The translations under genes were made by a program, and so were the position numbers. Source: Winogradskyella echinorum (GTDB taxonomy: Bacteria; Bacteroidota; Bacteroidia; Flavobacteriales; Flavobacteriaceae). Taken from it: 64,000 nucleotides of DNA. The number at the start of each line of letters is the position of its first letter. The stretch's first letter is position 1. Below the pieces are notes generated by a model, which was not told the DNA's origin, did not search any database, and was given only the letters and a program-made list of their open reading frames with translations. The stretch is from positions 682,001 to 746,000 of the forward strand of contig NZ_JACOQD010000001.1 in the NCBI RefSeq assembly GCF_014297365.1, written 5' to 3'. Positions 1 to 64,000 of this stretch are shown here, in pieces.

Positions 1-712
1 AGGTCATACCAGAATAATCGATTAGAGCGGCTTCATGAAAACTTAAATGTGTGCCATCACTTCCAACCATCGTTACAGGTGTATTCACCGCATTTTCTGG
101 AATGTAAGTTTGCGCTAAATTCTTATGATTAGCGAATTGTAAAGCATCTATTTCTGAAAGCTTAGTTGTATTATACAAATGCTCGTAAATATCCCAATCG
201 CCAGGAATCCAAAAGGTTTTGTAGTCTTCTGTAAGATTGAATTCTGTATGTTCATCATTAACGTATACATCACCCTTAAAATTAGCTTGTTCAGGGAATT
301 CATATCTAAAGCCAATACCATCATCATACACTTTAAAAACAAGAGTCATTAAACGTGCAGTTTCATTATTTTCTTGAAGCTCTACCTTTAACTCGTTGTA
401 GTTGTTCACTACATCTAATTGTTCTCCCCAAGGCATTTGCCATGTTTCGTTAAAAGATGATGTTGACGTATTGTTTATTTTGAAGTTTTTATCAAAACCT
501 TCGATATCCTTAAAGTCGAAACCCAAATACGAGGTGTCTACAACTGTTTTATTATTGAACTTTACAGTGTAAAATGGTTTGCCTTCTTTATTGATATTGA
601 AATTGACCTCAACTTCCTTATTAGGTGATGACACGTCCAGAATTTTTGCATTCTCCTTTGTACAAGAATACAACACAGCAATTATAAGTAGAGGTATGAA
701 TTTAATTTTCAT
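1..712 (-). CDS. GH97 family glycosidase (SusB-like), lipoprotein, C-terminus beyond window
   Basis: This is the N-terminal part (about 237 residues) of a GH97-type alpha-glucosidase, the SusB family that removes glucose from maltooligosaccharides. The ATG at 710-712 overlaps the stop codon of the upstream GH13 gene by 4 bases (ATGA). The protein starts with a short hydrophobic leader and a lipobox with Cys17 (AVLYSC). The following residues resemble the GH97 N-terminal beta-sandwich: VSSPNKEVEV, a long stretch on VYDDGIGFRYEFP, and WIPGDWDIYEH. The catalytic region is outside the window, so activity cannot be confirmed. It is the last visible gene of the minus-strand starch operon. The family call rests on the recognisable N-terminal pattern and the context. 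Confidence 0.8.
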   Translation of the reverse strand, partial: MKIKFIPLLIIAVLYSCTKENAKILDVSSPNKEVEVNFNINKEGKPFYTVKFNNKTVVDTSYLGFDFKDIEGFDKNFKINNTSTSSFNETWQMPWGEQLDVVNNYNELKVELQENNETARLMTLVFKVYDDGIGFRYEFPEQANFKGDVYVNDEHTEFNLTEDYKTFWIPGDWDIYEHLYNTTKLSEIDALQFANHKNLAQTYIPENAVNTPVTMVGSDGTHLSFHEAALIDYSGMT

Positions 713-2379
713 GATTTATCTTTTTCGATTAGTACAATATTAAAATCTGAATCTATTGTTATTTTACCATTTTCTACAGTTGCAGTTTTGCCAGAATAAG
801 CATCTCGTAACCTTACTCTTTCTTCAAAAATTTTAGAGACATCAATAATTTTTTCTCCTATTTCTAAATCTAAACCGATAACTACTAAATCTTTAAAATC
901 TTCAGTTTGGTAACTTCTGTAAAAATAGTATGGCTGCTCCGTAATCATTTGATGTGCACCTGCTCCAACAGCCGGATGATTTGCTCTAAATTTACCTAAT
1001 TTTTGCCAATGACTTAAGACTTCTTTTGTTCTTGGTCGTTTTGCAATGGAATCCCAATTCATAAAGGAACGCAATGTAGCATCACCTTCTGTTCCTGGCA
1101 CAACAAGTGAACGTGAGGATTCATCACCATAATACACTTGTGATGTTCCTGGTGATAACAAAAGTTTATTTGCTGTTTCAAATGGCTTTTTACGCACAGC
1201 ATCAAACGGACTACCATCATCGTGAGAGCTTAAATAATTTAATGTTCCAAAATCTTTTAAACTACCATGTAAAGAATCTGAATATTTTTTAAAAAGTGCT
1301 TCATAACCCAATTCTTTTGAATTCCACTTAAATTCAAAATTGATTAAACTATGAAAACTAGCAGGATCGAAGTAATTCACTTTCTTATCACCAAAATCAT
1401 AAAACTGACCACCACTTATTCCGTAATTATAAACTTCGCCAACTAAATAAAAGTCATTATCATCTAATATTTTTTCAGAATTATTCTTTTTGTATTCAGC
1501 AAACGCATAATCACATTCCTTCTTAAACTCTTGCCAAACATATTCTTCGGTATGTTTTACAGTATCTACTCTATAACCATCTACCCCAAATTCAGTAATA
1601 TAATCGGTTAACCATTTCATGATATAAAAACGAGGTGCTCTTGGATGACCCGTACGTTCAAAGAATTCATCAAGCTCTTTCACTTCTTGCTCATAACGAC
1701 CTTCCGCTTTCCATTTTTCTACTAATTGAGGAGGTAATTCTACATTTTCATTACTTTCTGTTCTAATATCTGGAAGATTAGCAACCAAAGTACAACTTAC
1801 TGTGTTTTCGTAATTATCATATGTACATTGCTTGTCAGTTCTCACCCATTCTTCTGGCCAAACAGGGTCTTTTTCAGTTACAGGACCTGTGTGGTTTATT
1901 ACCGCATCTAAAACTATACGAATACCTTTAGCATGCGCTTCTTTTACCAAGGCATGTAAGTCTTCCTTAGTTCCAAAATTAGGATCTATTCTGGTCCAAT
2001 CTTTTGCCCAATAGCCATGAAAACCGTATGAAACTCCTGTGCCTTCATCGGTACCACCATGGATTTGCTCTACGATAGGCGTCATCCATATGGCGTTGAT
2101 TCCTAAATCTGTAAAGTAACCTTCTTTTACTTTTTGTGTGATGCCTTTTATATCACCTCCTTTAAACCCTCGTAACTTTCCAGTTTCTAGAGTCCTATCA
2201 AAATTAACATCATTAGAGGTATCTCCATTATTAAACCTGTCTGTTAATAAGAAGTAGAGATTTGCACCTTCCCAAACGAATGGTTTATCTACAATTGGAT
2301 CTTGTTTTTCTGAGCTTGTTGTGTCCTTACAGTTGAATGCCATAAAACAAATACAAATTAGTACTATTATTTTTTTCAT
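709..2379 (-). CDS. GH13 alpha-amylase family lipoprotein
   Basis: A 556-residue alpha-amylase superfamily enzyme that acts on alpha-1,4-glucans. A lipoprotein signal peptide ends at Cys17 (CFMAFNC), so it is expected in the periplasm or at the cell surface. All three GH13 catalytic residues are seen: nucleophile Asp272 in GYRVDTVKH, acid/base Glu315 in LVGEVYN, and Asp387 in LSSHDDG. The N-terminal NLYFLLTDRFNNGD is typical of amylases and neopullulanases. A C-terminal beta domain follows from about residue 470. It lies 5 bp after the preceding GH13 gene and overlaps the GH97 gene, so it is co-transcribed with both. Cleavage specificity (alpha-amylase or neopullulanase) cannot be decided from sequence alone. 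Confidence 0.93.
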   Translation of the reverse strand: MKKIIVLICICFMAFNCKDTTSSEKQDPIVDKPFVWEGANLYFLLTDRFNNGDTSNDVNFDRTLETGKLRGFKGGDIKGITQKVKEGYFTDLGINAIWMTPIVEQIHGGTDEGTGVSYGFHGYWAKDWTRIDPNFGTKEDLHALVKEAHAKGIRIVLDAVINHTGPVTEKDPVWPEEWVRTDKQCTYDNYENTVSCTLVANLPDIRTESNENVELPPQLVEKWKAEGRYEQEVKELDEFFERTGHPRAPRFYIMKWLTDYITEFGVDGYRVDTVKHTEEYVWQEFKKECDYAFAEYKKNNSEKILDDNDFYLVGEVYNYGISGGQFYDFGDKKVNYFDPASFHSLINFEFKWNSKELGYEALFKKYSDSLHGSLKDFGTLNYLSSHDDGSPFDAVRKKPFETANKLLLSPGTSQVYYGDESSRSLVVPGTEGDATLRSFMNWDSIAKRPRTKEVLSHWQKLGKFRANHPAVGAGAHQMITEQPYYFYRSYQTEDFKDLVVIGLDLEIGEKIIDVSKIFEERVRLRDAYSGKTATVENGKITIDSDFNIVLIEKDKS

Positions 2380-2384
2380 ATCGC

Positions 2385-4268
2385 TTACTTAATTTTAAGT
2401 ATAAATGATTCTAGAGGTTTTATGTCGATTCTCACTTCGGCTTTGCCATTGTCAACTTTTAACGTCGAAGTATAAGTGTTGTATAATTGATCTTTTACTT
2501 CGTATTCACCATCTTGAAGTTTTAATTTTTGAACTAAATCTTTTGGCAATTGTAATTCGAATCCATAAGTGTTCTCTGCGTTGAAATTTGAAATAACAAT
2601 CAATCGTTCATCATCACTCCAACGAACAAAGGACAACACCTTATCATTATACCATTCTGTATTTTGATGGTTATAATGTTGAATATCTTGATAATTGCCC
2701 ATTAATGCCGAACTATTAATGGTGAAATTCAATAAACGTTTGTAAAAATCTCGAAGCTCTTTTTCTGCTTCTGTGGATTGACCTCCATCAAACTTTTTAT
2801 CGTTAACCCAACGTACTTGAGATGGCACTGAACCATAATCGAAAATCGAAGTTCTGGTTGGATCTCCAAAGCCTAAATCTTCCGCTCCTGGTTCACCAAA
2901 TTCTTGTCCGAAATAAATCATGGTTGGCGCTGTAGATGACGTTGCCGAAACGACCATTGCTGGTTTACCCTTGTCTGCACTACCAGCAAAATCTGGACTT
3001 GCTATACGTTGCTCATCATGGTTTTCTAGAAAATGAAGCATATTGTGCTCAATATCGCTCAACTCATTTAAAATTGGTGGAATGTTATCTGTACTTCCGT
3101 GACCTTGCATAACGTGTTTTAACGTATCATACAACTGAACTTTATCGTACAAATAATCCATTTTTCCTTTACGGATGTAATCTCTGTAAAGACTTGGGTT
3201 GTAAACCTCAGCTAATAAAAAGGCATCTGGATTTTTCATTTTGATGTGCGAGTTCAAATAGCTCCAAAACTCAACTGGCACCATTTCTGCCATATCGTAA
3301 CGGAAACCATCAACGCCTTTTGCTGTCCAATAAAATGCAATATCTTTAAATTTCTTCCATGAACTAGGTACAGTCTTATCTTTCCAAAACTCGAAATGTT
3401 TTTTGTAGTCTTCATTATCAAAACCTTCTGGTAATTCATCAAAATCCTTTCTACCATCTGGTGATACTCCATAATTTACTTTTACGGTTTCGTACCAATC
3501 ACTCATATCAGGTTGTGATGCTCTTGATCCATTTCCTGTCCATTTTGCTGGCACTTCTTCAAACTTACTATCTGCAAGACGATGTGTTTCACCACCTAAA
3601 GGTTGGTAACCGTGTTTCCATTCTGGCACTTTAAATGCTTCGCCTGGATTGTAATAAAAGTTATTATTAACGTCGTACGTTTTTGTTTTGTCGTCTTCTG
3701 CGCCAAAATCTGATGCTCCTTCTGGATTTGATAAACTCTGATAGTTACGTGCAACGTGATTTGGTACAATATCAATAATCACTTTTAAGCCAGCTTTGTG
3801 CGAACGCTCAATCAAAGCTTCAAATTCTTCTAGTCTGTTTTCAACATTTACAGCTAAATCTGGATTCACATTATAATAATCCTTAACTGCATAAGGAGAA
3901 CCAGCACGACCTTTTACGATATCTGGATCATCGTTTGAAATGCCGAATTTGGTATAATCCGTAATGACATCGTGATGCGGAACTCCTGTGTACCAAATGT
4001 GTGTAACTCCCAAATCTTTGATTTCTGAAAGTGCTTTATCCGTAAAGTCATTGAATTTCCCAACTCCATTTTCCTCTAATGTTCCCCAAGGTTTGTTGGT
4101 GGTATTTGTGTTTCCGAATAGTCTTGTAAATACTTGATAAACGACTTCTTTTTTCTTCATATTCGTTTTAATTTCTTCTGGTTGAACCGTTGGTTCTTTG
4201 ACTTCGTTTTTACAACCGATGAACATGGCAAAAACGAGTATTAAACAAGTTAGAAATTTAGTGTTCAT
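2385..4268 (-). CDS. GH13 alpha-amylase family lipoprotein (SusG-like)
   Basis: A 627-residue GH13 enzyme with a lipoprotein signal peptide ending at Cys19 (VFAMFIGC). Catalytic residues are visible as Asp325 (GVDGFRYDMAEM), Glu354 (LLAEVYNP) and Asp418 (FLENHDEQR). The N-terminal region reads VVYQVFTRLFGN, a common start of the GH13 barrel in Bacteroidota. The long insert between barrel strands 3 and 4, rich in Asn, Gly and Trp, is typical of surface amylases of this phylum. The gene sits 5 bp after the GH31 gene and 5 bp before the next GH13, inside the operon. Its probable role is cutting starch or large maltodextrins outside the inner membrane. The exact product profile is unknown. Confidence 0.93.
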   Translation of the reverse strand: MNTKFLTCLILVFAMFIGCKNEVKEPTVQPEEIKTNMKKKEVVYQVFTRLFGNTNTTNKPWGTLEENGVGKFNDFTDKALSEIKDLGVTHIWYTGVPHHDVITDYTKFGISNDDPDIVKGRAGSPYAVKDYYNVNPDLAVNVENRLEEFEALIERSHKAGLKVIIDIVPNHVARNYQSLSNPEGASDFGAEDDKTKTYDVNNNFYYNPGEAFKVPEWKHGYQPLGGETHRLADSKFEEVPAKWTGNGSRASQPDMSDWYETVKVNYGVSPDGRKDFDELPEGFDNEDYKKHFEFWKDKTVPSSWKKFKDIAFYWTAKGVDGFRYDMAEMVPVEFWSYLNSHIKMKNPDAFLLAEVYNPSLYRDYIRKGKMDYLYDKVQLYDTLKHVMQGHGSTDNIPPILNELSDIEHNMLHFLENHDEQRIASPDFAGSADKGKPAMVVSATSSTAPTMIYFGQEFGEPGAEDLGFGDPTRTSIFDYGSVPSQVRWVNDKKFDGGQSTEAEKELRDFYKRLLNFTINSSALMGNYQDIQHYNHQNTEWYNDKVLSFVRWSDDERLIVISNFNAENTYGFELQLPKDLVQKLKLQDGEYEVKDQLYNTYTSTLKVDNGKAEVRIDIKPLESFILKIK

Positions 4269-4273
4269 TAGGC

Positions 4274-6706
4274 TTATTTTTTAAGTTTTATTTTGATTTC
4301 TTTTTCTATTGAAGTATCCCAAAACACATCAATTGTTAAGGTTTTATATTTAGCATTATATGAACCTTCGACCTTTTTATTTCCAACTTTAATTTTCTTC
4401 GGCTTGTTCAGAATATTATGAATTGTTAAAGCAATTTTTTTTGTTGTGGCTGCATAGTTTTTTCCTGTTTTAGCTTCAAACTCAATTACTAGCCAATTGC
4501 CTTTTTGCTCAGCTTCAAACTTTAAAATCTGAAAGGCTTCGTTCCCTATTGGGTTAGCAGTTTTTCCATCATCAAAATACAATTCTCGTTCAGATTGCTT
4601 TACGGAATCATCGTGGTAGTATTGTAATTGAAATGTACTATCATCATAATTTTCGGTAGTTTGAACCATATCAGTTAATGGAATAAAAGCACCTGCTCTC
4701 ACATAAACCGGAATAAAATCTTCTCGCAACTGAACGGTTTTTGTTGTGCCTCCTTCAGTAATATTATCGGTTTCGATATCAAACCACTTTGAACCTTTTG
4801 GGAAGTAAATTTCTTGCTCTTTTTTACCTGTTTCTAAAACTGGCGAGACCAAAATATCATTTCCCCATAAATAGGTTTTTGAATAATTGAATAATTCTGG
4901 ATTGCTTGGTTCTTCGAACAACAGAGGACGCATTAACGGCTTTCCATATTTATGATTTTCGTACACCAAATTATAGTTATATGGTAATAATTTGTAACGC
5001 ATCGCAATGGCAAAACTGGCTAATCGTTTAGCTTTTTCACTTCTAAACACAGGTTCACTTGGTACATCCTCTTGTGCATGTGGTCTAAAGATTGGATTGA
5101 AAACTCCGTATTGCAACCAACGTACATAAAGTTCATCATCTAAATTGGCTCCTGCAAATCCGCCTAAATCAGAGTGCATATAGGCCAAACCTTGCATACC
5201 CATTTGTAGTGCAATTTCGGGTTGAGATTGCAAGCCTCCCCAAGTTCTGTTGACATCTCCCGACCATGGAATCATTCCGTAGCGTTGCGAGCCAGAATAA
5301 CCTGCTCTCATTAAAATGAATGGTCTTGTATCTGGAAAATCGCGCTTGTAACCTTCATGAATTAAACGTGCCCAATCGTGTCCGTAAATATTATGAACTT
5401 CATCTGCGCTTCCTGAATGATGTTGTACCCAATTTGGATGCACTTCTGGCTCTCCTAAATCTCCCCAAACTCCAGCAATACCCTTATTGGCTAAATCTTT
5501 ATAGATGTTCCAAAACCATTGTTCTCCTTCGGATTTATAAATATCAATAATGCCTGTGTTGCCAAAATAGAAATCGTATGTCGCTGGATTTCCAATAGAA
5601 TCCTTTGCTAGAATATCTTTCTCAACGGCTTCATCCCACTTTTTTGAAGTGGTTAAAACAAAAGGCTCTGTGATAGTAATTGTTTTTACTCCTTTATCGT
5701 TGAGACGTTTTACCATGCCTTCAAAATCTGGAAATGAATCTCTAAAGACTTGCAAATTTCCCATGGTGCCTTTAATGTCTTTTCCGAACCAATATAAATC
5801 TAGAATGATGGCATCAACCGGAATTTCTTCTTCTTTGAATTTATCAATCGTCATTTCTACTTCTTCTTGCGAATGGTAACCAAAACGGCTTGAAAAATTA
5901 CCCAGTGCCCAACGAGGTAGCATTGGTTGTTTTCCTGTTAAATCCACATAATTCTCAACGACTTCTTCCCAATCGTCTCCTGCAATGATTTGGTAGGTTT
6001 TTCGACCTGAAATGGTTTCGTAAGTTAAGGTGTTATTCTTTTTACTATCTAAATCTAAATAACCAATAGGTGCATTGTCGAAATGGATGGCGTACATTTT
6101 AGAAGAATAAACTAATGGAAGAGTGAAATTCATTAATTCTGAATGTGTTTCATAACCATAGTGCGCTCTATTGTACAATGGCAAACGATAACCTCTGCGA
6201 TTCATTCCCAAGGCTCTTGCTCCTCCACCATAAAGAACTTCATCTTTGGTGAGATTGAATTCTATTTTTTCAGTAGAATCAGCAACGATATTTCCTTTAA
6301 CCATATCCATAGGTTGGTGCTTGCTTTTGAAGTAGCCTTGCTTTTCTGAAGTAAGTAGATTCCCTTCGTAATAATAAGATACTTGGAAAGGAGCATGTAC
6401 TATTTTCACAGAAATATCTAACATTTTAATTTCAGTTAAATTGGAAGTTTCAACGATTTCCATTTTAACTGGTTCCGTTTTTAAAACTACAGCATGAGAA
6501 TCTGGATTAAAAGTTTCACCCTTTGGGATAAATGACGTTTCTATTATTTCGTTTCCATAAGGTTTAAACCTATAAATTCCATCATTTGTAATAACCTCAA
6601 CAAAATCCTTATGTTTAGAAATACTTTTGAACACTCTATTTGGATTTTGCCCATAAGAGACAACTGTGATAAATACAAGTGCTATAAAAATTTTGAGTGT
6701 TCTCAT
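4274..6706 (-). CDS. GH31 alpha-glucosidase, exported
   Basis: An 810-residue GH31 enzyme that releases glucose from the non-reducing ends of maltooligosaccharides. A Sec signal peptide (about 20 residues, ending VVSYGQ) has no lipobox Cys, so it is probably periplasmic. The nucleophile is Asp416 in GVWGDLGEPE and the acid/base is Asp484 in WSGDVNRTW. The order is the N-terminal GH31 beta-sandwich, then the barrel from about residue 265, then C-terminal beta domains of the DUF5110 kind from about residue 700. Glu-rich GDLGEPE in place of the common WxDMNE is a known variant in bacterial members. It is separated from the esterase gene upstream by 44 bp made up largely of an interspersed repeat, yet it stays in the operon direction. 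Confidence 0.93.
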   Translation of the reverse strand: MRTLKIFIALVFITVVSYGQNPNRVFKSISKHKDFVEVITNDGIYRFKPYGNEIIETSFIPKGETFNPDSHAVVLKTEPVKMEIVETSNLTEIKMLDISVKIVHAPFQVSYYYEGNLLTSEKQGYFKSKHQPMDMVKGNIVADSTEKIEFNLTKDEVLYGGGARALGMNRRGYRLPLYNRAHYGYETHSELMNFTLPLVYSSKMYAIHFDNAPIGYLDLDSKKNNTLTYETISGRKTYQIIAGDDWEEVVENYVDLTGKQPMLPRWALGNFSSRFGYHSQEEVEMTIDKFKEEEIPVDAIILDLYWFGKDIKGTMGNLQVFRDSFPDFEGMVKRLNDKGVKTITITEPFVLTTSKKWDEAVEKDILAKDSIGNPATYDFYFGNTGIIDIYKSEGEQWFWNIYKDLANKGIAGVWGDLGEPEVHPNWVQHHSGSADEVHNIYGHDWARLIHEGYKRDFPDTRPFILMRAGYSGSQRYGMIPWSGDVNRTWGGLQSQPEIALQMGMQGLAYMHSDLGGFAGANLDDELYVRWLQYGVFNPIFRPHAQEDVPSEPVFRSEKAKRLASFAIAMRYKLLPYNYNLVYENHKYGKPLMRPLLFEEPSNPELFNYSKTYLWGNDILVSPVLETGKKEQEIYFPKGSKWFDIETDNITEGGTTKTVQLREDFIPVYVRAGAFIPLTDMVQTTENYDDSTFQLQYYHDDSVKQSERELYFDDGKTANPIGNEAFQILKFEAEQKGNWLVIEFEAKTGKNYAATTKKIALTIHNILNKPKKIKVGNKKVEGSYNAKYKTLTIDVFWDTSIEKEIKIKLKK

Positions 6707-6719
6707 GATGCTTTGATGT

Positions 6720-6750
6720 TGAGATTCTTCATTTCATTCAGAATGACAAA
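6720..6750. repeat. Interspersed repeat of the GTCATTCTGAA...GAAGAATCTC family
   Basis: The 44-bp gap between the esterase and GH31 genes is mostly filled by a sequence that reads on the minus strand GTCATTCTGAATGAAATGAA then GAATCTC. This resembles the short dispersed repeat found in many Bacteroidota genomes. A second relative is present at 53598-53665. That it is a dispersed repeat is established knowledge plus resemblance. Only these two copies can be seen here. Confidence 0.55.
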
Positions 6751-7722
6751 CTATTTGCCTAATAAAAAGATTAACGGCTGATCTAATCTTGCGTTCCAAG
6801 AGTTTTCTGAATGGTCTGTACCTTCAAAAAATAGATTTTTAGAATTCGTTTCTGTATAGCCTTTTGCTTTTAAAATTTCGTCAACTCTTGGTGCGTATTG
6901 CGGATAATGTTCGTCTAACGTTTTGTTGCCATAATCGAAATACAATTTGTGTTCACTAGCTTTTGGTAAATTGGCTTCCATGTATTTAAAAATAGCATCT
7001 GGATATGGATTATCTACCATTGGCATAGCACCAACCCAATGAGTAGATAAACAAGCTGCACCACCGAATATTTCTGGATACTCTGAAATGGCATACATCG
7101 ACATTAAACCTCCCATACTTGAACCCATCACAAAAGTATTTTCAACATCTGCATGAGTTGAATATGTTTTATCTATTTGTGGTTTTAATTCTTCTACTAT
7201 AAATTTTAAATAATTATCACCATTTAGTTTAATGTTCTTCTTACCTGCAATATCGACTAGAGAATCTTTAATACTTTCAGATATAAAATTAAATGCTTTT
7301 TGAGGAAACAAATCTTGCCAACGGATTTCTGGTATATTATGTATTGCTACAACTATAAAATCCCTCGTTTTATCTTCTTCCATTAGTTTTGAAGCCCATT
7401 CATCTACCTTCCACTCTTGCTTATTCCATGTTGTCTTAGCATCAAACAACATTTGTCCATCGTGCATGTATAAAACGGCATAATCTTTTGACTCTACATA
7501 ATCTTCTGGCAACCAAACATCAACAGATCTTGGTTTTATATATTTTGAAGGAAAACTATCTATGCGCTGTATTTCGCCCTTATAAAGATTTACGGATTTT
7601 AAATGTTGAAATTTAATATCGGATAAGTTGGTATCAGTTTTAACCTCTTCAACCTGTTTTGTTTCGTTTTTACACGAAAACAATGCCAATAAAACTATAG
7701 CGTAGCATAAATTCTTCATCAT
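6751..7722 (-). CDS. Alpha/beta-hydrolase esterase lipoprotein (esterase D/CE1-like)
   Basis: A 323-residue putative esterase with a lipoprotein signal ending at Cys17 (LLALFSC). The nucleophile elbow is GSSMGG with Ser202, and the probable catalytic His304 lies in GTDHSENSW. The fold pattern (VLYMHDGQMLFD, then DFIVVAIHN) matches the putative-esterase family that includes IroE and CE1 feruloyl/acetyl esterases. Its ATG overlaps the stop codon of the SusA-like gene by one base (TAATG), which indicates translational coupling. An esterase inside a starch operon may remove ester groups or act on a substituted glucan. The substrate is not known. Members of this family next to amylases are common in flavobacteria, but I know of no proven function. 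Confidence 0.85.
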   Translation of the reverse strand: MMKNLCYAIVLLALFSCKNETKQVEEVKTDTNLSDIKFQHLKSVNLYKGEIQRIDSFPSKYIKPRSVDVWLPEDYVESKDYAVLYMHDGQMLFDAKTTWNKQEWKVDEWASKLMEEDKTRDFIVVAIHNIPEIRWQDLFPQKAFNFISESIKDSLVDIAGKKNIKLNGDNYLKFIVEELKPQIDKTYSTHADVENTFVMGSSMGGLMSMYAISEYPEIFGGAACLSTHWVGAMPMVDNPYPDAIFKYMEANLPKASEHKLYFDYGNKTLDEHYPQYAPRVDEILKAKGYTETNSKNLFFEGTDHSENSWNARLDQPLIFLLGK

Positions 7723-9689
7723 TATAATTTTGTTGTGAGTATGGTTACACCTTTAGATTTTAATTCAATTACATCTCCCCAGAGTTTGGTTTCACCTGTA
7801 ATTATGTTTTTAAGTGTTTTGCCTTTCAGCCCTATTTCAGACTGATAATTGAGATCAATTGTTATAGGGTCTTCATTCTTATTTAGTATAAGTACCACTG
7901 TTTCATCACCTAGCGTTCTATACAAAAAGTAAGTACCAACAAAAGGTGCAAAGTGCGTCGTTTTACCTTCATGTATGGCTTTACTGCCTTTACGATAATT
8001 AAACAATTTTTTAATAAAGTCTTGCATATCTTTTTGAGCATCTGATAGACCTTCACCTTTAAATGCATTAACAGCATCTCCTTCCCAACCTCCAGGGAAA
8101 TCTGTTCGGATTAGACCATGATCACCAGGTTTCTCAAAATCATTCATTAAAATTTCGGTACCATAATACATTTGCATAATCCTTGGCATTGTTGCATAGG
8201 TTGCCATGGCCATTTTTGTATTTGTAATGTCACCTTCCATCTGTGTAAAAATGCGACTCATATCATGATTATCTGGAAACACCATAATATCTTTTGGACT
8301 AGCATAATGAAAATCGTTAGCTAGACCTTCATAAATTTTAACCAAACCTTTATCCCACGATTCTTGTTCTTTAACACCTTCAACTACTAAGTTTTGCATT
8401 GCAAAATCCATAGTTGACCTTAAATTAGAATCGTATCCATCTTTATTATTTGCACCTTCTTGCCAGTATCCAATAAGTAATGGATTGTAGCTCCATTCTT
8501 CACCTACAATACTAAAATTTGGATATTCGTTCATTATAGCTCCAGCCCAATCACTCATAAAATCTTTGTCTGGATATGGATAGGTATCTTGTCTAATTCC
8601 TCCAAGCTGTGCTGTCTCAATCCACCAAATACTATTTTGAATAATGTAATTGGCCATAAAAGGATTTCGTTGATTTAAGTCTGGCATTGTCGCCACAAAC
8701 CAACCCTCATTATTTCCCTTTCTATCAGCTTCAGACGCATAAATATCTTGATTTGTAGTACGTCTGTGATTAGAATTTATGGTGTAAGAGTTATTCCAGT
8801 TATCTCTATTTTTTTCAAAATTATCTTGATGGTTAACCCAGTCCTTAAAAGGTAAATCTTTCATCCACCAATGCTCTAATCCACAATGATTGGCTACCTG
8901 ATCCATAATAAGCTTCATACCCTTATTATTTAATGTTTCGGATAATTCTTGGTAATCTTGTAACGTACCAAAACGTGGATCAATCTCATATAAATCAGTA
9001 ATGGCATAACCATGATATGATCCTCGATGCATATCATTTGTTAATAAAGGCTGTGGCCAAACAGCTGTAAATCCTAAATCATAAATGTAATCAACATGCT
9101 TAGTTACTCCAACTATATCTCCTCCATGTCTTGCATAATCATCGGATCTACTAATAGTTTGCTCTAACATTTTAGGACTACCCTCAATGCCCAAAGGAGT
9201 ATCGTTAGTCGCATTGCCATTTACAAAACGATCTGGTGTGATTAAATATATTGCATCACTACTATTAAAACCAATATAGTCTTCAGCAGGCTTAAGTCGT
9301 TCTTTTAATTCGTAGGTTGCTACTAGTTCCTCATCCTTATCATTTTTAAATTTAATATTAAATCTACCAGCATTAGTTTTTTCAGAAATTTTAAGGTTTA
9401 TAAACAAATAGTTGTTACTGTTATTTCCTTTTGAAACATTTTCTATTGAAATACCCGAATATGAAATGCTCGGTGTATAATCAGAAATATTGGGATGTTT
9501 GACCAAAAGTTGTAAACTGTCACTTTTAAAACCAACCCACCAATTTGGTGGTTCTATACGTTCAATAGCATTGGCTTCTACAAAAGTTGAATCTGAAGAC
9601 GAAGCTTCATTAGAGTTAGATGTATTCTCCTTACACGACATTAAAATAACTAGCACAAAAGCTGTTAGTATTCTTTTTATATGTTTCAT
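7722..9689 (-). CDS. GH13 cyclomaltodextrinase/neopullulanase (SusA-like), lipoprotein
   Basis: A 655-residue GH13 enzyme with lipoprotein signal and Cys19 (VLVILMSC). The N-terminal domain (about residues 40-130, starting ERIEPPNWWVGFKSDSLQLL) is the cyclomaltodextrinase N-terminal type, as in SusA neopullulanase. Catalytic residues are Asp368 (GIRQDTYPYP), Glu397 (IVGEEW) and Asp476 (FPDNHDMSR). The C-terminal beta domain contains FAPFVGTYFLYRTLGDE. The expected job is cutting imported maltodextrins or cyclodextrins in the periplasm to maltose and glucose. It is 41 bp downstream of the GH65 gene and translationally coupled to the esterase. Its similarity to SusA is by motif and domain order. 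Confidence 0.92.
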   Translation of the reverse strand: MKHIKRILTAFVLVILMSCKENTSNSNEASSSDSTFVEANAIERIEPPNWWVGFKSDSLQLLVKHPNISDYTPSISYSGISIENVSKGNNSNNYLFINLKISEKTNAGRFNIKFKNDKDEELVATYELKERLKPAEDYIGFNSSDAIYLITPDRFVNGNATNDTPLGIEGSPKMLEQTISRSDDYARHGGDIVGVTKHVDYIYDLGFTAVWPQPLLTNDMHRGSYHGYAITDLYEIDPRFGTLQDYQELSETLNNKGMKLIMDQVANHCGLEHWWMKDLPFKDWVNHQDNFEKNRDNWNNSYTINSNHRRTTNQDIYASEADRKGNNEGWFVATMPDLNQRNPFMANYIIQNSIWWIETAQLGGIRQDTYPYPDKDFMSDWAGAIMNEYPNFSIVGEEWSYNPLLIGYWQEGANNKDGYDSNLRSTMDFAMQNLVVEGVKEQESWDKGLVKIYEGLANDFHYASPKDIMVFPDNHDMSRIFTQMEGDITNTKMAMATYATMPRIMQMYYGTEILMNDFEKPGDHGLIRTDFPGGWEGDAVNAFKGEGLSDAQKDMQDFIKKLFNYRKGSKAIHEGKTTHFAPFVGTYFLYRTLGDETVVLILNKNEDPITIDLNYQSEIGLKGKTLKNIITGETKLWGDVIELKSKGVTILTTKL

Positions 9690-9730
9690 ACGTAAACTAT
9701 TTTAATGTTTTTGATTAGCAATCAACTCTA

Positions 9731-12037
9731 TTAAACGGTTACCATATTGTTTGGTGAAATCGTTACTAATTTATCATTAACTCTTATTTCTAAATCGGTA
9801 TCACCTTCTAATTCAAAATGAGTTTCGTTATGATTAACACTCACTTTTAAAATTTGATGTCTAAAATTGACTTTAAAGGAATATCCTTCCCATTGTTCTG
9901 GAATCTTCGGCTCAAAAGTTAAGGTATCATTCTTGACACGCATGCCACCAAAACCTTCTACAATACTCATCCATGTACCAGCCATTGAAGTGATATGTAA
10001 ACCTTCATGTACCTCATGATTATAGTCATCTAAATCTAATCGTGAAGTTCTTAAATAAAAGGTATAAGCTTGATCCATTCGGTCTAACTTTGCCGCTTGT
10101 ATGCTATGAACACAAGGTGAAAGAGAACTTTCATGCACAGTAAATGGTTCGTAGAAATCGAAATGACGCTCTAACTCTTCTGTTGTAAATTGATCTTCGA
10201 AGAAATACATGCCTTGAAGTGTATCTGCTTGTTTAATATATGGTGAACGAAGTATTCGATCCCAAGACCACTTTTGGTTTATAGGTCGCTGAGATGTATC
10301 TAAATCTTCAACCGTAATTAATTCTTTATCTAAAAAGCCATCTTGTTGTAAGTACACATTATGCTTTTCTGAATATGGAAAATACATGTTGTCAGCCACC
10401 TTTTTCCATTGTGCTAATTCTTCGTGAGAGATTTTTGTTTTACCAGAGATTCTATTGTAGTCGTCTTCAAATCCCTCTTTTACTTTATCTATATTCTCTA
10501 ATGCATAATTTATACACCATTGTGCTATATAGTTAGTGTACCAGTTGTTATTCACGTTATTTTCGTACTCATTTGGTCCAGTAACACCTAGAATTACATA
10601 CTTGTTTTTGTCTGTTGAAAATGTTGCTCTTTGATGCCAAAAACGGGCGATACCTATAAGAACTTCTAATCCCATTTCTGGTATATAACTATAATCTCCT
10701 GTATATCTATAGTAATTAAAAATAGCAAAAGCAATGGCTCCGTTTCTATGAATTTCTTCGAAAGTAATTTCCCATTCGTTATGACATTCTTCGCCGTTCA
10801 TAGTCACCATTGGATATAAGGCAGCGCCATTTTTAAAACCAAGTTTCTGTGCGTTTTCTATAGCTTTATCTAAATGCTTATATCTATACGTTAAAAGCGT
10901 TCGTGCCACACTTTGATCCTTTGTAGCCATATAAAAAGGTATACAATAGGCCTCTGTATCCCAATAGGTACTACCTCCGTATTTCTCTCCAGTAAACCCT
11001 TTTGGTCCAATATTTAAAGTAGCATCTGTACCAAGATAGGTTTGGTTTAAATGAAAAATATTAAAACGAATACCTTGTTGAGCTTTAACATCTCCGTCTA
11101 TGGTTATATCGGACATATCCCAGATTTTTGCCCACGCCATTTTTTGATTATTCAACAACTCAGTAAAACCAGTTTCTGTGGCTTCTTTTAGCACCGACTT
11201 CGCGACTTTTACAAAATCATTTTTACTATGATTTCTATCTACAAGATATCCACCAAATTTATGAATGGAATAGGTTTCGTTTTGTTTTACCTGATGTTTA
11301 TAACTGAACGAAGCTAAATTAGCATCCGCCTTGATGTTTGGTTCAATTAAAACTGATTTACCATCTATAAATACCTGAGATTCCATGAACGTGCAGGTGT
11401 AAAAATCTGTCTTCATGGTTTTTGCTTGAATAAAAGCCTGATTATTTTCGTGGCTTACATTTAAGGTGTCCCAAAACTTATCATCCCAATTGGTATCTTC
11501 ATTTGTTATACCAGAATCTAAATACGGTTGAAACGTAATTACAGCATCAGCATTTAGAGGTTTTATATTAAAATCTATAGCACCTACTTCGTCATTTTCT
11601 AAACTTAAAAATCGTTTAGTAAAAACTTCAACTTCAATATCATTTTGAAGTGTTGCAATAAAACTACGAGATAACCAACCTTCTTTCATGTTTAGTTCTC
11701 TGCGGAATTTTTTTACACTTTTACAGGTAAACAAATCGAGTTGCTCGTTATTTACTAGTACGTTTATACCTATCCAATTTGGTGCATTTAGTACTTTAGC
11801 AAAGTACTCTGGGTAACCATTTTTCCACCAACCAACTCTTGTTTTGTCTGGGTAATAAACACCTGCAATATAACTGCCTTGGAATGTTGGTCCGGAATAG
11901 GTTTCTTCGAAATTAGCACGTTGTCCCATAGCACCATTTCCGATACTAAATAAGCTTTCGGATGCTTTTACTTGATCTGGATTAAAACCCTCTTCTATGA
12001 TAGACCAAGGATTTGGTATGATATAATCTAGGTTCAT
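9731..12037 (-). CDS. GH65 maltose phosphorylase
   Basis: A 768-residue GH65 enzyme. The catalytic acid Glu490 is in GVTGPNEYENN, the maltose phosphorylase signature, followed by NWYTNYIAQW. There is no signal peptide (MNLDYIIPNPWSIIEEGF), so it is cytoplasmic. The N-terminal super-sandwich (to about residue 270) and the (alpha/alpha)6 barrel (about 320-690) are in the usual order, and the length matches the family. It would split maltose with phosphate into glucose and beta-glucose-1-phosphate. The next gene (beta-phosphoglucomutase) converts that product and the preceding gene pair supplies transport, which supports maltose over kojibiose, trehalose or nigerose as substrate. The substrate is inferred from context, not proven. 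Confidence 0.92.
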   Translation of the reverse strand: MNLDYIIPNPWSIIEEGFNPDQVKASESLFSIGNGAMGQRANFEETYSGPTFQGSYIAGVYYPDKTRVGWWKNGYPEYFAKVLNAPNWIGINVLVNNEQLDLFTCKSVKKFRRELNMKEGWLSRSFIATLQNDIEVEVFTKRFLSLENDEVGAIDFNIKPLNADAVITFQPYLDSGITNEDTNWDDKFWDTLNVSHENNQAFIQAKTMKTDFYTCTFMESQVFIDGKSVLIEPNIKADANLASFSYKHQVKQNETYSIHKFGGYLVDRNHSKNDFVKVAKSVLKEATETGFTELLNNQKMAWAKIWDMSDITIDGDVKAQQGIRFNIFHLNQTYLGTDATLNIGPKGFTGEKYGGSTYWDTEAYCIPFYMATKDQSVARTLLTYRYKHLDKAIENAQKLGFKNGAALYPMVTMNGEECHNEWEITFEEIHRNGAIAFAIFNYYRYTGDYSYIPEMGLEVLIGIARFWHQRATFSTDKNKYVILGVTGPNEYENNVNNNWYTNYIAQWCINYALENIDKVKEGFEDDYNRISGKTKISHEELAQWKKVADNMYFPYSEKHNVYLQQDGFLDKELITVEDLDTSQRPINQKWSWDRILRSPYIKQADTLQGMYFFEDQFTTEELERHFDFYEPFTVHESSLSPCVHSIQAAKLDRMDQAYTFYLRTSRLDLDDYNHEVHEGLHITSMAGTWMSIVEGFGGMRVKNDTLTFEPKIPEQWEGYSFKVNFRHQILKVSVNHNETHFELEGDTDLEIRVNDKLVTISPNNMVTV

Positions 12038-12079
12038 ATTAAATTTTATTGGTGACTTATCTGTGATAAGTCTATATCT

Positions 12080-12736
12080 TTAATTATTTATTAACTCGTT
12101 TAAAAAATCGTCTGAGATTTCTGTAAAATCATTGAATACGTAATCTGCGTGTCCTAAAACATCCTTACTACCTATACCTATTGACACCATATTTGCTGTA
12201 TTTGCTGCAGTAACTCCAGCAACGGAATCTTCGAAAACAATGCAATCTTTTGGATCTATGTTTAATAGTTTAGCTGCTATTAAAAACACTTCTGGATCTG
12301 GTTTTGCTTTACTAACATCATTACCATCTACGATAGCATCAAAATGTTTTCTTAAATCTACACGATCTAAAATTACTCTTGCATTTTTACTTGCAGAACC
12401 TAGAGAAATAGGTTGTTGTTTTTCTATTAAGTATTGTAATACTCTAGGAACATCTGATAATATTTCGCTACTATCCATTTCGGCTATGTAACTTAAGTAT
12501 TCTTCGTTTTTTTTGCTCATAAGTTCTGTAAATTGATCTTTAGAAATAGTTTTATTTCCCCAAGCCAATATTTTTTCTAATGAGCGCACTCGGCTTACAC
12601 CTTTTAACTGTTCGTTTTCTTCTTCGGTAAAATGTATATCTAAACTTTTAGCCAATCTTTTCCAGGCTAAAAAGTGATATTTTGCAGTGTCTACAATGAC
12701 ACCATCTAAATCGAATATGAATCCTTTTTTGTTCAT
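12080..12736 (-). CDS. pgmB: Beta-phosphoglucomutase, HAD family
   Basis: A 218-residue HAD-superfamily enzyme that interconverts beta-glucose-1-phosphate and glucose-6-phosphate. The HAD nucleophile and acid are Asp9 and Asp11 in FIFDLDGVIVD. The cap-domain region with LKGVSRVRSLEKIL is typical of beta-phosphoglucomutase, followed by motif II (LGSASKNA), the Lys region (KAKPDPEVF) and motif IV (VFEDSVAGV). It lies between the transporter gene (6 bp away) and maltose phosphorylase (42 bp away), a classic maltose phosphorolysis arrangement. Cytoplasmic, no signal peptide. Confidence 0.94.
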   Translation of the reverse strand: MNKKGFIFDLDGVIVDTAKYHFLAWKRLAKSLDIHFTEEENEQLKGVSRVRSLEKILAWGNKTISKDQFTELMSKKNEEYLSYIAEMDSSEILSDVPRVLQYLIEKQQPISLGSASKNARVILDRVDLRKHFDAIVDGNDVSKAKPDPEVFLIAAKLLNIDPKDCIVFEDSVAGVTAANTANMVSIGIGSKDVLGHADYVFNDFTEISDDFLNELINN

Positions 12737-12742
12737 TTAATA

Positions 12743-14113
12743 TTATTCTGTAGATTGATATGAAATCGCTGCTTTATTTGTAATTAATAAGTTACACAGT
12801 CCGGCAATTAAAAGGCTAATTCCGGCAATAGTCATTGCGTTTATTGCTTCTTCACCTATCAAATTCGAGACAAAATTTATTCCGCCTAATGCTGCAATAA
12901 TTTGTGGAATAACAATAAACATATTGAAGATACCCATAAACATTCCCATCTTTTTTGGATCTACTGAACTAGAGAGCATAGCATAAGGCATAGAAAGAAT
13001 GCTTCCCCAAGCAAAACCAATAAGAATAAAGCAGTATTTAAGTTGCTCTGGAGAAACATAGTTCATTAAAATAAAACCTAAACCTCCTAAAAACAAAGAA
13101 AACATATGGACATATTTTCTATTTATGTTTCGTTTAGCTGTGTATAATACTAAGAGTAATGCAAAAGCCATTGAGGACAATCCATATACTCCCATTGCAG
13201 AACCGACTAAATTTGAAGATTTCTGAAAAGCTGTATTAGCAGTATCAAATGCGGCTTTCTGTATACTATCTGCCATATCGAAGGCAGATTCAACTGGAGC
13301 TGGAGTATTAAAAACATGCTCTGTTAATGCAGGATTAGCCAAACTCCACATGGTAAAAAATGCAAACCAGCTAAAAAACTGGATAACACCTAATTTTTTC
13401 ATGGTCAGTGGCATATTACCAACATTATTTACAATATCGGATACAAAGCTATTTTTCTTCTTTTTCTCTCTTTCAAATTCTTCCATATCCTCAGGAGGAT
13501 ATTCAGAAGTTGTAAATACAGTATAAAGTATACTGGCTAAAAAGACAAAAGCACCAATAGCAAAAGCGATTTTAACTGAGTTAGGCACTACACCTAAAGC
13601 AGCTGAATCACTTACGCCCATTTCGGAAACTAGCCATGGCAAATTACTTGCAATCCATGTTCCTATTCCAATAATTAAAGTTTGAACAACAAACCCATAG
13701 GTTCTTTGTGATTCAACGAGTTTATCAGCTACTAAAGCTCTAAAAGGCTCCATTGAAATATTAATTGAAGCGTCTAAAACCCATAAAAAGCCTGCAGCAA
13801 CCCAAAGCGCTGGAGAATAAGGCATAAAAAACAAGGCCATTGTGCTAAGTATAGCACCAATTAAAAAATAAGGTTTTCTTCTGCCCCATTTTGGACTCCA
13901 AGTTCGGTCACTCATATAACCAATAATAGGTTGCACGAGTAAGCCTGTTAAAGGAGCTGCAATCCACAGCATAGGGATTTCATCTTTACTAGCACCTAGT
14001 GTTTGAAATATTCGAGACATAAAGCCTCCTTGTAAAGCAAAACCAAATTGAATACCTAGAAACCCGAAACTCATGTTCCAAATTTCCCAGAATCCGAGAA
14101 TACGCTTTTTCAT
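12743..14113 (-). CDS. MFS sugar transporter, GPH/SLC45-like (maltose uptake)
   Basis: A 456-residue inner-membrane protein with about 12 hydrophobic segments. The loop 2-3 motif GYMSDRTW followed by GRRKPYF is characteristic of the glycoside-pentoside-hexuronide/SLC45-like sugar transporters. A charged central loop (EEFEREKKKKN) separates the two halves. A short Ala-rich insert around residues 275-295 (DMADSIQKAAFD) lies between TM helices. As first gene of the minus-strand operon, ahead of pgmB and maltose phosphorylase, it most likely imports maltose or short maltodextrins into the cytoplasm, where the phosphorylase acts. The substrate is inferred from neighbours. Confidence 0.88.
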   Translation of the reverse strand: MKKRILGFWEIWNMSFGFLGIQFGFALQGGFMSRIFQTLGASKDEIPMLWIAAPLTGLLVQPIIGYMSDRTWSPKWGRRKPYFLIGAILSTMALFFMPYSPALWVAAGFLWVLDASINISMEPFRALVADKLVESQRTYGFVVQTLIIGIGTWIASNLPWLVSEMGVSDSAALGVVPNSVKIAFAIGAFVFLASILYTVFTTSEYPPEDMEEFEREKKKKNSFVSDIVNNVGNMPLTMKKLGVIQFFSWFAFFTMWSLANPALTEHVFNTPAPVESAFDMADSIQKAAFDTANTAFQKSSNLVGSAMGVYGLSSMAFALLLVLYTAKRNINRKYVHMFSLFLGGLGFILMNYVSPEQLKYCFILIGFAWGSILSMPYAMLSSSVDPKKMGMFMGIFNMFIVIPQIIAALGGINFVSNLIGEEAINAMTIAGISLLIAGLCNLLITNKAAISYQSTE

Positions 14114-14158
14114 GAAATAGTATATTTTAAATTAATACTATTCTGACAAGCTTAGCTT

Positions 14159-14198
14159 ATCAAAACTTATGTGTAGAAGTGAAAATATAAGTTTTGAT
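14159..14198. promoter_or_regulatory. 12-bp perfect inverted repeat between lacI-type gene and MFS gene
   Basis: ATCAAAACTTAT at 14159-14170 is the exact reverse complement of the segment at 14187-14198, with a 16-base spacer. It lies downstream of the regulator stop codon and upstream of the transporter start. No T-run follows on the minus strand, so it is not a clear terminator. It may be a processing or regulatory hairpin, or an operator. Part of its spacer and right arm (14175-14190) is repeated exactly in the susC leader at 15512-15527. Confidence 0.5.
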
Positions 14199-14244
14199 TA
14201 TGGCGTAAAGATATATAATATTTTAAAATAGCAATAAAAAAAAT

Positions 14245-15291
14245 CTATTTAGTAGATTCTCGCTCAATCAATTCTGTTGGAATAACTAATGTTTGAAAGC
14301 GCTCTTCTTCTTCATCATTTTCACTTTCTAACTTATTAATTAATAGATCTGCTGCCTTCTCTCCCATTTGTTGTGCATGCTGACTTACAGTAGTAAGACT
14401 CGGTGTTGCATGCTTAGACAACACTCCATCTGTAAACCCAATTACTTGAATATCATTTGGAATATCTAGACCCAATTTTCTTGCTACTTTCATGGCAGAT
14501 AAAGCATACAATTCGTTAACAGCAAAAACACCATCAATTTTTTCATTAGACTTAAACAGCTGCTCAATTTCGGCTTCGAGCTTTTCTAAATGCACCTCGT
14601 AATCTAGGCTATCATCTATTTTTAAAATGAGCTCCGATTGCGGTATCATTTTAGATTCTTCTAAAGCTTCTAAATACCCTTGCGTTCTAAGTTTGCCCAC
14701 ACTCACATAATCTTTAGTAGTGATTAGAGCTATGGATTTACATTTATTATTAATTAGCTTCTTAACAGCATTTTTTGCACCATTAAAATCATCAACAATT
14801 ACCTTATCACAATTAACATCTGACACCACTCTATCAAACATTACAATAGGCATGCCTTGACTCATTGTTTCATTAAAGTGATGATAATCTTGCTGTTGTA
14901 AAGTTTCTTTAGACATTGAAAGAATGAAACCATCAATACTGCCATTTGCAAGCATTTCCATATTAATAACCTCCTTAGCAAAAGACTCATTAGACAATCC
15001 TACAATAACGTTGTAACCTCGTTTATTTGCAACAAGCTCTACACCTCTAATCACTTTAGAAAAGAAATGATGCACAATTTCGGGTATTATAATTCCAATT
15101 GTATTTGTACGTCTATTCTTAAGACTTAACGCAATATTATTAGGGCGATAGTTATAAAGCTTAGCAAAAGCCTGAACTTTTTGCTTAGTATCATCACTTA
15201 TTTCGACACTATTTCTTAATGCTTTAGACACTGTAGAAATAGAAACATCTAGTTCTCTAGCAATTTGTTTAAGGGTTATTTTTCGTTTCAT
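14245..15291 (-). CDS. LacI-family transcriptional regulator
   Basis: A 348-residue LacI/GalR-type regulator. The N-terminal helix-turn-helix is ITLKQIARELDVSISTVSKA, the hinge helix region is RPNNIALSLKNRRTNTIG, and the rest is a periplasmic-binding-protein fold (IGIIIPEIVHHFF, VIGFTDG). I start at the ATG at 15289-15291 (MKRKITL), which fits the family. An in-frame ATG three codons upstream (15300) is possible. It stands between the two divergent arms of the starch locus, and a LacI-type palindrome lies upstream of susC, so it most likely represses both arms until a maltose-derived ligand appears. Ligand and targets are inferred. Confidence 0.92.
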   Translation of the reverse strand: MKRKITLKQIARELDVSISTVSKALRNSVEISDDTKQKVQAFAKLYNYRPNNIALSLKNRRTNTIGIIIPEIVHHFFSKVIRGVELVANKRGYNVIVGLSNESFAKEVINMEMLANGSIDGFILSMSKETLQQQDYHHFNETMSQGMPIVMFDRVVSDVNCDKVIVDDFNGAKNAVKKLINNKCKSIALITTKDYVSVGKLRTQGYLEALEESKMIPQSELILKIDDSLDYEVHLEKLEAEIEQLFKSNEKIDGVFAVNELYALSAMKVARKLGLDIPNDIQVIGFTDGVLSKHATPSLTTVSQHAQQMGEKAADLLINKLESENDEEEERFQTLVIPTELIERESTK

Positions 15292-15437
15292 AATTAACAT
15301 TAAGTAAAGGGCGAATATAAGTCAAAAATTGGGGATGAGAATTCTTGTATTCTTAATTTTAACTACTTATAATTGAAAAAACCTCATTATTTCATTATTT
15401 TTCTATTCAATCTCTCATTATAGAAAAAGTTTTTAAC

Positions 15438-15453
15438 ACGAAAACGTTTTCGT
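15438..15453. promoter_or_regulatory. 16-bp palindromic LacI-type operator upstream of susC
   Basis: ACGAAAACGTTTTCGT is a perfect palindrome with a central CG step, the form bound by LacI/GalR proteins. It lies 110 bp upstream of the susC ATG and about 150 bp from the divergent regulator start. A weak promoter core TAGATTTA at 15499-15506 follows, 45 bp downstream. Binding by the adjacent regulator is inferred. The palindrome itself is directly seen. Confidence 0.75.
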
Positions 15454-15562
15454 TGCTCTCACACAATAAATTAACATTCTAAACACATTAATTTTACATA
15501 GATTTAGCCCAAGAAGTGAAAATATAAACTAATTAACTAAGCAATTAATTTAAAAACATTGT

Positions 15563-18500
15563 ATGAAAACATTCTTAAATGCTTTACTATTCTGTCTTAT
15601 TATGGTACCGGCAACACTGATGGCTCAATCGACCGTCACTGGTACAATCACAGATAAAGCGAACGCAATGCCTTTACCTGGCGTAAATGTCATTATTAAA
15701 GGTACTGCCAGAGGAACTGCTACAGATTTCGATGGTAAATATTCAATTGAAGTCACTGAAGGTGAAACTATAGTGATCTCTTATGTTGGCTATACTACAC
15801 AAGAAATTGTCTTTACTGGCCAAAGTTCAATAAATGTAGCACTAGAAGAAGATGCTTCTCAATTAGACGAGGTCGTTCTTATTGGTTACGGCTCTGTAAA
15901 GAAAGAAGACGCAACAGGATCTGTAGATGTAGTCTCATCTAAAGACTTTAACAAAGGTGCTATTGTTTCAACAGACCAATTACTTAATGGTAAAGCCGCT
16001 GGTGTACGTATCACAACTGCTGGTGGTTCTCCAGATGCTGCTCCGAATATTAGAATTCGTGGTGGATCATCCTTAAATGCTCAAAACAATCCATTAATTG
16101 TTATTGATGGTGTACCAATTGGTAATGACAATCCTGCTGGTGTTTCTAACCCGTTAACACTTGTTAACCCGAATGATATAGAAAGTTTTTCTATATTGAA
16201 AGATGCCTCTGCTACAGCAATCTACGGATCTCGAGCATCTAATGGTGTAATTATTATAACAACGAAAAAAGGAACCTCTGGTGCCCCTAAATACACTTTC
16301 TCTACAGACTATTCAGTAAGTTCTGTAGGAGATGGCTTAGATGTTATGACAGGATCTGAATATACGCGATTTATTCAAGAATATCATCCAACAAGAGTTG
16401 ACCAATTAGGTGTTCCAGCTGGTTCAATAGTATCTAATGAGTCTGTTAGTCAAACCTTAAATGGAAGAGATATTTATAGTACAAATTGGAGAGACGCCAT
16501 AACTAGAAGGGCTACTACATCTAACACAAATTTTAGCGCAAGAGCTAACCTTTTTGATAAAATACCTTTCCGTGGATCGGTTGGATATACGTATGCAGAA
16601 GGTGTGGTAAAAAACGATAATTACGAAAGATTAACAATGTCTGTTAAATTGTCTCCAAAATTATTAAACGACAATCTTAAAATAGATTTAAATGCGAAAA
16701 GTATTTTTGCTTTTAAAAATGCCATTGATGCTGGCGGTGCTATTGGTGCTGCCTTAGCATTTGATCCAACAAAACCTGTTTTTGATAGATCTTCAGATAA
16801 TAGGTTTGGTGGATACTATTTAACCACTTTTGACGACAACAATACGTTCAGAAGAATTTTACAATCTAATCCGTTGGCTCAATTAGAACAGCGAGAAAGA
16901 CCTGAGAATGTTTATAGATTTCTTGGTAATGTAGAGCTAGATTATACAATGCCTTTTTTACCTGAACTAAGAGCAGTTGTAAATTTAGGTTTAGATGCTT
17001 CGGGATCTAAAATAGAAGAACGTTTTACCGAAAATTCATTTCAGACGTATCAATTTGACTCAAACAACACTGACATAAACACCAACTTCTTATTTAATCC
17101 TGGTGTTAATTATAGAGAAAACCAACAGATAACTAATACTACATTAGATGGTTTCTTACAATACACTAAAGTTCTTACAGATAGTTTTATAGATAAGTAC
17201 GATATACAAGCAGGTTACTCTTATCAGAATTTTAAAAACGATGGTAACCAAGATCGTTTTCAATATAATTTAAATTCAGGACAAAGAGAACGTGTTGTTA
17301 ACCCTGCAAATCCTAATTTTAGATATTATAATGTATTAAATCTTCAGTCTTATTTTACAAGAGGTAACATTAGTATATTAGATAGATATTTATTCACTGC
17401 TTCTTTTAGAGCAGATGCTTCCTCTTTGTTTACTAAAGAAAATCGTTGGGGTTATTTTCCTTCAGCAGCTTTAGCATGGCAAATTAATGAAGAGGCATTT
17501 TTAGAAGATTCTAAAGTCTTTAATGCTTTAAAACTACGATTAGGTTGGGGTGAAACTGGCCAACAAGATATAACAGGTGTCGTAGGTTTTTATCCTTCTA
17601 TTCCGTTGTTTTTGGCAGGAGATGCCAATAGTCAGTATTTTCCAAATTCCTCATTATATTCAGCTCAGCCGTTTAACCCAAATTTAACTTGGGAAAAAAC
17701 GACTACGTTTAATGTTGGATTAGATTTCGACTTGTTTAATAGAGGTTTAATCTCTGGTTCTTTTGATATTTATAAAAGAAATACAACAGACCTTTTAGCA
17801 CAAGCACCTGTACCACCAGGGCAAGCACTTACAAACTCATTTATTGATAACATTGGAGAAACTGAAAGTGAAGGTTTTGAATTAAACCTTAATATAACTC
17901 CTATTGATAATGATAACCTTACGGTTAGTTTAGGAGGAAATATATCTTATAATAATACAGAAGTTACTGATCTAAATGGATTAACAACAATTAATGCAGG
18001 TGGTACTTTAAGAGGTACTGGTGCAGATTTACTTAGACATGCCGTTGGTGAACAAGCAGGAAGTGCTTATGTATTTAAACAAGTATATGATGCTCAAGGT
18101 AATCCTATACCAAATGCCTTTGTAGATTTAAACGGTGATAATCAAATAACGGATGATGATCGTTACTACACGCAAGTTGCACCTAACTGGACCTATGGTT
18201 TTAATCTTAACGTAAACTATAAAAACTGGGATTTAAGCTCTAGTTTTAGAGGTCAAATTGGTGGTAATGTCTATAATTTTGCTCAACTTAATTATGGATG
18301 GACAGACAGTGCTACATTTTCGAGCCAAAATAATTTAACGAATGTTTTAAATTTTTACGATGGTTCTGCAAACCCTGTTATTGAAAATGTAAATGGAAAC
18401 ATTCAGTTTTCAGATTACTATTTAGAAGATGCAACATTTTTAAGATGCGACAACATAGCTTTAGGGTACCGTTTTAGTGATTTAATTAAAGACGGTTCAT

Positions 18501-18640
18501 TAAGAGTCTATGGAGCAGTGACTAACCCATTTTTAATTACCGATTATTCTGGTGAAGACCCAGAAAATTTCGGTGGTATAGATAGAAACTTTTATCCAAG
18601 ACCTACAGTATATACATTAGGTGTTAATATAGATTTTTAA
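15563..18640 (+). CDS. susC: SusC-like TonB-dependent outer-membrane transporter
   Basis: A 1025-residue TonB-linked transporter for maltodextrins. The signal peptide covers about 21 residues (ending TLMAQ). Residues about 23-100 form a carboxypeptidase-regulatory-like beta-sandwich (VTGTITDKANAMPLPGVNV). The plug domain follows with IGYGSVKKEDATGSV and the SusC hallmark ILKDASATAIYGSRASNG. The rest is the beta-barrel, ending in an aromatic residue (GVNIDF). It is followed after 10 bp by susD, with which it forms the import complex. The upstream operator suggests LacI-type control. Substrate specificity is inferred from the amylase neighbours. Confidence 0.96.
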   Translation: MKTFLNALLFCLIMVPATLMAQSTVTGTITDKANAMPLPGVNVIIKGTARGTATDFDGKYSIEVTEGETIVISYVGYTTQEIVFTGQSSINVALEEDASQLDEVVLIGYGSVKKEDATGSVDVVSSKDFNKGAIVSTDQLLNGKAAGVRITTAGGSPDAAPNIRIRGGSSLNAQNNPLIVIDGVPIGNDNPAGVSNPLTLVNPNDIESFSILKDASATAIYGSRASNGVIIITTKKGTSGAPKYTFSTDYSVSSVGDGLDVMTGSEYTRFIQEYHPTRVDQLGVPAGSIVSNESVSQTLNGRDIYSTNWRDAITRRATTSNTNFSARANLFDKIPFRGSVGYTYAEGVVKNDNYERLTMSVKLSPKLLNDNLKIDLNAKSIFAFKNAIDAGGAIGAALAFDPTKPVFDRSSDNRFGGYYLTTFDDNNTFRRILQSNPLAQLEQRERPENVYRFLGNVELDYTMPFLPELRAVVNLGLDASGSKIEERFTENSFQTYQFDSNNTDINTNFLFNPGVNYRENQQITNTTLDGFLQYTKVLTDSFIDKYDIQAGYSYQNFKNDGNQDRFQYNLNSGQRERVVNPANPNFRYYNVLNLQSYFTRGNISILDRYLFTASFRADASSLFTKENRWGYFPSAALAWQINEEAFLEDSKVFNALKLRLGWGETGQQDITGVVGFYPSIPLFLAGDANSQYFPNSSLYSAQPFNPNLTWEKTTTFNVGLDFDLFNRGLISGSFDIYKRNTTDLLAQAPVPPGQALTNSFIDNIGETESEGFELNLNITPIDNDNLTVSLGGNISYNNTEVTDLNGLTTINAGGTLRGTGADLLRHAVGEQAGSAYVFKQVYDAQGNPIPNAFVDLNGDNQITDDDRYYTQVAPNWTYGFNLNVNYKNWDLSSSFRGQIGGNVYNFAQLNYGWTDSATFSSQNNLTNVLNFYDGSANPVIENVNGNIQFSDYYLEDATFLRCDNIALGYRFSDLIKDGSLRVYGAVTNPFLITDYSGEDPENFGGIDRNFYPRPTVYTLGVNIDF

Positions 18641-18650
18641 AAAAAATATT

Positions 18651-20207
18651 ATGAAAAAAAGAATTTTAATTTTATTAGGTATTGCCATGTTGGGTATGTA
18701 CTCGTCTTGTACGGACGACTTAGATACAAAACCAATCACACAACTTACCTTAGAAGAGTTATTAGCCTCTGACCCAAATGCGGTTGAAGGTTTAGTATCG
18801 AGATTGTACGCTTCTTTTGCTTTAACTGGCCCAAGTGGTCCGGGAAGCTCGGACATTGTTAGTCCAGATGCTGGTGAAGGTGCTTTTTTAAGAGCCATTA
18901 TCAATCTTCAAGATTTCACGTCTGATGCTATGAAAAATAGATGGGGAGATGATGGATTAGATCAATTAACAACAACATCAAATTGGGATAGAAATAATAA
19001 GTTCTTCAGATTATTTTACGATAGAGCTTATTACACAATTCCACAATGTAATAACTTTTTACAAGCATTAGATATTGCAGATTTTCCAGATGAAGAGAAT
19101 ATTGTAGCAGAAACACGCTTTTTAAGAGCTTTAGCTTACTATAATATTATTGATGTATTTGGTAAAGGAGTACTTGCAACAGAATTAAATTTTGGACAGT
19201 CTGATCCTCTACCGGAAGCTTCAAGACAAGAATTATTTGACTATATTGAATCAGAATTACTGGCTATTGAGCCGGTTATAAGACCAACATCTAATTATGG
19301 TAGAGCCAATACCTATGTTGTAGATATGCTTTTAGCTAAATTATATATGAATGCTGAGGTTTATACTGGTACACCAAGATGGGATGATGCAGCTACTTAT
19401 GTAAATAAAGTTATCAATGAAGGTGGATATATGTTAGATTCTAATTTTGTAAGAATCTTTTCTTCAGATAATGACAGTTCACCTGAAGTTATATTCCCTT
19501 TATTAGCAGAGTCATTAACCAGTCAAAGTTATGGAAATACAACATATATTGTTAATGGTAATTTGAGTGCAGATACAATGCCATTGTCTCAATTTGGCGC
19601 AGCAGAGGGTTGGACAGGACATAGAGCGACTAAAAGCTGGTACGGCTTATTTGGTAATAGTGCAACTGAATTGGCTGATTCTGATGATGTAAGGGCTAGC
19701 TTATTCTGGACCGATGGTCATAACTTTGAAATGAATGACTATAGAGAATGGACTGATGGTTTCCCATCTACTAAATTTAGAAATACAGCATCAGACGGAA
19801 ATGGCAATCCCGTTAGTTTTTCTTCAACTGATTTTCCTTTTTATCGTTTATCAGATGCTTATTTAATGTATGCAGAATTAGCACTTAGAGGTGCATCAAA
19901 TACTTCTATGAGCGACGCAGTAAATTATGTTAACGATGTGCGTACAAGATCTAACGCAAGCGCAATTACAATGTCTGATTTAACTTTAGACTTTATATTA
20001 GATGAACGTGCAAGAGAACTTAATCTAGAAGGTCAGAGACGAACAGATTTAATACGTTTTAATAAATTTACAGGTGGCAGCTACATATGGCCTTGGAAAG
20101 GTGGTACTGCTAACGGTTCTGCAATTTCAGATAATTACAAATTGTTCCCAATTCCGGCTACAGCAATTCAAGCTAATCCAAACCTAACTCAAAACCCAGG
20201 ATACTAA
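18651..20207 (+). CDS. susD: SusD-like starch-binding outer-membrane lipoprotein
   Basis: A 518-residue RagB/SusD-family lipoprotein that caps the SusC barrel and binds the glycan. The signal peptide ends at Cys20 (MYSSCTDD). The acidic residues right after the Cys match the lipoprotein export signal for surface exposure in Bacteroidota. The SusD pattern is seen in the N-terminal TPR-like part (NNFLQALDIADF, ETRFLRALAYYNI) and the C-terminal part (DFILDERARELNLEGQRRTDLIRF). Length is typical. It sits between susC and the SusE-like gene with short gaps (10 and 17 bp), so the three are co-transcribed. Confidence 0.96.
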   Translation: MKKRILILLGIAMLGMYSSCTDDLDTKPITQLTLEELLASDPNAVEGLVSRLYASFALTGPSGPGSSDIVSPDAGEGAFLRAIINLQDFTSDAMKNRWGDDGLDQLTTTSNWDRNNKFFRLFYDRAYYTIPQCNNFLQALDIADFPDEENIVAETRFLRALAYYNIIDVFGKGVLATELNFGQSDPLPEASRQELFDYIESELLAIEPVIRPTSNYGRANTYVVDMLLAKLYMNAEVYTGTPRWDDAATYVNKVINEGGYMLDSNFVRIFSSDNDSSPEVIFPLLAESLTSQSYGNTTYIVNGNLSADTMPLSQFGAAEGWTGHRATKSWYGLFGNSATELADSDDVRASLFWTDGHNFEMNDYREWTDGFPSTKFRNTASDGNGNPVSFSSTDFPFYRLSDAYLMYAELALRGASNTSMSDAVNYVNDVRTRSNASAITMSDLTLDFILDERARELNLEGQRRTDLIRFNKFTGGSYIWPWKGGTANGSAISDNYKLFPIPATAIQANPNLTQNPGY

Positions 20208-20224
20208 TTAACAAAAAATTAATA

Positions 20225-21613
20225 ATGATGAAAAAACTAAAATTTATACTATTAACGTTTATCGCAGTTGTAAGTTTTACAGCATGTGAAACAGATGACG
20301 ATTTAGAGTTTGTAGCTAATGAAGCAGAAGGCATTGAGTTCAATACATCGTTTTTAGAAAACTATGTTTTAAATGCAACAGTACCAAATAACTTAGCTGA
20401 GAGATTCACATGGAATAGTGCTGACTTTGGTGTACCAACAAATATCACCTATTATCTTCAAGGCGCAACAATGGCAGACTTCTCAGATTATACACCAGAT
20501 GTAGCTGGAGAACCATCTTTACGCGACCTAGGAAGCACTACTGCTAATCCATTAGCAAATGAAATACCTGTCACTGTAGGACAAATGCTTGCTCTTGCAG
20601 AAGTAGCTGGTTTAGATAATGATCCTGATTCTGCAGAACCTAATACAGGTATGATCTATTTTAGATTAATGGCTGTTGTTGGTGATAATGGTTTACCATC
20701 TTACTCAAATATTAAAGGACTTAATGTAGAATTGCAGGAACAAACTTCTGGTGGTGGTAGCGGAATTATGCCTGCAACTTGGGGAGTTGTTGGTTCTGGT
20801 TATAATGATTGGGGAAATGCTGGTCCTGATGGACAATTCTATACAACAAGTGAAACTGATGTATTTGTTGCATACGTAACTCTTATAGATGGAGAAGTAA
20901 AGTTTAGAGAGAATAACGAATGGACAAATGATTTTGGTGATGATGGTGCTGATGGTACTTTAGATGCTGGTGGAGCAAACATTGCTGTAACTGCGGGAGA
21001 TTATAAGATAACCTTAGATTTAAATACCAATACATACACAATGGAAGCTTTTTCTTGGGGTATAGTTGGTTCTGGTTTTAATGATTGGGGTAACGGTGGA
21101 CCTGATGCCAAATTCTATTACGACTATACAACAGATACTTTTAAAGTAGATGCTCAACTTTTAGATGGTGAAATTAAATTTAGACAAAACAATGAGTGGA
21201 CTACTGATTTTGGCGATAATGGTGCTGATGGAACTTTAGATGGTGGCGGAGATAATATTGCTGTTACTGCAGGTCATTATTCAATTAGTTTAAATTTTAA
21301 TGACAATACCTATACCATTGTAGCAGCTGATACATGGGGAATAGTAGGTTCTGGTTATAATGATTGGGGTAATGGAGGACCAGATTTTACATTAACACAA
21401 ATACAACCAGACATCTATTATGGTGATATTGCTACTCTTGTAGATGGTGAAATTAAATTTAGAGTTAACAACGATTGGAGTTCTGATTTTGGTGATACAG
21501 GTGCTGACGGAACACTTGATGCTGGTGGAGATAATATTGCTGTTACTGCAGGTTTATACCGCGTTTGGATGGATGTTGCCAACGGTACATACCAACTTAA
21601 CAAAATACAATAA
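20225..21613 (+). CDS. SusE/SusF-like surface starch-binding lipoprotein with three tandem modules
   Basis: A 462-residue lipoprotein with Cys21 (SFTACETDDD), again with acidic residues suited to surface export. Residues about 25-180 form a SusE-type N-terminal domain. From about residue 185 there are three near-identical modules of about 92 residues. Each starts W-G-V/I-V-G-S-G-Y/F-N-D-W-G-N, carries E-V/I-K-F-R and D-F-G-D-x-G-A-D-G-T-L-D, and ends T-A-G-x-Y. These fit the SusE/SusF starch-binding modules (CBM-like), where Trp residues stack on glucose rings. The role is to hold starch at the surface. The gene ends just before a strong terminator. Confidence 0.9.
   Translation: MMKKLKFILLTFIAVVSFTACETDDDLEFVANEAEGIEFNTSFLENYVLNATVPNNLAERFTWNSADFGVPTNITYYLQGATMADFSDYTPDVAGEPSLRDLGSTTANPLANEIPVTVGQMLALAEVAGLDNDPDSAEPNTGMIYFRLMAVVGDNGLPSYSNIKGLNVELQEQTSGGGSGIMPATWGVVGSGYNDWGNAGPDGQFYTTSETDVFVAYVTLIDGEVKFRENNEWTNDFGDDGADGTLDAGGANIAVTAGDYKITLDLNTNTYTMEAFSWGIVGSGFNDWGNGGPDAKFYYDYTTDTFKVDAQLLDGEIKFRQNNEWTTDFGDNGADGTLDGGGDNIAVTAGHYSISLNFNDNTYTIVAADTWGIVGSGYNDWGNGGPDFTLTQIQPDIYYGDIATLVDGEIKFRVNNDWSSDFGDTGADGTLDAGGDNIAVTAGLYRVWMDVANGTYQLNKIQ
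20777..21610 (+). repeat. Three tandem starch-binding modules (about 276-279 bp each)
   Basis: The copies begin near 20777, 21053 and 21332. They are close to identical in the WGxVGSG(Y/F)NDWGN and DFGDxGADGTLDxGG blocks, and only the middle (ligand-facing) segments and loops differ. The DNA similarity is high enough for recombination between copies. Confidence 0.85.
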
Positions 21614-21640
21614 TTAGGATTTAATAATCCCTTATAACCT

Positions 21641-21670
21641 AAAAGGGCTGATACTAATCAGCCCTTTTTT
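21641..21670 (+). terminator. Rho-independent terminator after the SusE-like gene
   Basis: A 12-bp perfect stem, AAAAGGGCTGAT (21641-21652) with ATCAGCCCTTTT (21657-21668), encloses a 4-base loop and ends in a T-run. It lies between the SusE-like gene and the secreted GH13, 14 bp before the latter's ATG. It should reduce read-through into the amylase or be bypassed by a separate promoter. Confidence 0.88.
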
Positions 21671-21683
21671 TAAAATATTGCTT

Positions 21684-24557
21684 ATGAAAAAGTTTTACTT
21701 ATCCTTATTATTTATAAGTTTTACATTATTATCCTTTAGCCAAGTTACTATATCTCCAAATCCGTTTGAAGTTAACGAAAGTATTACCATTACAGTAGAT
21801 ATTAATAGTACTGCAACCGACTGTGATGGACTTAGCAATCCTAATAAAGTGTATATGCACTCTGGTATCGGAAGTACTGCTAACCCTTGGACTTATGTAA
21901 CAGGAAACTGGGGACAAGATGATGGTATTGGAGAAATGACCAACCAAGGAGGTGGTATTTATTCAATTACCATTGTGCCCGAAAATTATTATCCTGCTAC
22001 TTCTACTCAGGCTAGCAATGCAACTCAAATGGGAATGGTCTTTAGAAATGAGGATGGCTCTCAAGAATTTAAAGCAAGTGGTTGTCAAGATTTTTTCTTT
22101 GAAGTAGGCACATTTCAAGTTAATTTAACTTCGCCAAGTAATGAAACTACAATTATAAACTCTGGTGATAATTTAGATATTTCTGCAACTAATATTGGCG
22201 GAAATGCTAACTATACCCTTTACGCAAATGGTGCTATCATAAATACAAATAGCTCAACCAATGCTTACTCATATACAGATGTTAATATCACTGAAAATAA
22301 AAATTACGAATTAGTTAGTGTTTTGAATGGAACCACAATTACCAAATCTTTTAGCGTTATAGTAGATCCAGGTTCTATTATTGATATTATGCCCACTGAT
22401 TATCAAGATGGTATTACTTATATTGATGATAATACAGCCGTATTAGTATTGTATGCTACCGGTAAGGACTTTGTTTATGTTGCTGGTAGCTTTAACAATT
22501 ACCAACCTAGCTCAAGTTATGCCATGAAAAAAGATCCAACTAGAAATAATAAATTCTGGATTGAAATAACAGGCTTAACACCAGGACAAATTGAAACCTA
22601 TCAGTATTGGGTTGTAGATGAAACTCCTATTGCTAACTCACCAACTTTAGTAAAAGTTGCTGACCCTTATTCTACTCTTGTTTTATCACCTTTTGATGAT
22701 CCTTATATTCCTGCTTCAACATATCCAAACTTACCAGCATATCCTGCAGGTCAAGAGCGTGAAGTTACTGTGTTACAAACAGGACAAACACCATATAATT
22801 GGCAGGTTACTAATTTTGTAAAACCCAAAAAAGAAGATTTAATAGTATATGAACTTTTAGTTAGAGATTTTGATGCCGATAGAAACTACCAAGATGTTAT
22901 TGATAGAATAGATTACTTTAAAAATTTAAACATTAATGCTATTGAATTAATGCCAGTAATGGAATTTGAAGGTAATGAAAGTTGGGGCTATAACACTTCT
23001 TTCCATATGGCTTTAGATAAATATTATGGTACAGAAGAGAAATTTAAAGAACTCGTAGATGTATGTCATCAAAACGGTATTGCGGTTATATTAGATATTG
23101 CACTTAATCATGCCTTTGGTAGAAATCCAATGGTACGTATGTGGATGAGTGACCCAGATAATGATGGCTGGGGAGATCCAAGCACAGAGAATCCTTATTT
23201 TAATACAACAGCTCAACATAGCTATAGTGTTGGTAGTGATTTTGATCATTCTAACCCAAGAACTAAAGATTATGTAAAGCGTGTTGTAAAGCATTGGATT
23301 GAAGAATTTAATATTGATGGATTCCGTTGGGATTTAACCAAAGGATTTACCCAAAACTGTGAAAACAATGAAGGCTGTACCAATAGTTACCAGCAAGATC
23401 GTGTAGATATTTTAAAAGAATATGTTGATTATTCATGGTCTCTAGATGCAGATCACTATGCTATTTTTGAACATTTAGGCTCTGATAACGAGGAAAAAGA
23501 ATGGGCTAATTATCGTTTAGATGAAGGTAAAGGCGTAATGATGTGGGGAATTATGACGCATCCTTATAACGAATTGACAATGGGTCAAAATGGTGATAAA
23601 AACATTAATCGTATAGGTCATAAAGGTCATACAGGTTTTAATGGCCCTAGAGTAATTGGATATCCTGAAAGTCATGATGAAGAACGACTTATGTATAAGA
23701 ATTTACAGTATGGAAATACTAGTAACGCTTCTCATAATGTACAAGATTTAAACACAGCATTATCTAGAATGTCTGCCTTAGCAGCCGTTTCTGTAATGGT
23801 GCCAGGACCAAAAATGATTTGGCATTTTGGCGAACTTGGTATGGAGAACTCTATTTTTACTTGTAACAATGGAGTTGTTAACGAACCTGGAGGCTCTGAT
23901 GGAGATTGTAAATTAGATACAAAACCTCAACCTCAATGGACAAATAACTGGTTAACTGATGCAGTAAGAGGTCAAATTTATGAAGACTGGTCTAAACTGC
24001 ATAAATTAAAAATTGAAGAACCTGTTTTTGAAGGAGATTACACTATAACTTCTGGAGACTATACTCCAAGAATTGAAGTGTTTGATAATTCGCTTCCTGC
24101 TACAGAATTAAAGAATGTTATCATTCTTGCAAATTTTGATGTAAATGCTCAAACTGTAAACACAAACTTTCCAAGTGGAGTTACCTCAACTTGGTACGAT
24201 TTAATGGATGCCACTGGTAATACAACTGTGTCAAACTCTACAAGTTCAATTTCTATACCTGCAGGTCAATTTAGAATTCTAGGAAATCAACCTTCTAATG
24301 TTTTAAGTATAGATAACCAAGAATTAAATGGGTTTACAATTTATCCAAATCCATCAAGTACATCCTTCAGTGTTAATACAAACGTTTCAGATATAGAAAT
24401 CTATGATTTAACTGGCAAGTTGGTAAAATCTTATAAAGGTAATTTTACAAGAACAGACGTATTTGATATTTCCTCATTAAATTCAGGGATGTATATCGTA
24501 AAAATAGAAAACGAAAACAACAGTCAAACGAAAACAACCAAGTTAGTTAAGCTCTAA
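21684..24557 (+). CDS. Secreted GH13 alpha-amylase with T9SS C-terminal sorting domain
   Basis: A 957-residue multidomain amylase. I start at the ATG at 21684 (MKKFYLSLLFISF). A TTG two codons upstream is in frame but less likely. Order: signal peptide (ending LSFSQ), N-terminal Ig-like and starch-binding-type domains (about 20-230), a CBM48-like domain around residues 250-320 (VYVAGSFNNYQP), the GH13 barrel with Asp550 (GFRWDLTKG), Glu596 (AIFEHLGSD) and Asp665 (ESHDEER), a C-terminal beta domain, and a T9SS type A sorting domain from about residue 878 (FTIYPNPSS, then LNSGMYIVKIE). It should be exported by type IX secretion and either released or anchored on the surface. Confidence 0.93.
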   Translation: MKKFYLSLLFISFTLLSFSQVTISPNPFEVNESITITVDINSTATDCDGLSNPNKVYMHSGIGSTANPWTYVTGNWGQDDGIGEMTNQGGGIYSITIVPENYYPATSTQASNATQMGMVFRNEDGSQEFKASGCQDFFFEVGTFQVNLTSPSNETTIINSGDNLDISATNIGGNANYTLYANGAIINTNSSTNAYSYTDVNITENKNYELVSVLNGTTITKSFSVIVDPGSIIDIMPTDYQDGITYIDDNTAVLVLYATGKDFVYVAGSFNNYQPSSSYAMKKDPTRNNKFWIEITGLTPGQIETYQYWVVDETPIANSPTLVKVADPYSTLVLSPFDDPYIPASTYPNLPAYPAGQEREVTVLQTGQTPYNWQVTNFVKPKKEDLIVYELLVRDFDADRNYQDVIDRIDYFKNLNINAIELMPVMEFEGNESWGYNTSFHMALDKYYGTEEKFKELVDVCHQNGIAVILDIALNHAFGRNPMVRMWMSDPDNDGWGDPSTENPYFNTTAQHSYSVGSDFDHSNPRTKDYVKRVVKHWIEEFNIDGFRWDLTKGFTQNCENNEGCTNSYQQDRVDILKEYVDYSWSLDADHYAIFEHLGSDNEEKEWANYRLDEGKGVMMWGIMTHPYNELTMGQNGDKNINRIGHKGHTGFNGPRVIGYPESHDEERLMYKNLQYGNTSNASHNVQDLNTALSRMSALAAVSVMVPGPKMIWHFGELGMENSIFTCNNGVVNEPGGSDGDCKLDTKPQPQWTNNWLTDAVRGQIYEDWSKLHKLKIEEPVFEGDYTITSGDYTPRIEVFDNSLPATELKNVIILANFDVNAQTVNTNFPSGVTSTWYDLMDATGNTTVSNSTSSISIPAGQFRILGNQPSNVLSIDNQELNGFTIYPNPSSTSFSVNTNVSDIEIYDLTGKLVKSYKGNFTRTDVFDISSLNSGMYIVKIENENNSQTKTTKLVKL

Positions 24558-24577
24558 TTATTAAGTGTTAATTGAGC

Positions 24578-24610
24578 AAAAAAGAGCTTCTCATCGAGAG
24601 GCTCTTTTTT
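24578..24610. terminator. Hairpin terminator between convergent amylase and galT genes
   Basis: Arms 24578-24592 and 24596-24610 pair over 15 bp with one G-T wobble, a 3-base loop, an A-run before and a T-run after. It can terminate transcription from both sides. Confidence 0.85.
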
Positions 24611-24641
24611 TTTAATAAAGTAGTTTCTTTAAGGTTAATAA

Positions 24642-25673
24642 TTAGAACAATTTATTTGCAATATCTCTTAAAACATTTGCTGCAAATTCTGCTGTAATAT
24701 CTCGCTGTGGACTTCCAAACATTTCATAACCTACCATAAATTTCTTAACTGTTGCACTTCTCAATAATGGTGGGTAAAAACTCATGTGCCAATGCCAATG
24801 TTTATTAGAGCTTTCATTTGTCGGTGCTTGATGAATACCGCTAGAGTATGGAAAAGAGCAATTAAATAATTTATCGTAAACTCTTGTAATAACTGAAATA
24901 GCTTCTGCAAATAAAATAGTCTCCGAAATTGGTATCTGATAAATATCTGTTTGATGCATTTTAGGAATAATCATTGCCTCATAAGGCCATATTGCCCAAA
25001 ATGGAACCAAAACAACAAAAGCTCTGTTTTCAAAAATAATACGCTCTTTTTGTTTTAATTCTTGTTTTAAATAATCTCCAAGTAATGAGTTCTTCTCTTT
25101 ACTAAAGTAACTATATTGACTTTTATCTTTTTTTACCACCTCATTTGGCAAAGAGCTTTGACTCCATATCTGACCATGTGGATGAGGATTACTACAACCC
25201 ATAACTTCTCCTTTATTCTCAAATATCTGCACATAATTAATGCCTTCTTCTTTACCTAAATTTTTATATTCTTGCTGCCAAGCATAGATTACCTTTTCTA
25301 TCTCTTTAATAGACATTTGGGCTAAACTCTTAGAGTGATCTGGACTAAAACAAACCACTTTACAAATACCGCTTTCAGTCTCAGCCATAAGAAGTCCTTG
25401 GTCTAATTTAAAGTCTTCAGTATTTTTAGTTAGAGCAGCAAAATCATTTTTAAAAATGAATACATCTTCGTAATTAGGATTTACTTCCCCATTGGCACGT
25501 GTATTACCTGCACATAGGTAGCAATTTAAATCGTGAGTTGGTCTTTCTGCCTTTGGCAATTCTTCTTCTTGTCCTTGCCAAGGACGTTTGGTTCTATGCG
25601 GTGATACTAAAACCCATTCATTAGTTAATATATTAAAACGCTTATGTGATAAATTTTGTAAATAGTCTTCCAT
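24642..25673 (-). CDS. galT: Galactose-1-phosphate uridylyltransferase
   Basis: A 343-residue GalT of the Leloir pathway. It exchanges UMP between UDP-glucose and galactose-1-phosphate. The active-site HPH motif is His164-Pro-His166 in SNPHPHGQIWS. Zinc-site Cys residues are seen in NCYLCAGN, and a second half carries SGIHQAPTNESSNKHWHWHM. It is cytoplasmic, with no signal peptide. It is last in the galactose operon, 7 bp after galK. No galE is present in the window, so UDP-galactose 4-epimerase must come from elsewhere. Confidence 0.95.
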   Translation of the reverse strand: MEDYLQNLSHKRFNILTNEWVLVSPHRTKRPWQGQEEELPKAERPTHDLNCYLCAGNTRANGEVNPNYEDVFIFKNDFAALTKNTEDFKLDQGLLMAETESGICKVVCFSPDHSKSLAQMSIKEIEKVIYAWQQEYKNLGKEEGINYVQIFENKGEVMGCSNPHPHGQIWSQSSLPNEVVKKDKSQYSYFSKEKNSLLGDYLKQELKQKERIIFENRAFVVLVPFWAIWPYEAMIIPKMHQTDIYQIPISETILFAEAISVITRVYDKLFNCSFPYSSGIHQAPTNESSNKHWHWHMSFYPPLLRSATVKKFMVGYEMFGSPQRDITAEFAANVLRDIANKLF

Positions 25674-25680
25674 GCTAGTT

Positions 25681-26829
25681 TTATTTTATAACTCTTGTAC
25701 CATCGCCAAGCTTAACTTTATAAATACTACAATCTTTATTAAATTTCTCTTTGTATCTGGTTGAAACTTTTGTTTTAAAATCTTGTAAATCTTTCTTTAA
25801 AACCAGGTTAATAGTACAACCACCAAAGCCACCTCCCATCATTCTAGATCCAATAACTGAGTCATTTTCTTTTGCTGTTTCTACCAAAAAATCTAACTCA
25901 ACACAGCTTATATCATACATTTTACTTTGTCCTATATGTGACTGAAAAAGTATTTCACCTACACTTTTTATATCATTATCCTTTAAAGCATTTTTACATG
26001 CAACTACTCTTTCATTTTCCTGAAGAACATACAAACCTTTTTTATAATCTGATTCTGAAATTTTAGCTTTTAAAGTATTTAACTCTTCAATAGAAACCGC
26101 TCTAAGTGATGGCTTATTGAGGAGCTTAATTATTTTCTGGCAAACAGCATATCTATCATTATAACCACTTTCGGCTAAAGCATGTTTTACATTACTATTA
26201 ACTAGAATAACTTCATAATCCGTAAGATGTACAGGAACCAATTCAGAATTTAACGTTTTACAATCTAAAAATATAGCATGGCCTTGTTTTCCAAACATAC
26301 TCGCATATTGATCCATGATACCACAATTTACACCTACGTAATTATGTTCTGCTTTTTGAGATATATGTATGAGTTCTCTTTTACTTAATCCTAAATTAAA
26401 GAGCTCATTACAACCAAGCGCTAAGCTATTTTCTAATGCAGCTGAGGAAGATAAGCCAGATCCTACAGGAATGTTACCTGCAAAAACACAATTAAAGTTA
26501 GTAAATTCTTTTCCTTTTTTCAGAATTTCAGCTATTACTCCTATAATGTAATTTTTCCAAGTATTCTCTTTTATTTTTTTTAGATTTTTAAGGTTAAGTA
26601 TCAACTCTTCATGCATATCAATAGAGATAACTTTAGAATAATTATTATCACTTTTCTCAATAGCTAATACTATACCTTTATCAATTGCCGCAGGAAACAC
26701 AAAGCCATTGTTATAATCGGTATGCTCACCTATTAGATTAATTCTTCCTGGAGAAAATATCATCAATGGGTTTGTGTTAAACTCTGATATAAAGCTCTTC
26801 TCTACTTTATTTATTAGTTTTTTACTCAT
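25681..26829 (-). CDS. galK: Galactokinase
   Basis: A 382-residue GHMP kinase that phosphorylates galactose at C1. The three family motifs are present: PGRINLIGEHTDYNNG near the N-terminus, the ATP-binding GSGLSSSAALE, and GGGFGGCTI near the C-terminus. I place the start at the ATG at 26827-26829 (MSKKLINKVEKSF), because the longer open frame upstream would overlap the symporter gene and has no family resemblance. The gap to the symporter gene is 2 bp and to galT 7 bp, so this is one operon. Cytoplasmic. Confidence 0.95.
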   Translation of the reverse strand: MSKKLINKVEKSFISEFNTNPLMIFSPGRINLIGEHTDYNNGFVFPAAIDKGIVLAIEKSDNNYSKVISIDMHEELILNLKNLKKIKENTWKNYIIGVIAEILKKGKEFTNFNCVFAGNIPVGSGLSSSAALENSLALGCNELFNLGLSKRELIHISQKAEHNYVGVNCGIMDQYASMFGKQGHAIFLDCKTLNSELVPVHLTDYEVILVNSNVKHALAESGYNDRYAVCQKIIKLLNKPSLRAVSIEELNTLKAKISESDYKKGLYVLQENERVVACKNALKDNDIKSVGEILFQSHIGQSKMYDISCVELDFLVETAKENDSVIGSRMMGGGFGGCTINLVLKKDLQDFKTKVSTRYKEKFNKDCSIYKVKLGDGTRVIK

Positions 26830-26831
26830 AC

Positions 26832-28478
26832 TTAAGCAAAATAAATATAAACTCCAATTACTATTATACAGATTAGGACACCTACTTGTTTTACATACTT
26901 CCAAGGTGTAATATCTACTTGCTCAGTATATTTGTGAACAAAGACTTCTTTTCTAGGTTTCAACTTCCCTATAAATAGCATTATTGCTACGTTAAGTAGA
27001 AATAAAATTGCCATAACATCTAAGAAATGAGGATAAGCTTGAGCTTTTATTAACGCTATAGATGCAGCGTCAGTAACTCCCGATGCTTTAGCATTTTCTA
27101 TTGCTTTATCTATAAAATAAGGTTGTAGTATAAACTGACTAAGAATATATAATAAACACCCTGAAACTAAACCTATTTTAGCTGCAATTGCTGGTACACG
27201 TTTAGTTAAATAACCAACTACAATAATAGTTAAGATAGGAATACTATAGATGCCATTTATTTCTTGTAGGTAATCAAACAAACTGCCTGCGTTAGCTATT
27301 AATGGTGCAATAAACATTGCAGCAATTGCCAAAATAATACCAAAGAGTTTACCATACTTAACTACAGTTTTTTCATCAGCATTTTTATTAATGTGCTGTT
27401 TGTAGACATCAATTCCAAATAACGTCACCGAGCTATTTAAAACACTATTAAAAGAACTTAATATGGCACCAAATAATACGGCTGCAAAGAAACCAACCCA
27501 AGCACTAGGAAGTACTTTATTTACTAACATTGGATATGCGCTATCTGCCGTTTCTAAATTTCCTTGAAATAAATGAAAAGCGATTAAGCCTGGCAAAACA
27601 ACTATAACTGGACCTAATATTTTTATAAAAGAAGCCAATAATAATCCTTTTTGACCTTCTTTTAAATTTTTAGCACCAAGTGCTCTTTGAATAATTTGTT
27701 GGTTAGTTCCCCAATAAAATAATTGTACCAACATCATCCCTGTAAAAATGGTATAAAACGGAACAGGATCTGTTGCTCCTCCCATAGATTTAAATTTCTC
27801 TGGGTTTTCTGTTGTTAAGGTAGAAAGCCCATCTAAGAGATTACCATCACCAATCATCATTAAACCAAAAACGGGAATTAAAACTCCTCCAACTAATAAC
27901 CCAATTGCATTAATAGAATCTGAAATAGCTACAGCTTTCAAACCCCCAAAAACAGCATAAATAGATCCAATAATACCAATTCCCCATACACAAATCCAAA
28001 TAGATTGGGTATGCGAAACTCCCAATAACTCTGGTATATTAAACATACCACTAATTGCTAAAGAACCCGAATATAAAATCACTGGAAGTAACACAACTAC
28101 ATAACCAGATAGAAACAAAACTGAGGTTAATGTTTTTGTAGTAACATCAAATCGTTTTGCTAAAAACCCAGGTACAGTAGTTAATCCACCCTTTAAATAT
28201 CTAGGTAATAAAAAGATTGCTGTTACAACCATAGCTATTGCCGCTAAAGTTTCCCAAACCATTACAGACAACCCACTTTGGTAAGCAGACCCATTTAGGC
28301 CAACTATTTGCTCTGTAGATAAATTGGTCAGCAATAAAGATCCAGCTATTACTCCAGCTGTTAAACTACGACCTCCAAGAAAATATCCATCGGTAGAAGA
28401 CTCTTCTGTTTTTCTTGTTTTTATATAAGAAATAATTGCAACTATTACTGTAAATCCGATAAATGTTAAGAACTGCAT
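26832..28478 (-). CDS. Sodium/solute symporter (SSS family), probable galactose transporter
   Basis: A 548-residue inner-membrane protein with about 14 hydrophobic segments and SSS/SGLT signatures: GGRSLTAGVIAGSLLLTNLS near the N-terminus, and YAVFGGLKAVAISDSINAIG in the middle. The family couples sugar uptake to a Na+ gradient. It lies between the aldose epimerase and galK genes (3 and 2 bp gaps), so galactose is the likely substrate, taken up after the GH2 enzyme releases it in the periplasm. Specificity is inferred from context. Confidence 0.92.
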   Translation of the reverse strand: MQFLTFIGFTVIVAIISYIKTRKTEESSTDGYFLGGRSLTAGVIAGSLLLTNLSTEQIVGLNGSAYQSGLSVMVWETLAAIAMVVTAIFLLPRYLKGGLTTVPGFLAKRFDVTTKTLTSVLFLSGYVVVLLPVILYSGSLAISGMFNIPELLGVSHTQSIWICVWGIGIIGSIYAVFGGLKAVAISDSINAIGLLVGGVLIPVFGLMMIGDGNLLDGLSTLTTENPEKFKSMGGATDPVPFYTIFTGMMLVQLFYWGTNQQIIQRALGAKNLKEGQKGLLLASFIKILGPVIVVLPGLIAFHLFQGNLETADSAYPMLVNKVLPSAWVGFFAAVLFGAILSSFNSVLNSSVTLFGIDVYKQHINKNADEKTVVKYGKLFGIILAIAAMFIAPLIANAGSLFDYLQEINGIYSIPILTIIVVGYLTKRVPAIAAKIGLVSGCLLYILSQFILQPYFIDKAIENAKASGVTDAASIALIKAQAYPHFLDVMAILFLLNVAIMLFIGKLKPRKEVFVHKYTEQVDITPWKYVKQVGVLICIIVIGVYIYFA

Positions 28479-28481
28479 AGT

Positions 28482-29384
28482 TTAGTTATTTAAGGTATTA
28501 GTTATAATTTTAATTTGCCATTCGATGCTATAATCATCGTTAGAGCAAATAATTTGTTTTCCAATGTTATTATTAAAACTATCCGAAACACCAGTCATAG
28601 GCTCAATTGCTATTCTATCTGATAAATCTGGTGTATATATTTGAAGAAAGTTATGTTCCGCAGAGGACTCTAACTGAAGTTGATAATTAGGTGTTATAAA
28701 TTTTACCAAATCCGATTGCAAAACATAGGCGTCATCAAACTTTCGATTCTTTAAAAGCATTGGCATTTCTTCTTTTAAATCTTCTTTACCAATTACAATT
28801 CCTTGTTTATTAGACTTATAATTCGCATTGCTACTAAACGATAATTTACTATTAAACAAATTTGAACTTAAGAAATACGGATGCCATCCTAGGGTAAACG
28901 GAAATGATTTATCATCATCATTTTTAATGGTTATTTTTAATAAAAGACTTTCTTCCTTTAAAGTGTATTTTACAGTTATACTATATTTAAACGGAAATCC
29001 TTCACAACCATCTTTTTCAATATATCTAAGAGTTATGCTACAAAAATCAGTACTAATATCCTTATCAATAACTTTAAAATATTTGTTATAAACTAATCCA
29101 TGTATAGCATTTTTATTCGCCTCTTCATTACAAACTAACTTATACTTACTATTATTAAAAACATATTCTCCATGCTTTATCCTATTAGCAAATGGAAAAA
29201 GAATGGCCGATGCATAATCTTTTTTGTAATTTGATGGAGTACCACTAATAACCTTTATACTGTTTACAAGCAATTTAGTTATACGACCACCTTCATTCAA
29301 ACAAACTCTAGCCGTAGTACTAGAATCGCGATTACTTAAAACCACATAATCTAACTCCGTATTTTCTTCTACTATCTTATACAC
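28482..29384 (-). CDS. Aldose 1-epimerase (galactose mutarotase family)
   Basis: A 300-residue epimerase that interconverts alpha and beta anomers of galactose. It has GGRITKLLVN near the N-terminus, the catalytic-His region NAIHGLVYN, TLGWHPYFL, and the C-terminal AIEPMTGVSDSFNN with the conserved Glu. There is no signal peptide, so it is cytoplasmic. It lies 3 bp after the regulator gene and 3 bp before the symporter gene. A truncated relative with the same start (MYK) and C-terminal block sits at 34082-34354. Confidence 0.9.
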   Translation of the reverse strand: MYKIVEENTELDYVVLSNRDSSTTARVCLNEGGRITKLLVNSIKVISGTPSNYKKDYASAILFPFANRIKHGEYVFNNSKYKLVCNEEANKNAIHGLVYNKYFKVIDKDISTDFCSITLRYIEKDGCEGFPFKYSITVKYTLKEESLLLKITIKNDDDKSFPFTLGWHPYFLSSNLFNSKLSFSSNANYKSNKQGIVIGKEDLKEEMPMLLKNRKFDDAYVLQSDLVKFITPNYQLQLESSAEHNFLQIYTPDLSDRIAIEPMTGVSDSFNNNIGKQIICSNDDYSIEWQIKIITNTLNN

Positions 29385-29387
29385 AAC

Positions 29388-30386
29388 CTATAGTGATTTT
29401 CTAATTACAATCTCGTTTGGATTCTCTAGTTGAGCAAACTTTTCTTTTAAAATCATTTTAGCCATTCGTTGTCCCATTAAAGCAAAGTTTGTTGATATTG
29501 TGGTAATTCCACCTTCTACAATTTCCTTTAAGAGCGAATCATTATATGCTATTATACCAACATCTTTTCCAACTATTAAATTTTCAATCTGAACTTTCTT
29601 TATTAATACTATTAAGCTCCGATCATCTAAAACAAAATAAACATCACCTTTTTTTGGAACACAGTTATCCAAACCAAAAACTTCTTGATTTTTAATAGAA
29701 CTAAATTCGAAAAATTGCCTATAGCCATCTAGTATTCCTTTGGGTTGATACGATTTAGGGTGAACAAAAATAACTTTGGTATAATTTTTTAATTTAGGTT
29801 CTAAAACCTTTAAACCATCATGTACATTCTTTTCAAAATTTTGAAAAACACAAGCATATTCCTTTAATGTTGTATTGGTTTGGTCTAAAACAAACACTTT
29901 GTCTTTAGGCAATTCTTTAATTACATTAATAGCATTAGTAAAATTTGCTGGCATAATAACATAGTAGTTATAATTACCAATATTATCATTAACAAGCTTT
30001 CTAAAAACTGCTTCGTTAAAATGATGAAAGAAAATATCTACCTGAAAATTTGCACCAAAAGCATTTAAAAAAGCATTATACAAATCTTCCTTAAAAGCAT
30101 TCAACTCATCAAAAAGCAAAAACACTTTCTTGGTTATCTTAATATCTTCGCTCTTTATATAATATCCTTTGCCTGTAACCGCTTCAACAATCCCTCTTTT
30201 TTTTAACTCACCAAAAGCCATAAAAACAGTATCTCTAGAAAGTGAAAACTTATTCTTAATACTATTTACTGAGGGCAGTTTATCACCTTTTTTTAAAGTA
30301 CCTTCTTCTAAACCAATTTCTACAGATTGAATTATTTGCTTATACTTAGGAATACCTAACTTATTATCAATATTAATTATACCCAT
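29388..30386 (-). CDS. GntR-type regulator with LacI-like ligand-binding domain
   Basis: A 332-residue regulator. The N-terminal winged helix is GntR-type (KYKQIIQSVEIGLEEGTLKK, then GDKLPSVNSIKNKFSLSRDT), followed from about residue 85 by a periplasmic-binding-like domain (VFVLDQTN, GIIAYND, FALMGQRMAKMIL). I start at ATG 30384-30386 (MGIINIDNKLG). The longer open frame upstream runs into the operator and has no family similarity. It is the first gene of the galactose operon and divergent from GH53, so it probably controls both arms through the repeats at 30406-30432. A TATATTTG at 30391-30398 (minus) lies only 4 bases from the ATG, which would give an almost leaderless mRNA if it is the -7 element. 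Confidence 0.9.
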   Translation of the reverse strand: MGIINIDNKLGIPKYKQIIQSVEIGLEEGTLKKGDKLPSVNSIKNKFSLSRDTVFMAFGELKKRGIVEAVTGKGYYIKSEDIKITKKVFLLFDELNAFKEDLYNAFLNAFGANFQVDIFFHHFNEAVFRKLVNDNIGNYNYYVIMPANFTNAINVIKELPKDKVFVLDQTNTTLKEYACVFQNFEKNVHDGLKVLEPKLKNYTKVIFVHPKSYQPKGILDGYRQFFEFSSIKNQEVFGLDNCVPKKGDVYFVLDDRSLIVLIKKVQIENLIVGKDVGIIAYNDSLLKEIVEGGITTISTNFALMGQRMAKMILKEKFAQLENPNEIVIRKSL

Positions 30387-30405
30387 TAAACAAATATATA
30401 TAAAA

Positions 30406-30432
30406 ACTGGTAGGTACTGGTAGGTGTCAGTA
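30406..30432. promoter_or_regulatory. Tandem 10-bp operator in the regulator/GH53 divergent gap
   Basis: ACTGGTAGGT occurs twice head to tail at 30406-30425. The second copy also opens an inverted repeat, TACTG (30415-30419) with CAGTA (30428-30432). This suits binding by the adjacent GntR-type regulator and would block or help both divergent promoters. The 10-bp spacing equals one helical turn, so two proteins could sit on one face. Binding is inferred. Confidence 0.65.
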
Positions 30433-30470
30433 AAATTATTTATTAAATTAGCAAAAAAACATAGTCTATT

Positions 30471-31631
30471 ATGATAAATTCTAAATTCAGAATGCACAAA
30501 ATTGCTAGCTTAATAATAACAGTGTTAATTATTTCGTCTATATACGCATGCACAGGTAGTAATTCTGACAATAATAATGAAGCAGAAACACCAATATCAT
30601 TTTACTTTGGTGCAGATTTATCTTATGTAAACGAAATGGAAGATTGTGGTGCCATATACAAAAATAGAGCTGGTAACGTACAAGACACGTATGCTATTTT
30701 TAAAAACGAAGGTGCTAATCTTGTTCGTTTACGGCTTTGGCATAATCCTACTTGGACCAATTACTCTAACCTACAAGATGTAAAAAAATCAATACAGCGT
30801 GCAAAGAATCAAGGTATGCATATTCTTTTAGACTTTCATTATTCAGATACATGGACAGATCCTTCTAAACAACAAATACCAGCAGCTTGGATTAACCAAA
30901 TAGATAATACCGAAGCGTTAGGAAATTTACTTTACAACTACACATACAATACATTGTTAGAATTGTCTAATGAAGGATTGTCTCCAAATATTGTACAAGT
31001 TGGTAATGAAATTAATCCAATGATTTTACAAGACGGTGATTTGGTCTGGCCAATTGATTGGGCTCGAAATTCTCATTTAATAAATAAAGGTATAGAAGCG
31101 GTTAGAACCATTGCTGAAGATAAAAATGAAACCATTGAGGTGATGCTCCATATAGCACAACCAGAAAATGGACTTTGGTGGTTTGAGCAAGCTACACAGA
31201 ACGGTGTTACAGATTTTGATTGGATAGGCTTATCGTATTATCCAATTTGGTCTGATTATTCTTTAAATGAAGTACAAACACCACTCACAACACTTATCAA
31301 TACATACAACAAAAAGTTAATGATTGTAGAAACGGCCTATCCTTTTACGATGGATAATGCGGACAGCGCAAATAATATATTAGGAAACGATGCTCTTGTT
31401 GATGGTTATCCTGCTTCACAACAAGGACAATTAGATTACCTAAATCAACTTAAATTAGTCATAGAAAATGCTGGTGGTCAAGGTCTAGTGTATTGGGAAC
31501 CAGCTTGGGTTTCTACAGATTGTTCTACACTATGGGCGCAAGGCTCTCATTGGGATAATGCTACTCTTTTTGATAATAACAACCAAGCAAACCTTGGTAT
31601 ACAATTTTATAATGCTTCACTAAATGACTAA
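30471..31631 (+). CDS. GH53 arabinogalactan endo-beta-1,4-galactanase, lipoprotein
   Basis: A 386-residue GH53 enzyme that cuts beta-1,4-galactan, the side chain of pectin rhamnogalacturonan I. The acid/base is Glu180 (QVGNEINP) and the nucleophile Glu287 (MIVETAYPF). Other family marks are FGADLSYVNEME, NLVRLRLWHNPTW and LLDFHYSDTWTDP. The lipoprotein signal ends at Cys27 (ISSIYAC). A later start at 30492 (MHKIASL) would give a more usual leader length. It overlaps the GH2 gene by 8 bp. Its lipid anchor, possibly surface-exposed, puts it first in galactan breakdown. No SusCD pair lies next to it. Confidence 0.94.
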   Translation: MINSKFRMHKIASLIITVLIISSIYACTGSNSDNNNEAETPISFYFGADLSYVNEMEDCGAIYKNRAGNVQDTYAIFKNEGANLVRLRLWHNPTWTNYSNLQDVKKSIQRAKNQGMHILLDFHYSDTWTDPSKQQIPAAWINQIDNTEALGNLLYNYTYNTLLELSNEGLSPNIVQVGNEINPMILQDGDLVWPIDWARNSHLINKGIEAVRTIAEDKNETIEVMLHIAQPENGLWWFEQATQNGVTDFDWIGLSYYPIWSDYSLNEVQTPLTTLINTYNKKLMIVETAYPFTMDNADSANNILGNDALVDGYPASQQGQLDYLNQLKLVIENAGGQGLVYWEPAWVSTDCSTLWAQGSHWDNATLFDNNNQANLGIQFYNASLND

Positions 31632-34065
31632 ATATCATCTTAATTCACTTTTAGTTTTTATTTTTCTTATCTGTGGAGCATTTTTATCTGAGGCTCAAAC
31701 CAGAGAAGTTATTACTTTGAAAAAAGGTTGGAAATTTAGTAAAGGAAATCACCCTGAAGCTATAACTTCTAATTTCAATACCTCTAATTGGGAAACTGTA
31801 ACCGTTCCTCACGATTGGGCAATTAAAGGACCTTTTGATAAAGAAGTAGATATTCAGAAAGTCGCAATTGAGCAAAATGGTGAAAAAGTGGCTACCGAAA
31901 AGACAGGTAGAACTGGTGCACTTCCTTATATTGGTGAGGCTTGGTATAGAAATGAATTTTCAATTTCAAACTTCAATAAAGATAAAAAAGTATTGATTCT
32001 TTTTGAAGGTGCCATGAGCGAGCCAGAAGTATTCTTAAATGGTAAGAAAGTTGGAGAGTGGAAATATGGATACAGCTATTTTTATTTCGACATTACAAAT
32101 TATATAAACGACACAAACATAAATACTTTAGCGGTAAAACTGACTAACGTTGGGTTATCCTCACGATGGTATCCAGGAGCAGGTTTGTACAGAAAAGTTC
32201 AGGTTATTGTAAAAGATAAATCTAACATTAAGCATTGGGGAACTTTTATTACTACGCCTATTATAACAAAAGACTTAGCTAAGGTTAATATTAAAACTAA
32301 AGTTTCAGGAGAGAATTTAAAATTAGTAACTACTATTTTTAATTCTGAGGGAAAGATAATTACTTCTAATGAAACTGATGCTTTATTCAACAATGAATTT
32401 GAACAAAATTTAGCCGTAAAAAATCCTAAACTATGGAGTCCGGAAACGCCGTACTTATACACAGCAGTTTCAAAATTATACGTTAATGGTAAATTAACAG
32501 ATGAAGTATCTAAACGCTTTGGTATTCGCAGTATAAATTATGATCAAAAAACAGGTTTTAGTCTAAATGGTGAAGTACGCAAATTTAAAGGTGTTTGTTT
32601 ACATCATGACCTAGGACCAATTGGTACAGCTGTAAATAAATCTGCTTTACGCAGACAATTACGGATCTTAAAAGATATGGGTTGTGATGCCATAAGAAGT
32701 TCACATAATATGCCTTCCATAGAACAATTAGAATTGTGTGATGAAATGGGTTTTATGTTTTTAGCAGAAAGTTTTGACGAATGGGCAAAACCAAAAGTAA
32801 AGAATGGTTACAACCGTTTTTTTAATGAATATGCAGAAAAAGACGTGGTTAATTTAGTGCATGCAACACGAAATCATCCATCAATTGTCATGTGGAGTTC
32901 TGGTAATGAAGTGCCAGATCAATGGGGCACTGAAGGTGTAAAACGTGCCAAATGGTTACAAGATATTTTTCACAGAGAAGATCCTACTAGACCTGTTACT
33001 GTTGGTATGGATCAGGTAAAAGCCACTATTGAGTCTGGGTTTGGAGCACTATTAGATGTTCCTGGGCTTAACTACCGTGTACACCTATACGAAGAGGCTT
33101 ATGAAAAATTTCCGCAAGGTTTTCTATTAGGTTCAGAAACAGCTTCAACTGTTAGCTCACGTGGTATTTACAAATTTCCTGTAGAAAAGGCTAGTATGAA
33201 GACTTATGATGATTTTCAATCATCGTCCTATGATTTGGAATATTGTAGTTGGTCTAATTTACCAGATGATGATTTTGTATTACAAGATGATAAACCTTGG
33301 GTTATTGGTGAGTTTGTCTGGACAGGCTTTGACTATCTCGGAGAACCAACACCATATGATGAAGTTTGGCCATCGCGTAGCTCTTACTTCGGAATTAATG
33401 ACTTAGCAGGTTTACCAAAAGATCGTTACTACTTATACCGAAGTCGTTGGAATACAACTGATGAAACGCTACACCTATTGCCACATTGGAATTGGGAAGG
33501 ACGGGAAGGAGAAATCACACCAGTATTTGTTTATACAAGTTATGACAGTGCAGAATTATTTTTAAATGGTAAAAGCTTAGGAATTCAAAAGAAAACTAAC
33601 CATACACCTCAAAACCGTTATCGCTTAATGTGGATGGACGTAAAATACGAACCAGGAATATTAAAAGTTGTTGCACTAGATGACGATGGAAATCCTGTTG
33701 CAGAAAAAGAAGTAAAAACTGCAGGGAAACCTCATAAAATCTTGTTAGACTCTGATGTTAAAACCATAAAAGCGAATGGTGAAGATTTAGCTTACGTCAC
33801 AGTTTCTGTAGTTGATAAAAATGGAATACCATGTCCGACTGCAACCAATCAACTCAACTTTAAAGTAAAAGGAAATGGCGAATTTAAAGCAGCCTGTAAT
33901 GGAGATGCCACCTCATTAGAATTATTTCATTTACCGACTATGAAATTATTTAGTGGTAAATTAGTCGTCCTTGTAGAATCCACTGAAGAAGCTGGCGAAA
34001 TAGAACTAAAAGTTACAGGGAAAGGCTTAAAAACAGGTAAAATATCATTAAAAACAGTTCATTAA
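31624..34065 (+). CDS. GH2 beta-galactosidase, exported
   Basis: An 813-residue GH2 enzyme. The signal peptide ends near residue 24 (LSEAQ), so it is probably periplasmic. Acid/base Glu429 lies in SSGNEVPDQWG and nucleophile Glu563 in VIGEFVWTGFDYLGEP. Domain order is sugar-binding (SNWETVTVPHDW), Ig-like, TIM barrel from about residue 300, then C-terminal DUF4982-like and Ig-like domains. It overlaps the GH53 gene by 8 bp, so galactooligosaccharides from GH53 are its probable substrate. The galactose released would feed the symporter and the Leloir genes of the divergent operon. Confidence 0.94.
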   Translation: MTKYHLNSLLVFIFLICGAFLSEAQTREVITLKKGWKFSKGNHPEAITSNFNTSNWETVTVPHDWAIKGPFDKEVDIQKVAIEQNGEKVATEKTGRTGALPYIGEAWYRNEFSISNFNKDKKVLILFEGAMSEPEVFLNGKKVGEWKYGYSYFYFDITNYINDTNINTLAVKLTNVGLSSRWYPGAGLYRKVQVIVKDKSNIKHWGTFITTPIITKDLAKVNIKTKVSGENLKLVTTIFNSEGKIITSNETDALFNNEFEQNLAVKNPKLWSPETPYLYTAVSKLYVNGKLTDEVSKRFGIRSINYDQKTGFSLNGEVRKFKGVCLHHDLGPIGTAVNKSALRRQLRILKDMGCDAIRSSHNMPSIEQLELCDEMGFMFLAESFDEWAKPKVKNGYNRFFNEYAEKDVVNLVHATRNHPSIVMWSSGNEVPDQWGTEGVKRAKWLQDIFHREDPTRPVTVGMDQVKATIESGFGALLDVPGLNYRVHLYEEAYEKFPQGFLLGSETASTVSSRGIYKFPVEKASMKTYDDFQSSSYDLEYCSWSNLPDDDFVLQDDKPWVIGEFVWTGFDYLGEPTPYDEVWPSRSSYFGINDLAGLPKDRYYLYRSRWNTTDETLHLLPHWNWEGREGEITPVFVYTSYDSAELFLNGKSLGIQKKTNHTPQNRYRLMWMDVKYEPGILKVVALDDDGNPVAEKEVKTAGKPHKILLDSDVKTIKANGEDLAYVTVSVVDKNGIPCPTATNQLNFKVKGNGEFKAACNGDATSLELFHLPTMKLFSGKLVVLVESTEEAGEIELKVTGKGLKTGKISLKTVH

Positions 34066-34081
34066 ATTTATCATTTTCACA

Positions 34082-34354
34082 ATGTATAAACTCACTAAAA
34101 CAAAAATTGAAAATCTTAGATTATCTCGATATAGAAAACACAATACACCTCAATATAGAATGACCATGACATCTTCTTCAAAAGAATATTTTTTACAATT
34201 TTATACAACTAATCTGCCAAATTTAATTGCGATAGAACCCATAACAGGGATTTGCGATAGTTTTAATAATGTAATCGGCTTACAAATCCTTGAACCCCTG
34301 AGGAGTTTCAATACTGATTGGGATCTCGTCATTAATAGTCTACAAAGTACATAA
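34082..34354 (+). pseudogene. Internally deleted aldose 1-epimerase remnant
   Basis: A 90-codon frame whose residues from about 22 on align with the C-terminus of the intact epimerase at 28482-29384: TPQYRMTMTSSSKEYFLQFY matches TPNYQLQLESSAEHNFLQIY, and AIEPITGICDSFNNVIG matches AIEPMTGVSDSFNNNIG. The first residues (MYK) also match the intact protein's start. About 200 central residues, including the catalytic-His region, are missing. It follows the GH2 gene by 16 bp, so it was probably a third gene of the GH53-GH2 operon that lost its middle. It is not expected to be active, though it may still be translated. Confidence 0.8.
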
Positions 34355-34690
34355 TCGAGTTAAGTAAAATGCTAATTGAGAACTTCCTTTTTTACAAAAC
34401 ACTTTCATTTTACGTGTTATATACTTAAAAAGATTACTGTCACTTTTCTTTAGGTCATCAATATTATATAATGAGAATGGCAAAGTTTGCCAAACGGTTG
34501 GGTTATGATTTATATTTTTCATCTTTATATTCTAATATGTAATTAATATATCTATTGCAAATTTCTATAGAAATATCTAATTAGAGTATTACTGATTTAC
34601 CATATATGTATGTTAGATTATCGCAGTTAATACAAAAGATTTGATTATACTACTTTGGATTAAAACTCTCGTTGTCAATTAGTTTATTAA
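34355..34690. other. Intergenic region with no gene seen
   Basis: About 340 bp between the epimerase remnant and the tRNA terminator. A 60-codon minus-strand frame here resembles nothing I know and is not called. The only structure noted is a short palindrome GGCAAAGTTTGCC near 34478. It may be decayed coding sequence linked to the epimerase remnant. Confidence 0.5.
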
Positions 34691-34697
34691 AAACAAA

Positions 34698-34726
34698 AAA
34701 GACTTTAATATAACATTAAAGTCTTT
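34698..34726 (-). terminator. Terminator downstream of tRNA-Leu
   Basis: A 12-bp perfect stem (34698-34709 with 34715-34726, 5-base loop). On the minus strand it is followed by TTTTTTGTTTTT. It lies 12 bp past the 3' end of the tRNA gene. Confidence 0.85.
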
Positions 34727-34737
34727 AATTTTTATTG

Positions 34738-34819
34738 TACAGGCGGAGAGACTCGAACTCTCACACCTCGCGGCACTAGATCCTAAGTCTAGCGTGTCTA
34801 CCAATTCCACCACGCCTGC
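34738..34819 (-). tRNA. tRNA-Leu (anticodon UAG)
   Basis: An 82-base class II tRNA on the minus strand. The acceptor stem is GCAGGCG with CGCCTGT (G1-U72 wobble) and discriminator A. The anticodon stem CTAGA/TCTAG encloses loop CTTAGGA, giving anticodon TAG, which reads CUA codons. The T-arm has GTTCGAGTC. A long variable arm is present, as expected for tRNA-Leu. The CCA end is not encoded (the sequence reads A-C-A after the acceptor stem). Confidence 0.95.
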
Positions 34820-34831
34820 AAATAAGGACTG

Positions 34832-34861
34832 CAAAGATAAACAATAGTTTGAATATTCAAA
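34832..34861 (-). promoter_or_regulatory. Bacteroidota-type promoter for tRNA-Leu
   Basis: On the minus strand a -33 TTTG (34858-34861) is followed by 18 bases and a perfect -7 TATCTTTG (34832-34839). The tRNA 5' end is 12 bases further on. This matches the TTTG/TAnnTTTG consensus of this phylum. Confidence 0.75.
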
Positions 34862-34899
34862 CAGTAAATAATTAAGAAATTTATCCTTTATGTTTTTCT

Positions 34900-34907
34900 T
34901 ACTTTTG
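34900..34907 (+). promoter_or_regulatory. Probable -7 promoter element for the M20 peptidase gene
   Basis: TACTTTTG fits TAnnTTTG and lies 20 bases before the ATG at 34928. No clear -33 TTTG is seen. Confidence 0.5.
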
Positions 34908-34927
34908 TTATAAATCAAACACATAAT

Positions 34928-36316
34928 ATGCAATCTATACAATCTTACATTAACGATAATAAAGACCGCTTTTTAAACGAGCTTATAGAATTATTAAAAA
35001 TTCCTTCTATTAGCGCCGATTCTGCATACAAAGGTGATGTCTTAAAAACTGCTGAAGTTATTAAAATAAGTCTCGAAAATGCGGGTTGCGACCATGTAGA
35101 AATTTGTAAAACCGATGGTTACCCTATTGTATATGGTGAAAAAATTATAGACAAAAATCTACCTACTGTTTTAGTTTATGGGCATTATGATGTACAACCA
35201 CCAGACCCTTTAGACTTATGGAATTCACCACCATTTGAGCCTGTGATTCAAAAAACGGAACTTCATCCAGAAGGTGCTATTTTTGCTCGTGGAGCTTGTG
35301 ATGACAAAGGGCAAATGTATATGCATGTTAAGGCTTTAGAATATATGACTTCTAACAATGAATTGCCTTGCAACGTAAAATTTATGATTGAAGGTGAAGA
35401 GGAAGTTGGTAGTGCCAATTTAGGCATCTTTGTAGCTAACAACAGAGAGAAATTAGCTAATGATGTCATTCTAATCTCTGATACTGGCATGATCGCTAAA
35501 GATGTGCCATCAATAACGACAGGATTAAGAGGACTGAGTTATGTTGAAGTTGAAGTAACAGGTCCAAACAGAGATCTACATTCAGGTTTATATGGTGGAG
35601 CTGTGGCCAACCCAATTAATGTATTAACCAAAATGATTGCGTCGCTTCACGATGAAAATAATCATATTACCATTCCTGGTTTTTATGATAAAGTTGAAAA
35701 CCTATCTGATGCAGAACGTGCAGAAATGGCAAAAGCACCATTTTCATTAGAGGCTTATAAAAAATCTTTAGATATTGATGCCGTTTATGGTGAAGAAGGT
35801 TACACAACCAATGAGCGAAATTCAATTAGACCAACACTAGATGTCAACGGAATTTGGGGAGGTTACATAGGTGAAGGTGCAAAAACGGTCATTGCAAGTC
35901 AAGCATTTGCCAAAATATCGATGCGTTTGGTACCACATCAAGATTGGGAAGAGATTACAGAATTATTTAAAACTCATTTTGAAAGTATTGCTCCTAAAGG
36001 AGTTACCGTTAAAGTAAAACCACATCATGGAGGACAAGGTTATGTAACACCAATTGATAGTGTTGGTTATAAAGCGGCTTCTAAAGCTTATGAGCAAACC
36101 TTTGGAAAAACACCAATTCCGCAACGCAGTGGAGGAAGTATTCCTATTGTTTCACTTTTTGAAAAAGAATTAAAAAGCAAAACTATACTGATGGGCTTTG
36201 GTTTAGATAGCGATGCTATTCACTCACCAAACGAACATTTTGGAGTGTGGAACTACCTAAAAGGCATTGAGACTATTCCTTGGTTTTATAAATATTTTAC
36301 AGAGTTAAAAAAATAG
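34928..36316 (+). CDS. M20 family dipeptidase/metallopeptidase
   Basis: A 462-residue zinc peptidase of the M20 (carnosinase-like) family. Metal ligands and catalytic residues are visible: His86 and Asp88 in VYGHYDVQPP, Asp125 in RGACDDKGQ, and the Glu157-Glu158 pair in EGEEEVGS. A dimerisation domain (about 205-360) contains LHSGLYGGAVANP, and the C-terminal ligand His is in AIHSPNEHFG. No signal peptide, so cytoplasmic; the probable role is dipeptide hydrolysis. The next gene begins immediately after its stop codon (TAGATG), so the two are likely co-transcribed. Confidence 0.93.
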   Translation: MQSIQSYINDNKDRFLNELIELLKIPSISADSAYKGDVLKTAEVIKISLENAGCDHVEICKTDGYPIVYGEKIIDKNLPTVLVYGHYDVQPPDPLDLWNSPPFEPVIQKTELHPEGAIFARGACDDKGQMYMHVKALEYMTSNNELPCNVKFMIEGEEEVGSANLGIFVANNREKLANDVILISDTGMIAKDVPSITTGLRGLSYVEVEVTGPNRDLHSGLYGGAVANPINVLTKMIASLHDENNHITIPGFYDKVENLSDAERAEMAKAPFSLEAYKKSLDIDAVYGEEGYTTNERNSIRPTLDVNGIWGGYIGEGAKTVIASQAFAKISMRLVPHQDWEEITELFKTHFESIAPKGVTVKVKPHHGGQGYVTPIDSVGYKAASKAYEQTFGKTPIPQRSGGSIPIVSLFEKELKSKTILMGFGLDSDAIHSPNEHFGVWNYLKGIETIPWFYKYFTELKK

Positions 36317-37567
36317 ATGTTACTTAGCCAAGAATTCAAAGACGCCTGGAGCTTCAAAAGCAAATTAGCTTTTAGATTTATATTCTGTTATCTTATTCTG
36401 TACATTTTCCTAATGTTTTTAGCTGGTCTTTTTGAAGGGCTATTTCGCTGGATTGGCATACATATTCTTAATATAACTTATGATTTTGAAGTCAGTGGCT
36501 TTGGGAGTGGAGATAATTCTTATGCTTATATCACTCTATTTGTAAATGTATTTACTGCAATTGTTGCTACTCTCATTTGGTCTATTTTAGGTAAAAAACA
36601 ACTAAGTTATAACAAGTTATTCTATTGGTTTATAGTCGTTTTAAGAGTATTCTTAATCGGAGCAATGTTACTATATGGGTTTGTAAAAGTCTTTCAAATT
36701 CAATTTCGTAGTCCTTCATTGATACGTCTTCTTCAACCTTTGGGCGAATTTTCTCCAATGGGTTTAGCATGGACCTACATGGGATATTCTAAAGGTTTTG
36801 GAATGTTTGCTGGTCTTTTGGAAATTATAGGAGGATTACTTTTAATCCCAAGACGGACCACAACTTTAGGTTCATTTATTATTATTGGAGTAATGTTGCA
36901 AGTTGCCATGATGAATATGATGTTTGACATTCCTGTTAAGCTCTTTTCTATACATCTTATTTTAATGGCTTTTGTAATATTTATGACGGATATAAGGCGT
37001 TTTTCGTCTGTTTTTATTAAAAATAAAGCAACTGAAAGTTATAACTACTACCATCCTATTACATCAGATAGTTACCATAAAACAATTGATAAATTAAAAA
37101 AAATCCTTGTTCCTATAATCTTAATTACGGCATGTATTTTAGGTTATTTAGGAGAACTAAATGTTAGTGACAAAAATCATAAACCTCATCTTTATGGCAT
37201 TTGGGAAACCGAAATATTCATTAAAAATAAAGACACCATAAAACCATTACTTACTGCTACTGAAAGATGGCGTTATTTGGTAATAGAAAATAAAAGAAAA
37301 GCTATAATAAGAACTATAGACGACAAAATCTTACACTACAATTTTAAAGCAGATACAACAAAACAGACTATTTCAATGTATCTAGAAGGGAGGGAAATTG
37401 ATAGTTTTAATATCAATTATATTTACAAAAACAATAATTTTCTAAAATTGAGAGGACACCTAGTTAGTGATACTATTGAAGTGATACTCAAAAAGAAAAA
37501 TCTTGAAGATTTTCCTTTAAAATCAAGAGGTTTTCATTGGATTAATGAACGACCTTTTAATCACTAA
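36317..37567 (+). CDS. DoxX-like multi-pass membrane protein
   Basis: A 416-residue inner-membrane protein. Seven or more hydrophobic segments lie in residues 20-275, with DoxX-like character in VLRVFLIGAMLLYGFVKVFQ and GFGMFAGLLEIIGGLLLIP. A C-terminal globular part (about 280-416) follows a further hydrophobic segment (ILVPIILITACILGYLGEL). This part is beta-rich and resembles a lipocalin-like small domain (LYGIWETEIFIKN, WRYLVIENKRK). The start follows the M20 stop codon without a gap. Function is unknown; related proteins are annotated only as DoxX-like. Confidence 0.7.
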   Translation: MLLSQEFKDAWSFKSKLAFRFIFCYLILYIFLMFLAGLFEGLFRWIGIHILNITYDFEVSGFGSGDNSYAYITLFVNVFTAIVATLIWSILGKKQLSYNKLFYWFIVVLRVFLIGAMLLYGFVKVFQIQFRSPSLIRLLQPLGEFSPMGLAWTYMGYSKGFGMFAGLLEIIGGLLLIPRRTTTLGSFIIIGVMLQVAMMNMMFDIPVKLFSIHLILMAFVIFMTDIRRFSSVFIKNKATESYNYYHPITSDSYHKTIDKLKKILVPIILITACILGYLGELNVSDKNHKPHLYGIWETEIFIKNKDTIKPLLTATERWRYLVIENKRKAIIRTIDDKILHYNFKADTTKQTISMYLEGREIDSFNINYIYKNNNFLKLRGHLVSDTIEVILKKKNLEDFPLKSRGFHWINERPFNH

Positions 37568-37595
37568 AGCCATCTTATATCAATAAATTTAAACC

Positions 37596-37657
37596 TCTAC
37601 ACTTGTAGAATTCAAATTTTAATTCTACATTTGTAGAGTTAATTCTAAATCTGTAGA
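37596..37657. promoter_or_regulatory. Three BlaI/MecI-type operators upstream of the blaI-like gene
   Basis: Three related palindromes: TCTACACTTGTAGA (37596-37609), TCTACATTTGTAGA (37624-37637) and TCTAAATCTGTAGA (37644-37657). They match the TACAnnTGTA type bound by BlaI/MecI repressors. Start-to-start spacing is 28 and 20 bp, and the last ends 2 bases before the blaI ATG, so bound repressor would also cover the translation start. This predicts tight autorepression. Confidence 0.85.
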
Positions 37658-37659
37658 AT

Positions 37660-38025
37660 ATGGAGTTGTCTAAAACCGAAGAACAATTAATGCAATACCT
37701 CTGGAAGCTCGACAAAGCTTTTATGAAAGATTTGCTAGAAATTTACCCAGAACCAAAACCTGCCACAACAACTGTTGCAACACTACTAAAACGCATGATT
37801 GGCAAAGGGTTTGTAGATTATAAAACCTACGGAAAATCTAGAGAATACTATCCCTTAGTTAAAAAAGAAGATTATTTCTCTAAACATGTAAACGGCCTCA
37901 TTAAAACCTTTTTTAATGACAGTGCATCACAGTTTGCATCTTTCTTTACGCGTAAAACAGACTTGAGTAAAGAAGAGTTAGAAGCCCTGAAAAAAATAAT
38001 TGATACCGAAATTAAAAACAAGTAG
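37660..38025 (+). CDS. BlaI/MecI-family transcriptional repressor
   Basis: A 121-residue winged-helix repressor. The N-terminal DNA-binding part reads LSKTEEQLMQYLWKLDKAF and TTTVATLLKRMIGKGFVDYK, followed by a dimerisation and cleavage segment (SREYYPLVKKEDY) and a C-terminal helix. It sits directly upstream of an M56 sensor peptidase gene with a 2-bp gap, the standard BlaI-BlaR1 pairing, and below three palindromic operators. It likely represses its own operon until the M56 partner inactivates it. No beta-lactamase gene is nearby. Confidence 0.93.
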   Translation: MELSKTEEQLMQYLWKLDKAFMKDLLEIYPEPKPATTTVATLLKRMIGKGFVDYKTYGKSREYYPLVKKEDYFSKHVNGLIKTFFNDSASQFASFFTRKTDLSKEELEALKKIIDTEIKNK

Positions 38026-38027
38026 AT

Positions 38028-41000
38028 ATGGAAACGTACTTATTTAAATTTTCGGCATGTTTAGCAGTATTTTGGTTAGTGTATGTTCTGTTTTTAGAGC
38101 GTCAAAACATGCATCGTTTTAAGCGCTTTTACTTGCTATCTGCAGTGGTTTTAGCCTTAATTATTCCGGCATTGACTATTACCCGTTATATAGAACCTGT
38201 TGTTACAGAATTTGAAATGTCACAAATGTATCTGCCTATGGAATCTTCTTTTGTAGAAATGCCACAGGAAGAGCCTCCTTTTATGGATTTAGAAACGATA
38301 CTTTGGATGCTTTATGGATTTGGTGTCTTGTTATTTACCATTCGTTTTGCACTAAATTTATTCAAAATGTATAAGCGCATTTCTAATAATGAAACTATAA
38401 CAAAGCGTTCATTTATTTACGTTTTGCTCGAGGAGTGTCGTATTCCGCATTCTTTCTTTAAGTATATTTTCTTTAATAAATCGACTTATAAAACAGATAG
38501 CATACCAAGAGAAGTACAGCTTCATGAAGAAACGCACGCCAAACAGTTACATAGCTTAGACATTATCGTTATTGAATTGCTTCAAATTGTGTTTTGGTTT
38601 CATCCTCTTATCTACATTTTGAAACATCATATTAAGTTAAATCATGAGTTTTTGGCAGATCAGGCAGTTTTAAATCAAGGCTCTGATACTAAAACCTATC
38701 AAAATATATTATTACAATTTTCATCAAGTACTCAAGATTACCAATTATCGAGTGCTATTAATTATTCATCCATCAAAAAACGATTTACAGTTATGAAAAC
38801 AAACACATCAAAAACCAGAATTTGGTTAAGCAGTTTATTGCTGCTTCCAATAATTGCTATTCTTTTTTACGTTTTTGCTGAAAAGGAATATGTTGAAAAA
38901 GAGAATTCGGATATTGTTTCAGCCATTAAAGAGGAATTAAAAGAAGCAGATAACCTTAATATGTTATATATTAATGAAGCTACTGAGTCTAATCAATTTT
39001 TAGTCACAGTAGAAAAAAATGGCAACACAATACAACTTAGGTGTGAAAACGGATGCAGATGGAGTCATTTGATACTAGAACCTAGCTCAGAACCATATAT
39101 TATAAATGATTTTGGTTTTTCAAACGGGCAGACTTTGGAGACAGATAAATTTACGTTTTCAATTCAATCCAATAATAATGGCGTAGAACTAAGCGGCATT
39201 AAGGGAACTGCATGGATAGACCTTGCTTTTTCTTTGCCTGAGAATCAAAAACAAGCAATCAACTATAAGGGTATGACCAATACTACATCCATACAGTTTG
39301 AAGAAATTGAAAATAATCTAGAAAAAAGGGCCGAAGAAAACTATTACACAAAACAATTTTTTAAAGTAAAAAATAAAAATGGTCAATATGTTAAAAAAAG
39401 ATTTAATGAATTAAACTATCAAGACAAAATAAAATGGGTTTATGTAGATCCAATTCCATATACAAGAATTGATGTTACAAAATCTCATTTTGAAGAAGCT
39501 AAAAACTCTAAAAAATACATCATTAAAGTCGATGGTAATTATATTTCAAGAGACGACCTAAAAGAATTTAAAGCTTCGGACTTTATTACATTTTCTTACA
39601 CACCAATTTCAGAACTAGCAAAAATGAAAGAAGAGTCTGTTCTCAATCTAGTAACTAAAAATGCATATGACTTCTTCCTCAATTTAATGATAGAACAGTA
39701 TCGTAAAATTTCAGAAGATTATGAAAACAAATTAAGTCTACTTGAAAATAGAAGAAAAGAAAAAACTATGGAGATAGTAAGTACTTACGAATTTCTTTCA
39801 TATAATTACAAGCGATTTCCACTAGAAATAATTCAGAAACACAATCTTAAGTCTCCTACTCCGATTTCAACTGATGTTATCAAAAAAACACATCAATCTT
39901 ATTTAGAAATACCTATTTTATATATTGATAAAGACAAAAATTTATTTCTAAATAATAAACCAACATCTATAGAAACAATTCAGAAAGACTTTAATGATAT
40001 TACAAAATTTAAAAAGTCTGAAATAATATTGGAAGCTGATGGAAGACAAATCCACAAAAACTTCTTAGACAAGATTATGAATGCTATTGGCGAAAACTTA
40101 GCTAATCTTAATGTGGATAACGGACAAGTATTAATATTTGATCCTGATGATTTTAAACCAGAAGAATCAAAACAACAAAAAGCTACAAAAAAACAAGTTG
40201 CAGAATATAACGCATGGGCTAAGAAAATAAATGTTGCTATAAAAAAAGCTAAAGCAAATAAATCTTATGCGTATCCTATTATTAAACAGAAAAATGCAGA
40301 ACGCTATATAAATATCTATAAGAACCTAATGACAGATGAGCAACGCAAAAATGCAGAGCCTTTTCCACAGATTCCTCCACCTCCTCCACCTCCTCCACCA
40401 GCACCTAACAAATCAAAAGGAGGTCCTAACGCTCAAGAAATTCAACCAATAGAAATCTTTATTGATAAAAACAATCAAATTAAATTGAATGGAAGGACAA
40501 CCACAGTTAGCGACATTAATAATGAGGTTAAGAAACTGAACCAGCATTTAGCAAAAGATGATCATAGAAAATATGTAATGGCATCGATTATATTAGAAAA
40601 AAATACAAGCTTAGATATTGCAAAAACTATTCAAAAGAAACTTAGAGAGGTAGAAATTTGGAATAGCTCTATGTCTTACAATGAAAATATGGCAAAATCA
40701 AATCTTTCTTCAAAACATTTCAGTTTATATTCAGGGTTATCGCTAGAAGAAGCTAAAGCTAAAGAAAAGAAAATTATCAATGAACCAATAAAAATTGACA
40801 CCTCAAAAAACAGTCCGTGGAAAATAAAAACAGGTGATGTCTCTTATCAATATATTGATGATAATGACGAAACAACTTTAGGTCAAATTCCTCCATCACC
40901 GCCGACGCCGCCAGCACCTAAAAAACAACAATTAAAAGAGAAAACTGTCAAAGGCTATCCTGCAAAAAATAATAAAGAAGAAAACAAATATCCAGCGCCA

Positions 41001-41573
41001 AGTAAACCCGACGACTTAGAACCCATAACTGTCAAAGGCTTTCCAAGTAAATCAGAATCTACTCTAGATTTTGTTATTAGAATGGCAAAAGCCAATGCTA
41101 AATTCTTTAATGAGGGAAAATCAATCTCATCTGATGAAGCTATTGCATTAATAAAGAAAAACAACAAACTCAATATCAACGCAAACGAAAAGGGAACCGA
41201 TGGCAAACCTTTAGTTTATATATCCAAAAGACCAATTCATATTGGTGTTAAAGGGAAAGTTGGAGAGCCGTTTTCTCAAAAACAAAAGAACATACTTCCA
41301 ATTATTAATGGAAAAAAGATTAAAACTGGGAAATTGAGTATGAAATTAGACGATATTAAAAATCTAAAACTCACATTACCAAGTAAAGAAATTATTAGTT
41401 TCAAATTTAAAATTCCAGGAATCAAAACTCAGCACATAACTGGTAACACTATTACAGATGAGACTATAAAAAATCTTTCTAATGTTAAAACCGGAGATTA
41501 TATAACCTTGTTTGACATTAAATACAAGGGTGACTCTAAAATTTCACCTTTAGTTATTGAAATAATAGATTGA
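38028..41573 (+). CDS. BlaR1-like M56 peptidase/sensor with very long C-terminal extension
   Basis: An 1181-residue membrane sensor. The N-terminal part has four hydrophobic segments (about 5-20, 32-50, 85-105, 263-282) and the zinc motif HEETH (His166, Glu167, His170) followed by ELLQIVFWFHPLIY, as in M56 peptidases. After the last TM it carries about 900 periplasmic residues with no recognisable beta-lactam sensor. This part is Lys/Asn-rich and includes a polyproline run near residue 783, a second Pro-rich stretch near 955, and two VKGYPAK/VKGFPSK-type repeats. It probably cleaves the BlaI repressor on sensing an unknown external signal. The extension is far longer than in classical BlaR1 (about 600 residues in total). 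Confidence 0.85.
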   Translation: METYLFKFSACLAVFWLVYVLFLERQNMHRFKRFYLLSAVVLALIIPALTITRYIEPVVTEFEMSQMYLPMESSFVEMPQEEPPFMDLETILWMLYGFGVLLFTIRFALNLFKMYKRISNNETITKRSFIYVLLEECRIPHSFFKYIFFNKSTYKTDSIPREVQLHEETHAKQLHSLDIIVIELLQIVFWFHPLIYILKHHIKLNHEFLADQAVLNQGSDTKTYQNILLQFSSSTQDYQLSSAINYSSIKKRFTVMKTNTSKTRIWLSSLLLLPIIAILFYVFAEKEYVEKENSDIVSAIKEELKEADNLNMLYINEATESNQFLVTVEKNGNTIQLRCENGCRWSHLILEPSSEPYIINDFGFSNGQTLETDKFTFSIQSNNNGVELSGIKGTAWIDLAFSLPENQKQAINYKGMTNTTSIQFEEIENNLEKRAEENYYTKQFFKVKNKNGQYVKKRFNELNYQDKIKWVYVDPIPYTRIDVTKSHFEEAKNSKKYIIKVDGNYISRDDLKEFKASDFITFSYTPISELAKMKEESVLNLVTKNAYDFFLNLMIEQYRKISEDYENKLSLLENRRKEKTMEIVSTYEFLSYNYKRFPLEIIQKHNLKSPTPISTDVIKKTHQSYLEIPILYIDKDKNLFLNNKPTSIETIQKDFNDITKFKKSEIILEADGRQIHKNFLDKIMNAIGENLANLNVDNGQVLIFDPDDFKPEESKQQKATKKQVAEYNAWAKKINVAIKKAKANKSYAYPIIKQKNAERYINIYKNLMTDEQRKNAEPFPQIPPPPPPPPPAPNKSKGGPNAQEIQPIEIFIDKNNQIKLNGRTTTVSDINNEVKKLNQHLAKDDHRKYVMASIILEKNTSLDIAKTIQKKLREVEIWNSSMSYNENMAKSNLSSKHFSLYSGLSLEEAKAKEKKIINEPIKIDTSKNSPWKIKTGDVSYQYIDDNDETTLGQIPPSPPTPPAPKKQQLKEKTVKGYPAKNNKEENKYPAPSKPDDLEPITVKGFPSKSESTLDFVIRMAKANAKFFNEGKSISSDEAIALIKKNNKLNINANEKGTDGKPLVYISKRPIHIGVKGKVGEPFSQKQKNILPIINGKKIKTGKLSMKLDDIKNLKLTLPSKEIISFKFKIPGIKTQHITGNTITDETIKNLSNVKTGDYITLFDIKYKGDSKISPLVIEIID

Positions 41574-41592
41574 TCTTTCTGTCTTAAAAAAT

Positions 41593-41620
41593 AAAAGCCT
41601 CTTTTTTAAGAGGCTTTTTT
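41593..41620 (+). terminator. Rho-independent terminator after the M56 gene
   Basis: An 11-bp perfect stem (41593-41603 with 41608-41618), a TTTT loop and a terminal T-run, 19 bp after the stop codon. Confidence 0.88.
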
Positions 41621-41688
41621 CGTTAAAAATGTAACAAAACACAACATTTAGCGTTCTAATAGACAATCAATCAAAAATCAAACTTCTT

Positions 41689-42789
41689 ATGTTAAAGCAA
41701 TTCTTCATCCTTTGTTCTGGTGCAGATACTGATATTTTAGACGACTGTTCTATTGGCGAACAGAACAAATATGCAGGTATTGGTGCTACTGTTTTCTTTA
41801 CTGCTCTTATGGCAACTATTGCAGCCAGTTATGCACTTTATACCGTTTTCGACAATCTGTATTCTTCTATATTTTTCGGACTAATTTGGGGTTTACTCAT
41901 TTTTAATTTAGACCGTTATATTGTTTCTACCATTAAGAAAAGAGATAATGTTATAGACGAAATTCTTCAAGCCACTCCAAGAATTTTCTTAGCCATTATC
42001 ATTGCGGTTGTCATTTCTAAACCTTTAGAACTTAAGATTTTTGAAAAAGAAATTAATCAAGTTTTATTAGAGCAAAAAAATGAATTAACCTTAGCGAATC
42101 AAAACCAAATCGCTGAACAGTTTAACCCAGAAATTGCTGAGTTAGAAAGCCAGATTTTAGGTTTACAGTCTCAAATTGATACTAAGGAAACTGAAGTTAA
42201 TGCCTTATACGATACTTACATTTCTGAGGCAGAAGGTACAGCTGGGACAAAACTTTTAGGTAAAGGCCCTGTTTACAAAGAAAAACGCGACAAGCACGAT
42301 GCTGGTTTTGCCGAATTACAACAATTAAAAACGGATAACAAAGCTAAAATAGCTGCGATAGAAGCTCAAATTGCTTCGCTTCAAGGTGATTACACAGCCA
42401 ATGTTGCAGAATCACAACCTATTATTGATAATTTTGATGGTTTAATGGCTAGAGTTACTGCTTTAGGAGAATTACCTTGGTTACCGTCGTTCTTTATTTT
42501 TCTGCTGTTTTTAGCGATTGAAACTTCACCTATCATTGCAAAATTATTATCACCAAAGGGTGAATTTGATTTTAAATTAGAAGACCAAGAAACCGCTATA
42601 AAAGCCTGGACAACACAACAGGTTGCAGAGCGCAAATTGCTTGTAAAAACTGATAACGATATCAATAATAAAGTTTATAATGAAATCGCTGATGAAGAAG
42701 AGGTAATGAACTACAAGCGCAAAAAAGCGAGAGAATTAATGCAACACCAGGCAGATGCTTTTTTAAAGAAGCAGAAGGGAATACTTTAA
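41689..42789 (+). CDS. DUF4407 family membrane protein
   Basis: A 366-residue protein matching the DUF4407 pattern. Four hydrophobic segments lie at about residues 30-55, 60-80, 90-110 and 260-280. The region between the third and fourth is a long coiled coil rich in Gln, Glu and Leu (about 120-245). The conserved N-terminal stretch is CSGADTDILDDCSIGEQNKY, and a charged C-terminal tail follows the last TM (RKKARELMQHQADAFLKK). Function is unknown. It stands alone between two terminators, apart from the small gene downstream. Confidence 0.85.
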   Translation: MLKQFFILCSGADTDILDDCSIGEQNKYAGIGATVFFTALMATIAASYALYTVFDNLYSSIFFGLIWGLLIFNLDRYIVSTIKKRDNVIDEILQATPRIFLAIIIAVVISKPLELKIFEKEINQVLLEQKNELTLANQNQIAEQFNPEIAELESQILGLQSQIDTKETEVNALYDTYISEAEGTAGTKLLGKGPVYKEKRDKHDAGFAELQQLKTDNKAKIAAIEAQIASLQGDYTANVAESQPIIDNFDGLMARVTALGELPWLPSFFIFLLFLAIETSPIIAKLLSPKGEFDFKLEDQETAIKAWTTQQVAERKLLVKTDNDINNKVYNEIADEEEVMNYKRKKARELMQHQADAFLKKQKGIL

Positions 42790-42831
42790 TTTTAAGTTCT
42801 TACTTTTAGGTTGAAATTAAAATTCAACCGT

Positions 42832-43302
42832 ATGAGACTTATTTATACTACCATAATTGCTTTATTATTTGTAAGCTGCATCAGTGTAAAAGCAGATGTT
42901 ACTACTGAACAAAATAGCAAAACAACATCTAGTATTGCAGACGCAGAAGCAGGCATTCGATTGGTAATGAAAGCACAAGAAACTGCATGGAACAATCACG
43001 ACTTAGAAGGCTTTATGCAAGGCTATTGGAAAAGCGACTCTCTTAAATTTTACGGTAGCAATGGACTCACTAAAGGTTGGCAAAACACTTTAGATAATTA
43101 TAAAAAAGGGTATCCTACAAAAGCAGAAAGCGGTACACTTAATTTTGTGATTAATGATGTTTCCAAAATTGAAGGAGATAATTACTGGGTAATGGGAGAA
43201 TATCATTTAAAACGCGAGGTTGGAGATGCAGATGGTGTCTTCATTATTATCTTTAAGAAGCTACATGGTGAATGGAAAATCGTTGCAGATATGTCTTGCT
43301 AG
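42832..43302 (+). CDS. NTF2-like (DUF4440-type) lipoprotein
   Basis: A 156-residue protein with a lipoprotein signal ending at Cys16 (ALLFVSC) and an NTF2-like/SnoaL fold pattern: AWNNHDLEGFMQGYW, then SLKFYGSNG, ending in FKKLHGEWKIVADMSC. I start at the ATG at 42832. An in-frame TTG at 42811 lies inside a small hairpin (42809-42829) and is unlikely. Members bind small ligands or have hydrolase-like roles, and the substrate here is unknown. It is 42 bp after the DUF4407 gene. Confidence 0.82.
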   Translation: MRLIYTTIIALLFVSCISVKADVTTEQNSKTTSSIADAEAGIRLVMKAQETAWNNHDLEGFMQGYWKSDSLKFYGSNGLTKGWQNTLDNYKKGYPTKAESGTLNFVINDVSKIEGDNYWVMGEYHLKREVGDADGVFIIIFKKLHGEWKIVADMSC

Positions 43303-43335
43303 ATTATTCTACAACTAAAGCAAAATAAACTAAAA

Positions 43336-43386
43336 AAAGTGCCTCAAGATATCTATCTATCACCATAGATACCTTGAAAACACTTT
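43336..43386. terminator. Long interrupted hairpin between convergent genes
   Basis: AAAGTG/CACTTT, TCAAG/CTTGA and TATCTAT/ATAGATA pair in series around an 8-base loop, with small internal bulges. It sits between the NTF2-like gene and the first STAS gene, which converge. Confidence 0.65.
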
Positions 43387-43409
43387 ATAAAAATATTTAA
43401 TGGATTAAT

Positions 43410-43736
43410 TTATGCAGCAACAATTGTATTGGTTGCAACAACAATTTCTTCTGTTTCTTGTACTGGCTCTTCAGATTTAAAATGCTCGTAAAGTTCTTTG
43501 CATCCAAATCCTATAATAGATAATCGCTTTGATTTGGTAATAGATTCATTATGAAGTCTGGCTAAAGCCATTACACCTGCTCTATCTATACTTTCTACAC
43601 GCTCTATATCCAATAATATCTCATCTAATTTATCGAAAATATTAGCGAAATGCGAATTGAATGTTTTCAGGTTCATCTTATTAAGAGTTCCTTTAATTTG
43701 AAAACGATTGTTGTAGTTTGTAATTTGTAAATCCAT
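43410..43736 (-). CDS. STAS-domain protein (anti-sigma-antagonist-like)
   Basis: A 108-residue single STAS domain: FQIKGTLNKMNLKTFNSHFA, then ILLDIERVESIDRAGVMALA (the usual D-S/T-G site here reads S-I-D-R-A-G), then KRLSIIGFGCKELYEHF. The Ser of the phosphorylation loop is present (Ser69). An acidic tail (EEPVQETEE) is extra. STAS proteins switch partner proteins by phosphorylation. No anti-sigma kinase is in the window, so the partner may be a receiver-containing protein in the same cluster. A second STAS gene lies at 56424-56705. Confidence 0.85.
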   Translation of the reverse strand: MDLQITNYNNRFQIKGTLNKMNLKTFNSHFANIFDKLDEILLDIERVESIDRAGVMALARLHNESITKSKRLSIIGFGCKELYEHFKSEEPVQETEEIVVATNTIVAA

Positions 43737-44099
43737 AATAAATAGTGTTAAAAACGTTCATACTAATTCAGGGCTATTAATCAGTAATTCGGGTGCTATT
43801 ATTTAGAGGGATGACCTCAATATCTAACATATCATTGAGTGATACACATAAAATCGATAAAGGGTAATATAGATTAGATTATACGAAAAAGTCTGTTTTT
43901 TTTTTCGATAAACAACACATTTTTAAAGCTATATAAAATTACAAAAGGTAATACAAGAACTATGCAAATGAGCTTTTATAATGTCTAAAAACTTAGGTGT
44001 TAATTATTATATAAATAGGACCAAACTAGATGGTTAAATAAAAAGAATTTTACTTTTGAAGTATAAATTATATGAGTATTATACATTAGATTAAAACAA
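43737..44099. other. Intergenic region upstream of the first STAS gene
   Basis: This 363-bp stretch has no convincing gene. Two AATTC-containing segments (43765 and 43786) stand 21 bp apart in the promoter region of the STAS gene, which recalls the spacing of the boxes near 47655, 55096 and 56853 but without their sequence. A GAGG-GATGA-CCTC dyad lies at about 43806-43818. No promoter core could be assigned with confidence. Confidence 0.4.
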
Positions 44100-44234
44100 A
44101 TGAAATACAGTTATAAAGTTATAATCATGATAATCTTAGCTTCTATCACCATTTATGGGTTAGTAACAGGTCGCTACTTGTTTTTAGTATTTATGATTCC
44201 GCTAAGCTTCAACTTTTTTAATAAGAAGAATTAA
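44100..44234 (+). CDS. Small membrane protein, 44 residues
   Basis: A short ORF beginning MKYSYKVIIMIILASITIYG, with two hydrophobic segments (about 6-22 and 26-40) separated by VTGRY and a positively charged end (NKKN). It ends 2 bp before the stop of the convergent PhnA-type gene. Clear hydrophobic organisation and a basic C-terminus suggest a real small membrane protein, similar to ones annotated as hypothetical in flavobacteria. Function is unknown, and it could be a chance frame. Confidence 0.5.
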   Translation: MKYSYKVIIMIILASITIYGLVTGRYLFLVFMIPLSFNFFNKKN

Positions 44235-44236
44235 GA

Positions 44237-44812
44237 TTAAGTTTTCTTAACGTATTGAGTAATGATTACAATTAGTTGACCATCAACCTTACCTTCAATA
44301 TATTCCGCATTTTCGTGGTCTAATCTTATATTTCTAACTGCGGTTCCTTGTTTGGCTACCATACTAGAACCTTTTACTTTAAGATCCTTAATCAGTACTA
44401 CGGAATCACCATGTTCTAAAACGACACCATTAACATCTCTATGGACTAACTTGTTTTCATCATCTTCACCATCTCCAGATGCTTTTGCTAATTCTAAAAC
44501 ATCGTCCTCCATATACATCATGCCTAGTAAATCTTGTGTCCAATCTGCCTTAATTCTATTAAGCATCCTCCATGCCATAATTTTTACAGCATCATGCTCA
44601 CTCCACATACTATCGTTTAAGCAGCGCCAATGATTTGGATCAATGAGATCTGCATTATTCATCTGTTCAATACACGTTTTAGATGCATATAATGCTGTTT
44701 TTAATCCGTTTTCTTTTACATCTGGAATAATGTATACAGATAAGTTTTCTTCACTTCCGCTAAGCTCACATTTAGAGCCACTACGTTGCTTTAATTCTCT
44801 TTCTAATGACAT
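44237..44812 (-). CDS. PhnA domain protein
   Basis: A 191-residue protein of the PhnA family. The C-terminal PhnA domain is clear: DVNGVVLEHGDSVVLIKDLK, then KQGTAVRNIRL. The N-terminal half starts MSLERELKQRSGSKCELSG and resembles a remnant zinc-ribbon, with Cys15 only and no second CxxC. Despite its name, the family role in phosphonate metabolism is doubtful and its function is unproven. Cytoplasmic. It is 87 bp downstream of manA and could have its own promoter. Confidence 0.85.
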   Translation of the reverse strand: MSLERELKQRSGSKCELSGSEENLSVYIIPDVKENGLKTALYASKTCIEQMNNADLIDPNHWRCLNDSMWSEHDAVKIMAWRMLNRIKADWTQDLLGMMYMEDDVLELAKASGDGEDDENKLVHRDVNGVVLEHGDSVVLIKDLKVKGSSMVAKQGTAVRNIRLDHENAEYIEGKVDGQLIVIITQYVKKT

Positions 44813-44899
44813 AATAAAAATAGTATACTACAAATGTAAAATTAATTAAGACTTTTAATCAATTTTTAAGAAAGGCTTTCACAATTGCATTAAACTAAA

Positions 44900-45865
44900 T
44901 TATATAAATACTTCTAGTAGTTTTGCGCTTTTAGACTTAAACGCTACTGAATCTGTATTTGCAGGTACTAAAATGGTTTCTCCCATAGTTAAAGTTTCCG
45001 TTAGATTATTAACTGTTACTTCTGCTGTACCTTCAACACACATAAAAATCACAAAAGAATCTAAAGATTTATAATCTCTTTTTTGAATTGAATTAACTTC
45101 AAAAATATTTGTAGTAAAAAAATCACAATCAACTAAGTTACTTGTACTATTTGCCTCTAATTTATAATTACTCTTTCCATTAGACGCAAATAATTTGGTC
45201 GCTTTTATGGCAGCTTCTGTATGTAATTCTCTGTGAGCACCTGTTGTATCAGTTCTATCCCAATCGTACACGCGATAAGTAATATCACTTGTCTGTTGAA
45301 TTTCTGCTGCTAAAACACCTGCACCAATAGCATGTATTTTCCCAGCTGGTATAAAATAACTATCACCTTGTTCTACTTGTTCTGTATTAAAAATAGCACC
45401 AACATTTGATGCATTAATATTTCCTAACACATGTTTATCTAAGTCATTATCTTTTAAACCCAATACAATTTCGGCACCTTCATCACTATCCATTATATAC
45501 CACATTTCAGTTTTTCCGAAAGAATTGTGCTGTGCTTTTGCCATTTCATCATCTGGATGTACTTGTACAGATAAATTGGTTTTAGCATCCAAAAATTTGA
45601 TTAATAATGGAAATTCTTCTCCAAAGGTGTCAGTATTCTTTTTTCCTAAAAAATCACTTTTATGGGATTTAATAAGGTCATTTAAGGACGCTCCTTTGTA
45701 AGGTCCGTTGGCAACTACAGAAATATTGTCTTCTACACCAGAGATTTCCCAGCTTTCGCCAACATTTTTTAAATTGGTTTTTTTATTTAAAATCTTAGAA
45801 AGTTTTTCACCTCCCCAAATTTTTTCTTTTAATATAGGCGCGAATTTTATTGGATATGCTTTCAT
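44900..45865 (-). CDS. manA: Mannose-6-phosphate isomerase, class I
   Basis: A 321-residue type I phosphomannose isomerase (cupin fold) that interconverts fructose-6-phosphate and mannose-6-phosphate with zinc. Marks are YPIKFAPILKEKIWGG at the start, the metal-binding region NLSVQVHPDDEMA, KTEMWYIMD, and YFIPAGKIHAIGAGV. It is cytoplasmic. It lies 9 bp after the pseudo-glycosyltransferase gene and so belongs to the operon of the receiver-GT2 fusion. This suggests it supplies mannose-6-phosphate for GDP-mannose used by that enzyme. The link is inferred. Confidence 0.93.
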   Translation of the reverse strand: MKAYPIKFAPILKEKIWGGEKLSKILNKKTNLKNVGESWEISGVEDNISVVANGPYKGASLNDLIKSHKSDFLGKKNTDTFGEEFPLLIKFLDAKTNLSVQVHPDDEMAKAQHNSFGKTEMWYIMDSDEGAEIVLGLKDNDLDKHVLGNINASNVGAIFNTEQVEQGDSYFIPAGKIHAIGAGVLAAEIQQTSDITYRVYDWDRTDTTGAHRELHTEAAIKATKLFASNGKSNYKLEANSTSNLVDCDFFTTNIFEVNSIQKRDYKSLDSFVIFMCVEGTAEVTVNNLTETLTMGETILVPANTDSVAFKSKSAKLLEVFI

Positions 45866-45874
45866 GCTATTTGT

Positions 45875-46360
45875 TTAAATATTTCTTTGAAATTGAAGAT
45901 TTATAAAATGGTTATCTTCTATAATTTTTTTTAAATAATCTAGTAGTGAGTAGATGCTCTGAAACAAGGTTTGCTTCTTTTTTAATGAGCTAATTTTAAA
46001 ATTTAATATAGCGTTTTGATTTTCTGTTATTAGCTCAATTAAACCATTTAACCCATGTTCCTTGATATTTAAATTATTAACCGAGACATAGCCTAAATAC
46101 TTTAAGTTGAATTCATTAAACATAAATCTTGCACCTGCTTTTACCGCTGCCATGTCTGACTTAAATTTTCTCACATTAACTACAGAGACATTATTACACT
46201 CATCTCTTACATCCCGCAATAAATCATAAGTATTATCTCTACTATCATTGTTAACCAGACAGAACTCTATATTTGAAATCTGTTTAATTTGTTCAATAAA
46301 ATAAGTAGTGTCCATTTCTTTTTCATTGTTATGAAATACTATAATAATACCTGTTTTCAT
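45875..46360 (-). CDS. GT2-like pseudo-glycosyltransferase lacking the DxD motif
   Basis: A 161-residue protein that lines up with the GT2 domain of the neighbouring receiver-GT2 fusion: IIIVFHNNEKE matches VIPCYNEEER, CLVNNDSRDNTYDLL matches CFVNDGSKDKTLEVL, and YLGYVSVNNLN matches YIGFLDADLST. The metal-binding DAD is thus replaced by VNN, and the acceptor half is missing. It is therefore probably not an active glycosyltransferase. It may be a regulatory partner or a decaying duplicate. It is co-transcribed with the fusion gene (42 bp upstream) and manA (9 bp downstream). The reading frame is intact from start to stop. Confidence 0.75.
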   Translation of the reverse strand: MKTGIIIVFHNNEKEMDTTYFIEQIKQISNIEFCLVNNDSRDNTYDLLRDVRDECNNVSVVNVRKFKSDMAAVKAGARFMFNEFNLKYLGYVSVNNLNIKEHGLNGLIELITENQNAILNFKISSLKKKQTLFQSIYSLLDYLKKIIEDNHFINLQFQRNI

Positions 46361-46366
46361 GATGTA

Positions 46367-46387
46367 GGGATTTGGGATTTGGGATTT
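46367..46387. repeat. Three tandem GGGATTT units
   Basis: Three perfect 7-bp copies fill half of the 42-bp gap between the receiver-GT2 fusion and the pseudo-GT2 gene. They could vary in number by slippage and alter the spacing between the two genes. Confidence 0.7.
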
Positions 46388-46402
46388 AGTAAAATGTTTT
46401 GA

Positions 46403-47587
46403 TTAGGCTACTTTTAAGTTGTTTGAAACTTCTGTTTTTTCAGCTTGCTTTTTTCCTCCGTAAACCCAAGCTATTTGTCCTAATTGAAATATAATTTTCA
46501 CAGAATCTTTCATAGACAACTTAGAACCATCTGCATGTATCCATCGTTTTAATGGTTGCTCACATAACATTGCTTTTGCTTGTTTTAATCCGAAGTGAAT
46601 ACTCATTCTTTTAAAGATTTCTACATCAAAAATCCACTGTGTAACAAACTTTTCGCCAAAGGCAATATCAATAACATCTTTATGGAAAATTTTTGCACCA
46701 CATTGTGTGTCTTTAAAATCCATTTTTAAGATCTTTCTTATAATGAAGTTGATGGTTAAACTGATTATTTTTCGTGCAGATTCTTTAGTAATGTTCGCTC
46801 CCATTCTAGAGATACGCGATCCACTTACTATTTTAAAATCTGAAGTTTCTATAGTCTTTACTAAATCATCAAAATCTGCTAAATCTGTAGATAAATCGGC
46901 ATCTAAAAAACCGATGTAGTCTAAGTCTTCTTTTTGAGCCATATGTAACATTCCTAAACGAACCGCTTCAGCTTTTCCACCATTTTTTTCACAATCATAT
47001 ACTGTGATAAAATCTTCTCTTCCCTGTTGTAACTTATGTAAAACCTCTAAAGTTTTGTCTTTACTACCATCATTTACAAAGCACAAATGATAACCAGAAT
47101 TTTCATTAACAAAAGTCAAAAACTCATCACTTAATAAACGTTCTTCTTCATTATAACACGGAATAACAACACCAACACAACGTTGCTGAATCATTACATT
47201 ACTCTTAGCGACACTGTTTTCTGATTTTGGGACACCTATTAATCGTTTTACACGCGCACTAATTTCGTTCAAGCTTAAAGGCTTTTTCATGTAATCATCT
47301 ATACCAAGTTCAAAAGCTTGAGTGATGGTATCATCTTTAGTATTACCAGAAAGTACCATTATTGGTGTATCAGCATTTTTTGTATTTCTAATATATTTTA
47401 CCACTTCTAATCCAGAAACTCCTGGCATATTAATATCTACAATAACTAAATCTGGTTGTGTAGAATCATATAATTCTAATCCTTTAGAAGCATCGGTTTC
47501 GATGTTTACTTCGTAACCTAATTCTACCAATCTCTTTTGTAATGGAAGTAGAACTAATTGTTGGTCGTCTATGGCTAAAATTTTCAT
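46403..47587 (-). CDS. Response-regulator receiver fused to DPM1-like GT2 glycosyltransferase
   Basis: A 394-residue fusion. Residues 1-118 form a receiver domain with acidic pocket Asp7-Asp8, phospho-acceptor Asp51 (VIVDINMPG), Ser80 (VLSGN) and Lys102 (KKP). After a short linker, residues 137-375 form a GT2 domain of the dolichyl-phosphate mannose/glucose synthase kind: VIPCYNEEE, VNDGSKDKT, KNGGKAEAVRLGM, DAD at 229-231, and the acceptor-side DTQCGAKIF. No TM is evident. It would transfer a sugar (mannose or glucose) to a polyprenyl phosphate under control of phosphorylation. It is first gene of an operon with the pseudo-GT2 and manA. No histidine kinase is in the window. Confidence 0.92.
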   Translation of the reverse strand: MKILAIDDQQLVLLPLQKRLVELGYEVNIETDASKGLELYDSTQPDLVIVDINMPGVSGLEVVKYIRNTKNADTPIMVLSGNTKDDTITQAFELGIDDYMKKPLSLNEISARVKRLIGVPKSENSVAKSNVMIQQRCVGVVIPCYNEEERLLSDEFLTFVNENSGYHLCFVNDGSKDKTLEVLHKLQQGREDFITVYDCEKNGGKAEAVRLGMLHMAQKEDLDYIGFLDADLSTDLADFDDLVKTIETSDFKIVSGSRISRMGANITKESARKIISLTINFIIRKILKMDFKDTQCGAKIFHKDVIDIAFGEKFVTQWIFDVEIFKRMSIHFGLKQAKAMLCEQPLKRWIHADGSKLSMKDSVKIIFQLGQIAWVYGGKKQAEKTEVSNNLKVA

Positions 47588-47619
47588 GTTAAATACTATT
47601 TTGTTTGTTATTTACAGTT

Positions 47620-47707
47620 CAAAAGTACTAGAGAAGAAGACCTTAAAATTTAAATTTAGCCGAACCTAATATTTAGTGTAGACGAATGGTAGATTGCTGT
47701 AGTTAAT
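47620..47707 (-). promoter_or_regulatory. Promoter with 21/22-bp direct-repeat boxes (site A), receiver-GT2 gene
   Basis: Minus-strand -7 core TACTTTTG (47620-47627) fits TAnnTTTG. Boxes on the plus strand are TTTAGCCGAA (47655), TGTAGACGAA (47677) and TGTAGTTAAT (47698), stepped 22 and 21 bp. The nearest box lies 32 bp from the TTTG. The same geometry occurs at 55060-55147 and 56817-56885. The site lies in the divergent gap with the membrane GT gene and could serve both directions. Confidence 0.65.
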
Positions 47708-47769
47708 TAAAAATAGAACCACTATCTAAATTATATATCTTTACCATGTTAATATAGCTTAGGCTTTTA

Positions 47770-50700
47770 ATGAAGGAAACCTCAAATAAATATTTAATTT
47801 CTGCGCTACTTTTAGGCTTGGCATTTCATGGCAGTTCCATATTCTTTACTTTGGAAACTACTTATGATGCCTTAATCCATTTATTCTTTGCAGACCACTA
47901 TGCTAATAGTTGGTTTGAACCTTGGAACTACGAGTGGTACACTGGCTTTACAGTACAGAGTTATCCTCCGTTAGTTCATCAATCCATAGGATTACTTTCT
48001 ATGGTTGGTGGTTTAAAGTTTGGAATGTTTAGTGTGGCTATAATCGCCATTATACTATTCATTACCGGAACGTATCGGTTCTCCTTATTAATGACAGGGA
48101 ATAAAACCATTGCTGGTTATGCCTCGGTTTTGGCTGTGTTTTCATCCTCGTTTGTAGAAACCTTGCATATTTTTGGTCAATTACCAAGTATCGTTGGTGT
48201 CTCTGTGTTAATGCATGCCTTGCCCGAAATTTATCTATGGTTAAAGACAGGCAAGAAATGGTATTTAGCAACTTCATTATCTCTAATTGCTGTTACCGTG
48301 ACTTCACATCATGTTACGCCAATATTTGGCATGGTATTTTTCATCTTTCCTTTAATAGGCATGGTAATAATGGACGTGTCTAGAGAGCAAGTTAACAGCA
48401 TGAAAGAAGTCACATTCAAATTGTTTCTGCATACGTTTCTTAAGCTCTTTAAACGAATTGTAAGTTTCGGAATGTTGTCTTTAGTTTTAATAATAGGCTG
48501 TATTTTTCCGTATTGGCTCAACTCTAAAGCGAACCCAATTACTCAGGTGCCAATTCCACATGGATCGCGTGACAATTTCTTAGAAATCACCTCTTCTGGT
48601 TTGGTTTTCTTTTTAATTCCTTGGGGCATTTTATTGGTATTACTTCCATACATTTTCTATAGATATTATAGCAAGCGTTATTTGTTTTTTGGGCTGTCTG
48701 TAACTATATGTTTTATTCTAGGGACAGGTGGCACAACGCCTATTCCACTAAAAATGCTAGGTGAAACCGCTTTTAATATTTTAACCTTAGACCGTTTTAC
48801 ACTTTGGGCATCAATCTTGTCCATTCCGTTGATGGGTGAGTTTACCTATCGTTTTGTTCAAGGTGATTTAAAAGAATTAATACAATCTAAATTTGGTGCT
48901 GTTTACCACAGAATTATTGGCGGAATCTTAGCAGGTTTGTTTGTCTTTATGGTTGTATTCACCATGAGCTTAAATTACTTTAGACCGTCGCAACCGCAAA
49001 AAATAGAGATGTTACCAATTGTGAATTTCTTAAATCAAGATGACCACGATAAATGGCGATTTTTAACACTTGGTTTTGGCGACCAAATGGCTTGGCTTAG
49101 TGCACAAACTAATGCTATGACTGTTGATGGAAACTATCATTCTGCAAGACGCTTACCCGAACTAACAACACGACCAATTGAACGATTAGAAAATTCAAAG
49201 TTTAAGGGTGTTGCAGGCATTGGTTCACTTCAGCAATTTTTAACCACACCAGAAAAGTACAATCTCAAGTACATCTTCTCAAACGATAAGTTTTACGACC
49301 CAATACTTTACTTCTGTGGCTGGCAACGTTTACGGCAATTAGAAAACGGAATTATGGTTTGGGAACGTCTAAACATTCCTCCTGTATCTGAAATTTTACC
49401 TAAAGAAGATGTTGCCAAGTGGTTAAAACTACATTGGGGAATTGTACCATTTTTAACCGTGTTAATTGCGTTCATTTTAAACATACAAATGCTATGGGTT
49501 AATATGCTAAAAACACGTTTTAAGCCTATACCAGATTTTTTAAAGTATTCCATTTCTTATAAAAAATTCAATAGAAATGTTTTAAGAATCACACATCTTT
49601 GGTCAGTAATTTTAGCCATCGTTGTGTTTTATGGCATTTATTTATTTTACCTAAAAAACGATTCGCAACGTAGTCCTGAAAATGCTATAATGGCTTATTA
49701 TGACGCTTTAGATTTTAAAGAATTTGTAAAAGCTCATAGCTTAATCGACCCAAGTAGTAATATTCCAATTGCACAATACATGTTAGAGATATCTGTAACT
49801 GATGGCTTATTGAGTAGTTATGCCAAAATGGATGCCATAGAAACAGAGATTACCAAGTATAATGATAGTACTGTCTCTGCAAAAGTGACAAGCCAATGGA
49901 TTACACCTTTAGAAAAAATTGAAAAAGTTGATTACAAAACACTATCTAAAATTAAAGGGAAATGGTTTTTACAACCAGATGATTTAAATAACGATTTACC
50001 ACCAGATCAACTCTATTCGGCAAACGCCACAAAATATTTTAACCAAGGAAGACGTCGTATTACAACAGAACAAACGCATCACGAAGATATTTTAAAACAA
50101 CCTGTTTTAGAAGTTATTTCAGCCAAACTAGTTCAATATGATGGTAGCTATGCAATTGTTGGCGAAGTACAAAATATAGACAATGTGCCTGCAGATGTTA
50201 TTTTAAAAGGCACTTTGTACAACGATGCTAACAAAGAACTCGCAACGTATAACGCCAAATACCATGTAAAGCATAAATTAATGCCTAAAGAATCTAGTAG
50301 TTTTAGGATTAATTTTGAAGGTATTGCCTGGTCTAAAACTAAAGATTCTATTCCCGATACTTTTAATCCAGATGAATTTACACCTGTTGAATTTGAGGAA
50401 CAACCTACCAAATTTAACTTGCAAGTTGCAGGAAATGTGTCTGGTTCTGACCTGTATAAAAATGTGGTTTTAAGTGCTATTGACATTAATGAGGAAACCA
50501 TTCAGGGTAACTTGTTTAATAGTGGCATTCAAGAAATTACCATACCTCAGCTACTAATCTCCTATTATGATGAAAACCAAAATTTGGTATGGGTTGACCA
50601 TTTATTTGTAAAAGAAGGAGTTAGACAGCAACGCAAACAAGATTTTGAATACACCATTTTGAACAATGGAAAAGTAAAAATCATCAATCATAGCATGAAA

Positions 50701-50859
50701 AACATTTTTGTAAACGGCTTACCAAATGAAGCTATCTCAAATAAAATAGTGCCAAACAGAATAATAAATCATACGAATGCGCAATTACAACCAATTGAGC
50801 ATCCTGATTTTAGTTATATTAAAATAGAAATTAACACCTATATCGGAAGTCCTAATTAA
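47770..50859 (+). CDS. Large GT-C-like membrane protein (6-pyruvoyl-tetrahydropterin synthase-related type)
   Basis: A 1029-residue membrane protein. Residues about 8-410 contain ten or more hydrophobic segments. The first loop, TYDALIHLFFADHY with Asp33, His37 and Asp42, resembles the acidic first loop of GT-C glycosyltransferases. A periplasmic part (about 420-550) follows, then TM segments near 555-575 and 615-635, and a long C-terminal extracytoplasmic part with two beta-rich domains (about 640-1029). Proteins of this build are often annotated as PTPS-related membrane proteins, without known activity. It probably uses a polyprenyl-linked sugar made by the adjacent DPM1-like enzyme. It overlaps the next gene by one base. 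Confidence 0.75.
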   Translation: MKETSNKYLISALLLGLAFHGSSIFFTLETTYDALIHLFFADHYANSWFEPWNYEWYTGFTVQSYPPLVHQSIGLLSMVGGLKFGMFSVAIIAIILFITGTYRFSLLMTGNKTIAGYASVLAVFSSSFVETLHIFGQLPSIVGVSVLMHALPEIYLWLKTGKKWYLATSLSLIAVTVTSHHVTPIFGMVFFIFPLIGMVIMDVSREQVNSMKEVTFKLFLHTFLKLFKRIVSFGMLSLVLIIGCIFPYWLNSKANPITQVPIPHGSRDNFLEITSSGLVFFLIPWGILLVLLPYIFYRYYSKRYLFFGLSVTICFILGTGGTTPIPLKMLGETAFNILTLDRFTLWASILSIPLMGEFTYRFVQGDLKELIQSKFGAVYHRIIGGILAGLFVFMVVFTMSLNYFRPSQPQKIEMLPIVNFLNQDDHDKWRFLTLGFGDQMAWLSAQTNAMTVDGNYHSARRLPELTTRPIERLENSKFKGVAGIGSLQQFLTTPEKYNLKYIFSNDKFYDPILYFCGWQRLRQLENGIMVWERLNIPPVSEILPKEDVAKWLKLHWGIVPFLTVLIAFILNIQMLWVNMLKTRFKPIPDFLKYSISYKKFNRNVLRITHLWSVILAIVVFYGIYLFYLKNDSQRSPENAIMAYYDALDFKEFVKAHSLIDPSSNIPIAQYMLEISVTDGLLSSYAKMDAIETEITKYNDSTVSAKVTSQWITPLEKIEKVDYKTLSKIKGKWFLQPDDLNNDLPPDQLYSANATKYFNQGRRRITTEQTHHEDILKQPVLEVISAKLVQYDGSYAIVGEVQNIDNVPADVILKGTLYNDANKELATYNAKYHVKHKLMPKESSSFRINFEGIAWSKTKDSIPDTFNPDEFTPVEFEEQPTKFNLQVAGNVSGSDLYKNVVLSAIDINEETIQGNLFNSGIQEITIPQLLISYYDENQNLVWVDHLFVKEGVRQQRKQDFEYTILNNGKVKIINHSMKNIFVNGLPNEAISNKIVPNRIINHTNAQLQPIEHPDFSYIKIEINTYIGSPN

Positions 50860-52076
50860 TGCAATTAAAACTAACATATTTGTTTCTTTTCGGTTTGATT
50901 TTAGTATCATCATTTGCTATGGTGCAACAAAATGAAAGTGCTACTAAAATTGAGTTGTTATCAACAGACACAAACTTTGAAGTTGGGCAAACTATAGTTT
51001 TAAAATTCTCTGCTTCTCAAAATGACAAACCACTACTCTATTGTTCTAACAGCTATGGATCCACATTAATTTCTGCCACAATAAAGAACGAAACTTTAGA
51101 GTTTCTAATTCCTGAAAATATGAGCAAAAAAACTGGAGTTGTTAATTGGAAATTATTGCATAACACCAATGCACTTTCAGGAAAATTTAGCATTCAGCCA
51201 AAAGCAGAAGTTGCTACAATGGAAACTTATATTGGTCCACCAAGTATTGAAGCTGGCGGAACAGATTATACCATGTTGGTTGTAATTCCTACAGACTCTT
51301 TAGATAATCCTGTTCCACAAAACACCTTAGTGAATGCGAAACATCAATTTTTAGATTCTGAAGAAAGTGAAGCTATTTACACCAATAATCTAATTGCATT
51401 TAAAAATATCTATTCTAAAAAAGAAAGTGGACGTATGTTAATTTCTTCTGAGAGTTTAGGAGTTAATTCTAAAGAATTTACCATTAATGTCGCTGCTGCA
51501 ATTCCAACTGATTTTACCATATCTGCTGCACGACCACATGATTACGCAGATGGTAACCAGATTACAACATTTTCGACTTCAATTATAAAAGACAAGCAAA
51601 ACAACGTGGTGAGTGACGGCACTTTTGTAACATTTTTCATCAAGAATCAAAAACAAAATATTTTAAAAACCACAGGAACAACCATTAACGGTGTTGCAAC
51701 TGCGAAAATGATCCATCCAGATTTTGCCGATGACTGGAAAATTACAGCATATGTAGATAGTATGTCTGAAAGCAATAGTATTTCGCTTAACTACAAACAA
51801 GTAATTGAAGATTTTGAAGTTGCTTTTGAAGATAACAATAGAACCATAACTATTGGCCCATTACAAAGTTTTATGCAACAAATGATTCCTGATGGATTGT
51901 ATGTAAAATTGAATATTTACAAAGACAACCAGCTGATTGACACCCTAACAAAAACTTCTTTTAATGGTTATGTGACCTTTAAATTAAAGCCAGCCATTTA
52001 CCAAGATGGAGACTATAACTTTAGTATTTCAACAGCAGGATTAACAAAAGAATTCAACTCTAAGAAACTATGGTAG
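50859..52076 (+). CDS. Exported Ig-like/macroglobulin-like protein
   Basis: A 405-residue protein with an N-terminal hydrophobic leader (FLFGLILVSSFAMV) and no lipobox Cys. The rest is beta-strand-rich and seems to form three or four Ig-like domains, for example FEVGQTIVLKFSAS, DNPVPQNTLVNAKHQF, and ADGNQITTFSTSIIKDKQNN, which resembles bacterial Ig-like (invasin/Big-1 or MG2-type) repeats. No catalytic motif was recognised. It is translationally coupled to the membrane GT gene (TAATG) and to the GH5-like gene (7-bp overlap), so it likely works with both in the envelope. Its function is unknown. Confidence 0.65.
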   Translation: MQLKLTYLFLFGLILVSSFAMVQQNESATKIELLSTDTNFEVGQTIVLKFSASQNDKPLLYCSNSYGSTLISATIKNETLEFLIPENMSKKTGVVNWKLLHNTNALSGKFSIQPKAEVATMETYIGPPSIEAGGTDYTMLVVIPTDSLDNPVPQNTLVNAKHQFLDSEESEAIYTNNLIAFKNIYSKKESGRMLISSESLGVNSKEFTINVAAAIPTDFTISAARPHDYADGNQITTFSTSIIKDKQNNVVSDGTFVTFFIKNQKQNILKTTGTTINGVATAKMIHPDFADDWKITAYVDSMSESNSISLNYKQVIEDFEVAFEDNNRTITIGPLQSFMQQMIPDGLYVKLNIYKDNQLIDTLTKTSFNGYVTFKLKPAIYQDGDYNFSISTAGLTKEFNSKKLW

Positions 52077-53584
52077 GTCCTAATAGAAACATACTACGTA
52101 CCATATTAATTGCCTCATACATTATGATTGTTGCCCTAATCATTTATGGTGTTAGCGCAGTATTCAGCTATTTAAATACAGGAGCTGATCGAAGTACTAT
52201 GCTGCATACCGAAATTCAGAAAATAGAACAATATTTGCCTAAGGTAGAATGGGAACCTATTCAAAATGAAGGTAGATCAATCGATGACCAAACCTTAAAT
52301 ACAATACAGAGCAATTATTTAGATGCTTGGTATGTAAAACAAATTGCTTACAATACCAATAAAACTGCCGGAATAAAAGATTACTACACAGATAGTGCTA
52401 GAGAGAATTTATATAGTTTCATTGAACTAAATAAAGCCGAAAACACTACAATTGAAGCAACTACTTTAAGACATAATCCAACATTAGAATTTTTTAGTGA
52501 AGACGGTCAGTTAGCTGTTATTACTGACCGAAATGTTATAGAATACAAGCGCATTTTTAAAGCCGATTCATTGGTTTTAGAAATCAAAGAAACATCAAGT
52601 TATAAAATAGTGTTTTTACTCGAAGATGGTTTTTGGAGAATTAGACATATGGTCAAAGAATTAACTGAACCAACTAATGACAATCCAAAAATAGTATCTG
52701 TTGATAGTCTAAATATTAAAGGCATTAATTACTATCCACAAGCCAATCCTTGGGATATGTTTGGAGATGCATTTTCTACAGATATCATTTCAAAAGACTT
52801 TAAAATTATTAAAGACGCAGGATTAAATTCAGTACGCCTTTTTGTACAATATGACGACTTTGGAAAAGAACATGTCCATACAGAAAAGCTAAAGAAACTT
52901 AAACAAACTTTAGACGTAGCTGAAGCATATAATTTAGGAGTGGTCTTAACCTTATTTGATTTTTATGGTGACTATTCAGTTATGAGTTGGACACTAAATC
53001 AACGTCATGCTGAAACGATTGTAGATGCCGTAAAAGACCATAATGCATTGTTAGCTTGGGATATTAAAAACGAACCCAATTTAGATTTTGAATCTAGAGG
53101 AAAAGAGAATGTCATTGCATGGTTAGATAATATGATTGATTTGGTAAAATCAGTAGACGACACTCATCCTGTAACTATTGGTTGGTCTAATACACAAAGT
53201 GCTACGATACTTAAAGACAAAGTAGATTTTGTATCGTTTCATTATTACGAAGACTTAGAAGATTTGGACGAAGCCATTAAATCCATGAAAAATGACATAC
53301 CAGATAAACCATTAGTACTTCAAGAATTTGGATTGTCATCCTACTCAGGTTTTTGGAAACCCTTTGGAGCATCAGACGAAGACCAAGCTAATTATCATAA
53401 AAAAATCCAAGAGCATATTGCAACTCATGGTTTACAATTTATGTCTTGGACACTTTACGATTTCACTGAAATACCAACAGAAGTCGTAGGTAAACTTCCG
53501 TGGCGAAAAAATGCTCAAAAACATTTTGGTTTCATAGATAAAAATGGGGCAAAAAAGGCGTCTTTTAAATACATCTCTAATTAA
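52070..53584 (+). CDS. Membrane-anchored GH5-like glycoside hydrolase
   Basis: A 504-residue protein. One N-terminal TM (about 10-34) anchors it, then residues about 45-215 form a domain with an NTF2-like look (YLDAWYVKQIAYN, IVFLLEDGFWRIRHMV), and residues about 220-500 form a GH-A barrel like GH5: GINYYPQANPWDMF, LNSVRLFVQYDDFG, acid/base Glu335 in WDIKNEPNL, HYYEDLEDLDE, nucleophile Glu419 in VLQEFGLSS. It should act in the periplasm, anchored to the inner membrane. Being last in the operon with the GT-C-like protein, it may trim or transfer a nascent glycan, as hydrolases do in other exopolysaccharide systems. The substrate is unknown. Confidence 0.82.
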   Translation: MVGPNRNILRTILIASYIMIVALIIYGVSAVFSYLNTGADRSTMLHTEIQKIEQYLPKVEWEPIQNEGRSIDDQTLNTIQSNYLDAWYVKQIAYNTNKTAGIKDYYTDSARENLYSFIELNKAENTTIEATTLRHNPTLEFFSEDGQLAVITDRNVIEYKRIFKADSLVLEIKETSSYKIVFLLEDGFWRIRHMVKELTEPTNDNPKIVSVDSLNIKGINYYPQANPWDMFGDAFSTDIISKDFKIIKDAGLNSVRLFVQYDDFGKEHVHTEKLKKLKQTLDVAEAYNLGVVLTLFDFYGDYSVMSWTLNQRHAETIVDAVKDHNALLAWDIKNEPNLDFESRGKENVIAWLDNMIDLVKSVDDTHPVTIGWSNTQSATILKDKVDFVSFHYYEDLEDLDEAIKSMKNDIPDKPLVLQEFGLSSYSGFWKPFGASDEDQANYHKKIQEHIATHGLQFMSWTLYDFTEIPTEVVGKLPWRKNAQKHFGFIDKNGAKKASFKYISN

Positions 53585-53597
53585 TGTATTACTATCG

Positions 53598-53665
53598 ATT
53601 AGAACGCAGTGAAGAATCTTTATTTTTAACCAATTTAATCCTAAAAGATTCTTCGGTTCTGCATT
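53598..53665. repeat. Interspersed palindromic repeat (ACGCAGTGAAGAATCTT type)
   Basis: AGAACGCAGT then GAAGAATCTT (53611-53620) is mirrored by AAGATTCTTC (53645-53654) then GGTTCT. This is the same dispersed-repeat family as 6720-6750. A 63-codon open frame over it (53584-53775) is an artefact of the repeat. Confidence 0.6.
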
Positions 53666-53748
53666 CATATTTATTAGAATTAGGGATTCTAATACTTAGT
53701 AGGTGTTTAATTAGTTTGGGGCAAAAAGGGTCATTTTCGATTTTAAAA

Positions 53749-53811
53749 CTAAACAGTAGTGTAGGTTCAATCTGAGTAGGCAGATTACTACTGTTTAGCT
53801 GAGTTTTTTTT
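53749..53811. terminator. Two-tier hairpin terminator between convergent genes
   Basis: CTAAACAGTAGT (53749-53760) pairs perfectly with 53787-53798. Inside is a second hairpin AATCTG (53769-53774) with CAGATT (53781-53786). A T-run follows at 53804-53811. It ends the GT-C/GH5 operon and lies 6 bp from the stop of the convergent GT4 gene. Confidence 0.75.
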
Positions 53812-53816
53812 AGCTA

Positions 53817-55022
53817 TTATGCTGTAAATACAGCAGAACGGTTAGATTTTCTTTCTATAATATTTTGAAATTCTTCTAAATACATATCTGCAATCTGTGA
53901 CATTGGGTGTGCTGTTGCAGCTTTATAATTAGTTCTAGCAAGCTCTAATCTATACCTTTCATTTATAACAATGGCTTCAATAGCATTAGCTAAGCTTTCT
54001 ACACTGGTTGGTTCAAAAAATTCACCTCTATAGCCTTCATCTTGGATAAGTAAAGCTAAATCCCCTAAATCTGGCATCACAACAGCTTTACCATAACTTC
54101 CTGCTTGGTGTAAAACTCCAGAGCTTCCAGTAGTTGAAGTGTATGGAAATACAACCACTGCACTTTCATTAAATAAGGTTGGAACTTCATCCTCTTCAAC
54201 ATAACCTGTATATCTTACATCTGGTATATGCTTATAATCTTCTTGTACTTTAGCTAAGTATCCTGGTACATTTGGGTTATCTGTTCCAGCAATTACAACT
54301 TCTAATTCTAAGTTAGTTCTCTCTCTTACAAGCGCAACAGCTTCAATCATTCCCTCTACTTTTTTATAGGTTCCAAACTTTCCGAAAGTCATAATTTTTA
54401 ATGGGCCTGAAGGAAGTGTATAATCTGGTTCTTCAGGGATTTCAAAGGTTCCGTGAGGAATTAATTTCACATTAGTTTTAAGGTATTTTAATTCTAAAAT
54501 CTCAACATATTTTTGCATTGTTACTGCCACTACATCTGCTTTTAAAATTAACTTTGTTAAGGATGTTCCAATAAACCCGTAGATTTTCTGCATTAATTTA
54601 TTAGAGGTGAAACCAGCACTTCCTAAATCAACTTCCTCAAGAATGTTGTGTAATAAAACGATGTTAGGAATCTTTTTTAGCTTACATACTAATGGTAGCA
54701 TTAAACCTAAAGCAGCTGCAATTTTCTTATCACCAAACTTCATAAACTGAAGGTTGAATAACACAGCATCTGGTTGGGTATGATTAATGGCTTTTGTTAC
54801 AGAGAACAAATTTTTGTAACTGTTGAATGACCAACATTCTTTTACGGTAATCTTGCATCCATCTTCAGTAAATTCTAAATCTTTTTTACCTTCTGTACGA
54901 TCCGTTAATAAGATTAATTCTGTAACGTCTTCCTTTTGTCTAAACTGTTTTACTAAATGGTAAGCATACTCATTTAAAGTGACTTTACTTGGAGGATATG
55001 CTGTTACAATTGCTAGTTTCAT
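53817..55022 (-). CDS. Glycosyltransferase family 4 protein
   Basis: A 401-residue GT-B-fold glycosyltransferase. The N-terminal half starts MKLAIVTAYPPSKVTLNEYA, and the C-terminal GT4 (glycosyl transferase group 1) half has KIMTFGKFGTYKKVEGMIEA, VVIAGTDN, VRYTGYVEEDEVP and the donor-binding YTSTTGSSGVLHQAGSYGKA. No signal peptide; cytoplasmic, possibly membrane-associated. It probably adds a sugar during glycan assembly. It is preceded by the direct-repeat promoter at 55060-55147 and lies downstream of the flippase gene on the same strand. Confidence 0.9.
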   Translation of the reverse strand: MKLAIVTAYPPSKVTLNEYAYHLVKQFRQKEDVTELILLTDRTEGKKDLEFTEDGCKITVKECWSFNSYKNLFSVTKAINHTQPDAVLFNLQFMKFGDKKIAAALGLMLPLVCKLKKIPNIVLLHNILEEVDLGSAGFTSNKLMQKIYGFIGTSLTKLILKADVVAVTMQKYVEILELKYLKTNVKLIPHGTFEIPEEPDYTLPSGPLKIMTFGKFGTYKKVEGMIEAVALVRERTNLELEVVIAGTDNPNVPGYLAKVQEDYKHIPDVRYTGYVEEDEVPTLFNESAVVVFPYTSTTGSSGVLHQAGSYGKAVVMPDLGDLALLIQDEGYRGEFFEPTSVESLANAIEAIVINERYRLELARTNYKAATAHPMSQIADMYLEEFQNIIERKSNRSAVFTA

Positions 55023-55059
55023 AATTTTTGGATTTTTAATGTTTTAATTAATTACAGTA

Positions 55060-55147
55060 CAAATTTGAGGTTTTAAATTCCTAATCTTTAGCTACTTTCG
55101 ATAGGACGACTTTTACTGTAGACGAGTGGAAATTTACTTTAGATTAA
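55060..55147 (-). promoter_or_regulatory. Promoter with 21-bp direct-repeat boxes (site B), GT4 gene
   Basis: Minus-strand core CAAATTTG (55060-55067; one mismatch to TAnnTTTG). Plus-strand boxes are TTTCGATAGG (55096), TGTAGACGAG (55117) and TTTAGATTAA (55138), exactly 21 bp apart. The nearest box is 33 bp from the TTTG. The last box runs into the 3' end of the flippase gene. Confidence 0.6.
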
Positions 55148-56393
55148 GCCTTTTTTGTTTTCTTGTTTCAAGCTTAAAAAAGCCTATTTGAATCACTAAT
55201 AATAAAGCCATTGCTATGATCTGCATTAATACAACTTGCTCTAAATTATCGTGATAAAAAACCACTAAAAGCATTTGCAGCATACCAAAGACACCAGAAA
55301 TAATAACTGGTATATATTTATCTAAAGACAAGTAGTAGTATGCAAATATGTTAGAGATGGCAAACATGGACGTAGCAATGGCATATTTCCATAATAAAGG
55401 CGCCATAGCTAAATATTGTTCACCAAAAAGTATGTTTATAATGAGCTCTGGTAATAGTAAACAACCTAAAACAATGATAAAGGATATACCTGCTATGTAA
55501 CCAACGTATTTAAATAAGATTGAAGCCGTCTCCTTGCCTTCTTTCTTTAATTCTACAACGGCTGGCAACAGCAACATTACAAACATCCAAGCAATGAAAT
55601 ACACTATTCTACCAATCAATGCGAGTGAAGCGTATAATCCTGCTTCGTAAGATTCAAAATAATGTTTTACTAATAGTATGTCACTGTTGTTAATAATGAT
55701 CTGTGTTAACTCATAAAAAGCCGTTAGCAAAAAGAAGTTTTTAATTTGTCTACTGTATGTAGCTTCTAAAGGTTCTGATTTTTTAAAACTAAATTGTTTG
55801 GCTTTAAAAGGAAACAATCCGAATACAAACGAGATTAAAATCCCAATGGCAATTACTGCAGACGTTTTTATATTTAATACCAAAATGATACCTAATGTTA
55901 CTAGCAATCGACTTAGCATTTCACCTTGATAGGTAATAGATAAAGATTTGTAAGCTTTCTTCCCTTGAAACGTACCTCGATTAACACTCATCAAAAAATA
56001 AAGTGGAACTCCACAACCAAAAATGACAAACATAGTTGATGATGTAGTATTAAAAACAGCCTGAAGATTTGAAGCAAACACTACAATTAGTATTCCTAAA
56101 AAAAGACCTACCCAAAATGCTTGTTTGTAAACTTTAGCAATAAAATTTTTGAATAATTCATTTTCAAACAATACCGAGAATTTTGCAGTTACTAACTGAA
56201 ACGTCATTGCAATAAATGAGAGTACCAATAAAAATGTGATGAGCACTGCTGCATCAGCAAACTGTGTTGGTCCTAAAACACGACCTAAAATAAGATTGTA
56301 TAAATAGTTACCTCCATTGACAGCCAAAACACTGATCATAAAGAGTTGCTCTGGTGTTAATTTTCTTGTTTTTAAGCTTGCTAATAATTGCAT
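55134..56393 (-). CDS. MOP-superfamily oligosaccharide flippase (Wzx-like)
   Basis: A 419-residue membrane protein with about 12 hydrophobic segments and the polysaccharide-biosynthesis/MATE-like layout (GGNYLYNLILGRVLGPTQFA near the start, VNRGTFQGKKAYKSLSITYQ in the middle). It would flip lipid-linked oligosaccharides across the inner membrane. It sits between the STAS gene (30 bp) and the GT4 gene. It is the first sign that the cluster exports a lipid-linked glycan. No Wzy polymerase or Wza was recognised. Confidence 0.85.
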   Translation of the reverse strand: MQLLASLKTRKLTPEQLFMISVLAVNGGNYLYNLILGRVLGPTQFADAAVLITFLLVLSFIAMTFQLVTAKFSVLFENELFKNFIAKVYKQAFWVGLFLGILIVVFASNLQAVFNTTSSTMFVIFGCGVPLYFLMSVNRGTFQGKKAYKSLSITYQGEMLSRLLVTLGIILVLNIKTSAVIAIGILISFVFGLFPFKAKQFSFKKSEPLEATYSRQIKNFFLLTAFYELTQIIINNSDILLVKHYFESYEAGLYASLALIGRIVYFIAWMFVMLLLPAVVELKKEGKETASILFKYVGYIAGISFIIVLGCLLLPELIINILFGEQYLAMAPLLWKYAIATSMFAISNIFAYYYLSLDKYIPVIISGVFGMLQMLLVVFYHDNLEQVVLMQIIAMALLLVIQIGFFKLETRKQKRLNLK

Positions 56394-56423
56394 GATGTCT
56401 CGTTTAAATATTAATAGAAATTG

Positions 56424-56705
56424 TTATGCAGCTATTTTTATAGTTTGCAAACTGTTGTAGATGTGTTCTGAAACGTTACCGATAATCAATAAATGTTTAT
56501 CTGTAGTTTTAGCATTAACATATAATGTCTTAATAGCGTTAATACCATTTGTATTAATTTCTTCTATGTTTCCGATATCAATTGTTAATGTATCTGATGT
56601 GTTTAATATGTTCTCAAAATACATTTGAAAGTTAGTCGCAGTGGTCGCATTTAGTGATCCTACTACTGAATATACTCCGTGATTTTCTTTAATTGTAAGT
56701 GCCAT
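56424..56705 (-). CDS. Small STAS-domain protein
   Basis: A 93-residue STAS-like domain: VYSVVGSLNATTATNFQMYF, then TLTIDIGNIEEINTNGINAI, then KHLLIIGNVSEHIYNSL. The usual phospho-Ser position is occupied by Asn or Thr (INTNG). It starts the minus-strand transcript with the flippase. Like the STAS protein at 43410-43736 it probably binds a partner protein by switchable contact. The partner is unknown. Confidence 0.8.
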   Translation of the reverse strand: MALTIKENHGVYSVVGSLNATTATNFQMYFENILNTSDTLTIDIGNIEEINTNGINAIKTLYVNAKTTDKHLLIIGNVSEHIYNSLQTIKIAA

Positions 56706-56816
56706 AATTTTGTTGTTTTTAATGGTTATTTATAATTGGCCTTTCTACGTTGAAATAAGCGCAATAGACTGCTCTTTTTTTACAAATTTCAACGCAGAAA
56801 GGGCGTTAATCTGACA

Positions 56817-56885
56817 CAAATATCTTCCGTATTTCCATGTATGTGCGTTCTATTTCGATGGATGGCAGGTTGCTGTAGATGAATG
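56817..56885 (-). promoter_or_regulatory. Promoter with 21-bp direct-repeat boxes (site C), STAS gene
   Basis: Minus-strand core GATATTTG (56817-56824; one mismatch to TAnnTTTG). Plus-strand boxes are TTTCCATGTATG (56832), TTTCGATGGATG (56853) and TGTAGATGAATG (56874), exactly 21 bp apart. The 56853 box is 33 bp from the TTTG, as at sites A and B. The site is in the divergent gap with the TPR gene and could also serve it. Confidence 0.65.
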
Positions 56886-56932
56886 AAGCAGTATACCTCC
56901 GTAACTTGCAATTAGTTAAACAAACAGAGATT

Positions 56933-58993
56933 ATGACTTTAAAATCACTTATTAATATCGGATTATTCTTTATCGTTTTTAGTGCAACGGCTCAAAACAT
57001 GAAAGAAGGTTTCACCTATTTAGAAACCGGTAAATATGCCGAAGCCGAATCGTTTTTTAATACCGTATTAAAAGACTATCCAAATAACAAAACAGCACGT
57101 TTATGTTATGGTCGTGCTATAGGACTTAATGGCAAACCCGAACAAGCCAACGCACTTTTTACGGAGTTGCTTGCAGATTACCCAAATGATTTTGAAGTAA
57201 AATTAAATTACGGAGAATCCTTATTATGGAATAGCAACTTTACTGCTGCTAAAGGTTATTACCAAGATTTAGTAAAAGAAGATCGAAAGAGTTTTGCCGC
57301 ACAGTTAGGCTATGCCAACACTTTATCTAATCTTAAAGAATACGAAACTGCTATTACCGTTGTAAATACAGCATTAGAAGTGTCACCTGGTAATCTAAAT
57401 GCATTAACCTCTAAAAAATATATCTATTTAGGTTATGCCTACCAAAACCAACAAGCACAGAACTATGATAAAGCCGAACTACTGTTAACTAATAATCTAG
57501 AATTGTTTAATGATGATAAAGACACCTTATTAAACTTAGCCAATCTTTATCTTATTTGGAATAAACTCGATGATGCCAAAGCAACATACCAAAGGTTAGC
57601 TGAGCAACCAGAACACAAAATTATAGCCCAAAACGGTTTGGCATTAGTAGAACACCTAAATGGTAAAGAAAAAAAGGCTTTAAGCATCAGTACTGAAGCT
57701 TATCAAAGTTTAACTTCCACTACAGATAAAACAACTGAGCAACAAACGACAGAACGTTATGCACAAGCATTAATCTGGAATAAGAAATATAAAGCAGCAA
57801 CTACTCTAATTGATAGTTTAGTAACAGACTACCCAAACCAAAACTGGGTTTTATCCTTACGTGCTACCTTGAATATTTATAAAAGTAATTTTAAAAAGAG
57901 CTTAAGCGATTACAACCAAATATTAGCAAACGACAGTACCTCTTTTGATGGTAACCTTGGTAAAGCAAATGTTTTAAAAGCGTTAGGTTATACAGATGAG
58001 GCTTATACCTCAGCAGAAAACACATTAAAGTTCTACGACAACCAAAAAGATGCTGTTAACTTTATTAGTAAATTAAACTATAGCTTTGCACCTTCATTAG
58101 AATCTAAGGTTTCGCACACTTATGATAATGGAGATAACAAGGCCTTTTCTACCAATAACAATGTGGTATTTCCTTTGTCTACTAAATTTGCAGTACTAGG
58201 CAATTACAATTACAGAACCACAAACAATACGGTTACTGATAATAGTGCTACATCTAGTAATCTATCTTTAGGCTTATCGTACAAACTCTTACCAAGTATT
58301 ATTTTTAAAGGAACTGCTGGTATGACTTCAGCGCAAGCAGAAACGGTTGATTACACACAACTGTTAACAGATGTGTCTTTTAATATTAAATCCTTTAAAC
58401 TACAGACTTTAGATATTGGCTACAAACGACAAATTGAAAGTTTTAATGCCGATTTACTAGATAGAGAATTGGTACAAAACAACTATTATGTAAACTATAA
58501 TTTGGGCACCAACTTTAATTTAGGCTGGTTTACGCAATTAATGCATACCTCGCAAAATGATGGCAATACCAGAAACTTATTGTTTACATCCCTTTATTAT
58601 AATCTATTACCAAAGCCATCTTTAAAAGTTGGTTTTAATTACCAATACATCACTTTTAAAGACCAAGTACCAACTATATACTTTAGCCCAGAAAAATTTA
58701 ATGCCTACGAAATATTTATTAATCTTATAAAAGACGAAGCTGTTGCCAAACCAAAAGAATGGTTCTACAATGCAACGGCTGCTTTTGGTTACCAATTTAT
58801 TGAAGGCGACCCAAAGCAAACTGCTTATAGAATACAAGCTGCATTTGGCTACAAATTCTCTGAGCGTAGCTTACTAAATGTATATGGTACGCGCAGTAAT
58901 ATTGCATCGGCAACTGCAGCTGGTTTTACCTTTACTGAAATAGGTTTACGTTTTAAGTGGCAGTTTATGAAGAAGGTTGTAATTAGAAATTAA
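56933..58993 (+). CDS. TPR protein with C-terminal outer-membrane beta-barrel
   Basis: A 686-residue protein. I start at ATG 56933 (MTLKSLINIGLFF), which begins a proper signal peptide (ending FSATAQ). The longer frame from 56879 begins within the regulatory boxes. Residues about 23-375 are TPR repeats (YAEAESFFNTVLKDYPNNKT and similar). Residues about 390-686 have alternating-strand character and end in aromatic/basic strands (FTEIGLRFKWQFMKKVVIRN), like a YaiO-type or exopolysaccharide-secretion barrel. This fits an outer-membrane export port for a polysaccharide with a periplasmic TPR scaffold (compare PgaA, AlgK/AlgE, by design only). Confidence 0.8.
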   Translation: MTLKSLINIGLFFIVFSATAQNMKEGFTYLETGKYAEAESFFNTVLKDYPNNKTARLCYGRAIGLNGKPEQANALFTELLADYPNDFEVKLNYGESLLWNSNFTAAKGYYQDLVKEDRKSFAAQLGYANTLSNLKEYETAITVVNTALEVSPGNLNALTSKKYIYLGYAYQNQQAQNYDKAELLLTNNLELFNDDKDTLLNLANLYLIWNKLDDAKATYQRLAEQPEHKIIAQNGLALVEHLNGKEKKALSISTEAYQSLTSTTDKTTEQQTTERYAQALIWNKKYKAATTLIDSLVTDYPNQNWVLSLRATLNIYKSNFKKSLSDYNQILANDSTSFDGNLGKANVLKALGYTDEAYTSAENTLKFYDNQKDAVNFISKLNYSFAPSLESKVSHTYDNGDNKAFSTNNNVVFPLSTKFAVLGNYNYRTTNNTVTDNSATSSNLSLGLSYKLLPSIIFKGTAGMTSAQAETVDYTQLLTDVSFNIKSFKLQTLDIGYKRQIESFNADLLDRELVQNNYYVNYNLGTNFNLGWFTQLMHTSQNDGNTRNLLFTSLYYNLLPKPSLKVGFNYQYITFKDQVPTIYFSPEKFNAYEIFINLIKDEAVAKPKEWFYNATAAFGYQFIEGDPKQTAYRIQAAFGYKFSERSLLNVYGTRSNIASATAAGFTFTEIGLRFKWQFMKKVVIRN

Positions 58994-59062
58994 AAATTTT
59001 ATTTAGGCTAATTACCAATGCACACCAGTCTTAAAAAAATTTAAGATTTTAGATAATATGAA

Positions 59063-59099
59063 AAGGTAGAACAATAGCTATAAATTACTGTTCTACCTT
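59063..59099. terminator. Hairpin between the TPR gene and the convergent DUF6090 gene
   Basis: AAGGTAGAACA (59063-59073) pairs with TGTTCTACCTT (59089-59099) around a 15-base loop. A T-rich tract follows. It separates convergent genes. Confidence 0.7.
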
Positions 59100-59137
59100 C
59101 TTTTAATAATTCTTATTTAATTCTATAAATTTACAGG

Positions 59138-60283
59138 CTATTTAGATACTTCTATTCCTAACTCTTTCAATACTTTAATTGCATTTTCATTATCAGGATT
59201 TAATTCAAGTGATTTTTTATAAAATTTAATTCCGTTTTCTTTATCTCCACTGCGCAATAAGCCCTCACCATAACTATCATAAGGATTCCAAGACTCTGGG
59301 TACAATTCTATATTGAGTTTAAAAATTTTTAAGGCATCTTCTTGCTGCTTTAGTGTATTTAAATAATAATAACCTAAAAAATTCATATATCGTTCTGAAA
59401 TGTCATAGTCGGGATTTTCTCTATCCTGCTCCTTTACTACAGCGATAATATCATCAACTGTTTTCCCTGTATAAATCAGTTTAATTAATGATTTATATTC
59501 ACTATTTACTCTTTCAATATCTTTATAAGGGTTGCCTAATTCTTCATTTATAGATATAAAGAGACTGTTTATTTCTTCTTGTATAGATTTTAACTGCCTA
59601 AAAGTATCTAGTTCACCTAAGTTTTTAACAAAGTAAGACGATACTATTATGAGAGCAATTTTCGAATAATTATCTTCTATTTTTAAATCTTTATAAAGTT
59701 CCTCTGGCACTTTTTGTTTACCATCTAATGGAAAAAGATCTGGATTATATCCTAAGGCTGTAGCTCTACTTATTTCTTTTAAAAAATTATCATAATTAAT
59801 ATTACTTGCCTTATAAGACATGTCTTGGTTATTCTTTAATTCTATGAGTTTATTTCTAATGTCCGTAGGTATTAATTTTATATCACCAGTGGATTGTAAG
59901 GTTTCTATAGTAGTTGTGTTGAAGTTAGTATATGCAGTAGTCCTGTACTCAAGTATACTAGAACTCGAAATAATCGCTTCGGCATTTCTTTGGGAAGGTA
60001 AATCCTTTATAAACTCGTTATATGGTTCAATATAATCAGTTTCCAAAGCATATAAATCATAATATATACGATTGTAGTCCTTGGACAAGTCTGTTAATAT
60101 TTGATAATAATAATTCTTTAAAATATTATTACTCTTTCTATTTTCATTCCAATTATTAATTTGAAGTGCAATAACAATTCCTATGACAACAAGTATAATT
60201 TCTCCAATAGCATATTTAAAATACTTACCTGTTTTTCCTTCTGAAAGTAAATTGCGCCTAATTTTTCTAAAGAATTTTATCAT
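59138..60283 (-). CDS. DUF6090-type membrane protein with C-terminal TPR
   Basis: A 381-residue protein with the common flavobacterial start FRKIRRNLLSEGKTGKYFKY, then one TM segment (about 25-42, IGEIILVVIGIVIALQINNW) and a large outer part. The C-terminal 70 residues form TPR-like helices (NLYP/LNPDN spaced ALKIFKLNIELYPESWNPYD). This is the DUF6090 family. Its function is not known. It is separated from the DoxX gene by a terminator, so it is its own unit. Confidence 0.85.
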   Translation of the reverse strand: MIKFFRKIRRNLLSEGKTGKYFKYAIGEIILVVIGIVIALQINNWNENRKSNNILKNYYYQILTDLSKDYNRIYYDLYALETDYIEPYNEFIKDLPSQRNAEAIISSSSILEYRTTAYTNFNTTTIETLQSTGDIKLIPTDIRNKLIELKNNQDMSYKASNINYDNFLKEISRATALGYNPDLFPLDGKQKVPEELYKDLKIEDNYSKIALIIVSSYFVKNLGELDTFRQLKSIQEEINSLFISINEELGNPYKDIERVNSEYKSLIKLIYTGKTVDDIIAVVKEQDRENPDYDISERYMNFLGYYYLNTLKQQEDALKIFKLNIELYPESWNPYDSYGEGLLRSGDKENGIKFYKKSLELNPDNENAIKVLKELGIEVSK

Positions 60284-60387
60284 TGGTTAGTGGTTTGTTA
60301 TAATAATGTAAAACGTGTTAGTATAAGAATAGTAGCGGATAAAATACATCCACTTTTAAGTAGCAATATACTAATTAAACACAAAAA

Positions 60388-60411
60388 CGGTTTGAGTATT
60401 CACCCAAACCG
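60388..60411 (-). terminator. Terminator after the DoxX gene
   Basis: CGGTTTG (60388-60394) pairs with CAAACCG (60405-60411). On the minus strand it is followed by TTTTTGTGTTT. It lies about 70 bp past the DoxX stop codon. Confidence 0.7.
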
Positions 60412-60483
60412 ATTTTAATTTTATACATTATTGTATGCCGCTTTTATTCAGCTTACGCAATTTATGCAGTTATTGATTTACTA

Positions 60484-60894
60484 TTAATTTTTAGCAAGTA
60501 TAGGTGCTTTTTTATTTCTTCCCCAAGCAATAAAAAGTGCAATACCGATGAGCACAACATTCATTCCTATACTTGAAAATTCACCTCTTGACGCATGAAA
60601 TACTGCGGCTAAAACCATTACTAATGCAAGACCTAAAGCTGCCCAAACAGTTAAATATGGTTTGAAACGGAAAATAGATGGGATTAATAAACCTAATCCT
60701 CCTAATAATTCGCTAATACCAATAAACCTAACCAATCCTAAAGGCGTGGATGTTACCCATGGAAGCGATTCTGCCAAAACTTCAACTGGTTGAGTAGTTT
60801 TCATAATACCTGCCATTATAAACATTACAGCTAATAATCCTTGTGCAGTCCATAAAGCTATATTAATTGCTTTGTTGTTTTTCTGATTTGTCAT
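60484..60894 (-). CDS. DoxX family membrane protein
   Basis: A 136-residue protein with four hydrophobic segments and DoxX marks: QGLLAVMFIMAGIMKTTQP, VRFIGISELLGGLGLLIP, and PYLTVWAALGLALVMVLAA. The DoxX family has no settled function; members are linked to oxidoreductases and redox stress. It lies 82 bp downstream of the Crp-like regulator gene on the same strand, so it may be its target or partner. Confidence 0.9.
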   Translation of the reverse strand: MTNQKNNKAINIALWTAQGLLAVMFIMAGIMKTTQPVEVLAESLPWVTSTPLGLVRFIGISELLGGLGLLIPSIFRFKPYLTVWAALGLALVMVLAAVFHASRGEFSSIGMNVVLIGIALFIAWGRNKKAPILAKN

Positions 60895-60976
60895 TTTAAT
60901 TTTCTTTTATTAACGGTACAAAAGTCATAGTTACAAGAAGGCTATGCATTGATGTACATCAAGAAATGACATTAGC

Positions 60977-61450
60977 TTATTTTTTTTTAGAAAGTTGATG
61001 TCGAACACGACTCAACGCCTCTGGCGTAATTCCTAAATAAGAGGCTACCATTTTTAGTGGAACTCTTTGAATAATGTTTGGGTAAGTTTTAGTAAAATGC
61101 TCATACCTTTCTTTTGCATTTGAACTCATTAACATTATAATTCTATTTTGCATAGTATCTAAACGTCTTAACAAGGCATTTAGGTCTGGACCTTCTTTTA
61201 GTAATTCTTCTTTTGTAGCGACATTTATTATGGTGTCTTCAATAGCATCTATAAATAATTGACAAGGTGTATTGGGTTCACAATTGTCCGCAACTAACCA
61301 GTTTTCAGGTCCAAACATATAAATATGTTCTTTCCCTTTTTCATCAATTGTATAGCTGCGTAACAAACCACTCTCAACAAGATAAACCTTAGAGCTTATG
61401 TCTCCTTTTCGTTGTAAAAGAGTTCCTTTTTTTGCGTTTATTTTTTTCAA
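60977..61450 (-). CDS. Crp/Fnr-family regulator, short form with TTG start
   Basis: A 157-residue regulator. A cyclic-nucleotide-binding-like domain is visible (KGTLLQRKGDISSKVYLVES, then GLLRSYTIDEKGKEHIYMF), then a C-terminal HTH (VPLKMVASYLGITPEALSRV). The start is TTG at 61448-61450, with an in-frame TAA directly upstream. The usual N-terminal helix of Crp-type proteins (about 30 residues) is missing, but shorter flavobacterial relatives seem to exist. The Arg/Glu contacts for cAMP are not seen, so the ligand is unknown. It probably regulates the adjacent DoxX gene. Confidence 0.82.
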   Translation of the reverse strand: MKKINAKKGTLLQRKGDISSKVYLVESGLLRSYTIDEKGKEHIYMFGPENWLVADNCEPNTPCQLFIDAIEDTIINVATKEELLKEGPDLNALLRRLDTMQNRIIMLMSSNAKERYEHFTKTYPNIIQRVPLKMVASYLGITPEALSRVRHQLSKKK

Positions 61451-61658
61451 TTATTAAGATTTATTTAAATGGTATACAACGCGATTGTATATGGTTAATT
61501 TGGTGCTAAATAAACTAATTTAGTAAACAAAAACGAACGAAAGAAAATTGCACGGAAATTTTTAATATAGGCAACAACCAAAGCCATTAATTAAACATAT
61601 TGTTAGCAATTGGCTCTTATTCTTTTCTTAATTTGTTCAAACTTTTTCCTTAAAGTAT

Positions 61659-62063
61659 TCATTTTTCTTTAGGCCATTTCCAAGCATACCAAACAATTAA
61701 TGCAGTCATAATACTTTCTAAAAATGCTAAAAACATATAGAAACCATACCATTCTGTATTTGAATTGAAGCCAATGAATAACATCATTACTGTAAATAAT
61801 ATTCCAAATACAATATTAAGAACGCGATTTATTTTTGGTTTTAGTATAATTGAAAGTGCCACCATTACTGATGAAGTTGCCAAAATCATTGAGGCTATTA
61901 ATAATTTGGTGGGACTATCTAACACATTTTCACCTGTAAGTAAACTGTTTATTTTTCCTGGTGTGTAGAGTTCAAAATAATCTCCGTATAAATAACAAAA
62001 AGTTCCTGAAGCCCATAAAGAAGCAAGTTTTATTTTGATATTCATTTTCGGGTTTTCTAACAT
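61659..62063 (-). CDS. Small membrane protein, DUF6326-like
   Basis: A 134-residue protein with four hydrophobic segments (about 15-28, 55-75, 83-100, 105-127) and the pattern ASLWASGTFCYLYGDYFELY. This resembles proteins annotated DUF6326. A start at MNIKIK (seven codons in) is also plausible. Function unknown. It is flanked by linker sequences shared with the next small gene (see findings). Confidence 0.7.
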   Translation of the reverse strand: MLENPKMNIKIKLASLWASGTFCYLYGDYFELYTPGKINSLLTGENVLDSPTKLLIASMILATSSVMVALSIILKPKINRVLNIVFGILFTVMMLFIGFNSNTEWYGFYMFLAFLESIMTALIVWYAWKWPKEK

Positions 62064-62238
62064 ATACTTTAAGTTAACAATTCAAATCCGTTTGTATTTA
62101 TATAGACGTAAAATCTTTTTAAATGGTTGCCTGAATTCTAAAGTTAGTTTATTTTTTTGTTTGTTGCCAAAGGTTTTGTGAATGGATAATTGCGTGGTTA
62201 AGCAACTAAATTAAACACGTTGTTGCTCACAGTATTTT

Positions 62239-62748
62239 TTATTCACTTATTATCTTTTTTAGTTTTCTTAATCCGTTATCTGATAAGTTTCCCCATTTCA
62301 TAGCAGTTGTCGATGGTGTTGAGTAGGTTTGTCTTAAGTCAGAATCTAATTCTGTAATTCCAATTACATTTTTTTCAGAATCGTAAAAAACAATTGTTTT
62401 ATAACTAATAAATGTTCCTATTTCTCCCCACCGATAAGATGAAGAATCGTTCAGTAATTCAGTCAATTGTTTTGCTTGTGTTAAATTCAGCTTTTGGTCG
62501 GCTGAAAAAAACTTGCCATAAATTTTAGCAGAACCTAATTCAGCTTGAGGAAATTCAATTCCGTTTGTTTGTTCTTTTAAAACATCTGCCTTATAAGTCA
62601 GTCTATCTTCGTCTGTTCCGTTTGAAAAGTCAGCATACTTTTCCCTCAATTCGGTTTTTACTTTTTTAAAATTCGGATAAGTGAAAAATCGGTATCCTAA
62701 TAAAAATATAATTCCGATTAATAAATATTTGAGATTTCTGATTTTCAT
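62239..62748 (-). CDS. Hypothetical protein with N-terminal membrane anchor
   Basis: A 169-residue protein I do not recognise. It has one TM segment or signal anchor (about 7-24, YLLIGIIFLLGYRFFTYP), followed by a soluble domain with FPQAELGSAKIYGKFF, SYKTIVFYDSEKNVIGITEL and a basic C-terminus. It stands between two stretches of shared linker DNA, like the preceding small gene. Probably single-pass, with the domain outside the cytoplasm. Function is unknown. Confidence 0.6.
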   Translation of the reverse strand: MKIRNLKYLLIGIIFLLGYRFFTYPNFKKVKTELREKYADFSNGTDEDRLTYKADVLKEQTNGIEFPQAELGSAKIYGKFFSADQKLNLTQAKQLTELLNDSSSYRWGEIGTFISYKTIVFYDSEKNVIGITELDSDLRQTYSTPSTTAMKWGNLSDNGLRKLKKIISE

Positions 62749-62897
62749 GTTGTGGGCAACGTGTTTTTGTGTATTGTTTGTTGCGGAAAGTCAGATATGA
62801 TTTCGCCGTAATCCAAAGTTAGTGAAATGCAATGAATTCATATTAGAAATTGAGCTATAAATATACCTATAAAACTGCAATCACCGTAAAAAACAAA

Positions 62898-62921
62898 AGG
62901 CAAAAGATTGCTCTTTTGCCT
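62898..62921 (-). terminator. Terminator after the partial T9SS gene
   Basis: AGGCAAAAG (62898-62906) pairs with CTTTTGCCT (62913-62921). The minus strand continues with a T-rich tract (TTTGTTTTTT). It lies 24 bp past the stop codon. Confidence 0.8.
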
Positions 62922-62944
62922 AATGCCTAAGGTATTAATTAGGG

Positions 62945-64000
62945 TTAATTAATAATCAGTTTTACGGGATTAATTTTTAACTGACTACTAACGATTTTAC
63001 AGAAGTATAAGCCTGAGCTTAAATTCCCTCTGTTTACGGTAATGCTATTTTTTCCTGCTTTAGCGTTATAGGTTGTAGCAAACACTTGCTTACCTAACTG
63101 ATTGTACATCACTAGTTGTACTGTTTCATTTTGGTTGGCTGTAAATTGTATTGCTGTTTCTGAAGACATTGGATTAGGAAATGCCGTTAACGTTGTATTG
63201 TTTAGCGTATATTCATCTACTGTAAGCGCGCTGGTTTGAGAAAAATACAAGTTATACAAAGACATTGCCTTAGATACTGAGCTGCCATCCTCTGATACCA
63301 TTGTAAATACTAGTGTTACCACATCATTGAGATTAGCGGTTTCACCAAGATTGTTTTGTAAATTATCTATATTAATCGTGTAATCTTGTAATGAACTACC
63401 GAGCGCTATTGTTGTTTTAAACTGCTCTTCCCAATTAGTAATACTTTCTTTTACAAAAGTGATTTCTAAATTACCTGTGCCTTTTGCACTTAAATTAAAA
63501 CTGTTGTAATCCGTTAAATCTACAGCCTTAAATCTTGGCGTTAAAGCTCTGTATGTAGCCACATAGGTATTGGTTGTGGCTCTAAAATCTACATTTCGTT
63601 CTATTGGGAAATCTAATGCTTCAAAATCGATTGTATTTGTAGATACATTGTAACTTGTAACTTCTGTTCCGTCTTGTGAGGCATCAATTCCCCAAGGACC
63701 ATCAGACATAAATAAATCGTCTGGTGTTGCTACTCCATCTCCTATTCTAAAACCAATATCAAATAAGTTTCCTGTATCTACAGTCACATTTGTAATGTAG
63801 TTGCCATTAAGATTGATAGTAGCATTTAAGTTGCCAAAATCTGTTGTTTCTGTTGTTCTGTAACCAGCTTCTAGCGTTATACTTTGCGTGGCATTGGTAT
63901 TTATAATTTGTAAATCTAAGCCTCCATTAGTGTAACTGCCTTTTCTTACAAATACCGTTGGTGGTGTAGAATTGTTGTAGGATGAAATTGGTTTTTCTAT
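62945..64000 (-). CDS. T9SS-secreted protein with C-terminal sorting domain, N-terminus beyond window
   Basis: The frame is open to the window edge, so only the last 351 residues are seen. An ORF call starting at the GTG at 63787 would be artificial. The N-terminal part seen (about residues 1-90, IEKPISSYNNSTPPTVFVRK) and the next domain (about 90-260, FKAVDLTDYNSFNLSAKG, then ITFVKESITNWEEQ) are carbohydrate-binding-like beta-sandwiches (the second resembles CBM11/CIA30-type). The last 80 residues form a T9SS type A sorting domain (LTAFPNPMSSETAIQ, NLSSGLYFCKIV). It may be a secreted glycan-acting enzyme with its catalytic part upstream of the window. Confidence 0.82.
   Translation of the reverse strand: MEKPISSYNNSTPPTVFVRKGSYTNGGLDLQIINTNATQSITLEAGYRTTETTDFGNLNATINLNGNYITNVTVDTGNLFDIGFRIGDGVATPDDLFMSDGPWGIDASQDGTEVTSYNVSTNTIDFEALDFPIERNVDFRATTNTYVATYRALTPRFKAVDLTDYNSFNLSAKGTGNLEITFVKESITNWEEQFKTTIALGSSLQDYTINIDNLQNNLGETANLNDVVTLVFTMVSEDGSSVSKAMSLYNLYFSQTSALTVDEYTLNNTTLTAFPNPMSSETAIQFTANQNETVQLVMYNQLGKQVFATTYNAKAGKNSITVNRGNLSSGLYFCKIVSSQLKINPVKLIIN

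Follow-up and report, generated by a model that had tools for sequence, protein, structure and literature searches.

Two-component systems usually reach exopolysaccharide through transcription or through c-di-GMP. The locus described here raises the question of whether a receiver domain may act directly on the sugar transferase to which it is fused, and from where such a receiver would obtain its signal. Within the window (the whole 64,000-nucleotide stretch of DNA analysed), a single unbroken frame at 46403..47587 on the minus strand, opening with ATG, encodes a receiver-GT2 fusion of 394 aa (RRGT2); the plus strand of the same interval is rich in stop codons. The receiver (residues 3–113) matched Pfam Response_reg with E 1.9e-24 and 86.4 bits (cut-off 30.2), and the transferase part (residues 140–306) matched Glycos_transf_2 (PF00535) with E 1e-21 and 78 bits (cut-off 23.3). 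The residues D7, D8, D51, S80 and K102 were found in the receiver, whose closest family matches are OmpR/PhoB-type regulators, and the DxD motif of the GT2 domain is D229-A-D231. The original prediction of a complete receiver and a complete GT2 domain within one gene is thus borne out at exactly this open reading frame. Likewise, the joining of two genes by a frameshift or an assembly error, which had been named as a way for the prediction to fail, is excluded, because the fusion recurs in 34 of the 149 family genomes searched.

The GT2 part alone, searched against chains of solved structure, returned seven distinct sequences at E ≤ 0.001 (E 1.1e-8 to 1.7e-4, covering mainly the catalytic core), by name three ArnC, three sll0501 and one archaeal dolichol-phosphate mannose synthase, which agrees with the predicted kinship to polyprenyl-phosphate sugar transferases. 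The database entries of sll0501 say glycosyltransferase; we take it to be a GtrB-type polyprenyl-phosphate transferase. RRGT2 shares with all of these the GT2 core and the order of the motifs, which we take to resemble that of ALG5/DPM1-type enzymes; the solved chains have no receiver in their names or matched ranges, whereas RRGT2 has one. GtrB and ArnC have C-terminal transmembrane helices, and DPM1-type enzymes without a membrane anchor of their own exist; hydropathy analysis of RRGT2 gave no transmembrane segment (top 19-residue value 1.12). Fold, DxD motif and nearest solved relatives therefore appear to place RRGT2 among the GT2 polyprenyl-phosphate sugar transferases, with the C-terminal transmembrane helices lacking, and its GT2 domain probably loads sugars onto membrane lipids.

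RRGT2 lies in a conserved island that, from its gene content, is probably an exopolysaccharide locus. Directly downstream on the minus strand is a 161-aa half-length GT2-like protein without a DxD (miniGT2, 45875..46360), followed by a ManA-type phosphomannose isomerase (44900..45865). Divergent from RRGT2, on the plus strand, runs the gene for a GT-C-like membrane protein of 1029 aa with eight TM-like segments (47770..50859), followed by an Ig-like protein with a hydrophobic N-terminus (50859..52076; Big_1 match below the cut-off) and a glycoside-hydrolase-like TIM barrel protein (52070..53584; PF02836). Further on are a GT4 glycosyltransferase (53817..55022), a Wzx-like flippase (55134..56393; PF13440) and a 93-aa STAS-like protein (56424..56705; identified by BLAST to other STAS-like proteins, with no Pfam scan), all on the minus strand, and a plus-strand TPR protein (56879..58993) presumed to carry a C-terminal beta-barrel and to form the export pore. 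The GT-C identity of the 1029-aa protein is weak: PF10131, presumably a GT-C family, was matched by six of ten homologues (best E 0.0043), and the window's own protein had no match. The genes at 47770–58993 (GT-C-like, Ig-like, GH, GT4, Wzx and TPR) have the look of an export system, Pel-like in layout only; PelF was not among the five NCBIfam matches of the GT4 protein, and the locus does not class as Pel. A second STAS-like protein of the window (43410–43736; 21.8 bits, just under the Pfam cut-off of 22.6) has Arg-Ala at the site of the phosphorylatable Ser that SpoIIAA-like proteins usually have.

The island recurs. Among the best 80 of 543 named loci, taken with 10-kb flanks, the GT-C-like gene was present in 80, the Ig-like and GH genes in 78 each, GT4 in 71, Wzx in 69, the half-GT2 in 61, STAS in 55, the TPR gene in 53 and ManA in 42, the distal genes being undercounted because the flanks extend only 10 kb. 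Of the neighbours that the original prediction named for checking, the GT-C gene and the flippase recur, and manA only weakly; its presence in 42 of these 80 loci makes ManA weak proof of a mannose donor. Receiver and GT2 form a single ORF in 79 of the same best 80 of 543 (two ORFs in one metagenome assembly). The divergent GT-C gene adjoins RRGT2 directly in 72, with a 123-aa lone receiver between them in six and another ORF in one. The named relatives within this best 80 of 543 confirmed include Winogradskyella, Lacinutrix, Algibacter, Kordia, Psychroserpens, Formosa, Tenacibaculum and Polaribacter; a locus titled Portibacter lacus (L086) has the same island layout, through horizontal transfer or contamination. 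One fetched stretch contained a very long ORF that arose from masked letters and was excluded.

Matches to RRGT2 at E ≤ 1e-60 were found in 41 of the 149 family genomes (its own included), 34 extending over both domains and seven over the GT2 part only. In a phylum-wide sample 12 of 395 genomes matched, 11 from the same family (its own included) and one, G301, from another family of the same class, whose RRGT2 and GT-C proteins are 84% identical to those of the window and could reflect horizontal transfer or contamination. Conservation was counted over 121 fused proteins, being the 127 distinct ones from all fetched loci less six cut by the ends of their stretches. The receiver residues are kept almost throughout (D7 121, D8 118, D51 121, S80 119 and K102 121 of 121), as are the GT2 residues D173 (119), D229 (119) and D231 (117). 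Furthermore, D98 (118/121), K101 (119/121), E108 (120/121) and R112 (118/121) are conserved, positions which we take to be those of the OmpR/PhoB-type dimer interface. Departures at D173, D229 or D231 are confined to four of the 121, those of G077, G113 and G117 and a second, truncated copy of G075. G077, G113 and G117 are the only sampled genomes in which the fusion occurs but no GT-C match reached E ≤ 1e-60; their fused proteins retain all five receiver residues despite the damaged GT2 motifs.

The 64-kb window contains no histidine kinase, as judged from a whole-genome HATPase_c search (31 matches), and this part of the original prediction stands. Its conclusion that the signal source is separate is doubtful, because a signalling module containing two putative donor kinases, an Hpt-like protein and an H-NOX lies just past the window edge, is linked to the island in most of the genomes that could be judged and has promoter boxes in common with it. 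The window ends on the right at contig position 746000, and the stretch L034 covers 11 kb further right; the module starts 2.6 kb past the edge, and the nearest HATPase_c matches lie 3.6 and 5.8 kb past it. All on the minus strand, the module comprises a LytTR response regulator, an Hpt-like protein of 105 aa, a histidine kinase of 354 aa, a FIST protein, a PAS histidine kinase of 652 aa, an H-NOX (HNOB) protein and a lone receiver. The H-NOX protein (PF07700, 136.1 bits; cut-off 25.5) adjoins a kinase with HisKA and HATPase_c, the arrangement that defines an H-NOX signalling module. Pfam gave no match for the Hpt-like protein, whose VHKxKHK motif was invariant in the seven of seven sequences aligned, and apart from the LytTR regulator no protein of the module was recognised as DNA-binding. 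The genome yielded no GGDEF protein, and c-di-GMP made by such an enzyme would thus not be expected.

H-NOX was present in 37 of the 41 genomes with a fused or receiver-less GT2 match and in 19 of the 108 others (Fisher 1.5e-16, uncorrected for relatedness; second-best matches of G135 and G140 excluded). Where both genes lie on the same contig, H-NOX is no more than 40 kb from the GT2 gene in 29 of 30 genomes and no more than 30 kb from it in 28. A FIST match was obtained in 37 genomes; among the 28 of these that were used, 20 have FIST and GT2 on one contig, at most 30 kb apart in 19. The nine omitted have lower-scoring or partial matches, and their inclusion gives 19 of 21, with G059 then far. 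FIST/NosP as an essential sensor was rejected: G032, G036, G056, G126 and G135, for example, lack FIST (G135 has only a weaker match on another contig) and retain the rest of the module next to the TPR gene (lone receiver, H-NOX, histidine kinase, Hpt-like protein and LytTR regulator). As a control, DUF4407, a neighbour on the opposite flank (at 4.7 kb in the window), lies within 30 kb in 16 of 22 genomes. H-NOX exceeds this control with p 0.03 at 40 kb and p 0.06 at 30 kb, so part of the H-NOX linkage is plain synteny. DUF4407 is linked in nine of the 19 FIST-linked genomes. Counted by island, 30 of the 38 with a GT-C gene are joined to the module, 27 of them via H-NOX distance, G005 and G123 via genes adjoining the TPR gene (histidine kinase, Hpt-like protein and LytTR) and G124 via its other contig; four are not joined (G002, G100, G138 and G144) and four were left unjudged (G048, G062, G106 and G147). 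G301, from the other family, carries both island and module (L194, L260).

A DNA box recurs in both regions. An alignment of the RRGT2/GT-C intergenic region in 79 sequences (the window and 78 of the best 80 of 543 named loci) contains a conserved block, represented in the divergent promoter region of the window by ACCATTCGTCTACAC (47676..47690, minus). Allowing up to three mismatches, this box had five matches in L034 (expected 0.17; 0 of 200 shuffles). Upstream of the module's first gene stand two of the five, with a spacing of 21 bp. In the window itself there were three matches (expected 0.88), a count reached by 7 of 100 shuffles and alone not significant. Genome-wide, a 13-base form with one mismatch gave five matches, three of them at 729–755 kb, which is the island; the same form read backwards gave nine, so only the clustering is informative. 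A weight matrix derived from the 79 sequences (at most 30 distinct sites) places a box with three mismatches (score 18.8) upstream of GT4 at 55116..55130, and two weaker boxes 21 bp apart (15.6 and 12.6) between the STAS and TPR genes at 56852..56887, all on the minus strand. A surface-type protein gene (L034:1-1545) and a small lipoprotein-like gene (L034:1756-2253), both between the TPR gene and LytTR, also carry the box.

The matrix was applied at one threshold to 300 bp upstream of genes in L034 and 70 other stretches, from related genomes, so that the trials are non-independent. Boxes were found upstream of REC136 (module) in 50 of 56 cases, SurfA (surface protein) in 16/18, GT4 in 14/17 and TPRbarrel (presumed export) in 25/31, and at lower frequency upstream of STAS (8/12), Lipo165 (3/5), STAS100 (6/11), Wzx (7/24), genes labelled RRGT2 (2/7), REC131 (1/7), RECbactransf (0/7) and DUF4407 (0/5). 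The background was 3 of 292 for six genes inside the module, 36 of 585 for other genes and 17 of 1093 for shuffled upstream regions. LytTR regulators have direct repeats about 21 bp apart before their targets, and two boxes 21–22 bp apart stood before REC136 in eight of 19 genomes tested. As the sole recognised DNA-binding protein in the module, the LytTR regulator is the candidate binder of the box. Among the genomes with unlinked islands, G138 has the box at island and module, G144 has strong boxes at the module and GT4, G100 scores 12–13.5 on the island side and 10.1, below threshold, at the module, and G002 has a box at the module and none on the exopolysaccharide side; in G140 and G071 no box was seen at the places inspected before the module or the transferase genes. 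The pattern as a whole supports the view that island and module form one regulon beyond mere neighbourhood.

The module is also found beside other genes. In six of the 19 genomes that have H-NOX and no RRGT2 call (G034, G051, G086, G102, G109 and G140), it abuts a different polysaccharide-type locus with a lone receiver, a sugar transferase with a receiver-like N-terminus and STAS (unseen in G140). Pfam was applied to the G102 transferase only, giving PF02397 at 177 bits and Response_reg at 21.5 bits, under the cut-off of 30.2; the other five were labelled by BLAST (42–58% identity to G102). In the four that were aligned (all but G034 and G109), reading by eye showed neither the acidic pair nor the Lys in the N-terminal domain, and the lone receiver of the same genomes retains D, D, D, S and K. 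This cassette fills the slot between DUF4407 and the module in G086 and G102. One PF02397 transferase whose receiver-like N-terminus is degenerate, next to a lone receiver that is intact, is at L228:12868-14067 in a flavobacterial polysaccharide-type locus. Of the remaining H-NOX-only genomes, G009, G063 and G118 have a half-GT2 protein, G079 has fragments of GT-C and GT2 where a contig ends, and the fetched stretches of seven of the 19 (G024, G049, G071, G083, G087, G090 and G131) contained no polysaccharide genes of the reference set; G057 and G066, whose stretches were not fetched, were left out. Half-GT2 proteins similar to miniGT2 adjoin the H-NOX module in G009, G063, G117 and G118, and short genes beside LytTR in G117, G063 and G118, which match RRGT2, proved on inspection to encode such half-GT2 proteins and not receivers.

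From these observations we propose, with a probability of about 0.45, that RRGT2 is the enzymatic arm of an NO-responsive phosphorelay that controls one exopolysaccharide, the second arm being transcription through LytTR. NO sensing is a known role of H-NOX in the available part of the account of Vibrio fischeri (PMC8738867), and on this the assignment of the signal is based. H-NOX, together with the FIST/NosP-like protein where present, would set the activity of the histidine kinase or kinases, and phosphate would pass from there to the lone receiver, then to the Hpt-like protein and on to two outputs. In the first, LytTR would bind the direct-repeat boxes before the module, the RRGT2/GT-C promoter, GT4, the export gene and the surface-protein gene. 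In the second, phosphorylation of D51 would cause OmpR/PhoB-type dimerisation and alter the activity or the membrane binding of the GT2 domain. This domain would make a polyprenyl-phosphate sugar which, once flipped, the GT-C-like protein would use outside to decorate the polymer. The proposal is supported by the conservation of D7, D51, K102 and the interface positions, the OmpR/PhoB-type matches of the receiver, the solved GT2 matches, the H-NOX linkage, the domains of the module with the invariant VHKxKHK, the shared box, the alternative cassettes with receiver-like transferases, the confinement of damaged GT2 motifs to the genomes without a GT-C gene and one truncated copy, and the lack of GGDEF proteins. 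It is weakened by the four unjoined islands among 38, the high regional synteny, the Hpt-like protein without a Pfam match, the seven of 19 H-NOX-only genomes with no recognised polysaccharide locus at the module, the absent or weak boxes of G002, G100, G140 and G071, and the backwards control (nine against five).

The relay might act through LytTR transcription only, with the receiver of RRGT2 answering another kinase or cue and the neighbourhood reflecting co-regulation, an account that we regard as somewhat unlikely. The receiver-less genes speak for it. All 38 family genomes with a GT-C gene have a GT2 match, receiver-bearing in 31 and receiver-less in seven, and in seven of seven such loci the receiver-less GT2 occupies the same slot. 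Four of these seven (G010, G019, G059 and G076) are linked to H-NOX, as are 25 of 34 fused ones (p 0.4, no difference), which weakens the proposed phosphorelay: the receiver is unnecessary for the island or for its linkage, transcription alone could explain the arrangement, and the receiver might hear another kinase. The promoter box likewise accounts for the association without phosphotransfer to RRGT2, and the genome has many other receivers, several in ORFs of more than 900 aa, and 31 HATPase_c matches, any of which could be the phosphodonor. Against this, RRGT2 adjoins the module in G077 and G113, two genomes in which the search gave no GT-C gene, and the other module-side loci again have receiver-like domains on a sugar transferase. 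In quick trees made without bootstrap, with long branches flagged in the GT2 tree, the fused and receiver-less states require one change in the GT2 tree. In the tree of the GT-C proteins from those islands they require five, four of them forced by starred branches; of 500 shuffles made for this second tree, 13 to 23 gave a value that low. Gain or loss of the receiver by fission in place is thereby disfavoured, and fused and receiver-less GT2 genes have apparently replaced each other within an otherwise related locus. GT2 activity would then be what the island needs, and the receiver an added control.

It is improbable that the receiver is a dimerisation or docking domain that leaves catalysis unaffected and serves, for example, to recruit the GT2 domain to a complex of Wzx, GT4 and GT-C. 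The conserved OmpR/PhoB-type interface positions, the lack of a transmembrane segment by hydropathy, for which membrane recruitment may be needed, and the 123-aa lone receiver between GT-C and RRGT2 in six of the best 80 of 543 loci would all suit such a role; docking alone, however, would require none of D7, D51 and K102, and these are kept in 121 of 121 proteins. Least probable of all, the GT2 domain would be an ordinary chain-building transferase rather than a polyprenyl-phosphate sugar synthase, with the receiver controlling chain length or amount, as the breadth of PF00535 and the largely core-limited solved matches (E 1.1e-8 to 1.7e-4) would allow, but all seven of those matches are of the polyprenyl-phosphate type (three of them, sll0501, by presumed role) and a GT-C-like neighbour, albeit of weak assignment, is present in 80 of the best 80 of 543 loci.

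Turning to known systems, the proposed phosphorelay is best compared with that of V. fischeri, where, in the portion of the account available, the H-NOX-associated kinase HahK probably controls the syp polysaccharide through SypF and its Hpt domain (PMC8738867). Both systems have an H-NOX, an adjacent kinase, an Hpt step and a polysaccharide locus, which makes HahK/SypF/syp the closest working analogy. Moreover, a STAS protein regulates the syp polysaccharide in the SypE-SypA pair, as far as the partial source goes, and the island here contains STAS too. The same portion of the account leaves a receiver-transferase fusion unmentioned (PMC8738867), whereas here there are a LytTR output and a receiver on the enzyme. 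Biofilm pathways of NosP and H-NOX, in the excerpts available, also tie NO sensors to histidine kinases and biofilm, as here. Some of these pathways run through c-di-GMP, in contrast to the window's genome with no GGDEF protein.

The original prediction was not aware of a described system of this kind, which needs correction, since a receiver-GT2 fusion has been published for methanogens: MTH_548 and its Methanobacteriaceae relatives join one or two receivers to a BcsA-like GT2 domain (PF13641) and are listed, in the part of the paper available, among metabolic enzymes under environmental control (PMC5847659). The two proteins are alike in the fusion of receiver and GT2-type domain (PMC5847659) and differ in the transferase, that of MTH_548 being PF13641, cellulose-synthase-like and archaeal, whereas RRGT2 scores 25.4 against a cut-off of 27 bits for PF13641 and fits PF00535. 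The same partial account of MTH_548 names no H-NOX island (PMC5847659), while the island of RRGT2 lies near an H-NOX. In the open-licence literature MTH_548 was the only receiver-GT precedent found, and the titles and abstract openings searched there yielded no description of a flavobacterial receiver-GT2 fusion or H-NOX island. Receiver-glycosyltransferase fusions as such were already known, and within that literature the flavobacterial fusion and its H-NOX island appear to be new.

More generally, and tentatively, flavobacteria free of diguanylate cyclase may possess a branched NO relay that controls biofilm polysaccharide on two levels, through LytTR transcription and through direct phosphorylation of the enzyme supplying the lipid-linked sugar, and that serves exchangeable cassettes, two of them with receiver or receiver-like transferases. 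If the proposed phosphorelay is correct, a receiver on a probable sugar-donor synthase would give a shorter path from gas sensing to matrix composition and would explain the coupling of NO to biofilm in a bacterium without GGDEF proteins. It would point to a way in which many marine flavobacteria may control biofilm polysaccharide with no need of c-di-GMP, the usual messenger, and it offers concrete kinase-substrate pairs for marine flavobacteria such as Winogradskyella. Several genomes carry two RRGT2-type genes close together (L195, L196, L197, L200 and L201), and in G234 and G454 one RRGT2-type copy has His at position 8.
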